A stretch of 36,380 bases of DNA, taken from contig JACRMU010000100.1 of the NCBI GenBank assembly GCA_016219515.1, positions 1-36,380 of the forward strand, written 5' to 3'. The stretch comes from Deltaproteobacteria bacterium (lineage in GTDB: Bacteria > Desulfobacterota > Deferrimicrobia > Deferrimicrobiales > Deferrimicrobiaceae). Below the pieces are notes generated by a model. That model was not told the origin of the DNA. It saw nothing but the letters and a program-made list of their open reading frames with translations, and ran no database searches. Both the position numbers and the translations under genes were made by a program. Of the stretch, positions 1 through 36,380 are shown one piece after another (position 1 is the first letter of the stretch; each line of letters begins with the position of its first letter).

Positions 1-551
1 AGTCGCTGAACAACGTGGTCCCCGACATCCCCACCAAGCCGTACGACATCCCCTTCGAGATGGGGTTCATCCGGAACCACTACGTGGGGCGGACGTTCAT
101 CGAGCCGCAGCAGTCGATCCGCCATTTCGGCGTCAAGATCAAGCTGAACGCGGTCCGCGGGGTGGTGGAGGGGAAGCGCGTCGTGGTGGTCGACGACTCC
201 ATCGTGCGCGGGACCACGGGCCGGAAGATCATCAAGATGATCCGGTCCGCGGGGGCCAAGGAGGTCCACGTCCGCATCAGCTCGCCGCCCACCGCCTTCC
301 CGTGCTTTTACGGGATCGACACGCCCCTCCGCCGCGACCTCATCGCCGCGACGCACACCCTCGATGAGATCAAGCGGTACCTGACGGCCGATTCCCTCGG
401 GTACCTGACGATCGACAGCCTGCGGGCCTGCGTTCCCACGGCGGCCAAGGGGTATTGCGACGCCTGTTTCTCCGGAAGCTACCCGGTGCCGCTCGAGGTC
501 CAGGAAAGCGACGAGCAGCTCCCGCTGTTCCGCGGCTCCGTCCGAGTATGA
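1..551 (+). CDS. purF: Amidophosphoribosyltransferase, C-terminal part (5' end outside window)
   Basis: PurF catalyses the first committed step of purine synthesis, PRPP plus glutamine to 5-phosphoribosylamine, in the cytoplasm. Only the C-terminal phosphoribosyltransferase half is present; the frame is open from base 3, so the N-terminal glutaminase lies to the left. The PRPP-binding loop [13 protein letters not shown] is intact at about 180-220. Cysteines in the segments FPCFYGID and CDACF match those that bind the 4Fe-4S cluster in the Bacillus-type enzyme (family knowledge), so this is probably the iron-sulfur form. pyrE follows after 39 bases on the same strand, placing purine and pyrimidine phosphoribosyltransferases together. 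Identity is secure; only the missing start limits the annotation. Confidence 0.95.
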
Positions 552-590
552 GATCGACGCACATCTTCCCTTCGCGGAGGTAACACGCAC

Positions 591-1163
591 ATGCCCCTCC
601 AGACGGCTGCCGGCAGCGACCGTGCCCGGTTCCTTGCGATCCTGAAGGAGAAAAGCTACGAGAAGCGGAAGGTGATCCTGTCCTCGGGGCGCGAGTCCGA
701 CTTCTACATCGACTGCAAGCAGGCGACGCTCACCGCCGAGGGGGCGGTCCTCTGCGGCCGGCTCTTCTGCGGGATGCTGGAGAAAGGGGAGTGGCCCGAA
801 GCGGTCGGAGGGATCACCCTGGGAGCCGATCCCATCGTGACGGCGGTGTCGCTGACCAGCGCCCTGCGCGGCAGGCCGATCCCCGCCTTCATCATACGGA
901 AGGAACCGAAGAAGCACGGCACCTCCCAGTGGGTGGAGGGGACGAAGAACCTGGGGCAGGGGATGAAGGTGGCGATCGTGGAGGACGTCGTGACCACGGG
1001 CGCATCGACCCTGCGCGCGATCGAGCGGGCGGAAAGCGCCGGGCTGGTCGTCACCCGGGTGCTCGCCATCGTGGACCGGAACGAGGGAGGCGCCGAAACG
1101 ATCGCCGAAAAGGGGTATCGGCTCGAGCCGATGTTCCTGAAAGAGGACGTGGAAAATGCCTGA
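591..1163 (+). CDS. pyrE: Orotate phosphoribosyltransferase
   Basis: This enzyme joins orotate to PRPP to give OMP in pyrimidine synthesis. The 190-residue length is normal for the family. The PRPP loop VAIVEDVVTTGAST lies at about residues 125-138, and the flexible-loop region with RKEPKKHG precedes it near residue 104, matching the basic residues that close over PRPP in homologues. The ATG start has a strong Shine-Dalgarno (GGAGGTAA) about 8 bases upstream. The last 8 bases overlap the start of the following lipoprotein gene, so the two are probably translated together. Confidence in the function is high. Confidence 0.95.
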   Translation: MPLQTAAGSDRARFLAILKEKSYEKRKVILSSGRESDFYIDCKQATLTAEGAVLCGRLFCGMLEKGEWPEAVGGITLGADPIVTAVSLTSALRGRPIPAFIIRKEPKKHGTSQWVEGTKNLGQGMKVAIVEDVVTTGASTLRAIERAESAGLVVTRVLAIVDRNEGGAETIAEKGYRLEPMFLKEDVENA

Positions 1164-1791
1164 TACGCCCCGCCGCGCGGTCCGCCGGGCCTGCCTCTTC
1201 GCGCTTCCGGCGGCCGTCCTCCTGTTCGCGGGCTGCGGCACCCGCGTGAGCACGCTGTACGAGAAGGTGATGGGGTCCCCAAGCTATGCCGGGGTGACGG
1301 AGAAGCACACGCGGACGAAGGAGGCCCACGACGGGCTCGACACCCGGTTCATCCTCTCCGCCACGTGGCTTTCCCCCGAGTGGGTCCGCGCGTTCTCCGA
1401 GGAATTCGCCGGCATCTACTATCTCGACGCCGCGCGGAAGGAGAAGGTGATCTCCCAGTGGAAAACGGAGTCGGAGGCCAACGTCCGGTTCTTCGTCGCT
1501 CTCTTCGTGCCCGACGAGAGGGGGAACGACCTCGAAAAGCCGGACACGCTCTGGAGCCTGCGGCTGGTCCGGGCGGACGAGAAGGATTTCCCGCCGGTCT
1601 ACGTCCGGAAGTCGGGGTTGAAGCCCGAGGAGATTTCCCGCTTCTTCCCCTACTCGGGGACGTGGTACCGCGCCTACGAGGTGGCGTTCCCGAAGGAGGC
1701 CGCGGGGGGCGCCGCACCGAAGCCCGGGGAGCCGCGCCTCAAGCTCGTCCTGTCCGGCGTCCAGGGGCGCGCCGTCCTGGCCTGGGAGTAG
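1156..1791 (+). CDS. Predicted lipoprotein of unknown function
   Basis: I do not recognise this family. The 211-residue product begins with a basic stretch, a hydrophobic segment and a lipobox LFAGC with the modified cysteine at residue 27. Glycine follows the cysteine, so outer-membrane sorting is more likely than inner-membrane retention. The mature part is mixed alpha/beta in character, with many charged and aromatic residues and no catalytic motif I can name; it has no membrane segment beyond the signal. The start codon lies inside the last codons of pyrE (8-base overlap), which suggests translational coupling. Its stop touches the stop of the convergent nadB gene with no spacer (TAGCTA). 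It could be an envelope protein riding in the pyrE operon without a related function. Confidence 0.8.
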   Translation: MPDTPRRAVRRACLFALPAAVLLFAGCGTRVSTLYEKVMGSPSYAGVTEKHTRTKEAHDGLDTRFILSATWLSPEWVRAFSEEFAGIYYLDAARKEKVISQWKTESEANVRFFVALFVPDERGNDLEKPDTLWSLRLVRADEKDFPPVYVRKSGLKPEEISRFFPYSGTWYRAYEVAFPKEAAGGAAPKPGEPRLKLVLSGVQGRAVLAWE

Positions 1792-3399
1792 CTAAAACCG
1801 TTCTCTCCGCAGGAGCGTGTCCTTCCGGCCGTGCTCGTCGTCCATGTACGGGTAGTCGATCGTCGTGTGCAGCCCCCTGCTTTCCTTCCGCTGCATGGCG
1901 CACCGCACGATCAGCTCCGCGACGGTGCAGATGTTGCGCAGCTCCAGCAGGTCGCCCGTCACCTTGAAGTTCCAGTAATACTCCTGGATCTCCCGCTTCA
2001 GCAGCTCGATCCGGTCGAGCGCCCGCAGCAGGCGCTTGTTCGAGCGGACGATGCCGACGTAGTTCCACATCAGCCGCCGGACCTCGTCCCAATTCTGGGT
2101 GACGACGACCGCCTCGTCGGAGTCCTGCGCCTTCCCCGGGTCCCATTTCGGGACCGCGACCCGGGCGCGGGGCTTGCCGGCGTACGCCTCCGACGTCTGC
2201 TTGACGGCCCGGGCCGAGTACACCAGCGCCTCGAGCAGGGAATTGGAGGCGAGCCGGTTGGCGCCGTGCAATCCCGTGCAGGCGCATTCGCCGACGGCGA
2301 AGAGGCGCCGGATGTCGGTTTCCCCGTGAAGGTCGGTCCGGACGCCGCCGCAGAGATAGTGCGCCGCGGGGACGACCGGGATCGCCTCCTTCGTCATGTC
2401 GATGCCGAAGGAGAAGCAGGTCTCGTGGATGTTGGGGAACCGCCGCCGGATGAACGCCTTCCCCTTGCGGGTGATGTCGAGGTAGACGCAGTCGTCCCCC
2501 GACCGCTTGAGCTCCGAGTCGATGGCCCGCGCGACGATGTCCCTCGGCGCCAGCTCGGCCATGGGGTGCACGTCCTTCATGAACCGCTTCCCGGCGCGGT
2601 TGAGAAGCACCGCCCCCTCCCCGCGCACCGCCTCCGAGATGAGGAAGGATTTGGCGTGGGGGTGGAACAGGCAGGTGGGGTGGAACTGGACGAACTCCAT
2701 GTTCGCGATCGTGGCGCCCGCGCGGTAGGCCATCGCGATGCCGTCCCCCGTGGCGACGTCGGGGTTGCTCGTGTAGAGGTAGACCTTTCCGGCCCCGCCG
2801 GTGGAGAGGATCGTGGCGTCGGCGATGAAGGTGTGGATCTCTCCCGTCTTCCGGTCGAGGACGTACGCTCCCAGCGCCTCGTCCGCTCCGTGGGGGTCGA
2901 ACGCCGTAAGCCGTTGTCGCGTGATGAGGTTGATCGCCACGTGGTGCTCGTACAGGCGGATGCGCCGGTTCGCCCGCGCGCGGGCGAGGAGGGCCCGCTC
3001 GACTTCCCTGCCGGTCAGGTCCTTGGCGTGGAAGATGCGGCGCCGCGAGTGCCCCCCCTCGCGGCCGAGGTCGTATTCCTGCATCCCGTCCCGCCGGGTG
3101 AACTGCACCCCCCAGCCGATCAGCTCCTTGATCCGGGCGGGGGCGTCGCGGACGACCAGGTCCACGACGTCGGGGCTGCAAAGGCCCGCGCCGGCCTTGT
3201 GGGTGTCTTCGATGTGCGACTCGAAGGTGTCTTCCCCGCTCCAGACGGTGGCGATCCCCCCCTGGGCGTAATTCGTGCTCGACTCGGCCGCCTCCACTTT
3301 CGTGATGATCGTTACCGTTCCGACCTTGGCCGCGCGAAGGGCGAAGCTCAACCCCGCTATTCCGCTGCCGATCACAAGAAAATTGGAAGTCCGTTCCAT
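1792..3399 (-). CDS. nadB: L-aspartate oxidase
   Basis: NadB oxidises L-aspartate to iminoaspartate with FAD, the first step of de novo NAD synthesis (NadA and NadC are not in this window). The 535-residue length is typical. The N-terminal dinucleotide motif GSGIAGLSFALRAA is at residues 12-25. Further family segments are the NYAQGGIATVW loop, the FVQFHPT segment and the GECACTGLHGANRLASNS motif, which occurs near the active site in the NadB/SdhA/FrdA flavoprotein family. The aspartate oxidase assignment rather than succinate dehydrogenase rests on length, the C-terminal region and the absence of sdhBC neighbours. It is divergent from the transglycosylase gene. A GGAAGGG Shine-Dalgarno precedes the ATG. 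Confidence 0.93.
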   Translation of the reverse strand: MERTSNFLVIGSGIAGLSFALRAAKVGTVTIITKVEAAESSTNYAQGGIATVWSGEDTFESHIEDTHKAGAGLCSPDVVDLVVRDAPARIKELIGWGVQFTRRDGMQEYDLGREGGHSRRRIFHAKDLTGREVERALLARARANRRIRLYEHHVAINLITRQRLTAFDPHGADEALGAYVLDRKTGEIHTFIADATILSTGGAGKVYLYTSNPDVATGDGIAMAYRAGATIANMEFVQFHPTCLFHPHAKSFLISEAVRGEGAVLLNRAGKRFMKDVHPMAELAPRDIVARAIDSELKRSGDDCVYLDITRKGKAFIRRRFPNIHETCFSFGIDMTKEAIPVVPAAHYLCGGVRTDLHGETDIRRLFAVGECACTGLHGANRLASNSLLEALVYSARAVKQTSEAYAGKPRARVAVPKWDPGKAQDSDEAVVVTQNWDEVRRLMWNYVGIVRSNKRLLRALDRIELLKREIQEYYWNFKVTGDLLELRNICTVAELIVRCAMQRKESRGLHTTIDYPYMDDEHGRKDTLLRRERF

Positions 3400-3432
3400 A
3401 GCCGACCCTTCCTTCCGGGCCTCCTCCCATGG

Positions 3433-3461
3433 TTGACAGGGGAAAGGGGGTCTCTTAGAAT
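3433..3461 (+). promoter_or_regulatory. Strong sigma70-type promoter for the transglycosylase gene
   Basis: A perfect -35 TTGACA (3433-3438) is followed after exactly 17 bases by a -10 TAGAAT (3456-3461). The expected transcription start is at about 3468, one or two bases before the ATG at 3470, so the mRNA would be leaderless. The same -10 hexamer recurs in the tRNA-Gly promoter. Confidence 0.75.
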
Positions 3462-3469
3462 GATAAATT

Positions 3470-4054
3470 ATGATTTATTTCCGCATATTTTTAATCATAT
3501 CCCTGTTCATTTGTCCAACGGTTCTTTGGGCGGACATCTACCGGTACGTCGACGAGGACGGCGTCGTCCACTTCTCCAACACGCAATACGACGGCAAGTA
3601 CGAGCTCTATCTGCGGGAAGGCGTTAAGGATTCCCCGTTGCCGGCCCGCGATCGGGCTTCCAACGGATGGATGATGGAATACGCCGACCGGTATTCCCGG
3701 GCGCACAATCTCTCCCCCGCCCTGGTGAAGGCGATCATACGAGCCGAGTCGAACGGCAACCGGTTCGCCGTCTCCCGCAAGGGGGCGAAGGGGATGATGC
3801 AGCTGATGCCGTTCACATCGAAGCGGCTGAAGGTGAACGATCCCTTCGACCCGGTGGAGAACATCGAGGGAGGCGTGAAGTACATCAAGGAGCTGCTGGG
3901 CACGTTCCGCGGGAACGTGGTTCATGCGGTCGCCGCCTACAACGCCGGTCCGGCGGCGGTCCAGAAGTTCGGCGGCATCCCCCCCTATCCGGAGACCCGG
4001 ATCTACGTCAAGCGGGTGTTGAACCTTTACGAGCAGTACTCCGCCCAGGAATGA
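3470..4054 (+). CDS. Secreted lytic transglycosylase, DUF4124 plus SLT domain
   Basis: The product should cleave peptidoglycan glycan strands in the periplasm, forming 1,6-anhydromuramyl ends. Residues 1-21 are a signal peptide (hydrophobic, one early Arg). A DUF4124-like segment (DIYRYVDEDGVVHFSN) follows at about 22-50. The SLT/lysozyme-like domain occupies about 70-190: the catalytic glutamate is E93 in RAESNGN, followed by the family motif GAKGMMQLMP and later AYNAGPAAV. There is no Shine-Dalgarno; the predicted transcription start falls almost on the ATG, and no other in-frame start would preserve the signal peptide. The gene overlaps pgsA by ATGA. The fold is secure; the exact substrate preference and any partner are unknown. 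Confidence 0.9.
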   Translation: MIYFRIFLIISLFICPTVLWADIYRYVDEDGVVHFSNTQYDGKYELYLREGVKDSPLPARDRASNGWMMEYADRYSRAHNLSPALVKAIIRAESNGNRFAVSRKGAKGMMQLMPFTSKRLKVNDPFDPVENIEGGVKYIKELLGTFRGNVVHAVAAYNAGPAAVQKFGGIPPYPETRIYVKRVLNLYEQYSAQE

Positions 4055-4623
4055 ACCGAAAGTCCCGCCTGAACCCCCCGACGATCCTCACCCTTCTGAG
4101 GATCCTGACGATCCCCATTGTGGTGGTCCTCCTTTATGTCCCGGATGATTACCAGATCTCGTATTCGCGTTCGCTGATCACCTTCGCCCTGTTCGTGGCG
4201 GCCACCGTCACGGACCTCTTCGACGGGTACCTTGCCCGGCGGTACCAGATGGTCACCGCGCTGGGGAAGCTCCTCGACCCCCTGGCCGACAAGCTGCTCG
4301 TGTGCGCCTCGATGATCATGCTGATCCCTCCGGAGCGGGTTCCCGCGTGGATGGTGGCGATCGTCGTGGCCCGGGAGATCGGTGTGACGGCGCTGCGCGG
4401 CGTGGCTTCCACGGAAGGGCTGGTCATCGCCGCCTCTTCGCTCGGAAAGGCGAAAACGCTCCTTCTCAACATCGGGGTGGCGGCGCTGATCCTGCATTAC
4501 CCGGTTTTCGGGGTCGACGCCCACCTCGTCGGGATGGGGTTCCTCGTGGGGGGGATCGTCCTCACGGCCTGGTCGGGGATCGACTATTTCTTCCGGTTCG
4601 TGGGCGAGATCTTCAAGCAGTGA
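4051..4623 (+). CDS. pgsA: CDP-diacylglycerol-glycerol-3-phosphate 3-phosphatidyltransferase
   Basis: PgsA makes phosphatidylglycerol phosphate from CDP-diacylglycerol and glycerol-3-phosphate in the inner membrane, the entry to phosphatidylglycerol and cardiolipin. The CDP-alcohol phosphotransferase signature DG(x2)AR(x8)G(x3)D(x3)D is visible in the stretch from DLFDGYLARR to LLDPLADKL, with all acidic residues present. The protein has several hydrophobic helices (LTLLRILTIPIVVVLL, the region before DLFDG, and two C-terminal ones). I chose the ATG at 4051 because it gives 190 residues, the usual length, and overlaps the upstream stop as ATGA, a coupling arrangement. The upstream extension of this frame lies inside the transglycosylase gene and is not real. 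Confidence 0.93.
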   Translation: MNRKSRLNPPTILTLLRILTIPIVVVLLYVPDDYQISYSRSLITFALFVAATVTDLFDGYLARRYQMVTALGKLLDPLADKLLVCASMIMLIPPERVPAWMVAIVVAREIGVTALRGVASTEGLVIAASSLGKAKTLLLNIGVAALILHYPVFGVDAHLVGMGFLVGGIVLTAWSGIDYFFRFVGEIFKQ

Positions 4624-4642
4624 TCTTTCGCCGGACCGTTTC

Positions 4643-4672
4643 TTGACAAGGGACGGCGGATTCCAATAGAAT
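4643..4672 (+). promoter_or_regulatory. Sigma70-type promoter for tRNA-Gly
   Basis: A -35 TTGACA (4643-4648) is followed after 18 bases by a -10 TAGAAT (4667-4672). The expected start, near 4679, lies about 7 bases before the mature tRNA 5' end. The promoter sits in the short gap after pgsA. Confidence 0.75.
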
Positions 4673-4685
4673 CGACTTTCCGTAT

Positions 4686-4760
<75 letters not shown>

Positions 4761-4869
4761 TTTTCTTAAGCCTCTTTAGAGGAAAATGTCCAGAGGAGCG
4801 ATAGCGACGAAGGACTTCCTCGATTCACCCCCTGAGCGGCTTTACCGCGAGGGGCTACCCCGATTCGAA
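4761..4869 (+). other. Structured tRNA-Gly trailer between the tRNA and the terminator
   Basis: This gap has no open frame with coding character. It contains several inverted repeats: CCTCT/AGAGG at 4771-4782 with outer ATTTT/AAAAT arms, GAGGA/TCCTC near 4793-4820, and CCCCT-GA-GCGG paired with CCGC-G-AGGGG at 4829-4854. They are followed by the terminator at 4870-4902. The tRNA-Gly transcript would carry this folded tail; it may be only a processed trailer, or it may persist as a small RNA. Confidence 0.35.
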
Positions 4870-4902
4870 CCCCGGACGCCTAAGGCTCTCCGGGGTTTTT
4901 TT
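4870..4902 (+). terminator. Rho-independent terminator after tRNA-Gly
   Basis: The stem CCCCGGA (4870-4876) pairs with TCCGGGG (4889-4895), with an inner GCC/GGC pair of arms, and is followed by seven Ts (4896-4902). It ends the tRNA-Gly transcript just at the stop codon of the convergent CoA-transferase beta gene. Confidence 0.85.
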
Positions 4903-5639
4903 CAGCCGATCTTGCGCTCGAGGCTCTCCGCGAAGACGGGGTAGTTGTTCCTCAAGATCGGGATCTGCGCGCGCAGGAGCGCCACGTCGTCCGGGGAAGG
5001 CCCCTCCGTGACGGGCACGGACCGCGGTGTGAGGGGGAACCCGGTCTCCTTCTGCGCCTCCTCGAACGTCACCCCCGGGTGGAGAGAGAGCAGGCGCCAC
5101 TCGCCGGCCTGCGTGTCGTACTCCATCGTGCAGAGAGGGGTGACGAGCCGTGTCGGCCCGCCGCGGCGCCACGGATATTGCGGCGTGTCCGCCGCGGAGG
5201 TGACGAAGTCGCACTTCTCCACGAAGATCCGCGGGGAGTGCGACAGCGCAAACAGGACGACGCGCTTCGTCATGTAGTAAAGCATCGCCGATCCCGCTCC
5301 TCCGGGAAGCCGCACCTTCGGAGCGTCGTACGGCCCGATGCAGGTGAGGTTGAGGTTCCCTTTCCGGTCGATCTGCGCCCCGGAGAGGAAGAAGAGGTCG
5401 AGCTTTCCCCGCTGGGCGAGGTCGAACAGCTCCTTGGACCCTTCCGTCACCGGCGTTTCCCCCGCGCCCAGCAGGAGGTACTTCCCATGGCGGGCGTGGG
5501 ACGCCTGCGCATGCAGGACTCCCAGCAGCGGCACGGGGGAGAGGGTCCCGACCGCCGTCCGCTCGAAATCGCGCACCTCGCGGGAAATGCGGAATGCGAG
5601 GAACTCGTCTACGGTGCATCCGGGGAAGAGGAAGGGCAT
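4902..5639 (-). CDS. CoA-transferase family I, beta-type subunit (GctB/IpdB-like)
   Basis: The 245-residue product has the beta-subunit fold of two-component CoA transferases (glutaconate or 3-oxoacid CoA-transferase type). Recognisable segments include VGTLSPVPLLGVLHAQ, the strand-turn LLLGAGETP (residues 55-63), SGAQIDRKGNLN and RIFVEKCDFVTS. In GctB-type enzymes the turn after this strand carries the catalytic glutamate (E54 of Acidaminococcus, in a FESG-like motif); here the aligned residue appears to be G58. IpdAB-type ring-opening hydrolases also lack it, so thioester transfer cannot be assumed. I start at the ATG at 5639, where the family N-terminus begins and a GGAGG lies about 9 bases upstream; the longer open frame runs into the alpha gene. 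It lies 2 bases downstream of the alpha gene and is the last gene of the liv operon. Confidence 0.85.
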   Translation of the reverse strand: MPFLFPGCTVDEFLAFRISREVRDFERTAVGTLSPVPLLGVLHAQASHARHGKYLLLGAGETPVTEGSKELFDLAQRGKLDLFFLSGAQIDRKGNLNLTCIGPYDAPKVRLPGGAGSAMLYYMTKRVVLFALSHSPRIFVEKCDFVTSAADTPQYPWRRGGPTRLVTPLCTMEYDTQAGEWRLLSLHPGVTFEEAQKETGFPLTPRSVPVTEGPSPDDVALLRAQIPILRNNYPVFAESLERKIG

Positions 5640-5641
5640 GG

Positions 5642-6499
5642 CTACGCCACCTCCGCCGCAGACGTCGCCGCCCGGTACCGTTCCTCCGTCATCCCCATCA
5701 CGTACTCCGCCAGGTAGGAGGAGAACCCTTCGGCGGTCTTCGAGGCCGCAAGGTACTTTTCCACGTGGGCGCGGTCGATCCCGTAGGCGTTGACGCAAGC
5801 ACCGGGGTGGGCACCCCGCGGCGCGACGACGACCAGGTCGATGTGCAGGGCGGAGAGGAAGATCTCGCCGGGACGCGCGACGAAGGCGTCCGCCGGCACG
5901 ATCTCTTCCACGGTGACGACGGTCCGTTTCGCCGCGAGCACCGCCAGGCGGTCGGATTCGCGGGCGGAGCAGATCGCGTTTCCGTTTTCGTCGCCCCGGA
6001 TCGCGTGGATCGCCGCCCAGTCGGGCACGATCGCCGGCACCACGAAAATCTCTTTCCCGGTGTAAGGGTCCGCAAGCCGCCGGAAATCGGCGCGGACTTT
6101 CTCGTAGTCGGATCCCGCGAAACCCAGCACAGGGGAAAACGGCAGCCCGGCGGCTCCAGCCTGGAGCCCTGCGAGGATGCCGGGTCAGGAGTGCTCGCGG
6201 GTGGCAAGCCTCCCCGATTCGACCGCCCTGCGGAAGTTGGGCGCCATCCCGAATTCCCCTAAGGAGATTTGGGGGAATTCCACGGAGCGCGCGCAGCCCG
6301 CCCCGGCCAGCATGTCGACGTTGATCCCCCCGATGGGGGAGCAGACGATGTCGAGGTCCTTCTTTCCCTGCCGGATCAGCTCCCGCACCATCGCCATCGG
6401 GGGCATGACCATCGCGCCGCCGACCGCTACGCGGGAGCCGGACGGGATGGCGGCCGCCGCTTCGGCAAGAGGGACGAATTTCGCCTGGTTCAACGACAT
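5642..6499 (-). CDS. CoA-transferase family I, alpha-type subunit with in-frame TGA (possible selenoprotein or broken gene)
   Basis: This is the alpha partner of the beta gene. Residues 1-104 contain the family segments VAVGGAM and IVCSPIGGINVDML. After one TGA (6185-6187, codon 105) the same frame continues with PGILAGLQAGAAGLPF, PVLGFAGSD, the PYTGKE segment and AYGIDRAHVEKYL, ending at a TAG 2 bases before the beta gene. Read through, it is 285 residues, a normal length for the family. No frame change is needed, and the coding character does not drop after the TGA. A glutamate three residues before the TGA (E102) may match the active-site Glu of IpdA (remembered position near 105, not checked). 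The start has GGAGG 5 bases upstream. A SECIS-like hairpin follows the TGA. The alternatives are nonsense mutation or base-calling error; livH in the same operon is also damaged. Substrate unknown. Confidence 0.78.
6146..6184 (-). promoter_or_regulatory. SECIS-like two-tier hairpin directly after the in-frame TGA
   Basis: On the transcript, the six bases right after UGA (CCCGGC) pair perfectly with GCCGGG at positions 34-39. A 10-base left-hand bulge follows, then a 7-bp upper stem GGCUCCA/UGGAGCC with apical loop GGC. The apical loop begins 24 bases after UGA and has G in its first two positions. These are the size, distance and loop features expected of bacterial SECIS elements such as that of E. 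coli fdhF. High GC makes chance hairpins common, so this is a candidate only. Confidence 0.45.
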
Positions 6500-6542
6500 G
6501 AGGTCCTCCGATCCGTTGTCGGGTTCTACCGACAGTATCTCA

Positions 6543-7250
6543 CTACTGCCTTCCCCCGAGGTAGGCCTCCTTGATCTTCGGGTCGTTTCGAAGTTCCGAG
6601 GACGTCCCCTGGTGGGCGATCCTGCCGGTCTCCAGCACGTAGGCGTAGCCGGAGGCCTTGAGCGCCTGCCGGGCGTTCTGCTCCACCAGGAGCACGGTGG
6701 TGCCTTCCGCGTTGATCTCGCGAAGGATGCGGAAGATGTCGGAGACGACGAAGGGGGCGAGCCCCAGCGAGGGCTCGTCCAGCAGGAGAAGTTTCGGCCG
6801 GGCCATCAGGGCGCGCCCGATGGCCAGCATCTGCTGCTCCCCTCCGGACAGGAAGCCGCCCCGCTGCCCCTTCCGCGCTGCGAGCGCGGGGAAACGCGCC
6901 AGAATGCCGTCCAGGTCTTTCCGGACCTCCCGGTCTCTCCGGTGGTAGGCGCCCATCTCGAGGTTCTCCAGGACCGTCATCCGGGAGAGGATCGCCCTCC
7001 CCTCGGGGACGAGCGAGATCCCTTTCCGGACGATCGCCGCGGGAGAGAGCCCGGCGATCTTTTCCCCCTCGAAGGAGATATTACCGCTTGCGGGAGCCAG
7101 CAGGCCGGTGACCGTTTTCATGAACGTCGTCTTCCCGGCGCCGTTGGCCCCCAGGAGGCAGACGACGCTGCCCGGCGCCACGTCGAGGTCGATCCCCTTG
7201 AGCGCCTTGATGTTCCCGTACGACGTCGCGAGCCCCCGGACCTCAAGCAT
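6543..7250 (-). CDS. livF: Branched-chain amino acid-type ABC transporter ATPase
   Basis: LivF is one of the two ATPases that drive the LIV/HAAT-family importer at the inner membrane. Walker A is GANGAGKTT at residues 34-42, the signature is LSGGEQQMLAIGRALM, and Walker B is LLLLDEPSLGLAP; the H-loop position is VLLVEQN, with Q-N in place of the usual E-H, as is normal in LivF. The 235-residue length is typical. It overlaps the end of livG by 8 bases and is followed after 42 bases by the CoA-transferase pair, suggesting that the imported compound is then handled as a CoA ester. The true substrate could be an amino acid, amide, or aromatic or aliphatic acid. Confidence 0.93.
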   Translation of the reverse strand: MLEVRGLATSYGNIKALKGIDLDVAPGSVVCLLGANGAGKTTFMKTVTGLLAPASGNISFEGEKIAGLSPAAIVRKGISLVPEGRAILSRMTVLENLEMGAYHRRDREVRKDLDGILARFPALAARKGQRGGFLSGGEQQMLAIGRALMARPKLLLLDEPSLGLAPFVVSDIFRILREINAEGTTVLLVEQNARQALKASGYAYVLETGRIAHQGTSSELRNDPKIKEAYLGGRQ

Positions 7251-8022
7251 CGCCGCCGTCCTCCTCTTCCTTTCCGAGGTAGGCCTCGATCACTTGCGGA
7301 TTTCCGCGGATCTCCTCCGGGGTGCCTTCCGCGATCTTCCGGCCGAAATTCAGGACGACCAACCGGTCGCACACGTTCATGACGAGCGACATGTCGTGCT
7401 CGATCAGCAGTACGGTGACGCCCAGGGCGCGGATCGCAAGGATCAGCCGGTGGATCTCGCGGGTCTCGCTCTCGTTCATCCCGGCGGCCGGCTCGTCCAG
7501 CAGGAGGAGGCGCGGCTCGGCGGCCAGCGCGCGCGCGATTTCCAGACGCCTCTGGTGGCCGTAGGGCATCTTTCCGGCAGGGGATTCCTCGTATCCCGCA
7601 AGCCCCATGAACGCAAGAAGCTCATCCGTCTTCTCGCGGATGCGCCCCTCCTCGGCGCGCTGGGTCCCCGTCCGAAGCACGCTTCTCCAGATCCCCGCGC
7701 GGCTTCCGGCATGCCGGCCGACCATGACATTTTCCCGCGCAGTCATCTTGGGGAAAAGCCGGATGTTCTGGAACGTCCGCCCGATCCCTTTCCGCGTGAC
7801 GTCGTGCGGTTTCCGACCGGCGATGTCCTCGCTGCGGAAAAGGACCCGCCCCCCGCTCGGCGGGTAGATCGAGGTGACGATGTTGAACAGGGTCGTCTTG
7901 CCGGCGCCGTTCGGGCCGATGAGCCCCGCGATCTCCCCCTCGTTTACCGAAAAGGAGACGTCGTCCACCGCGCTCAGTCCGCCGAAGCTCTTCCGGATGT
8001 CGACCAGCGAAAGGAGCGCCAT
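7243..8022 (-). CDS. livG: Branched-chain amino acid-type ABC transporter ATPase
   Basis: LivG is the partner ATPase of LivF. Walker A GPNGAGKTT is at residues 36-44. The signature region reads YGHQRRLEIARALA, the variant usual in LivG proteins, followed by Walker B LLLLDEPAAGMNE and the switch histidine in LLIEHDMSLVM. The C-terminal segment IAEGTPEEIRGNPQVIEAYLG is characteristic of the LivG family and, at 259 residues, the length fits. It lies one base downstream of livM and overlaps livF by 8 bases, so the ATPases are co-translated. Its membrane partner LivH is broken in this sequence, so the transporter may be non-functional if the break is real. Confidence 0.93.
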   Translation of the reverse strand: MALLSLVDIRKSFGGLSAVDDVSFSVNEGEIAGLIGPNGAGKTTLFNIVTSIYPPSGGRVLFRSEDIAGRKPHDVTRKGIGRTFQNIRLFPKMTARENVMVGRHAGSRAGIWRSVLRTGTQRAEEGRIREKTDELLAFMGLAGYEESPAGKMPYGHQRRLEIARALAAEPRLLLLDEPAAGMNESETREIHRLILAIRALGVTVLLIEHDMSLVMNVCDRLVVLNFGRKIAEGTPEEIRGNPQVIEAYLGKEEEDGGDA

Positions 8023-8023
8023 C

Positions 8024-8971
8024 TCACGATCCTCCCGCGGGTTTTTCCCTGGTCAGCATCGCGACGAGGGCGGGATCGATCAGTCCCTGGGGCCGGAAGA
8101 CCATCGTCAGGACGACGAGGATCCCGTAAACGATGTACCGGTAGTCGCTGATCGCCCGGAGCAGCTCGGGGAGCAGGGTAAGGAGCGTTGCCCCGAAGAC
8201 CGGGCCGAAGAGGGCCTCGCTTCCTCCGAAGACGGCGAACACCAGGATCTCCACCGCGCGGTGATACGTGAAATCGGCCGGGCTGATGTAGGAGGTCGCG
8301 TGGGCGAACAGGGCGCCCGCGAGACCCGAGAGCAGCGCCCCCTGGCTGAAGGCGAGTACCTTGTAGTACGTCGTGTCGATCCCCGACGTCTCCGCCGCCG
8401 TTTCGTCCATCCGGATGGCGGTATAGGCCCTTCCCACGCGGGAGGACAAAAGCCGCAGGAAAAACAGGATCGCGAGAACGACGACCGCCGCCAGGATCAG
8501 GAAGATCGAAAGGCTGATGAACTGGTTGTTCCTCAACCCCCAGTCTTCCGGCGAGAAGCCGGCGGCCTCGACGGCGGCCAGGATCTCCCTTCCCATCTGC
8601 GGAATCGCGGCGATCCCGACGGCCCCTCCCGTCAGCGACTCCCAGTTGATGAACACCACGCGCAGCACCTCGCCGAAGCCGAGCGTCGCGATGGCCAGGT
8701 ACACTCCCCGAAGGCGGAGGGCGGGGATCCCCACGAGAATCCCCGAGACGCCCGCCAGCAGGGACCCGATGACGATTGCCGAGGGGATCGAGAACCCGTG
8801 CTGCGTGGTGAGGATGGCGGAGGCGTACGCCCCGATGCTCATGAACCCTGCGTTGCCCAAGGAAAGCTGCCCCGTGGCGAGCGTGACGTAGATGCTGATC
8901 CCGAGGAGGATGTTGATGAGGATGAAGGAACCGACCTGGAGATGGTAGGGGTTCAGCCACTCGAAGGACAC
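8024..8971 (-). CDS. livM: Branched-chain amino acid-type ABC transporter permease
   Basis: LivM is the second permease of the importer. Starting from the GTG at 8971 (VSFEWLNPYHL...) it has 315 residues, the usual length, with about eight to nine hydrophobic helices. Family segments include LATGQLSLGNAGFMSIGAYASA near the N-terminus, the coupling-helix region RVGRAYTAIRMDETAAETSGID, and the C-terminal VLTMVFRPQGL. An upstream extension of the frame falls inside livH and has low-complexity, non-membrane sequence, so I reject it. The start lies 4 bases after the livH stop. It pairs with LivH in the membrane and with LivG and LivF on the inside. Confidence 0.92.
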   Translation of the reverse strand: MSFEWLNPYHLQVGSFILINILLGISIYVTLATGQLSLGNAGFMSIGAYASAILTTQHGFSIPSAIVIGSLLAGVSGILVGIPALRLRGVYLAIATLGFGEVLRVVFINWESLTGGAVGIAAIPQMGREILAAVEAAGFSPEDWGLRNNQFISLSIFLILAAVVVLAILFFLRLLSSRVGRAYTAIRMDETAAETSGIDTTYYKVLAFSQGALLSGLAGALFAHATSYISPADFTYHRAVEILVFAVFGGSEALFGPVFGATLLTLLPELLRAISDYRYIVYGILVVLTMVFRPQGLIDPALVAMLTREKPAGGS

Positions 8972-8975
8972 GGCG

Positions 8976-9772
8976 TCACCGCTGCATTTCCGGCGGCGCC
9001 TGCCCGAACAGTCCCTGCGGGCGGAGCAGCAGCACCACGATGATCGCGGCGAAGGCGATCGCGTCCCGGTAGCCGGAGCTGCCATAGGCGACCATGAACG
9101 TCTCGGAAAGGCCGAGGATCAGCCCGCCGGCGACCGCGCCTGCGACGCTCCCCATCCCGCCGAGAATGATGATCGCCAGCCCTTTCAGGCCCATCGCCAG
9201 TCCCATCTGGTTGTTGATGTAGTTGAAGGCCATCCCGACCAGGACTCCCGCGATGCCGCCCATCGCGGAGGCGATGATGACCGTGGAGGTGATGATCCCG
9301 GTGGTGTTCACGCCCAGCAGGGCGGCGGTCTCCAGGCTCTCCGCCGTCGCTCGCAGCGCCTTGCCGGCCTTCGTCCGGTGGAGCCAGAGGGAGAGTCCGG
9401 CCATAAGAAGAAGGGAAACCGCCAGGATGGCAATCTGTACGAGATAGACGGTGACCGGCCCGACCTCGAACCGGATCTCCGCGAAAGGGGTCTCGAAAAG
9501 CTGGTTTCCCGCGCCGAACACCTTGTGTGCGACGTTCTCGAGGAGGATGGAAACGCCGACGCGGTGGCTGCGATCGCTCCCAGGAACGCCATCCAGAGCG
9601 GTGCGTGCGCCTTCGTGACGATCAGCATGCCGACGAAGGCCCCGAACATGAAGATCTCTCCGTGGGCCATGTTGATGATGTCGAGCACGCCGAAGACGAG
9701 TGTGTACCCCAACGCCACTACGGCGTAGATGCTGCCGAGGGTGATGCCGTTGATGAGTTGTTCCGCGAACAA
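8976..9772 (-). pseudogene. livH: livH permease gene with internal deletion and frameshift
   Basis: The N-terminal frame begins at a TTG (9772) and gives a clear LivH start: INGITLGSIYAVVALGYTLV and GVLDIINMAHGEIFMFGAF, up to WMAFLGAIAATA. The C-terminal frame then picks up in a different phase with VGVSILLENVAHKVFGAG and runs to the normal end RPQGLFG. Joined, the gene spans 797 bases, not a multiple of three. About 30 residues that normally lie between these blocks (the segment usually containing an ERxAYRPLR-like motif) are missing. Loss of roughly 90 bases near 9550-9570 explains both facts. It is either a genuine pseudogene or a local assembly error. All other liv genes appear intact. 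Confidence 0.85.
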
Positions 9773-9797
9773 TGCCTTCGATCGACCGCCCGCGCGC

Positions 9798-10952
9798 CTA
9801 TTGGAACATCTGGAACTTCCCGCCCTTGATGATCAGCACGACGGGATCCATGACGACGTCCCTTTCGGCGTCGAAGGAAAACTTTCCGAGGACGCCGTTG
9901 AAGTTCCTGACCTCCGCCAGGGCGTCCCGCAGCATTTTCCGGTCCGCCTTCCCGGCTTTTTTCAGCGCCTCCGCCATGATGTAGAGGGCGTCGTACGCCT
10001 GGGCGGCGAACTGGTCCGGCTTCTTCCCGTACGCCTTCGAGTACCGTGCGACGAAGGCCTTCACCTTCGGGTCGTGCCTCTCGGGATACCACGGGGTGGC
10101 CACGATCAGGCCTTCGGCCGCTTCCTTCGCGATCTCGATCACCTTCGGCGAGTTGAACCCGTTCCCGCCGACGAAGGGCGCCTTGATCCCCATCTTCCTC
10201 GCCTGCGAGAGGATGACCCCGCCCTCCTCGTAGAGCGCGGAGCAGAAGACGGCGTCCGGGGAGAGGTTCTTGATCTTGGTGAGCTGCGCTTTGTAGTCCG
10301 ACTGCCCCTTCTGGAACGTCTCCGTCGTGACGACCGTGAGATGCAGCTCTGCGGCCACCTTCTTCATGGTGTCGTAGCCCGATTTGGTGAACACGTCGTC
10401 GTTGCCGTAGAAGAGCGCCACCTTCTTGATGCTGTATTTCTTCACCGCCTTCTTCACGGAAGCGGGAATGGCGAGCGACTCCGGCAGGGAATTGCGGAAG
10501 ACGTACTTGCCGATCTGCGTGATCCCGGCGGCGGTGGTGGAGGTCCCCATGATGGGGACTCCGCTGGCGTTCGCCTCGGGGGCCACGACCTTCATCTCGG
10601 TGGAGAGCGTCGGGCCCAGTATCGCGGCCACGCGGTCGGAGTTGATCAGTTTCTGCGCGGCCGCCAGCGCCTGTTCCTGTTTCCCGGAGGAGTCCATGAC
10701 GACCAGCTCGATGTTCACTTCCTTTTTCGCGTTGATCTCGTCCCGCGCGAGCTTGAATCCGTTGGTGATCGCCTCGCCGTACCCCGATCCCTGTCCCGTG
10801 ATGATCGAGATCACCCCGATCTTCGCCGGGATCGCCGGTCCCTTCGCCTTGGCGGGCGCGGCCGCTTTCGGCGTGTCCTTGGCGGCGCCCATGAAGACCA
10901 GGGCGAACGCGAGAATCGATATGAGGCAGGTTAGGCGGAATGATCGGGACAT
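9798..10952 (-). CDS. livK: Periplasmic substrate-binding protein of the LIV-type transporter
   Basis: This is the periplasmic type-I binding protein (Peripl_BP_6 style) that captures the ligand for LivHMGF. The 384-residue product has an N-terminal signal (MSRSFRLTCLISILAFALVF) and an Ala/Lys/Pro-rich linker. Two Rossmann-like lobes follow: KIGVISIITGQGSGYGEAITNGF opens the first, and AILGPTLSTEMKVVAPEAN and GVPIMGTSTTAAGITQIGKY form the ligand cleft. The second lobe contains KVALFYGNDDVFTKSGYD. The ligand cannot be read from sequence; this family also binds amides, urea and aromatic acids. The ATG has an excellent AAAGGAGG 5 bases upstream, and a likely promoter lies at 11030-11057. It is the first gene of the operon. 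Confidence 0.92.
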   Translation of the reverse strand: MSRSFRLTCLISILAFALVFMGAAKDTPKAAAPAKAKGPAIPAKIGVISIITGQGSGYGEAITNGFKLARDEINAKKEVNIELVVMDSSGKQEQALAAAQKLINSDRVAAILGPTLSTEMKVVAPEANASGVPIMGTSTTAAGITQIGKYVFRNSLPESLAIPASVKKAVKKYSIKKVALFYGNDDVFTKSGYDTMKKVAAELHLTVVTTETFQKGQSDYKAQLTKIKNLSPDAVFCSALYEEGGVILSQARKMGIKAPFVGGNGFNSPKVIEIAKEAAEGLIVATPWYPERHDPKVKAFVARYSKAYGKKPDQFAAQAYDALYIMAEALKKAGKADRKMLRDALAEVRNFNGVLGKFSFDAERDVVMDPVVLIIKGGKFQMFQ

Positions 10953-11029
10953 GGGGGCCTCCTTTGGGAAGAAGGGAACGCTTTCGTGCCGTTTCCCGGC
11001 TCAGTATCGGTGAGGCAAACAAGAAGGAG

Positions 11030-11057
11030 AATATCAGGGACGGGACGGGAGTGGCAA
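11030..11057 (-). promoter_or_regulatory. Probable promoter of the liv/CoA-transferase operon
   Basis: On the minus strand, TTGCCA (11052-11057; five of six consensus bases) is followed after 16 bases by GATATT (11030-11035; four of six). It lies about 80 bases before the livK ATG. This is motif matching only. Confidence 0.45.
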
Positions 11058-11092
11058 CTTATCGAAATGAACCGGAGGAGAAGGATTGCAAA

Positions 11093-11115
11093 GGCAGGCT
11101 ACAAGGCCGCCTGCC
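11093..11115 (-). terminator. Weak terminator-like hairpin after the secreted-protein gene
   Basis: A perfect 7-bp stem GGCAGGC/GCCTGCC with a 9-base loop begins 14 bases after the stop of the gene at 11130-11753. Only three Us follow on that strand, so termination would be inefficient. It lies upstream of the liv promoter. Confidence 0.4.
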
Positions 11116-11129
11116 AGGGCGCCGTTTCA

Positions 11130-11753
11130 TCAATGATCGGGAGAGAACCTCCCGAAACCCGCGCTATAGGGGCTTAAATACATCACTCCGTGCGCCTTGG
11201 TGCCCGTATCGTTGGAAATTTCCTGAATGATCGCAAACTCGCCCCAAATCGACGGCCCGATTTCCGTTCCATCGGCGGCAAACCATACTCCTCCCGATAA
11301 TACGGCATCCGCGGGAGCCGCTACGATTTTCACGAAATAGGTCCATTTCTGCTTTTTGTTGTTTGCGTCAAGGTAGGTTCCTTTTTGATGATTGGTCAGC
11401 CATGCTCCGGAACCTTTGTAGGAAGCAAATCCGAAAAATCGATCAAGCTTTAGGTCTCCGTCGCAATCCTGGTTGCTCAACCATGCATCGTTCCATTTCA
11501 TCTCCAGATCATCGTTTTTCCATGCTTGACACCAGGCCGCGTTTCTATAGGCATCGCAATATTTGCCGTTGAATATGTGGGCCTGGTAGTTGTATCCCCA
11601 TTCGTCATACCCGGTTTCAATTGCACGACCGTCAGAGGTAAGCAAAATTCCGTCCTGGATCGTTGTGCAGGCACCGGGTTCCGCAATGGCGGAAGCGAAT
11701 CCGGCCATTACAAACAGGCATGCGACCAGCATGACGAACAGAAACTTTTTCAT
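11130..11753 (-). CDS. Secreted protein of unknown function in an AT-richer patch
   Basis: The 207-residue product starts at the ATG at 11753, preceded by GGGAGG; the longer open frame has no ribosome site and adds an implausible N-terminus. Residues 1-22 or so form a signal peptide (MKKFLFVMLVACLFVMAGF) ending near ASAIAE. The mature protein is rich in Trp, Tyr, Asp and Asn and has a few cysteines (ACTT, KYCDAYR, AWCQAW, QDCDGD) that could form disulfides outside the cytoplasm. DCDGDLKLDR looks like a calcium-binding Asp loop. The EWGYNYQAHIFNG and WGEFAIIQEISND segments resemble an uncharacterised secreted family I have seen in environmental genomes, with no known function. Base composition is clearly lower in GC than its neighbours, suggesting transfer. 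It has its own strand-matched hairpin downstream. Confidence 0.82.
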   Translation of the reverse strand: MKKFLFVMLVACLFVMAGFASAIAEPGACTTIQDGILLTSDGRAIETGYDEWGYNYQAHIFNGKYCDAYRNAAWCQAWKNDDLEMKWNDAWLSNQDCDGDLKLDRFFGFASYKGSGAWLTNHQKGTYLDANNKKQKWTYFVKIVAAPADAVLSGGVWFAADGTEIGPSIWGEFAIIQEISNDTGTKAHGVMYLSPYSAGFGRFSPDH

Positions 11754-11992
11754 GTAGCCCTCCCGTTTTGGGGTGTGGAACATTACAGTAAACTGCAAAA
11801 AACATTCCGGAGAAATGCGATTTGCGGCCCATTGAATTAGGTCAGCATTTATATTCGGTTTTATGGATATAAAACATGGCCGATTGCAGGTGCCATGACG
11901 ACAGGGGAAATCGGGAGTCAAAGTTTGGAATATATTTTCCGGATTTGGCTAAGCATTGCACTGCGGGACAATGGGAAGGCGGTGAGATGAAT
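11754..11992. other. AT-richer intergenic region, no gene seen
   Basis: These 239 bases lie between the secreted-protein gene and the 3' end of tRNA-Leu. I see no coding sequence, no clear promoter hexamer pair and no repeat of the tRNA 3' end that would mark an attachment site. Short open frames here lack ribosome sites and coding character. Confidence 0.5.
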
Positions 11993-12082
11993 TGGTGCCC
12001 GGGGAGAGAATTGAACTCTCACGGCTTATTCAGCCTCGGGATTTTAAGTCCCGTGCGTCTGCCAGTTCCGCCACCCGGGCAC
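11993..12082 (-). tRNA. tRNA-Leu (TAA anticodon)
   Basis: The 90-base class II tRNA has acceptor GTGCCCG pairing with CGGGCAC, anticodon arm CGGGA-CTTAAAA-TCCCG (anticodon TAA), a long variable arm (GGCTGAATAAGCC) and T arm GAGAGTTCAATTCTCTC, with CCA encoded (11993-11995). Confidence 0.97.
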
Positions 12083-12091
12083 ACCTGTCAA

Positions 12092-12120
12092 AACATAGCA
12101 TAAAAACCGGGACACGCAAA
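12092..12120 (-). promoter_or_regulatory. Possible promoter of tRNA-Leu
   Basis: On the minus strand, TTTGCG (12115-12120) and TATGTT (12092-12097) are spaced by 17 bases and lie about 10 bases before the tRNA 5' end. The hexamers are only moderate matches to the consensus. Confidence 0.4.
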
Positions 12121-12208
12121 AACAGGGACGTTCTTGAAAACCCGTCTGCGGATGCATCGCAAAGAGAAAGGGGAGGGGTGGGGCAGGATTGATGGGAAAA
12201 GGAGAATA

Positions 12209-12283
12209 TGGAGGCGGCACCCGGATTTGAACCGGGGGATAAAGGATTTGCAGTCCTCTGCCTTACCACTTGGCTATGCCGCC
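12209..12283 (-). tRNA. tRNA-Cys (GCA anticodon)
   Basis: Acceptor GGCGGCA pairs with TGCCGCC, discriminator T and CCA are encoded (12209-12211), the anticodon arm AGGA-CTGCAAA-TCCT gives anticodon GCA, and the T arm is CCCGGTTCAAATCCGGG. The length is 75 bases. It is transcribed away from the giant gene. Confidence 0.97.
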
Positions 12284-12292
12284 GTAACGGCC

Positions 12293-12322
12293 ATTGTCCG
12301 GCGAAACGAGACGCGCTGTCAA
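12293..12322 (-). promoter_or_regulatory. Probable promoter of tRNA-Cys
   Basis: On the minus strand a perfect -35 TTGACA (12317-12322) is followed after 18 bases by GACAAT (12293-12298), about 10 bases before the tRNA-Cys 5' end. Confidence 0.6.
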
Positions 12323-12472
12323 GCGCGCCGGCCATTTCATATGAATCAAGGTCGGCAGGAGTTGTTTCATCACCGGAATGTCCTGCCCGATTTTCCTTCG
12401 GGGCGAATCCCCGTCATCGGAAATCGTCTCCAAAGGATAACGGATATCGAAGCGACCCGGAGATAGCCAGCG

Positions 12473-15400
12473 ATGAGCCCGGTGGAACTGGAAGTCGGAA
12501 AGGACGGGATCGCCGTCTTGCGCCTCGGCAGGCCGGGCGGTCCGAACTTCCTGGGACCGGCGGACATTGCCCGTTGCATCGAATTCATCGACGGCGTATC
12601 CGCAAGCGATTCCCATCGGGCTCTGGTTCTCACCGGCGGAGAGAGCTTCTCCGCCGGAACGGATTTCATCGGGGCGATGCGGGACCGCCTGGATTCCCGC
12701 TCCGGAGGACGGGCGTACCGGTTTCTTGCGGACCAGAAGATCCTGTGCGACAAGGTCCGCGGCCTTCGCATCCCCACCGTCAGCCTGGTTCGAGGACTTT
12801 GCGCGGGGTCCGCACTGGGGCTGGCCGCCGCCGCCGATTTCATGATCGTCGACGCGACGACGAGGATCCGGGTCCCGGAAGTCAAGGTGGGCCTCATCCC
12901 CGGAAACGGGGCCACCTGGCTCCTTCCGCGGCGCATGGGAGCCGCGGCCGCCAAGTATTACGGTCTCACCGCATCCCCTATGAGCGGAAAGGAGGCCGCG
13001 GGCCTCGGGCTGGCGCAGGGGTACGCGGGAGACGACGCGGAGGGATTTCTGGACGGGCTCCGGCGCACGGAAGGCCCCCTTGACGGCCGGAGGATCTCCA
13101 AGCTCCTGGAAGAGAAGGGCGCCTGCGCCGATGCCTGCAAGGAGGAAACCCGCGAGCTTGCGGGGAAGATCGACCGCCACTTCGGGTTCGGCGTGGCCAA
13201 TCGGGGCTACCTTGGGGACATCTTTGCCGGCCTCGAGGCAGCGTCGGCGGACGGGGACGCCTTTGCGCAGAATGCGCTGGCAGCCATGCGGTCGGCTTCG
13301 GCGCAAGCGGTGTGGGCCGCGGAATTCCTCATCGACACCTTCGCGCAGGACGGTCTTTACGGCGAGGACGAAGCGAGAGGCGTGGAACTCAAGTTCGCCC
13401 AGGAGATGACCGCCGGTTTCGCCCACCTGGAGGGGGTCCTCGGCCTGATGAAAGGATTTGTCTCCGGAGAGTTCGAAAGCCGCCTGGACCGCATCGTCCT
13501 GTCCGACGCCCGTGGGTTTCGCGCCTCGCTCCCGGCCGCGCCCATACCCACGGGATCCGCGCTTGAGGACGACGCTTCCTTCGTATACGAGGGAACGGAG
13601 TACGTGCTCCCCCGGGGGGCCTACCATTGCGGCGAGAAGAGCCGGGTCCTCTCCCCGGAGGGCGACACGGCCCGTCCGGCCCTCTTTCGCATCGACCTTC
13701 GCAACTCCCAATGGTCGGACGACAAGGTCGTCGACGAACTCGGGGTTCTCCGCTCGCTGATGGAGACCAAAATGGGATGGCGCGTGGTCCGCCGCGCATG
13801 GCTCTCCCATCCCGGGAAGTTCGAGCTCGACATGGTCTATCCGTACGCGTGGAGCGTGCGTCCCTCCGTCTCCCTCGACCTGGGCAGCTTCCCGGTGATC
13901 CGCCGCTTCGAGGACGGAAGGATCAACCCCGCCCGGGCGATCTTCGACCGGCTCGAAGCGCAGGGGCTCCTGGACGAACGCTGCGTGATCAACATCGGGG
14001 AGGACCAGAAGGACGGGAAGAACGTCGACGTCCGGGCATACACGTACCGGCAGATCCGGCGGGAGGCCAACCGCCTGGCGAACGTCCTGGCCGACATGGG
14101 GGTGGCGCCGGGAGACATGGTCGTCATGTACATGTCGACGGACATCGTCGGGCTGATCGCGCAACTGGCGGCGGCCTTGGCCGGGGCGACCTACCACTTC
14201 GTATTCGGGGCGAAAGGCCCCGATATTTTCAGCGACACCGTCTACAACATGGGCGCCAAGGTGATCGTCACCGAGGACGGATACCGCGTGGCGGACAAGT
14301 CCCGGGAGCTGAAAAAAGATTCGGTCGACGTAGCTCTTTCCCGCTACCTTCCGAAGGCCGTTTTCCGGGAGCGGCTGGAAGCGGTGCTGGCGGCGCTTCC
14401 GGAGGAGCTTGCCGAGGAGGGGAGGGTCGTCGGCTCCGCCGTGAACGACCGGCTGGAGGGGAAAGTCACATACAGCCGCGACTCGATGCGCGACTTCCTC
14501 GAAGTCCTTCACGAGGCGAACATAAAGAGCGTCGTCCTGTCGTCCCTCGACGAGGACGCCGCGGAAGAACTGAAAAAAGCGCTCCGGTCGAGGGACGAGG
14601 AGATCCGCCGGGCAAAAATGCGGATTGCGGCATCCGAGCGCGACGAACGCGTATTCGGCAGGTACGCCGCCGTGTTGACGGCGGCATTGCGGGGAGTTCC
14701 GGCCGAACCCGACCCCGGCGACGGCGGAGAACCCCGCCCGGCAGGCGGCCGGGAGCTCGCCGCCGCATTGCAGGGCCGTTGGACGGAGGTTTTCGAAACG
14801 GTGGGAGAGGCGATCGAAAGCCGCCACCGCGACTGGCTGAAAAACCATGTGCGGCGGCTCTTGAGCGGGACCCCGAAACCCGCCCTGGAAACCCTCCTGG
14901 TCGAAGACCACCGGGTCGACCTTCCGGAGTTCATCCTTCGCCATGCGCGTCGAAAGGGCGTGGATGCAGGGCGGCTCGACGGGATCCGGCGGCAGAGAAG
15001 CGTTATCGATCGCATCGTCGATGCTTTCGAGCGGCCCTTCGGGCGCGACGAAAAGCTGATCGTCTACGACCGCCTCACGAAGCTGGGCCTCCTGGCGAAT
15101 GCTCCGCTCGTCCCGGGAAGGGACATGCTCTGGGACGATGCGATCCGGAGGACGGAAGAGAAGCTCAAGGCCGAAGGAAAGGACATCGACGAGTTCGCGG
15201 CGGTCGAGATGGGAGGCGGGGAGCCCGCGATGCTCAGCTACTCCAGCGGCTCCACCGGCCAGCCCAAGGGGATCATCTCCCTCGTCGGCGCTCTTGTCGC
15301 CGGCGGCCAGACCATGTTCAACTCTTTCGGGCTGGCTCCCCACGAGATCCACCACACCTCCACGGACTACGGATGGATCGTGGGCCCCGCGTACGCCCTG

Positions 15401-18400
15401 TGGTTCCCGATGATGGAGGGCCGCAGCTTCCTCCTCCAGAGCTTCACGCCGACTCCCCGCAGGCTGGCCCAGGCGGTCGCGGACCACCGGGTTTCCTTTC
15501 TCAAGGCAGGCTCCCCGATCTACGAGGCGATGTCGAAGGTCGACGGGCTCTTCGAGCCCGGCAAGGGGGGATTCGACGTAAGCTCGCTCCGGCGGGAGGG
15601 ATCTCCCGGGATTTGCGGTTGCGCGGCTCCCTACTCCTATCCCGCCCATGCGCGGATCCAGGCAGTGCTCGGCGATGTCGCCATCAACTCGCTATGGCGC
15701 ACGGAGGATTTCGGATCGCAGCACGCGACGTTCAAGCGGCGCCCGAGCGTCGAGCGCCGTTGCGCGGAGACCTACCGGGACGAGCTTACGCGCCTTGCGG
15801 GCGATCGCGAGCCGGAGGAGGTGATCGCCTCGGTGCGGACCCCGATCGAGATGGACTTCGAGCACCCCGAGATCCTCCCGCTGCCGTGGGTGAATCCCGT
15901 GATCGCCGACCGGCTGGAGGACGAAGACGGCAAACGGGTCGAAAGCCCCCGCGAGGTGACCGAAGCGCTCATCACGGCGAAAGGGCGGGGCCGCAAGGCG
16001 GTGATCGGGCAGCTTCTTTACCGGGGCTCCCAGCCGCACCGCATGGCCTGGCTGATGGAAAGCAACGAGGGCCGACGGGGGGCCGCCCGGCCCGACGCGA
16101 GGCTCACCGCGGCGAAATATTACAACCACGCGTTCGCGCCCGAATGGGCGGGAAAAGGCAGGGAAGGCAGACGCCTGGCGCACGACGGCGGCGACTCGGC
16201 CTACTGGGTGCGGGTGCTCTACGACCCCGCAAGCCCGGAGGACGCGCTGATCCTTTCCGGCCCGGAAGACCCGGTGACTCCCAGGACCTTCTACGCTTCG
16301 GGCCGCTCCGGAAACATCGCCAACGTGAACGGCCACCTGGTCAACGAGACGATGTACGAAAACGCGCTGAACGAACACACCCGGTACTTCCGGAAAGTCG
16401 GCGTGACCTTCATTCATCATCCCACCAAGGACCGGACGCCGGTCGTCGTCGTTGCCCTCCAGCCGGGGATCCAGCCGGGCCAGGAGCTGGTCGACCTCGT
16501 CCAGATGACGATCCATCAGAAATTGAATCCCCAGGTCAAGCCGGAAACCCAGGACATCGTCTTCCTGGTCGCCGAAACGCCGGGTTTCGAAGGGGAGGAA
16601 ACCTTCCTCCCGATGACCCTGACGGCGAAGATCATGTACGAGCTGATCAAGTACTACGCCGGGAAGCCCCTTGAAATCCTCCAGAGGATGCATTCGGCGC
16701 TGCTGCCCGACGAGGTCCGCGCTTCGATCCGCGGGGGCGATACGGAGTTCTTCCGGGCGAATGCGTTGTTCCAGGGGATGCCGAACCTGGTCGGGCTGAA
16801 GGTCAAGGGAACCCTGATCAACCTGTTGGACCGTGTCATCGCATCCCGCGAGGGCGACGAGGCGGTGACCGCGGCGTTCCGCCCCGACGCGCCGGCGGCC
16901 GATCCTTATGCCGGAGCCCCCGGACCGCTCGTAAAGCGCCTGGGGACGAAGCCGCTTCGTCCCGGCATCGACCCGATCCCCCCCTACCAGGAGGCCTGCG
17001 GCATCGCCCGGAACGAAGACGGGATGAGCATGGTGCACAGGGACCCCGCCCTGGGGTTCCGCAAGTTCGTGCGCCCCACGCCGTCTCCGAAAGCCGGGCA
17101 GGCGCTGGTCCAGGTGCTTTACGCCGGCGCCACCTACAACGTCATCAACGGGATCACGGCCGACCCCGTCGAGGTGCTGGGCGACAAGGGCCACCACGTG
17201 CTCGGAGACGCGGCCGTCGCGCAGATCCTGGCGCTGTCTCCCGAGGCGGAGAACGAAGGGCGCCTGGCCATCGGCCAGCTCGTGCTCGTCGATCCGCTGG
17301 TGTTCAACCGCCAGGCGCCCACGGTGACCCTGGACGCGCAGCGCGAGGGCCACATCGGCGGGTACCAGGGCGGCCGCGACCAGGCCACCCTGCAGGCATT
17401 CGCCGCGTTCGACACGGGCAGCCTCATCGAGGTCCCCGTGGACATGCCGCTTCCCCTTGCGGCGACCCTGATCCTGAACGGGCCGACCGTGGAGCACGCG
17501 CTGTTCCATCCCCGCAAGCTCAACCTCGGCCCGGACGACGTTCTTCTGACCCACGGAGGCAGCGGCCACACGGGGTCCATCGCGATCGACATGGCGGCGG
17601 CCCTGGGCATCCCGGTCCTCGCTTATGTCTCCGACGCTGAGGAAGGCGAGCTCGTCCGCAAGCGCCAACCCCGGGCGGATCTCGCTTTCGTCCTGCGGAA
17701 GGACCACCCGGATGCCTTGCGGCCGGCGCCGGTCGACGACCCGGAAGGGCTGGCGAGGTGGCAGGAGGCGGTGGACCGCCTCGTGAAATCGGTCCCCCCC
17801 AAGTACCGTCCCACGAAAATCATGCAAAACGCCGGCAGGGGGCTCATGGCGGCGGACTTCCGGCTGCTGCGGCCGAGTCCCCGCGGCAGCCGCACCGCCT
17901 GGTTCTCGGGGGCCTTCGGTCTTTACGGGACGTTCAACGGGTACGACGCCGCGCTCTCCGCCGCCGATGCCCTCGGCCCGGACGGCGCGGACGTAAGGCT
18001 CGGGGAGAACGTGCTGATCCACTTCGGGGCCGCCGCGGACGCGGAAGGGATGGACGAGCAGGCGGTCGCGGCGATCGTCGAGGCCGCCCGGCTCGGGGCC
18101 CGGGTGACCGTGCTTGCCGAAACCCAGGAGCAGCAGAACCGGCTGCTTCGCCGGGAGGACGTTTCCGCGCACTTCGGCAAGACCCGGATACAGAACGTCG
18201 AGGCCCTGCGTGCGGGGGAAGGAAAGAAAAAGCTTCTCTGGCCTGCGCACATGCCCGACGTGGACGAGGGCCGCTTCGACCCGGGGCGGGAGGCCCACCG
18301 GAGCTGGCCCGGCCGGGATGCCCAGGCGCGCTTCGCCACCGAGACGGTCAGCGTGGTCAAGAACGCGCTGGCTCCCTACAACACCAACCGCACCGGATTG

Positions 18401-19949
18401 TGGGACGCGATCTGGGACAACGGCCGCCGCGACCGCCTGGGATTGAACGTGGCGCTATTGACGGAGCAAACCGGCCGCGTGGCGTACGGGGAAACCGTTT
18501 CCGGACAGACGCTGACCTGGCACCTCGCCCAGGGTTGGATGCTGCAGCGGACGATCCTTGTCCCGGCGGACCCGAAAGAGCTCGGCCCTGCCGCGACGGC
18601 CCGGGAGAAGATCGTCCGGATGGCCGGCTCCCACATGTACGAGCCCCACGAGGTGCAGGCGTTCCGGGACAAGATCGACAGGGGGCTTTATCGCTTCCCC
18701 GGGCCGGACCGGATTCACGATGCGGACCGGATTCCGCTCGGCTTCGGCGATCAGCTCCACGGCCGCGCCCCCGGTTCCACCGCTTACAGGATCGTGATCG
18801 ATCTCGACGGGGTCCGCTCGGAGCGCGAACTGTTGCAGGCCCAGGGCATCCGGATCGCCGAAGAGCTGTCGCTCATGAGGCTGCTGCTGCACCCCGTCGG
18901 TCCGGACGGATCGGTCGCCACGGTGGAGTTCCGGCTCAACCTGCCCAAGGCCAGCAATACCCTGCGCAACGCCGACCTGCACTGGTTCCGCGGCGACGCG
19001 GTCCGGCAGCTCCGGATGCTGTTGCGGCGGGTCCGGGAGGAGGCCGGCGTCAAGGCCTTGGTGCTGACGGCCGAAGGCACCCGGGCGTTCGTCCCGGGGC
19101 AGAACAGCGACGAGCTCGCCGTGATGGACGACGAGCGGATCACCGAGCTCGCCGCGCTCGCCCAGGAGACGATGAGCGCCATCGAGAGCTTCGGTATCCC
19201 GGTCGTGCTGAACCTGAACGGGCTGGCTCTTGGCGGCGGGGCCGAGCTTGTGGCTGCCGCGCACTACGTCGTCGCTTCCCGGGTCGAGCGCATCTCCCTG
19301 GGGCAGCCGGAGACCGTCATCAACCTGATCCCCGGCTTCGGCGGAACCCAGCGGCTGGTCCGGCTGATGGCGGATCGGTCCCGGCTGGGGCAAAGGAGCG
19401 GACTTCTCTTCGCGGCCGATACGATCCTCACCGGCTGGCCGATGAGCGTCGAGGAAGGGTACGCGCACGGGCTGATCTCGGAGCTTGTCCCGTCGAACTC
19501 GCTTTGCAGAGGAGCGCCACCGGGCGGCGAAGCGATGGGAAGACCCCATGGACGACAGGGAGACCGGCGCTCCAATGGATCCTTCGATCCTCACAGAGGA
19601 CGAACATGTAAAACGATGCTTGCGTCACGCCGAAACCGTCGGCCGCAGGGGAAAGGTATTGCGTTACGCCCTGGACCTCATCGTCCGCAACATCACGGAG
19701 GGGGTTCAGTACGGGGAGGAGGCATACTTTTTCGGACAGGCCGGGGCAAGCAGCGAGTTCCGGCAGTCGATCGCCCGTTTCCGCAACCACGTTCCGCTTC
19801 CGCGTCCTCCGCGCCGCCCGATGACGGAAACGGAACGCTTCAGGGTTCGGCAATTGACGGACGAGGCGCTTGCGGAAGCGAAGACGCGCGACGCGATGGA
19901 ATGGAAAGAGTTCGCCGGGCCCAGGGCGGAGTTGCGTTCTCGTCGATAA
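12473..19949 (+). CDS. Giant fusion: crotonase - acyl-CoA synthetase - enoyl-CoA reductase - crotonase (propionyl-CoA-synthase-like), frameshifted near 3' end
   Basis: One continuous frame encodes about 2,340 residues; after a +1 shift near 19490-19510 the last ~150 residues complete the second crotonase (about 2,490 in all). Order: crotonase 1 (residues 1-280; oxyanion loop FSAGTDF at 59, E136 in VPEVKVG); an unassigned linker (280-460); AMP-forming acyl-CoA synthetase (463-1400; P-loop YSSGSTGQPKG at 923, SLWRTED, GRSGNIANVNGH, catalytic Lys K1386 in LTAKIM), with an unusual insert at about 618-872; a CCR/Pcs-type medium-chain reductase (1515-2090; nucleotide loop GGSGHTG at 1695); and crotonase 2 (2100-end; E2258 in GGGAELV and E2280 in GQPETV). 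These are the three activities of propionyl-CoA synthase (3-hydroxyacid to 3-hydroxyacyl-CoA to enoyl-CoA to acyl-CoA), but Chloroflexus Pcs is ACS-ECH-ECR and about 1,820 residues. Substrate is inferred only. Cytoplasmic; ATP and probably NADPH dependent. GGAG lies 10 bases before the ATG; no clear promoter seen. Confidence 0.85.
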
Positions 19950-20003
19950 ATAATGGTAGTATTGTTCGTACCCCGATACCCCTCCACATCCAAGGAGGCA
20001 CGG

Positions 20004-20969
20004 TTGTCGGAATCCGTTTATTTCATAACCGGCGTGGCGGGCTTCATCGGCTCCCACGTTGCCTTGTCTCTGCTTCGGCGCGGCGACCGCATCTTCGGAC
20101 TGGACAACTTCGACCCCTTCTACGCCCGGGAGATCAAGGAGCGGAACCTTTCGGCGCTCAAGGAGCACCCGGGGTTCCGTTTTATCGAGGGAGACATCCG
20201 TGACGCGTCGGCGCTCCGTCGTTGGGGAGCGGGCGAGTCGCCGGCTGCGCTGATCCACCTCGCCGCCAAGGCGGGCGTCCGGCCGTCGGTCGCGGACCCC
20301 GCGGCCTATGCGGACGTCAACGTCATGGGGACCGTGCGGGTCCTCGAATGGGCGAGGGACCGCTCCGTCCCCCGCGTGCTCTTCGCCTCCTCCTCCTCCG
20401 TCTACGGGGGGAACATGAAGGTCCCCTTTTCCGAGGACGATTTCGTCGACCGTCCGGTCAGCCCCTACGCAGCCACGAAGAAGGCGGGGGAGCTTCTCTG
20501 CCATGCGTGGTCCCACCTCCACGGGATGAACGTCGTGTCGCTCCGCTTCTTCACCGTCTACGGGCCGGCGCAGCGGCCGGAGATGGCGATCCACAAGTTC
20601 ACCCGGGATCTCCTGGCGGGGAAGGAAATCGAGATCTTCGGCGACGGGACGACCCGGAGGGACTACACGTACATCGACGACATCGTGGGCGGCGTCCTCG
20701 GCGCGCTTTCCGCGCCCGGCGGATACCGCGTCTACAACCTGGGGGAGTCCGCGACGATCTCCCTTTCCGACCTCGTGGCCCTGCTGGAGAAAGCCACCGG
20801 CGTCCGCGCGAAGCGGAAGCGCCTTCCCCTCCAGCCGGGAGACGTTCCCGTGACCTATGCCGACATTTCGCGGGCCCGCGCGGAGATCGGGTACGACCCG
20901 AAGACCCCCGTGGAGGCCGGCGTGAAGAAATTCGTCGAATGGTACCGCGGTACCGGGAAACCCCAATAA
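20004..20969 (+). CDS. NAD-dependent nucleotide-sugar epimerase (UDP-glucuronate 4-epimerase-like)
   Basis: The 321-residue protein is an extended short-chain dehydrogenase. The N-terminal dinucleotide motif GVAGFIGSHVA follows the first strand, DNFDPFY is the cofactor-adenosine acidic turn typical of UDP-glucuronate epimerases, SSSSVYGG supplies the catalytic Ser/Thr region and YAATKKAGE the YxxxK pair. SLRFFTVYGPAQRPEMAIHKF is a substrate-binding stretch, and GDGTTRRDYTYIDD the C-terminal signature. Such enzymes interconvert UDP-glucuronate and UDP-galacturonate for surface polysaccharide; UDP-glucose 4-epimerase is the alternative. I use the TTG at 20004 because a perfect AAGGAGG lies 5 bases upstream and homology begins just after it. 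It starts 54 bases after the giant gene and precedes the FBP aldolase/phosphatase gene by 24 bases. Confidence 0.87.
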   Translation: MSESVYFITGVAGFIGSHVALSLLRRGDRIFGLDNFDPFYAREIKERNLSALKEHPGFRFIEGDIRDASALRRWGAGESPAALIHLAAKAGVRPSVADPAAYADVNVMGTVRVLEWARDRSVPRVLFASSSSVYGGNMKVPFSEDDFVDRPVSPYAATKKAGELLCHAWSHLHGMNVVSLRFFTVYGPAQRPEMAIHKFTRDLLAGKEIEIFGDGTTRRDYTYIDDIVGGVLGALSAPGGYRVYNLGESATISLSDLVALLEKATGVRAKRKRLPLQPGDVPVTYADISRARAEIGYDPKTPVEAGVKKFVEWYRGTGKPQ

Positions 20970-20993
20970 CCATTCCAAGGAAGGAGGCTGGAA

Positions 20994-22115
20994 ATGAAGA
21001 TCACGCTTTCGGTCATCAAGGCGGACATCGGCTCCATCGGGGGCCACATCCGTCCCAGCGCGAAGCTCCTCGATGAGGTCCGCCGGAAGGTCGCGGAGAT
21101 CGGCAAAGGCCTGCTGATCGATACCTATATCGGGTTCACGGGGGACGACATCGCGATCCTGATGACGCACACCGGCGGCAACCTGAACGAGAAGGTCCAC
21201 AAGCTCGCATGGGACGCCTTCCTCGCCGGGACGGAAGTCGCCAAGGCGCAGGGGCTCTACGGCGCGGGGCAGGACCTGCTCAAGGACTCCTTCTCCGGGA
21301 ACGTGAAGGGGATGGGTCCCGCCGTGGCGGAGATGACCTTCGAGGAGCGGCCCAACGAGCCGTTCCTCCTGTTCGCCGCGGACAAGACGGACCCGGGCGC
21401 CTACAACCTGCCGTGCTACATGGCGTTCGCCGACCCGATGCACAGCGCCGGGCTCATTCTTTCCGCCAAGGTGGGGATGGGGTTCACCTTCCGGATCATG
21501 GATGTCGCGCATACGGATGGGGACCGGTGCATCGACCTGAACGCGCCCGAGGACCTCTACGACATCGCCGCGCTGCTGCGCGACCAGGAGCGGTTCGTCG
21601 TCGAATCGATCCGCTCCCGCGCCTCGGGAGACATCGCTGCGTCGGTGAGCACGACCCGGCTGCACAACATCGCGGGGAAGTACACCGGCAAGGACGACCC
21701 CGTGATGCTGGTGCGGGTGCAGGGGAACTTCCCCGCCACCGGGGAAGTGCTTTCCCCGTTCACCATCGGCCACCTCGTGGCGGGCTTCATGCGGGGGAGC
21801 CACCACGGCGCGCTGATGCCGGTGACCGCGAACACGGGAATCTCCTTCTTCGACGGGCCGCCGATCGTCTCCTGCCTCGCCTTCTGCATCAAGAACGGCA
21901 AGCTCACGGAACCGGCGGACGCCTTCGACCATCCGTACTGGGAGTACGTCCGGACGAAGGTGTCGGCGAAGTCCGAGGACCTTCGCCGGCAGGGATTCTT
22001 CGGCCCGGCGATGCTTCCGTACAGCGAGCTGGAGTACGGCGGGATCGTCGACCGCCTGAAGAAAATGGACTCGAAATTCCGCGTCGTCTCGGGGAAGGAA
22101 GGGGTCAAGGCCTAA
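20994..22115 (+). CDS. fbp: Bifunctional fructose-1,6-bisphosphate aldolase/phosphatase (archaeal/deep-bacterial type)
   Basis: This enzyme condenses dihydroxyacetone phosphate and glyceraldehyde-3-phosphate and dephosphorylates the product to fructose-6-phosphate in one active site, driving gluconeogenesis in one direction. The 373 residues carry the family features: MKITLSVIKADIGSIGGH at the N-terminus (Asp and His are metal ligands in structures), DTYIGFTGDDIAILMTH, FLLFAADKTDPGAYNLP with the Lys expected to form the Schiff base, PMHSAGLILS, and near the C-terminus LRRQGFFGPAMLPYSELEYGGI. The ATG has an AAGGAGG about 8 bases upstream. pgi follows after 104 bases, so F6P made here can go to G6P. 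The family is common in archaea and certain autotrophic or thermophilic bacteria and less so elsewhere. Identity is firm. Confidence 0.94.
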   Translation: MKITLSVIKADIGSIGGHIRPSAKLLDEVRRKVAEIGKGLLIDTYIGFTGDDIAILMTHTGGNLNEKVHKLAWDAFLAGTEVAKAQGLYGAGQDLLKDSFSGNVKGMGPAVAEMTFEERPNEPFLLFAADKTDPGAYNLPCYMAFADPMHSAGLILSAKVGMGFTFRIMDVAHTDGDRCIDLNAPEDLYDIAALLRDQERFVVESIRSRASGDIAASVSTTRLHNIAGKYTGKDDPVMLVRVQGNFPATGEVLSPFTIGHLVAGFMRGSHHGALMPVTANTGISFFDGPPIVSCLAFCIKNGKLTEPADAFDHPYWEYVRTKVSAKSEDLRRQGFFGPAMLPYSELEYGGIVDRLKKMDSKFRVVSGKEGVKA

Positions 22116-22219
22116 GGGAAGATTCGAAATCGCGTAAACTGCTTCGGAAATACCGCAACGCGGACGCAGGGCGCGAGCCCGGAGTCCGTATCTCGTGGAG
22201 ATATGCAGAGGGAGGTAGG

Positions 22220-23614
22220 TTGAAGGACGCGCTGGACATCCGTTTCGACTTCTCGCTGGTGCTGGAGAAGAACCTCCGCAGTGGGGAGGGGCTCGCCGCC
22301 CCGCGGCTCCGGGCGGCCCTTCGGCGGGCGGAGAAGGCGGCCCTGGCGGTCGCCCGGCGGCACGCGGCGGGGGAGATCGGGTTCCCCGACCTTCCGTTCC
22401 GCGAAACGGAGGCTCGCCGCATTTCGCGCGACGCGGCACGGATGCGGAAGCGGTTCACCCACATGCTCGTGCTGGGGATCGGCGGCTCCGCGCTCGGGAC
22501 GAAGGCCGTCCTCGAAGCGCTCGGGGGCGAAGGCGCGCGGAAGGGGCTCGCCGTGACCGTCGCCGACAACGTCGATCCCGACGTCTTCTTCCCCGTCCTG
22601 CGCTCCCTCCCGATGAAGAAGACCGTCGTCGTCGCCGTCAGCAAGTCGGGGGGGACCGCCGAGACGAACTCGCAGCTCTCCATGGCGATCGACGCCCTGA
22701 AGAAAGCCAACGGAGGCGCCTGGAAGGACCGGCTCATCCTCGTCACCGACCCGGAGAAGGGGATCTTCCGCCGGATGGCGCGGGAGGAGGGGATTGCGGC
22801 CTATCCCGTCCCTGCGAACGTCGGCGGGAGGTTTTCCGTCCTGTCGCCGGTCGGGCTCCTTCCGCTGGCCGCGGCCGGGGTGTCCGTGGGCCGGCTGCTT
22901 TCGGGGGCGCGGCGGATGGAGGCGCTGTTCCGGGGCAGGAAGCCGGAGGAGAACCCGGTCCTCTTCGCCGCCGCGGTATACGCCCACTACATGATGGCCG
23001 ACCCGAAGCCGGTGCACGTCTGGATGACCTACGGGGAAGGGCTGGAGCGGGTGGCCGAGTGGTGGCAGCAGCTCTGGGGGGAAAGCCTGGGAAAGAAGCG
23101 GAAGGATGGAACGTCCGTCGGGCAGGCGCCGGCGCGCGCGGTGGGCGTGACCGACCAGCATTCGCAGGTGCAGCTCTACCAGGACGGCCCCGCCGACAAG
23201 GTCTACACATTCGTCAAGTGGAAGGAGGGGAAGGAGAGGGGGAACGTCCCCCGGGCCGCGTTCGCACCCGATATGTCGATGCTGGGCGGCAGGCCCCTGC
23301 GGGACCTGTTCGAGGCGGAGTTCGAGGGGACGATCGGCGCGCTCTGGAGCGCGGGCAGGCCTATCGTGCGGGTCGAGATCGGCGCGCGGGACGAGGAGCA
23401 CATCGGCGCGTTCCTCCATTTCTGGGAGTGGGTGACCGCCGTCGTCGGGGAGTGCGCGGGCATCGACCCCTTCGACCAGCCGGGGGTGGAGGAAGGGAAG
23501 AAGATCACCCGCGCCCTGATGGGAGAGAAGGGGTCCTCCTCCCGGCGGGAGGAGTTCCTGCGGAAGATGAGGGCTCGGACGCCGGCCGTGATCCGCGTCC
23601 GGAAGGGCGGGTAA
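22220..23614 (+). CDS. pgi: Glucose-6-phosphate isomerase
   Basis: Pgi interconverts fructose-6-phosphate and glucose-6-phosphate. The 464-residue length fits the shorter bacterial form. Diagnostic segments are MLVLGIGGSALGTKAVLEAL, SKSGGTAETNSQLS (sugar-phosphate-binding SIS motif), the GGRFSVLSPVGLLPLA signature, WWQQLWGESLGKKR with the catalytic Glu, and TDQHSQVQLYQDG with the catalytic His; the C-terminal EEGKKI segment carries the last catalytic Lys. I chose the TTG at 22220 because GGAGG lies 4 bases before it and the first helix begins there; the open frame extends far upstream inside the FBP aldolase/phosphatase gene and is not real. It acts directly after the upstream fbp product. 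mutL follows after 4 bases. Confidence 0.94.
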   Translation: MKDALDIRFDFSLVLEKNLRSGEGLAAPRLRAALRRAEKAALAVARRHAAGEIGFPDLPFRETEARRISRDAARMRKRFTHMLVLGIGGSALGTKAVLEALGGEGARKGLAVTVADNVDPDVFFPVLRSLPMKKTVVVAVSKSGGTAETNSQLSMAIDALKKANGGAWKDRLILVTDPEKGIFRRMAREEGIAAYPVPANVGGRFSVLSPVGLLPLAAAGVSVGRLLSGARRMEALFRGRKPEENPVLFAAAVYAHYMMADPKPVHVWMTYGEGLERVAEWWQQLWGESLGKKRKDGTSVGQAPARAVGVTDQHSQVQLYQDGPADKVYTFVKWKEGKERGNVPRAAFAPDMSMLGGRPLRDLFEAEFEGTIGALWSAGRPIVRVEIGARDEEHIGAFLHFWEWVTAVVGECAGIDPFDQPGVEEGKKITRALMGEKGSSSRREEFLRKMRARTPAVIRVRKGG

Positions 23615-23618
23615 CGTC

Positions 23619-25346
23619 GTGGGAGGAAGGATCCACCTCCTCTCCGACGAGGTGGTCAACCAGATCGCGGCGGGCGAGGTCGTCGAGCGTCCCGCTTCCG
23701 TTCTCAAGGAGGTCCTCGAAAACGCGGTGGACGCGAACGCCGCGCACATCGAGGCCGAAATCTCCGGCGCGTTTCCCTTCACGCTGCGGGTCTCCGACGA
23801 CGGGACGGGGATGACCGCGGAGGAGGTGGAGCTGGCGGTCCGCCGGCACACCACGAGCAAGATCCGCTCGGCGGAAGACCTCCACAAGATCTCCACGTAC
23901 GGGTTCCGGGGGGAAGCGCTTCCGTCGATCGCCTCCGTCGCGAATCTGCGGATCGTGACCCGTTCCGCCGGGCGGTCGCTGGCTGCGGAAATCGTCGTCG
24001 CGGGAGGCGAGGTCAAGGCGTTGCGGCAGGCGGGGGCGCCCCCGGGGACCACCGTGGAGGTATCCGATCTTTTCGGCAACGTCCCCGCGAGGCGGAAGTT
24101 CCTCAAGAGCCCCCGCACCGAGATGCTCCACCTGTGGGAGGTGTTCCACATGGTGGCGCTCCCCCGCGAGGGGATCGCCTTCCGGATGTCCGACGGCAGA
24201 AGCGAATTCTCCTATGAAGCCGGGGAAACGCGGCTGGCCCGGGCGTTGCGGCACGCGGGGGAGGACGGGAAATACCTCGTCCCGCTCCATGTCACCTCCC
24301 CGTTCTTTCGCGTTTCGGGATGGGTGGGGCTTCCCCATCTTTCCCGTTTCAGCGCCGCCTCCATCTCCTTTTTCGTCAACGGCCGCCATTTCCGCGACCG
24401 GACGGTCCTCGGGGCCGTCAAGGAGGCGTACCGCGGGATTCTCCCGCCCGACCGGTATCCGGTCGTCTGCGTCTTCATCGAGTGCGACCCGATGGAGGTC
24501 GACGTCAACGTCCACCCCTCCAAGACCGAGGCGAGGTTCCGGTACGGCAGAGAGCTGTACGAGCTGCTGCGGCACGCGATCGGCGGCGCCGTCGGAGAGC
24601 CGTCCGCATTGTCCGTTCCCGTCCGGTCCGCGGCCCCGCAGGAAAACGAACGGACGCCCATCGCGCCTCCGGCGGCCCGCATCGGCATGATCGAGTCCCT
24701 GTTCGGCGAGCCGCCGAAGCCGCCGCCGTCGGGGGAATTCGAAGCCACGCAGACGGGCGCGGGGTTCTTCGCGTCCTTGAAGCCCGTCGCGCAGCTCCTC
24801 GGGACCTACATCGTCTGCGAACGGGCCGGGGAGGTCGTGATCGTCGACCAGCATGCCGCGGACGAGCGGATCGTCTACTCCCGCCTCAAGGACCTCCTCC
24901 TGGGGAGCGGCGCTTCCGCCCAGCGCTGGCTCGTTCCCCAGGTCGTCTCCCTGCCGGGCGTGGCGATGGGGGAGCGCGCGAAGGTCGAAGAGTTCCTGTC
25001 CCGCGCCGGGTTCCTCTTCGAGCCGTTCGGAGCCGATTCGTTCAAGATCTTCGGCGGCCCCGCCATCCTCGGCCACTTCGACGTGAAGCGGTGGTGGAAG
25101 GATTTCTGCGACTTCCTGCTCTCCCAGGAATCGGCGCCCAAGGGGATCTTCGACGCCGAGCGCGAGCTGTGGAGGATCGCCTGCCACGCCTCCGTCCGTT
25201 CCGGCGACCTCCTGGAAAAGGAGGGGATGCGCGCTCTCCTGCAGGAGCTGGACCGGGCCGTCGCCTCCCACAGCTGCCCCCACGGCCGCCCCGTGTGGGT
25301 GAGGTTTTCCGGCGCCGAGCTGGGGCGGATGTTCGGTCGCACGTAG
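23619..25346 (+). CDS. mutL: DNA mismatch repair protein
   Basis: MutL links mismatch recognition by MutS to strand removal. The GHKL ATPase occupies the first ~330 residues: IAAGEVVERPASVLKEVLENAVDA (ATP- and Mg-binding helix with the catalytic Glu), DDGTGM, HTTSKI and YGFRGEALPSIA. After a proline-rich linker (about 335-385) comes the C-terminal dimerisation/endonuclease domain: DQHAADE at 410-416, ACHASVRSGD, and CPHGRP with C553. The metal-binding motif is normally DQHA-x2-E-x4-E; here the last position is Ser (S421), though the other metal-site elements remain. The GTG start at 23619 gives 575 residues. It sits 4 bases after pgi, with miaA downstream as in many bacteria. Confidence 0.95.
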   Translation: MGGRIHLLSDEVVNQIAAGEVVERPASVLKEVLENAVDANAAHIEAEISGAFPFTLRVSDDGTGMTAEEVELAVRRHTTSKIRSAEDLHKISTYGFRGEALPSIASVANLRIVTRSAGRSLAAEIVVAGGEVKALRQAGAPPGTTVEVSDLFGNVPARRKFLKSPRTEMLHLWEVFHMVALPREGIAFRMSDGRSEFSYEAGETRLARALRHAGEDGKYLVPLHVTSPFFRVSGWVGLPHLSRFSAASISFFVNGRHFRDRTVLGAVKEAYRGILPPDRYPVVCVFIECDPMEVDVNVHPSKTEARFRYGRELYELLRHAIGGAVGEPSALSVPVRSAAPQENERTPIAPPAARIGMIESLFGEPPKPPPSGEFEATQTGAGFFASLKPVAQLLGTYIVCERAGEVVIVDQHAADERIVYSRLKDLLLGSGASAQRWLVPQVVSLPGVAMGERAKVEEFLSRAGFLFEPFGADSFKIFGGPAILGHFDVKRWWKDFCDFLLSQESAPKGIFDAERELWRIACHASVRSGDLLEKEGMRALLQELDRAVASHSCPHGRPVWVRFSGAELGRMFGRT

Positions 25347-25398
25347 AGAGCCGCCGGTCCGCGAAACATTGCGCAAGGCATCCGGAGCTCCCCCACGA

Positions 25399-26316
25399 AT
25401 GGAAGACAACCGACTTCTGGTCCTTTCCGGCCCCACGGCCGCCGGGAAAACCGCGCTTGCGCTTTCCCTCGCGCGCATCTTTCCCCTGGAGATCGTCAAC
25501 GCCGACTCCCTCCAGGTGTACCGGGGGATGGACGTGGGGACCGCCAAGCCGACCGCGGAAGAGCGCCGGGAAATCCCCCACCACCTGATCGACGTCGCGG
25601 CCCCGGAGGAAGCGTACAACGCGGGACGGTTCGTCGCCGACGCGGAATGCGCGATCCGTGGAATCCGGGAGCGCGGGAAGTTTCCCCTGGTGGCGGGGGG
25701 GACCGGGATGTACATCCGGGCGCTGCTGCGCGGCCTCGATCCGCTTCCCTCCGATCCGCGGGTCCGGGCGGAGCTTGCGCGCCGGTGGCGGGAAGAGGGC
25801 GGAGCGGCCCTGTTCGCGGAGCTGAAAGGGATCGACCCTCCCTCGGCGGAAGCGATCCATCCGGCGGACAAGGTGAGGATCCTTCGCGCGCTGGAGATCG
25901 CGGCGGTCGCCGGGTCTCCGCCCAGCCGGCTGAAAGGGCGTTGGGCGAAAGAGGAGGGGAAATTCCGAATCCTGTTCATTTCGCTTTCCCTGGACCGCGA
26001 AAAACTGTACCGTCGCATTGATGCCCGCGTGGAGGGGATGTTCCGCGGGGGTCTGGTCGAGGAGGTCCGCGGGCTCCTTTCCGCGGGATACGGGCCGGAC
26101 CTCAAACCGATGAAGGCGCTCGGATACCGGCACGTCCTCTCCCATCTTTCCGGCGCAGTTTCTCTCCCCGAGGCGGTCGAGGAGATGAAGAGGGACACCC
26201 GGCGGTACGCGAAGCGCCAGTCGACGTGGCTCTCCCGCGAGCCTCTGGCGGTCCGGATCGATGCGGAAAACGCGGCGGAAACGGCGTCCGCGATGGCCAG
26301 AAAGTTCTTGTTTTAA
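25399..26316 (+). CDS. miaA: tRNA dimethylallyltransferase
   Basis: MiaA adds the dimethylallyl group to A37 of tRNAs that read UNN codons. The 305-residue protein has the P-loop GPTAAGKTALAL near residue 11, NADSLQVYRGMDVGTAKPT (the conserved Asp-Ser acceptor region), PHHLIDV, AGGTGMYIRALL and near the C-terminus AKRQSTWLSRE. I chose the ATG at 25399 (MEDNRLLVLSG) since homology begins immediately; a weak GGAG lies 12 bases upstream. A slightly longer TTG start (25369) is possible. It follows mutL by 52 bases, the classic mutL-miaA pairing. hfq, often next in proteobacteria, is not here; accA follows instead. Confidence 0.94.
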   Translation: MEDNRLLVLSGPTAAGKTALALSLARIFPLEIVNADSLQVYRGMDVGTAKPTAEERREIPHHLIDVAAPEEAYNAGRFVADAECAIRGIRERGKFPLVAGGTGMYIRALLRGLDPLPSDPRVRAELARRWREEGGAALFAELKGIDPPSAEAIHPADKVRILRALEIAAVAGSPPSRLKGRWAKEEGKFRILFISLSLDREKLYRRIDARVEGMFRGGLVEEVRGLLSAGYGPDLKPMKALGYRHVLSHLSGAVSLPEAVEEMKRDTRRYAKRQSTWLSREPLAVRIDAENAAETASAMARKFLF

Positions 26317-26318
26317 CC

Positions 26319-26347
26319 GGTAAGTTGCCTTAAATTTAAGGTTTACC
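26319..26347 (+). promoter_or_regulatory. Perfect AT-rich palindrome upstream of accA (operator candidate)
   Basis: A perfect 14-base palindrome CCTTAAATTTAAGG (26328-26341) is flanked by a second pair of inverted arms GGTAA (26319-26323) and TTACC (26343-26347). It lies in the 47-base gap between miaA and accA, ending 16 bases before the accA ATG, in an otherwise very GC-rich region. Position and symmetry suggest a dimeric repressor site overlapping the accA promoter or leader. Confidence 0.5.
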
Positions 26348-26363
26348 CGTGAAAGGAGCGCGG

Positions 26364-27338
26364 ATGATCCTCCAGTATCTGGATTTCGAAAAGCCGATCA
26401 TCGACCTGGAGAACCGCCTGGAGCAACTGCGCCGGGTGGACGACGGAACGGACAAGAACCTCCGGGAAGAGATCGTAAAGCTCGACAAGAAGATCGGCAA
26501 GATCCGCAAGGAGATTTTCTCCAACCTCACCCGCTGGCAGATCACCCAGCTCGCGCGCCATCCGAATCGGCCATATATGCTTGATTATATAAACCATTGC
26601 TTTAAGAATTTCCTGGAAATCCACGGGGACCGTGCGTTCCGGGACGACCCTCCGGTGGTCTGCGGTTTCGCGGAGCTGGAAGGGGAAAAGGTGCTCGTCA
26701 TCGGGCAGCAGAAGGGGAGGAACACCACCGAAAAGATCCGCAGGAATTTCGGCATGGCCAACCCGGAAGGGTACCGGAAGGCCCTGCGGGTGATGAAGCT
26801 CGCGGAGAAATTCCGCCTTCCCGTCATCACGTTCATCGACACCCCGGGTGCGTTTCCCGGCATCGGGGCCGAAGAACGGGGGCAGTCCGAGGCGATCGCA
26901 AGGAACCTGCTGGAAATGGCGCGGCTGGAAACCCCCATCCTCGTGGTCGTCATCGGCGAGGGGGGGAGCGGAGGGGCGCTGGCCCTGGGCGTGGGCGACG
27001 AGATCCTGATGATGGAATACGCGATCTACTCGGTCATCTCCCCCGAAGGATGCGCCTCGATCCTCTGGCGCGACACGGCGCGGGCGGAAACCGCCGCGGA
27101 GATGATGAAGGTCACGGCCGCCGACCTGAAAAAATTCAGCGTGGTGGACCGGATCATCCCGGAGCCGCTCGGCGGAGCCCACCGGGACCACAAGGCGGCC
27201 GCCGACGCGGTGCGGGTCGCCATGGCCGAATCGGTCGCGGGGCTGCGGTCCCTCTCCGTCCGGCAGCTGCTCGACCGCCGGTACGCGAAGTTCCGCGACA
27301 TCGGCGTGATCCGGCGGAAGACGGGGAGCAACGGGTGA
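26364..27338 (+). CDS. accA: Acetyl-CoA carboxylase carboxyltransferase subunit alpha
   Basis: AccA with AccD transfers carboxyl from biotin to acetyl-CoA, giving malonyl-CoA for fatty acid synthesis. The 324 residues show the family layout: an N-terminal helical segment (LDFEKPIIDLENRLEQL), then the carboxyltransferase core with FLEIHGDRAFRDDP, IGQQKGRNTTEKI, NFGMANPEGYRKALR, FIDTPGAFPGIGAEERGQSE, IGEGGSGGALALGVGD and YSVISPEGCASILWRD. The ATG at 26364 has AAGGAG 5 bases before it; an in-frame GTG 15 bases earlier has no such site. The gene carries an AT-rich palindrome upstream and overlaps pheA by GTGA. accD and the biotin subunits are not in the window. Confidence 0.96.
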   Translation: MILQYLDFEKPIIDLENRLEQLRRVDDGTDKNLREEIVKLDKKIGKIRKEIFSNLTRWQITQLARHPNRPYMLDYINHCFKNFLEIHGDRAFRDDPPVVCGFAELEGEKVLVIGQQKGRNTTEKIRRNFGMANPEGYRKALRVMKLAEKFRLPVITFIDTPGAFPGIGAEERGQSEAIARNLLEMARLETPILVVVIGEGGSGGALALGVGDEILMMEYAIYSVISPEGCASILWRDTARAETAAEMMKVTAADLKKFSVVDRIIPEPLGGAHRDHKAAADAVRVAMAESVAGLRSLSVRQLLDRRYAKFRDIGVIRRKTGSNG

Positions 27339-28408
27339 CGCAGGAGCGGATGAAGGAGCTGCGCGCCGAGATCGACCGGCTGGACGACACGATCCTCGAC
27401 CTGCTGAACCGCAGGGCCGCGGCGGTGATCGAGGTGGGGAAGATCAAGTCGGACCGGAACCTCCAATTCTACGTCCCCGAGCGGGAGTTCGAGATCCTGC
27501 GGCGCCTCACCGAGGCGAACCGGGGGCCGTTCCCCAACGACGCGCTCAAGGCGATCTACCGGGAGATCATCTCCGCCTCCCACGCGCTGGAGAAGCCGCT
27601 GTCCGTCGCGTTTCTGGGCCCGCGGGCGACGTTCACCCACCTGGCCTGCCTCAAGCACTTCGGGGAGAGCGCCGACTACGTCCCGCAGATCAACGTTTCC
27701 GAGGTCTTCGACGCGGTGGAGCGCGGAGTGGCGGACTTCGGCGTCGTCCCCATCGAGAACTCCAGCGAGGGGATCGTCAGCAACACGCTCGACATGTTCG
27801 TCGACCACACCCTCCTCATCTGCGGCGAGATCCTCGTCGAGGTGGCCCACGACCTCCTCTCCGTCACGGGAGACATGGAGCACGTGAAGAAGGTCTACTC
27901 CCATCCGCACGCCATCGCCCAGTGCCGGGTGTGGCTCGAGCGGAACCTCCGCGGCACCCCGGTCTTCGACGTGGAGAGCACCGCGCGGGCGGCGGAGCTT
28001 GCCGCGGACGACCCGGCGGCGGCGGCGATCGCGGGGGAGGCGGCGGCCAACAGCTACGGCCTGAAAAGCATTCGGAAGCGGATCCAGGACAACACGAACA
28101 ACTTCACGCGGTTCATCGTCATCGGGAAGATCGCGCCGAACCGGACCGGAAACGACAAGACCTCGATCCTTTTCGCGGCCAGGGACGAAGTGGGAGCGCT
28201 CTATTTCATGCTGGAGCCCTTCGCGAAAAACCAGGTCAACCTCACCAAGATCGAATCCCGGCCGGCCAAGACGAAGGCCTGGGAATACCTCTTCTTCCTC
28301 GACATGGAGGGGCACATCTCGGACGACCCGGTGGCGAAGGCCGTGGACGAGCTGCGGATGCAGGCCCAATACCTGAAAATCCTGGGGTCCTATCCCCGCG
28401 CCATCTGA
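27335..28408 (+). CDS. pheA: Bifunctional chorismate mutase / prephenate dehydratase (P-protein)
   Basis: The protein converts chorismate to prephenate and then phenylpyruvate for phenylalanine. Residues 1-90 are an AroQ-type chorismate mutase (LRAEIDRLDDTILDLLNRRAA, then VPEREFEILRRL). About 93-275 is prephenate dehydratase (VAFLGPRATFTHLA, VPIENSSEGIVSNTLDMF, and NNFTRFIVIG with the catalytic Thr-Arg-Phe). About 285-357 is an ACT domain (TSILFAARDEVGAL and the KIESRPAK motif) that binds phenylalanine for feedback inhibition in this family. I use the GTG at 27335, which overlaps the accA stop as GTGA and has GGGGAG 7 bases upstream; the ATG at 27350 is an alternative. It begins the aromatic block pheA-aroF-tyrA-aroA. 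Confidence 0.95.
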   Translation: MTQERMKELRAEIDRLDDTILDLLNRRAAAVIEVGKIKSDRNLQFYVPEREFEILRRLTEANRGPFPNDALKAIYREIISASHALEKPLSVAFLGPRATFTHLACLKHFGESADYVPQINVSEVFDAVERGVADFGVVPIENSSEGIVSNTLDMFVDHTLLICGEILVEVAHDLLSVTGDMEHVKKVYSHPHAIAQCRVWLERNLRGTPVFDVESTARAAELAADDPAAAAIAGEAAANSYGLKSIRKRIQDNTNNFTRFIVIGKIAPNRTGNDKTSILFAARDEVGALYFMLEPFAKNQVNLTKIESRPAKTKAWEYLFFLDMEGHISDDPVAKAVDELRMQAQYLKILGSYPRAI

Positions 28409-28468
28409 CGCCGCCGGGGCAACGTTGCGGCAAGGTTCGGCGGCGGGGAAGGAAGAAAGGAACGATCC

Positions 28469-29491
28469 ATGATCATCGTGTTGAAAGCGGGAGCGACCGA
28501 CCGGGAAATCCGGACGGTCGAGGAGAAGATCAAGTCCCACGGCCTCTCCGCCCACATTTCGAGGGGGACGGAGCGGACGATCATCGGGGCGATCGGGGAC
28601 GAGCGCCACGTGGACGCGGAGGCGTTCGAGGGGCTGGAGTACGTCGAGAAGGTCCTTCGGATCTTGAAGCCCTACAAGCTGGTCAGCCGCGATTTCCGGA
28701 AAGAGGACACGGTCATCACGGTGCGGGGAAAGAAGATCGGGGGGGGCACCGTGGCGCTCTTCGCCGGCCCCTGCTCCGTGGAGAACCGGGGGATGATGGT
28801 GGGGATCGGCGGCCTGGTGGCCGCGGCGGGCGCTTCCTTCCTGCGGGGGGGCGCGTTCAAGCCCCGCACGTCGCCCTACGCCTTCCAGGGGCTGGGGGAG
28901 GAGGGGCTCCGCTACCTGGCCGAGGCGCGCGAGGCGACGGGGCTTCCGGTCGCCACCGAGCTCATGGACCCCCGGGACATCGATCTCGTCGCGAAGTACG
29001 CCGACGTGATCCAGATCGGCGCGCGGAACATGCAGAACTTCCGGCTGCTGACCGAGGTGGGAAAGCTGGGGAAGCCCGTGATCCTGAAGCGGGGACTCTC
29101 CGCCACCATCGTGGAGTGGCTGATGTCCGCGGAGTACATCGCCTCCGAGGGGAACCAGCAGATCATCCTCTGCGAGCGCGGGATCCGGACCTACGAGCAG
29201 GCGACCCGCAACACGTTCGACGTCTCGGCGATCCCCGTGGTGAAGGGGCTCTCCCATCTGCCCGTGATCGCCGATCCCAGCCACGCCGCGGGGAAGGTCG
29301 GGCTGGTGGAGCCGCTCGCCGCCGCGGCCATCGCGGCGGGCACGGACGGGATCATGGTGGAGGTCCACAACCAGCCGGAAGCGGCGCTCTCCGACGGACC
29401 GCAGTCGCTTCGGCCCGAGGCCTTCCAGGCGATGGTCTCCCGGCTGACGCGGATCGCGGCGGCCGTCGGGAAGACGCTGGGGGACGCGTGA
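28469..29491 (+). CDS. aroF: 3-deoxy-7-phosphoheptulonate synthase (type I-beta DAHP synthase)
   Basis: DAHP synthase joins PEP and erythrose-4-phosphate at the entry of the shikimate pathway. The first ~80 residues form the ferredoxin-like N-terminal domain seen in Thermotoga-type enzymes (MIIVLKAGATDREIRTVEEKI), which mediates tyrosine inhibition in that group. The barrel follows with VALFAGPCSVEN, LRGGAFKPRTSPYAFQG (PEP/E4P-binding), QIGARNMQNFRLL, PVILKRGLSATIVEWL, ILCERGIRTYE and VIADPSHAAGK with metal-binding His. The length of 340 is typical of this subtype. The ATG is preceded by GGAAGGAAAGGA-like purines. It sits 60 bases after pheA and overlaps tyrA by GTGA. Confidence 0.95.
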   Translation: MIIVLKAGATDREIRTVEEKIKSHGLSAHISRGTERTIIGAIGDERHVDAEAFEGLEYVEKVLRILKPYKLVSRDFRKEDTVITVRGKKIGGGTVALFAGPCSVENRGMMVGIGGLVAAAGASFLRGGAFKPRTSPYAFQGLGEEGLRYLAEAREATGLPVATELMDPRDIDLVAKYADVIQIGARNMQNFRLLTEVGKLGKPVILKRGLSATIVEWLMSAEYIASEGNQQIILCERGIRTYEQATRNTFDVSAIPVVKGLSHLPVIADPSHAAGKVGLVEPLAAAAIAAGTDGIMVEVHNQPEAALSDGPQSLRPEAFQAMVSRLTRIAAAVGKTLGDA

Positions 29492-30330
29492 GCGGGGAGC
29501 GGATCGGAATCCTGGGGCTGGGGCTGATCGGCGGGTCGCTGGCGCTTGCCTTGCGGGGAAAGCGCGGCGCCCCGGAGGTCTGGGGATACGACCGGAACCG
29601 GGAGTCCCTGCGGATGGCGCTCTCGGACCGCGCCATCGCGCGGGCCTGCACGGAGAGGGAGATCGCCTCGTGCGACATCGTGGTCGTCTGCGTCCCCGTG
29701 CTCCGTTCCGTGGAGTTCCTGCGGCGGATCGGGCGGCGGATGCGGCCCGGCGCGGTGCTGACCGACACGGGCAGCGTCAAGGCGGCGGTGGTCCGTGCCG
29801 GGCAGGAAGCGGTGCGGGACGGGGTGGAGTTCGTCGGCGGGCACCCGATCGCGGGCACCGAGAATTCGGGGTATCCGGCCGCCGACGCCTCGCTTTTCCG
29901 GGGGAGGACGTGCATCCTCACTCCGACGGATGCGAACACCGGGGCGTCGCTGCGCCGGGTGGAGCGGCTGTGGAAAACGGCCGGCGCGCGGGTCCTGCGG
30001 ATGGATCCGCGCCTGCACGACCACGTCTTCGCCTACGTCTCCCACCTCCCGCACGCCGTGGCGTATGCCCTCGTGCACTCGGTGGCCACCCTGGACTCGA
30101 AGGTCCCGCTGGGCTACTCGGCGGGGGGATTTCGCGATTTCACGCGGATCGCCTCCAGCAACCCGGAAATGTGGAAGGACATCGTGCTGCAGAACCGCAG
30201 GGAGGTCCTGGGCGCGGTGGGGCATTACCGCAGGAACCTCTCCCTGTTGGAGGGGCTCATCCGCCGGGGCGACGAGGCGGGCCTCCTCGCGTACTTCCGG
30301 AAATCGAAAAAAACCCGGGACGGTCTGTGA
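29488..30330 (+). CDS. tyrA: Prephenate dehydrogenase
   Basis: TyrA oxidises prephenate to 4-hydroxyphenylpyruvate for tyrosine (arogenate dehydrogenase activity cannot be excluded). The GTG start at 29488 overlaps the aroF stop and gives 280 residues. The NAD loop GLGLIGGSLA begins at residue 10. Further features are VVVCVPVLRSVEFL, TDTGSVKAAVV, FVGGHPIAGTENSG (prephenate-binding, catalytic His), SHLPHAVAYAL and SAGGFRDFTRIASSNPEMW. There is no C-terminal ACT domain, so feedback may rest on AroF and PheA. A longer upstream reading of this frame lies within aroF and has no family support. aroA follows after 4 bases. Confidence 0.94.
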   Translation: MSGERIGILGLGLIGGSLALALRGKRGAPEVWGYDRNRESLRMALSDRAIARACTEREIASCDIVVVCVPVLRSVEFLRRIGRRMRPGAVLTDTGSVKAAVVRAGQEAVRDGVEFVGGHPIAGTENSGYPAADASLFRGRTCILTPTDANTGASLRRVERLWKTAGARVLRMDPRLHDHVFAYVSHLPHAVAYALVHSVATLDSKVPLGYSAGGFRDFTRIASSNPEMWKDIVLQNRREVLGAVGHYRRNLSLLEGLIRRGDEAGLLAYFRKSKKTRDGL

Positions 30331-30334
30331 ACCC

Positions 30335-31612
30335 ATGAAGAGAAATATCCGGATCTCGGGTACGGCGAGGATGCCCGGGGACAAGTCGATCAGCCACCGC
30401 GCGGTGATGCTTGCCTCGCTGGCGGAAGGGGAGAGCCGCATCCGCGGCTTTCTCCACGCGGGGGACACGCTCTCCACGGCGGGCATGATGCGCGCGCTGG
30501 GCGCCGGGGTCCGCGAGGTCTCGGATACGGAGCTTGCGGTCACGGGCCGCGGCCTGCGGGGGCTCTCCGAGCCCGGGGACGTCATCGACGCCGGGAACTC
30601 CGGGACGACGATGCGGATCGGGGCCGGGATCCTGGCGGCCCAGCCCTTCCTGTCGGTGGTGACCGGAGACCCGTACCTGCGCCGCCGGCCGATGCAGCGG
30701 ATCGTCGAGCCCCTCACACGCATGGGAGCGGCGATCTCCGGGCGGAAGGGGAACACCCTGCCGCCGCTGTGCATCCGCGGGGGGAAGCTTTCCGGCATCC
30801 GGTACGAGATGCCGGTGGCCTCCGCCCAAGTCAAGTCCTCGGTGCTCCTGGCGGGGCTGTTCGCCGCGGGTCCCACCACCGTCGTCGAGCCCCTCCCTTC
30901 GCGGGACCATACCGAGAGGATGCTCTCCTCGATGGGCGCAAAGATCGTGCGGGAAGGGAACGAGGTGACGGTCCATCCGCCGGACCGGCTGCTTCCGCTT
31001 TCCCTCGACGTCCCCGGGGACATTTCCTCGGCGGCGTTCTTCCTCGTGCTGGCGGCATCGGTCCCCGGCGCGGGCCTGCGGCTGGACGGCGTCGGCGTGA
31101 ATCCGCTCCGGACGGGCCTGGTCAACGTCCTGCGGAGGATGGGGGCGGAGATCCGGCTGGAGTCCCTTCGGCAGGAAGGCGGCGAGCCGGTGGCCGACAT
31201 CGAGGTCATGGGCCTGGATCTCGCGGGGGTCGAGGTGTTTCCCGAGGAGATCCCGGGAATGGTCGACGAGGTCCCCGCTCTCTGCGTGGCGGCGGCCCTT
31301 GCGGGAGGGCGGACCGTCATCCGCGGCGCGGGAGAGCTGCGCGTCAAGGAGTCCGACCGGATCGTCGCGATGGTGTCCGCCCTGTCGTCGCTCGGCGTCC
31401 GCTGCGGGGAATACCCGGACGGCCTCTGGATCGAAGGGCCTTCCCGGATTGCCCCCGGAATGCGGTGCGACAGCCGGGGGGACCACCGGATCGCGATGTC
31501 CCTCCAGGTCCTTTCCGCAGCTGCGGGCGTCCCCATCGAGATCGTCGACACGGAGTGCATCGACACCTCCTTTCCCGGATTCCGCGGCATCCTTGCGGAG
31601 GTCCTCGCGTGA
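30335..31612 (+). CDS. aroA: 3-phosphoshikimate 1-carboxyvinyltransferase (EPSP synthase)
   Basis: AroA transfers the enolpyruvyl group of PEP to shikimate-3-phosphate. From the ATG at 30335 the protein has 425 residues, the normal size. Conserved elements are MPGDKSISHRAVMLASLA near residue 12, the DAGNSGTTMR loop, YLRRRPMQRIVEPLTRMG, SAQVKSSVLLAGLFAAG, SRDHTERML, LRVKESDRI and RGDHRIAMS. The segment DAGNSGTTMR is the place where class I and class II enzymes differ (NAGTA in class I versus NSGTT here), so this looks like the Bacillus-type, naturally less glyphosate-sensitive group. It is part of the pheA-aroF-tyrA-aroA block and is followed by cmk. Confidence 0.95.
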   Translation: MKRNIRISGTARMPGDKSISHRAVMLASLAEGESRIRGFLHAGDTLSTAGMMRALGAGVREVSDTELAVTGRGLRGLSEPGDVIDAGNSGTTMRIGAGILAAQPFLSVVTGDPYLRRRPMQRIVEPLTRMGAAISGRKGNTLPPLCIRGGKLSGIRYEMPVASAQVKSSVLLAGLFAAGPTTVVEPLPSRDHTERMLSSMGAKIVREGNEVTVHPPDRLLPLSLDVPGDISSAAFFLVLAASVPGAGLRLDGVGVNPLRTGLVNVLRRMGAEIRLESLRQEGGEPVADIEVMGLDLAGVEVFPEEIPGMVDEVPALCVAAALAGGRTVIRGAGELRVKESDRIVAMVSALSSLGVRCGEYPDGLWIEGPSRIAPGMRCDSRGDHRIAMSLQVLSAAAGVPIEIVDTECIDTSFPGFRGILAEVLA

Positions 31613-31631
31613 GGGCAAACCCTGGTGAGAA

Positions 31632-32321
31632 ATGCGGGATCGACCGATAGTCACGATCGACGGCCCCTCGGGGGCGGGGAAGACGACCGTTTCCCGCCGG
31701 CTGGCGGAACGGGCCTCCCTGACCCGGCTGGACACGGGGGCGATGTACCGCGCCTGCGCGCTTGCAGCCCGGAAGGCGGGGATCCCCTGGTCCGACGGCG
31801 CGCGGCTCGGCCGGTTGTGCGCGGAGCTCGACCTTTCCTTCCCTAAGGGCGAGAAGGGAGAGCCGGGGGTCGCGCTCCGCGGCGAGGACGTGAGCGATGC
31901 GATCCGGACCCCGGAGATCAGCATGGGGGCCTCCGAGGTCTCGGTCCACAAGCAGGTGCGGGAGGCGATGGTGTCGCTCCAGCGGAAACTGGGAGAGCGG
32001 GGCGGGGTGGTGCTCGAGGGCCGCGACACCGGGACCGTCGTCTTTCCCGACGCGGAGGCCAAGTTCTTCCTGGACGCCGCCGCCGCGGTCCGCGCGAAGC
32101 GCCGCTTCCTGGAGTGGGGGGCGGGCGGGCGGAAGCCGTTCGAAGAGGTCCTGCGGGAGGTGCTCCGGAGGGACATCCGGGACAGCACGCGGGAACATTC
32201 CCCTCTCCGCATGGCGGAAGGGGCGGTCTACATCGACACCACGACGCTCACCGTGGAGGAGGCGGTCGAGGAGATGCTCCGCAACCTTCCCGACGGCGCG
32301 AGGAAGGGGCTGGGGCTGTGA
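31632..32321 (+). CDS. cmk: Cytidylate kinase
   Basis: Cmk phosphorylates CMP and dCMP with ATP. The 229-residue product has the P-loop DGPSGAGKTT near residue 8, the LDTGAMYRACALAA substrate-binding segment, a CMP-binding insertion, LEGRDTGTVVFPDAEAKFFL with the conserved Gly-Arg-Asp, and DSTREHSPLRMAEGAVYIDTT near the C-terminus. aroA-cmk-ispH-rpsA is a familiar bacterial gene order. The ATG start gives a normal N-terminus. The stop overlaps the ispH GTG by three bases (GTGA). Confidence 0.95.
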   Translation: MRDRPIVTIDGPSGAGKTTVSRRLAERASLTRLDTGAMYRACALAARKAGIPWSDGARLGRLCAELDLSFPKGEKGEPGVALRGEDVSDAIRTPEISMGASEVSVHKQVREAMVSLQRKLGERGGVVLEGRDTGTVVFPDAEAKFFLDAAAAVRAKRRFLEWGAGGRKPFEEVLREVLRRDIRDSTREHSPLRMAEGAVYIDTTTLTVEEAVEEMLRNLPDGARKGLGL

Positions 32322-33214
32322 AGCGGATCCTCATCGCGCGCAGCGCGGGCTTCTGCTTCGGGGTCAAGCGGGCCATCTCCATCGCCAACGAGACGGCGGG
32401 CAAGGCGGAGGGCGGAACGGCGGAAACCGCGGCCCTCCCGATCCATTCGCTGGGCCCCCTCATCCACAACCCGCAGACGGTGGAGGAGCTGGAGAAGAAA
32501 GGGGTGCGCGTGGTCGAATCGGTGGACGACATCCCGTGCGGGAAGGTCATCGTCCGCTCCCACGGGATCACCCGCCGCGACGGGGAGGCGCTGGCCGCCA
32601 AGGGGGTGAAGATCATCGACGCCACCTGCCCCTTCGTGAAGAAGGCCCAGGAGCACGCGCGCTCCCTGAGCCGCGAGGGGTATGCCGTGATCGTCGTCGG
32701 GGACGCGAACCACCCCGAGGTGAAGAGCATCATCAGCTACATCGGGGGCGGCGTGCCCATCCTCACTTCCCTGTCGGACCTGCGGGATGCGTCGGGGATC
32801 CGCAAGGCGGGGATCGTCGCGCAGACCACCCAGTCGTTCGAGAACCTGATGGAGTTCGTGTCCGTGGCGCTGAAGATCATCCCGGAGGTCCGGGTCTACA
32901 ACACGATCTGCCACGCCACCGTCCTCCGGCAGAAGGAGTCCGTGGCCGTGGCCCGCGAGGCGGACGTGATGGTGGTCCTGGGGGGCTACAACAGCGCCAA
33001 TACGCGGCGGCTGGCCGAAATCTGCAGGGAATTCAACCCCCGGACCCGGCACATCGAGACGGCGGCGGAGCTTTCTCCTGAGGTCCTGACGGGCGTCTCC
33101 TGCGTGGGGGTGACGGCGGGGGCCTCGACCCCCGAGTGGATCATCGAGGAGCTCGTGGGCAGGATCCGTTCGATATGGAAAGAAGAAAAAATCCAGGTTG
33201 CCTACTATCAGTGA
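32318..33214 (+). CDS. ispH: 4-hydroxy-3-methylbut-2-enyl diphosphate reductase
   Basis: IspH performs the last step of the MEP isoprenoid pathway, reducing HMBPP to IPP and DMAPP with a 4Fe-4S cluster. All three cluster cysteines are present: C13 in AGFCFGVKRA, C104 in DATCPFVKKAQ and C198 in NTICHATVLRQ. The substrate-binding SHG of VRSHGITRRD, the GDANHPEV histidine region, AQTTQS, GGYNSANTRRL and GVTAGASTPEW are also intact. The 298-residue length from the GTG at 32318 is typical; the upstream extension lies in cmk and is not real. rpsA follows after 83 bases; in many bacteria IspH and S1 are neighbours or even fused. Confidence 0.96.
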   Translation: MKRILIARSAGFCFGVKRAISIANETAGKAEGGTAETAALPIHSLGPLIHNPQTVEELEKKGVRVVESVDDIPCGKVIVRSHGITRRDGEALAAKGVKIIDATCPFVKKAQEHARSLSREGYAVIVVGDANHPEVKSIISYIGGGVPILTSLSDLRDASGIRKAGIVAQTTQSFENLMEFVSVALKIIPEVRVYNTICHATVLRQKESVAVAREADVMVVLGGYNSANTRRLAEICREFNPRTRHIETAAELSPEVLTGVSCVGVTAGASTPEWIIEELVGRIRSIWKEEKIQVAYYQ

Positions 33215-33262
33215 TAATATACTTGATTTCTGAAGTCTTGCGTATGTAATGGATTCAACGGT

Positions 33263-33284
33263 CCGGGGGGCGGTTACCTCCCGG
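33263..33284 (+). promoter_or_regulatory. Hairpin in the rpsA leader next to the ribosome site
   Basis: An 8-bp stem CCGGGGGG/CCTCCCGG (one G-U pair) with a 6-base loop ends two bases before the GAGGAG ribosome site (33286-33291) of rpsA. Such placement could allow translational feedback by S1, as is known for rpsA leaders in gamma-proteobacteria. This is structural inference only. Confidence 0.45.
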
Positions 33285-33297
33285 CGAGGAGCGGCAC

Positions 33298-35049
33298 ATG
33301 GAAAACAAATTGGACAAAACGAACCGTTCCGTGGGAGCGGATGAAGGGCAGGCCGGCGGGTCCGCTGCCGCGAAGAACGAGGACGATTTCGCCAAACTGT
33401 ACGAGGAGAGCATCGAGGTCCCCGAGGAAGGGCAGATCATCCACGGGGTGGTGATCAAGGTGCTCAAGGAATACGTCGCCGTCGACATCAACCGGAAGTC
33501 GGAAGGGATGCTTCCCCTCTCGGAGCTCCCGCCGGAAGAGGTCGCCGCCCTTTCTCCCGGCAAACGCATCGACATCATGGTGGAGCGTTACGACCCGGAA
33601 CAGGGGTTCGTCCTCCTTTCCCGTTCCAAGGTCCTCAAGATCCGCGTGTGGGACGACCTGCAGAAAACGTTCGACGAGGGGACCGCCGTCCCCGGGACCA
33701 TCGTGGCCAAGGTCAAGGGCGGATTCACGGTGGACATCGGCGTCAAGGCGTTCCTCCCCGGAAGCCAGGTGGACATCCGCCCCGTCCGCGACAACGACGC
33801 CGTGGTGGGGCTCTCGGGAAACTTCAAGCTCCTCAAGTTCTCCCGCAAGAAGGCCAACGTGGTCGTGTCCCGCCGCGCGGCGATGGAGGAGGAGCGGGAG
33901 TCCCACCGGAAGAACATCCTGGAGCGGATCCAGGAAGGGGACACCGTGGAGGCGCGGGTCAAGAACATCACCGACTACGGCGTGTTCATGGACCTGGGGG
34001 GCCTGGACGGCCTGATGCACATCACCGACATGAGTTACGGCAAGGTGGTCCATCCCTCCGACATCTGCAAGGTCGGGGACCTGCTGAAGGTGAGGGTCAT
34101 CCGCTTCGACCGGGAAAAGGGCCGGATCTCCCTGGGCCTCAAGCAGATGAAGTCCGATCCCTGGCTCGACATCGATTCGCGGTACGCCGCGGGAGGGCGG
34201 TGCCGGGGGCGCGTGACGAACATCACCAAGTACGGCGCCTTCATCGAGCTCGAGGAGGGGGTCGAGGGGCTGCTCCACGTCTCCGAGATGTCCTGGAGCA
34301 AGAAGCTCCGGGACCCTTCCGAGATCCTCAAGCCGGGCGACGCCGCCGACGTGGTGATTCTCCGGGTGGAAAAGGAGCACAAGAAGATCTCCCTGGGGCT
34401 GAAGCAGCTCCTGGCGAATCCGTGGGACGAGCTTCGCGCGAAGCACCCCGAGAACTCCCTCGTGGAGGGCACGGTGAAGAACATCACCGACTTCGGCGTC
34501 TTCGTCGACGTCGGCAGCGAGATCGACGGCCTGGTCCACGTGTCCGACATCTCCTGGAACCAGCGGGTGAAGCACCCCTCGGAGATGTTCAAGAAGGGGG
34601 ACCGGGTGCAGGCCCGCGTCCTGAAGATCGACCCCGACGCGCAGAAGTTCTCCTTGAGCATCAAGCACCTCACCCTGGACCCCTGGACGGGGATCGAGGC
34701 CCGTTTCCGCAAGGGGGACCTGGTCAACGGGAAGGCGACGCGGGTGGCCGATTTCGGAGTCTTCGTCGAGCTGGCCGACGGCATCGAGGGGCTCGTGCAC
34801 ATCTCGGAGCTGTCCCGGGAGAAGGTCGACAACCCGTCCTCCCTATTCAAGATGGGGGACGAGGTGGGGGCGGTCGTTCTTTCGGTGGACCGCGCCAACA
34901 AGAAGATCTCCCTCTCCGTCCGCTCCTACCAGGAAGAGGCGGACAAGAAAAGCATGGAATCGTACATGTCCCGGCCTTCCGATTCGTCGGAGAACCTCAC
35001 CGTGCTGGGCGAAGCGCTTCGAGCGAAACTGAAGATCAACCACGAGTAG
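33298..35049 (+). CDS. rpsA: 30S ribosomal protein S1
   Basis: S1 helps the ribosome bind and unfold mRNA. The 583 residues contain six OB-fold S1 repeats beginning at about residues 43, 125, 212, 297, 385 and 470. The first two are the divergent ribosome-binding ones (GQIIHGVVIKVLKEYVAVDI; GTIVAKVKGGFTVDIGVKAFLPGSQ); the last four are the regular RNA-binding type with VxNITDYGVFxDLG and GLxHxSDMS cores. An acidic N-terminal segment and a short C-terminal tail flank them. The size is as expected for a proteobacterial-type S1. GAGGAG lies 6 bases before the ATG, right after a hairpin. sppA and ihfB follow, a conserved arrangement. Confidence 0.96.
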   Translation: MENKLDKTNRSVGADEGQAGGSAAAKNEDDFAKLYEESIEVPEEGQIIHGVVIKVLKEYVAVDINRKSEGMLPLSELPPEEVAALSPGKRIDIMVERYDPEQGFVLLSRSKVLKIRVWDDLQKTFDEGTAVPGTIVAKVKGGFTVDIGVKAFLPGSQVDIRPVRDNDAVVGLSGNFKLLKFSRKKANVVVSRRAAMEEERESHRKNILERIQEGDTVEARVKNITDYGVFMDLGGLDGLMHITDMSYGKVVHPSDICKVGDLLKVRVIRFDREKGRISLGLKQMKSDPWLDIDSRYAAGGRCRGRVTNITKYGAFIELEEGVEGLLHVSEMSWSKKLRDPSEILKPGDAADVVILRVEKEHKKISLGLKQLLANPWDELRAKHPENSLVEGTVKNITDFGVFVDVGSEIDGLVHVSDISWNQRVKHPSEMFKKGDRVQARVLKIDPDAQKFSLSIKHLTLDPWTGIEARFRKGDLVNGKATRVADFGVFVELADGIEGLVHISELSREKVDNPSSLFKMGDEVGAVVLSVDRANKKISLSVRSYQEEADKKSMESYMSRPSDSSENLTVLGEALRAKLKINHE

Positions 35050-35062
35050 CGTAAGGCCGCGC

Positions 35063-35965
35063 ATGACGACAGATTCGCCCCTTCCGGCGCCGCGGGCCCG
35101 CCGCCCCTTTCTTCGCGGATGCGCGATCGTCGCGCTGGTGTTCGCCGCCTTTTTCCTTCTCATCGGGCTTGTCTCCCGCATGGACGATTGGTCCCTCACG
35201 TCGGGCGACAAGGTGGCGGTCCTGCCCGTCACGGGGCTGATCGCCGACTCCGAGGCGACGATCGAGCAGCTTAAAAAGTTCGCCAAGGACGACTCCGTGA
35301 AGGCGATCGTCCTCCGCATCAATTCCCCCGGCGGGGGGGTGGGCCCCTCCCAGGAGATCTACGAGGAGGTGAAGAAGCTCCAGGGGAAAAAGATCGTCGT
35401 GGCCTCGATGGGGGCGCTGGCCGCGTCCGGCGGATACTACATCGCCTGCGCGGCGCAGAAGATCTACGCGAACCCCGGGACGATCACCGGCTCCATCGGC
35501 GTGATCATGTCCTTTATCAGCGTAAAGGACCTGATCGGGAAGATCGGCGTGAAGGGGATGGTGGTGAAAAGCGGTTCCTTCAAGGATATCGGCTCTCCCG
35601 TGCGGGACATGAAGCCCGAGGAGCAAAAGCTCCTCAAGGAAGTGGTCGACAACGTCCACCTCCAGTTCGTGGACGCCGTGGCGGAAGGGCGGAAGATGGA
35701 CAAGAAGAAAGTGATGAAGATCGCCGACGGGCGGATCTTCTCCGGGGAGCAGGCCAGGGAGCTGGGCCTGGTGGACGCCCTGGGGAACCTGGAAGATGCC
35801 GTGGCGGAAGCGGGAAAGATGGCGAAGATCGAGGGAGAGCCCCGCGTGGTGTCTCCCCCGAAGAAGAAGATCTCCATCATGGAATTGCTAAAGGAAGAGG
35901 CGAAAAGTATAATCGGGGATAAATTGACCGAGTATCGAATCCGCCTCGATTACCTCGCACAATAA
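35063..35965 (+). CDS. sppA: Signal peptide peptidase SppA, short form
   Basis: SppA is a membrane-anchored, periplasm-facing serine protease that degrades leftover signal peptides. Residues 15-40 form the single N-terminal membrane anchor (GCAIVALVFAAFFLLIGLV). The catalytic Ser is S122 in LAASGGYYIA and the general-base Lys is K174 in GSFKDIG; their 52-residue spacing equals that of the Bacillus short-form enzyme. The RINSPGGGV oxyanion segment and TGSIGVIM are also present. The 300-residue length identifies the single-domain form, not the duplicated E. coli type. It lies 13 bases after rpsA. Confidence 0.94.
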   Translation: MTTDSPLPAPRARRPFLRGCAIVALVFAAFFLLIGLVSRMDDWSLTSGDKVAVLPVTGLIADSEATIEQLKKFAKDDSVKAIVLRINSPGGGVGPSQEIYEEVKKLQGKKIVVASMGALAASGGYYIACAAQKIYANPGTITGSIGVIMSFISVKDLIGKIGVKGMVVKSGSFKDIGSPVRDMKPEEQKLLKEVVDNVHLQFVDAVAEGRKMDKKKVMKIADGRIFSGEQARELGLVDALGNLEDAVAEAGKMAKIEGEPRVVSPPKKKISIMELLKEEAKSIIGDKLTEYRIRLDYLAQ

Positions 35966-35991
35966 AATAATCCCGTGGAGGGAATGAAAGC

Positions 35992-36270
35992 ATGACGAAG
36001 AGCGATCTCGTTCAGAAGCTGTCCGAACAGGTTACGACGTTGACGAAGAAAGAGTGCGAGGTCATCGTGGACACGGTCTTCCTCCAGATGAAAGACGCCT
36101 TGCAGAAGGGGGAGAAGATCGAGATCCGCGGTTTCGGCAGCTTCACCGTCCGCGTCCGCCGCGCCAAGGAGGGACGCAACCCCAAGACCGGCGAGAAGGT
36201 GTCCATCCCCGAAAAACGGATTCCCTTCTTCAAGGTAGGCAAGGAACTCCGGGAACTGGTCAATACCTGA
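35992..36270 (+). CDS. ihfB: Integration host factor subunit beta (HU/IHF family)
   Basis: The 92-residue protein belongs to the DNA-bending HU/IHF family. The dimerisation helices (TKSDLVQKLSEQV, KKECEVIVDTVFLQM) are followed by GEKIEIRGFGSFTVRVR, the DNA-contacting arm tip with GRNPKTGEKVSIPEK, and the PFFKVGKELRELVN C-terminal helix. The location directly after rpsA-sppA and the GRNPKTG arm favour IhfB over IhfA or HU, but the three are hard to separate by eye. GGAGGGA about 8 bases upstream supports the ATG. It presumably acts as a dimer with an IhfA encoded elsewhere. Confidence 0.88.
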   Translation: MTKSDLVQKLSEQVTTLTKKECEVIVDTVFLQMKDALQKGEKIEIRGFGSFTVRVRRAKEGRNPKTGEKVSIPEKRIPFFKVGKELRELVNT

Positions 36271-36277
36271 CGGCCTG

Positions 36278-36380
36278 ATGGAGCGCATGTTCTCCCCCTG
36301 GCGGATGGAGTACCTCCGCGGGGGAAATTCCGGCGGTGCGGGAAGCCGGTGCATTTTCTGCGCCGGGGAGGCCGACCGGA
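36278..36380 (+). CDS. HIT-family hydrolase, N-terminal fragment (runs off the window)
   Basis: The frame from the ATG at 36278 is open to the end of the window. It encodes SPWRMEYLRG near the start and then CIFCAGEAD, the N-terminal signature of HIT-domain proteins related to Ap4A phosphorylase, where the CxxC usually binds zinc. The catalytic HxHxH triad lies beyond the window. It starts 7 bases after ihfB, so it is probably in the same operon. The ribosome site is weak, and an in-frame ATG four codons in (36287) is an alternative start. Confidence 0.7.
   Translation, partial: MERMFSPWRMEYLRGGNSGGAGSRCIFCAGEADR

Follow-up and report, generated by a model that had tools for sequence, protein, structure and literature searches.

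Comparative evidence for selenocysteine on the catalytic glutamate column of a predicted IpdAB-like alpha subunit of the class-I CoA-transferase fold

The window analysed here, which is the whole stretch of 36,380 nucleotides from contig JACRMU010000100.1 of a Deltaproteobacteria bacterium (assembly GCA_016219515.1), carries a gene for an alpha subunit of the CoA-transferase fold whose reading frame runs through a TGA, and this raises the question of whether the gene is broken or the codon is read, and if it is read, as which residue and for what kind of chemistry. The initial annotation had proposed a new selenocysteine (Sec) protein of the CoA-transferase family, pointing to a lone TGA in an otherwise full-length gene with conserved sequence on both sides of it. 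The first of these observations holds, as the frame of 285 codons contains one internal stop only between its ATG and its TAG (Table 1), namely the TGA at codon 105 (6185-6187), and the match to the Pfam CoA_trans domain (PF01144) spans residues 11-203 and crosses it (E = 3.8e-23). The gene is accompanied by one for a beta subunit of the same fold, which is the alpha/beta arrangement typical of class-I CoA-transferases, and homologues of livK, livH, livM, livG and livF lie upstream in the same direction. The caution that livH is broken proved correct, since it appears as two overlapping ORFs, the second of which (8976-9521) has the BPD_transp_2 match. The split may represent either an assembly indel or a real pseudogene. 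An intact livH of 294 aa is present in two relatives (L070 and L074).

Table 1. Positions of the alpha subunit gene, the hairpin that follows its UGA codon and the neighbouring genes within the window.
Feature	Position	Strand	Details
Partner beta subunit, CoA_trans, 245 aa	4902..5639	-	PF01144, E 8.7e-18
Predicted Sec alpha subunit gene	5642..6499	-	ATG 6497-6499; UGA codon 105; TAG 5642-5644; 285 aa
Whole 39-base element of the initial annotation	6146..6184	-	Lower stem 6179-6184 with 6146-6151
Putative SECIS apical hairpin	6152..6168	-	7-bp stem GGCUCCA/UGGAGCC; GGC loop 6159-6161; 23 nt after UGA
Shine-Dalgarno-like GGAGG	6505..6509	-	5 nt before ATG; read from sequence
livF-like ABC ATPase	6543..7250	-	Pfam ABC_tran; same operon direction
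livG-like ABC ATPase	7243..8022	-	Pfam ABC_tran and BCA_ABC_TP_C
livM-like permease	8024..9085	-	Pfam BPD_transp_2
livH-like permease, split over two overlapping frames	8976..9772	-	ORFs 9308-9772 and 8976-9521
livK-like periplasmic substrate-binding protein	9798..10952	-	Pfam Peripla_BP_6, E 2.4e-66

Comparison with homologues strongly supports the prediction that this in-frame UGA is read as Sec, although incorporation itself has not been measured. Within a first set of 59 relatives, exactly one internal TGA was found in every homologue of at least 46% identity and in one more at 37%, the exception being a contig fragment that covers the C-terminal part alone and stops short of codon 105. 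The wider samples comprised 395 genomes of the window's phylum and 398 genomes of the phylum to which a Syntrophomonadaceae relative belongs, and altogether a TGA occupies the codon-105 column in 42 distinct homologues, 27 of them in the window's phylum and the other 15 in a second one (Bacillota). The joint alignment of 93 relatives holds, in that column, TGA (42), Asn (26), Glu (9), Cys (5) and Gly (5), with Val, Gln, Ser, Met or His in the remaining six. When the tree is inferred by maximum likelihood, one side of a split consists of all 42 Sec rows together with four of the five Cys rows; the split itself is weakly supported (58/59), with strong support for several of the Sec and Cys groups on that side. 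The sequence is conserved on both sides of the codon, as had been claimed, dN/dS after the TGA being similar to that before it (mostly about 0.12-0.22, highest 0.40; 11 usable pairs).

The idea that TGA is a sense codon throughout the genome, for example for Trp or Gly, has nothing in its favour beyond the open reading frame and can be dismissed, since TGA terminates six other genes of the window (purF, pyrE, slt, livG, livM and the beta gene) and is therefore not a reassigned codon, the nearest sense-codon relatives of the Sec alphas have Cys rather than Trp or Gly at column 105, and the full Sec machinery is present. No more credible is the view that the gene is decaying or mis-assembled and that its TGA arose by nonsense mutation or sequencing error. 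The broken livH of the same operon and the draft state of the assembly (2.09 Mb in 154 contigs, 97.5% complete) would be in keeping with such an origin, but the identical TGA is shared by distinct genes from two phyla, single-contig genomes included, which excludes an error of sequencing, and the codons beyond the TGA are still under selection.

All components needed for the insertion of Sec were detected in the source genome, namely selA (577 bits), selB (298 bits for its main part, 323 when joined in frame with its neighbour), selD (327 bits) and the tRNA-Sec gene selC (74.8 bits against a gathering score of 47). According to the initial annotation the proposal would fail if the genome had no sel genes, or if homologues showed an unrelated residue and no Cys at codon 105; with all four genes found, and with an invariant TGA in 42 homologues and Cys in five others, neither objection applies. 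Of the 42 carrier genomes, 40 have selA (26/27 in the window's phylum and 14/15 in the second). The nearly complete genome G287 has no selA match and a selB over the cut-off, and in G404 (1.2 Mb) neither gene passes the cut-off. Taken alone this co-occurrence is weak evidence, which supports the reading and does not prove it. It was rejected as a discriminator because many genomes of non-Sec relatives also have selA, Sec genes being common in these lineages. The selD gene of the window's own genome (L010) also contains one in-frame TGA, and we take it to encode the Sec-type SelD, a known family.

The initial annotation had also described a SECIS-like element of 39 bases directly after the UGA, consisting of a lower stem (CCCGGC/GCCGGG), a 10-nt bulge, a 7-bp upper stem and a GGC loop. 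Such a structure can be drawn, and its upper stem-loop is the part that is conserved. When 30 genes are compared in the same register the upper stem-loop is paired in 91% of cells, compensatory changes occur at five of its seven pairs, and the covariation score was reached by none of 500 shuffles, whereas sliding the partner strand by a single base lowers the pairing to about half. The lower-stem pairs are retained in just 46% of cells, and the lower stem was consequently rejected as a conserved part of the element. A second type of hairpin, characterised by a bulged U and by its GUGC loop, occupies nearly the same place in 11 Bacillota genes (97% paired). Codons +6 to +11 after the UGA form the most synonymously constrained stretch of the alpha gene, and in the window's family Ala is encoded by GCT in 9 of 10 codons at the hairpin compared with 9 of 341 elsewhere.

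The bacterial SECIS model calls for a loop of 3-9 nt with a G within its first two bases, an upper stem of 4-16 bp, a spacing of 16-37 nt and an energy of -7.5 kcal/mol or lower (PMC13188914). The hairpin in the window satisfies the model in loop, stem and spacing (Table 1) as well as in energy (-10.7 kcal/mol), and the energy limit is reached in 34 of the 42 Sec alpha genes. High GC content favours hairpins, as had been cautioned, and the energy of the window's hairpin by itself lies within what codon shuffling yields by chance (p about 0.27). Single-gene energy was rejected as evidence for this reason, although the family means differ (-10.3 vs -6.3). An Rfam search of positions 4800-6600 of the window gave no match at the gathering score. 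What speaks for the predicted hairpin is its conservation in the family, together with the covariation and the synonymous constraint found there, and not its energy in the window.

These results also bear on the possibility that the gene is expressed as two separately translated pieces, that is an N-terminal part of 104 aa and a C-terminal part starting from a GTG or ATG further downstream, for which the in-frame GTG at 6130 could serve. We regard this as very improbable, as the downstream start codon is not shared by the relatives, those with Cys, Asn or Glu in the column are uninterrupted, the synonymous constraint marks the SECIS hairpin, and the break would hit a residue that appears to be catalytic.

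The likely role of residue 105 is indicated by its place in the fold. In an AlphaFold model of the alpha subunit (mean pLDDT 92.7) it is the first residue of a helix (105-117), and the closest known fold is that of IpdA (Z 37.1, rmsd 2.1 Å over 281 residues), with GctA and AibA also close, while the best sequence match in the PDB is AibA/AibB (5mzw). IpdAB is a COCHEA-CoA hydrolase of the class-I CoA-transferase fold and not a CoA-transferase. Both phmmer and profile alignments put alpha residue 105 in the column of IpdA Glu105, which holds Glu in the R. jostii structure 6co6 and, in 6coj (PDB title 'IpdAB E105A COCHEA-CoA complex'), Ala. The UGA had been placed three residues away from a possible catalytic Glu, and this has to be corrected, as it occupies the IpdA Glu105 column itself. 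The predicted location of residue 105 in the active site rests on this alignment with IpdA, and there is no solved complex.

In true CoA-transferases the covalent intermediate is formed by the class-I Glu of beta (Glu54 in GctB). The beta subunit of the window gives profile matches to GctB, AibB and IpdB and has a hydrophobic residue in that column, so that it is without the class-I catalytic Glu. When each alpha was paired strictly with its adjacent beta (85 pairs), the class-I Glu was present in all 35 betas whose alpha has Asn, Gly, Val, His or Met at position 105 and missing from all 50 whose alpha has Sec, Cys or Glu, one of the latter betas having an unreadable X and one a gap at the site. 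Four unlinked betas from genomes of a further Sec family (f8) are likewise without it. The correlation follows clades, and as shared ancestry links the 85 pairs they do not count as independent; the Fisher value of 1e-24 is accordingly not a chance probability. One pair (L065) combines a Glu-type alpha with a beta lacking Glu and is nested among rows whose betas keep it, which suggests that the catalytic switch occurred more than once.

Because the beta catalytic Glu is gone, the protein is probably not a CoA-transferase, and from the same absence we infer a transfer of catalysis to the alpha subunit; the correlation between the residues is observed, and its functional meaning is deduced from it. 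The Sec enzyme would then probably be alpha-catalytic and IpdAB-like, an assignment for which there are no activity data. The same inference was drawn from the loss of the beta Glu in the IpdAB paper (PMC5380842). The original proposal of a new Sec protein of the CoA-transferase family stands as far as the selenoprotein is concerned, with 42 TGA and five Cys homologues, the sel genes and the SECIS element behind it, and needs refining with respect to CoA-transferase activity, which is improbable without the beta Glu.

Among characterised systems, IpdAB (R. jostii 6co6, 6co9 and 6coj E105A; M. tuberculosis 6con) resembles the predicted enzyme in the full-length alpha fold, in the column concerned and in a beta subunit without the class-I catalytic Glu (for its loss in IpdAB see PMC5380842), but it has Glu105 where the window has Sec, and identity is about 30%. 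GctAB (1poi) and the other class-I CoA-transferases have the superfamily and the alpha/beta gene pair in common with it, yet the Sec-group beta has no counterpart of GctB Glu54 and alpha-105 is Sec instead of Asn, Gly or similar. The AibA/AibB decarboxylase is likewise without the transferase Glu and differs in that AibB has Cys at the beta catalytic column, whereas the Sec-group beta is hydrophobic there and the chalcogen residue is found in alpha. With known prokaryotic selenoproteins the family shares the in-frame UGA, a bacterial-type SECIS, Sec/Cys homologue pairs and the sel machinery; unlike them, it has Sec in place of a catalytic Glu and outside any redox motif.

The catalogue of prokaryotic selenoproteins published in a review of May 2026, with its 119 families, contains none of the CoA-transferase fold (PMC13188914). 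Its CoA-named entries are limited to three unrelated ones, namely CoA-disulfide reductase, HgcA, whose annotation is CO dehydrogenase/acetyl-CoA synthase gamma, and a DsbA-like protein carrying the annotation enoyl-CoA hydratase (PMC13188914). The Sec alpha family is without a model of its own in NCBIfam release 20, general models alone matching below their cut-offs, and no Sec protein of this fold was found in the literature, although a groundwater-MAG survey of unvalidated candidates, cited in the same 2026 review, could list the family. We conclude that this is a previously uncatalogued selenoprotein family, unusual both for Sec on a Glu column and for its shifted catalytic subunit. The known selenoproteome gains with it a widespread family whose fold is absent from the catalogue, and Sec at a Glu position without a redox motif offers a test of Sec in non-redox acyl-CoA chemistry. 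Sec alpha genes are probably annotated as two fragments or as pseudogenes, so that many genomes would need correction, and the alpha/beta residue switch provides a simple sequence rule that separates true CoA-transferases from IpdAB-like enzymes.

In the mechanism that we propose, SelB and tRNA-Sec would decode the UGA at codon 105 as Sec under the direction of the following stem-loop, and the product would be the alpha subunit of an alpha/beta enzyme of the class-I CoA-transferase fold, with Sec as the first residue of the modelled helix, where IpdA has its catalytic Glu105. Most likely the selenolate would act as a nucleophile on a CoA-bound substrate by way of a transient covalent selenium intermediate, and the enzyme would cleave or transfer an acyl group derived from a compound that the linked transporter brings in; these steps are inferred, and substrate and product are unknown. 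To the explanation as a whole, a Sec-containing, IpdAB-like alpha subunit whose selenolate at the catalytic column acts on a CoA-bound substrate, we assign a probability of roughly 0.86. We see even odds for the further proposition that this is a class of Sec-dependent enzymes with the CoA-transferase fold that shifted catalysis from the beta Glu to an alpha selenolate and that performs a new CoA-ester reaction, either through covalent acyl-selenium chemistry or through selenosulfide/CoA chemistry coupled to CoA-disulfide or heterodisulfide reductases.

The main rival to the acyl-transfer mechanism accepts the selenoprotein and gives Sec a redox role with CoA disulfides, in which it would form a selenosulfide with CoA or a sulfur substrate and be re-reduced by partners resembling CoA-disulfide or heterodisulfide reductases. 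The neighbours in some relatives fit this as well as they fit acyl transfer, as three Bacillota loci have a rhodanese-domain CoA-disulfide reductase immediately downstream, 8 of 14 loci from that phylum show HdrA/B/C genes upstream of Sec-alpha/beta, and in two loci of family f21, from the window's phylum, the adjoining CoA-disulfide reductase itself contains Sec (SYSAUAVPYY). Most known selenoproteins are also thought to be redox enzymes (PMC13188914). On the other hand, the alpha alignment contains neither a CxxU or UxxC motif nor a second invariant Cys, the Sec column is occupied in related enzymes by Glu, which is incapable of redox chemistry, and the reductase and Hdr neighbours are missing from the window's own family, several members of which are linked to a Liv-type transporter instead. 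A redox role therefore remains possible but falls short of probable, and catalysis by the selenolate on a CoA-bound substrate is the reading that we prefer.

With regard to the genomic context more generally, the neighbourhoods point to organic acid import, CoA chemistry and thiol/disulfide turnover and name no substrate, and no steroid-ring genes were recognised among the neighbours examined, which comprise transporters and CoA-related genes instead. The Hdr-linked Bacillota loci (L144, L145, L146, L148, L150, L151, L152 and L154) often also carry an MFS transporter and a second CoA-transferase pair, and the neighbours in family f21 include an MFS transporter and a CMD/AhpD-like protein. The Sec-containing CoA-disulfide reductases of the latter family are found in L087 (ORF from 6810, plus strand) and L093 (ORF from 2, plus strand), where two selenoprotein genes adjoin. 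In family f8 (L083, L084, L090, L091 and L092) the start of the alpha gene overlaps the end of a NUDIX-domain gene and no beta is adjacent, an intact beta being present elsewhere in four of the five genomes. A CBS-domain sigma-54 activator adjoins several Bacillota Sec-alpha/beta loci (for example at 6968-8845, minus strand, in L145) and may regulate them.

Follow-up and report, generated by a model that had tools for sequence, protein, structure and literature searches.

In the window, a stretch of 36,380 nucleotides, one long open reading frame formally runs from 12473 to 20203 on the plus strand and encodes 2576 residues. The gene itself occupies 12473-19949 (+): residues 1-2345 are read in one frame to about 19507, after which a different frame leads to the stop at 19949. 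Pfam and PDB matches define four modules, in the order ECH1-ACS-ECR-ECH2 from the amino to the carboxy terminus, all on the plus strand. ECH1 (12473-13507) is a crotonase-fold module nearest to models of 3-hydroxyisobutyryl-CoA hydrolase (HIBCH). It is joined by a linker (13508-13702), with limits set by the domain matches and relatively weak constraint, to ACS (13703-16732), an AMP-forming module of the acetyl/propionyl-CoA synthetase type, in which two matched halves flank an insert (14339-15112, residues 623-880) delimited by alignment and profile comparison. ECR (16934-18766), assigned by domain matches, HMMs and a tree, is an enoyl-CoA reductase of the MDR superfamily and of the type found in propionyl-CoA synthase (Pcs), with an insertion of about 190 residues (17945-18532) evident from alignment. 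The core of ECH2 (18860-19492), a crotonase with Glu2258 and Glu2280, was recognized by domain match, tree and motifs, and is followed by a C-terminal extension (19508-19949). Comparison with orthologues shows that a loss of 62 nt has put this extension out of frame; it matches the extension following the hydratase of Pcs.

Pfam finds two crotonase stretches and an AMP-binding domain, with the first crotonase at residues 10-291 and the AMP-binding match in two pieces, the better one at 892-1078. In phmmer searches of the PDB, the ACS part of the Pcs structure 6eqo aligns with residues 477-673 and 917-1127, its ECR part with residues 1493-2032, and its ECH segment (6eqo residues 908-1212) with residues from about 2160 to 2369. 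The original prediction of one gene of about 7.5 kb, encoding crotonase, synthetase, reductase and crotonase, is thus borne out for the four modules and their order, but the proposed end at 19949 is reached only through a change of frame.

Relative to three orthologues (L002, L003 and L014), in which one frame is open through to the natural stop, 62 nt are missing from the window around 19508 (region 19480-19530), so that the last 150 or so codons of its gene lie in another frame. The shift falls inside the C-terminal extension of ECH2, and the loss is either a true mutation or an error in the assembly of the metagenome-assembled genome (MAG). A programmed frameshift is unsupported, since the orthologues can be read through without a change of frame and the 62 nt are simply absent from the window. 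An apparent break in another genome (G024) coincides with a string of N in its scaffold.

Affinities of the four modules

A Pcs-ECR HMM aligns with the reductase module from end to end at 184-195 bits, whereas a CCR HMM gives it 26-30 bits, and its 54.3 bits with the curated CCR model TIGR01751 are below the cut-off of 378.55. CCRs belong to the same MDR reductase superfamily, but those aligned lack the insertion of about 190 residues, which is common to Pcs and haloarchaeal stand-alone reductases. The HMM scores, the curated cut-off and the insertion together rule out a CCR-type reductase. In the tree, the fusion, Pcs and stand-alone Pcs-type reductases split from the CCRs with support of 100/100; the fusion branch is very long, identity to Pcs ECR is about 25-27%, and branching within the Pcs side has support of 52/28.

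ECH2 falls into one clade with the ECH of Pcs (100/97), has 6eqo as its best PDB match (97.9 bits, residues 908-1212), and carries a C-terminal extension of about 120 residues that matches the Pcs extension (E 5e-12). Both of its catalytic glutamates, Glu2258 and Glu2280, are kept in the four full sequences (window numbering). In ECH1, Glu136 is kept and the position of the first catalytic glutamate is taken by Gly116. HIBCH-type proteins (PRK05617, 4hdt) are its best family matches, with part of the C-terminal region included, but its 86-90 bits with PRK05617 are far below the curated cut-off of 274. An IPGNGA motif in ECH1 aligns with IPDVGG in 4hdt, placing glycine where 4hdt has aspartate after the catalytic glutamate; this aspartate we take to be a functional residue of 3-hydroxyisobutyryl-CoA hydrolase. 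The AU test does not reject a tree that unites ECH1 with ECH2 (p 0.144), and an origin by duplication is possible, although the best matches of ECH1 are of HIBCH type. The expectation that Pcs would not account for the N-terminal crotonase holds, as ECH1 is HIBCH-like and has no counterpart in Pcs.

The ligase module is closest to Pcs in profile-profile comparison (241 for Pcs, 190 for AcsA, 171 for PrpE), but single-HMM scores do not separate the families (98 bits for Pcs, 112 bits for AcsA), and the tree gives support of 88 to a link with Pcs without rejecting a grouping with AcsA or PrpE (AU p 0.10). The ACS insert sits at the same place as the insert in Pcs ACS. Its first 90 or so residues align with the latter, and the remaining 170 or so are specific to the fusion family. 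Compared alone with Pcs, the insert gives an E-value of 1.8e-4 over 54 columns, with a probability of only 49%; it is predicted to be helical, with moderate confidence only.

Long branches limit all three module trees (ECR, ECH and ACS). On the available comparisons, homology of ECR and ECH2 to the Pcs domains is well supported, and homology of ACS to Pcs ACS moderately so. The original prediction, which had offered a rearranged Pcs or a separate assembly, therefore finds its Pcs component upheld by scores and phylogeny for ECR and ECH2, both of which match Pcs far above CCRs or generic crotonases, whereas ACS only leans towards Pcs.

The supposition that each module would carry its key motifs is right for ECH2, but ECH1 has only the second glutamate and ACS is incomplete. 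ACS keeps the P-loop (YSSGSTGQPKG at 923, motif A3), the TE motif at 1077-1078, Arg1278 and the C-terminal Lys1386 (window numbering, from the four full sequences and the alignment). In every orthologue aligned, the A7 aspartate is replaced by proline (Pro1264), the second A8 arginine by leucine (Leu1289), and the hinge aspartate pair by Gly-Asn. The A7 aspartate presumably binds ribose; here and elsewhere we assume the residue roles familiar from acetyl-CoA synthetases and crotonases. The two missing residues and the altered hinge suggest that adenylation may be lost or changed.

Distribution, constraint and genomic context

Searches of 59 relatives gave matches with E <= 1e-20 in 11, two of which (L010 and L011) are short crotonase matches at 35-37% identity. 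That leaves orthologous matches in the window's own genome plus eight more, one of the eight (G021) having a C-terminal piece. Within the class, carriers make up 8 of 26 species (G000, G003, G005, G012, G013, G016, G017 and G024), a count that includes some genomes with contig-end pieces only, in addition to the remnant in G021, and the distribution is patchy. A scan of genome contigs found five carriers, all "Deltaproteobacteria" MAGs, and a sample of 395 genomes drawn evenly from the phylum added one more (G300), which agrees with the L014 genome (G404) in both size and position. This last fusion is about 78% identical and lies in a 5.6 Mb genome placed in another family, with 6% contamination listed; it may reflect either transfer or a mis-binned contig. 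The piece in G021 (L062, 15145-16080) is preceded by unrelated sequence, has a broken frame, and is either a remnant or a contig artefact.

The architecture recurs at 71-86% identity in other genomes, and L002, L003 and L014 encode it as single open reading frames of 2,496-2,519 residues from the aligned start. The original prediction had allowed that the gene might be an assembly chimera of separate neighbouring genes. Despite the disrupted frame at the 3' end of the window copy, this is ruled out to near certainty by the identical joins in the single open reading frames of L002, L003/L016 and L014, and partly in L004, L006, L007 and L008, from several independently assembled MAGs: the fusion is real.

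Nei-Gojobori dN/dS between the window and its congener L002 is 0.09-0.25 across all segments; the ACS halves, at 0.09-0.13, show the same degree of constraint as ECR and ECH2. Values between L003 and L014 are higher, at 0.18-0.31 for the catalytic modules and 0.53-0.66 for the linker and insert. Purifying selection acts on every segment, and together with the conservation at 71-86% identity, the dN/dS of about 0.09-0.25 (window and congener) means that the architecture is not due to chance.

In the window, the fusion gene follows genes for tRNA-Leu and tRNA-Cys and precedes genes for an epimerase and a member of the FBPase_3 family; genes for an ABC transporter of the branched-chain amino acid type lie further upstream. 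This neighbourhood is kept within the genus over the stretch compared, and the flanking genes sampled in other genomes revealed no common partner and no conserved operon. The FBPase_3-family gene (20994-22115), just downstream, is present in the congener too, or at least its beginning is. An open reading frame adjoining the tRNA genes (11130-11921) has a low third-position GC content (0.54), unlike its neighbours.

Proposed chemistry and origin

Together, the sequence comparisons suggest that the fusion is a conserved Pcs-like enzyme, either rearranged or separately assembled, and we lean, by a modest degree, towards a divergent, rearranged relative of Pcs that probably converts a 3-hydroxy acid to a saturated acyl-CoA. 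The module set fits a chemistry of activation, dehydration and reduction, from which we infer substrate, activity, step order and possible channelling. ACS would use ATP and CoA to activate the 3-hydroxy acid, either 3-hydroxypropionate or a closely related compound. ECH2 would remove water to give a 2-enoyl-CoA, which ECR, with NAD(P)H as reductant, would turn into the saturated acyl-CoA; as in Pcs, a single polypeptide would carry out all of these steps. ECH1 is probably accessory, with a role in binding, proofreading or structure. Propionyl-CoA, if this is the product, could feed a host route through propionyl-CoA carboxylase and methylmalonyl-CoA mutase. Matches to the mutase and the carboxyltransferase occur both in the window genome and in that of its congener (G003), but such matches are near-universal in the 26 relatives, fusion carriers or not, and so say nothing about the substrate and show only a possible use of the product.

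As to history, it is a serious contender, if not quite the favourite, that separate ACS, ECR and ECH genes of the Pcs kind were fused twice, once to give Pcs and once in the present order, with no rearrangement of one fusion into the other; such a history is compatible with the enzyme proposed above. The ECH and ACS trees place the fusion family beside the Pcs clade and not inside it, and on haloarchaeal plasmids Pcs-type reductases are encoded separately, near CoA-ligase and crotonase genes (L031, 5454-10809; L032, 4194-11572). However, the annotation of the neighbouring ligases goes no further than "acetate--CoA ligase family"; we assume that they are of the ADP-forming kind, and they may not be the ancestor of ACS, and the low branching support within the Pcs side of the ECR tree also weighs against this history.

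The activation step is the part of the chemistry that the missing ACS residues weaken. There is perhaps one chance in four that ACS no longer adenylates and serves as a scaffold or as a CoA-binding wall of the chamber, while ECH2 and ECR dehydrate and reduce a 3-hydroxyacyl-CoA made elsewhere. The invariance of the altered A7, A8 and hinge positions among orthologues would fit this reading, as would the additional family-specific part of the insert, but the conserved P-loop, TE motif, Arg1278 and Lys1386, and the constraint on the ACS halves (on a par with ECR and ECH2 in the congeneric comparison), speak for a ligase that is still at work. We give about the same limited credence to a separately assembled acyl-CoA nanoreactor, with its other module order, HIBCH-like module and reshaped ligase, that would act on an acid other than 3-hydroxypropionate. 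Rather unlikely is a different substrate such as 3-hydroxyisobutyrate, which would be converted to isobutyryl-CoA, the branched acyl-CoA also being the target of ECH1: the best matches of ECH1 (PRK05617, 4hdt) would suit it, but the glycine at the 4hdt aspartate position would not.

Comparison with propionyl-CoA synthase

Pcs was represented by 6eqo and six proteins of Pcs length, two from haloarchaeal plasmids and four from alphaproteobacterial genomes. On one such plasmid (L030), a gene of Pcs length (5425-10878) lies a few kb from genes for methylmalonyl-CoA mutase and meaB (16017-19194). The stand-alone reductases of haloarchaea (L031, L032) are of the same type as the fusion ECR and share its insertion, but are separate, unfused genes. 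A literature search of titles and abstract beginnings found no description of the ECH1-ACS-ECR-ECH2 architecture. AlphaFold2 models of ACS and of ECR-ECH2, built from alignments of 5-7 rows, had pLDDT values of 37 and 39.

Pcs, described as having a closed internal reaction chamber in work cited in PMC9889269, serves as a model of how a toxic intermediate can be channelled within a single polypeptide. A relative with another module order would offer a direct natural test of the dependence of chamber function on the order of the chain, and its added module and altered ligase would make it a source for enzyme engineering.

The fusion resembles Pcs in that its ECR is homologous and has the same insertion of about 190 residues, its ECH2 is homologous and carries the same extension at the C-terminus, and its ACS belongs to the same superfamily and has an insert at the corresponding position. 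It departs from the Pcs order ACS-ECH-ECR in that ECH2 is C-terminal and not between ACS and ECR, and in its length of about 2,500 residues, compared with about 1,820 for Pcs. It differs further in its extra HIBCH-like module, in the absence of the complete ACS catalytic motif set of Pcs, and in its strong divergence.
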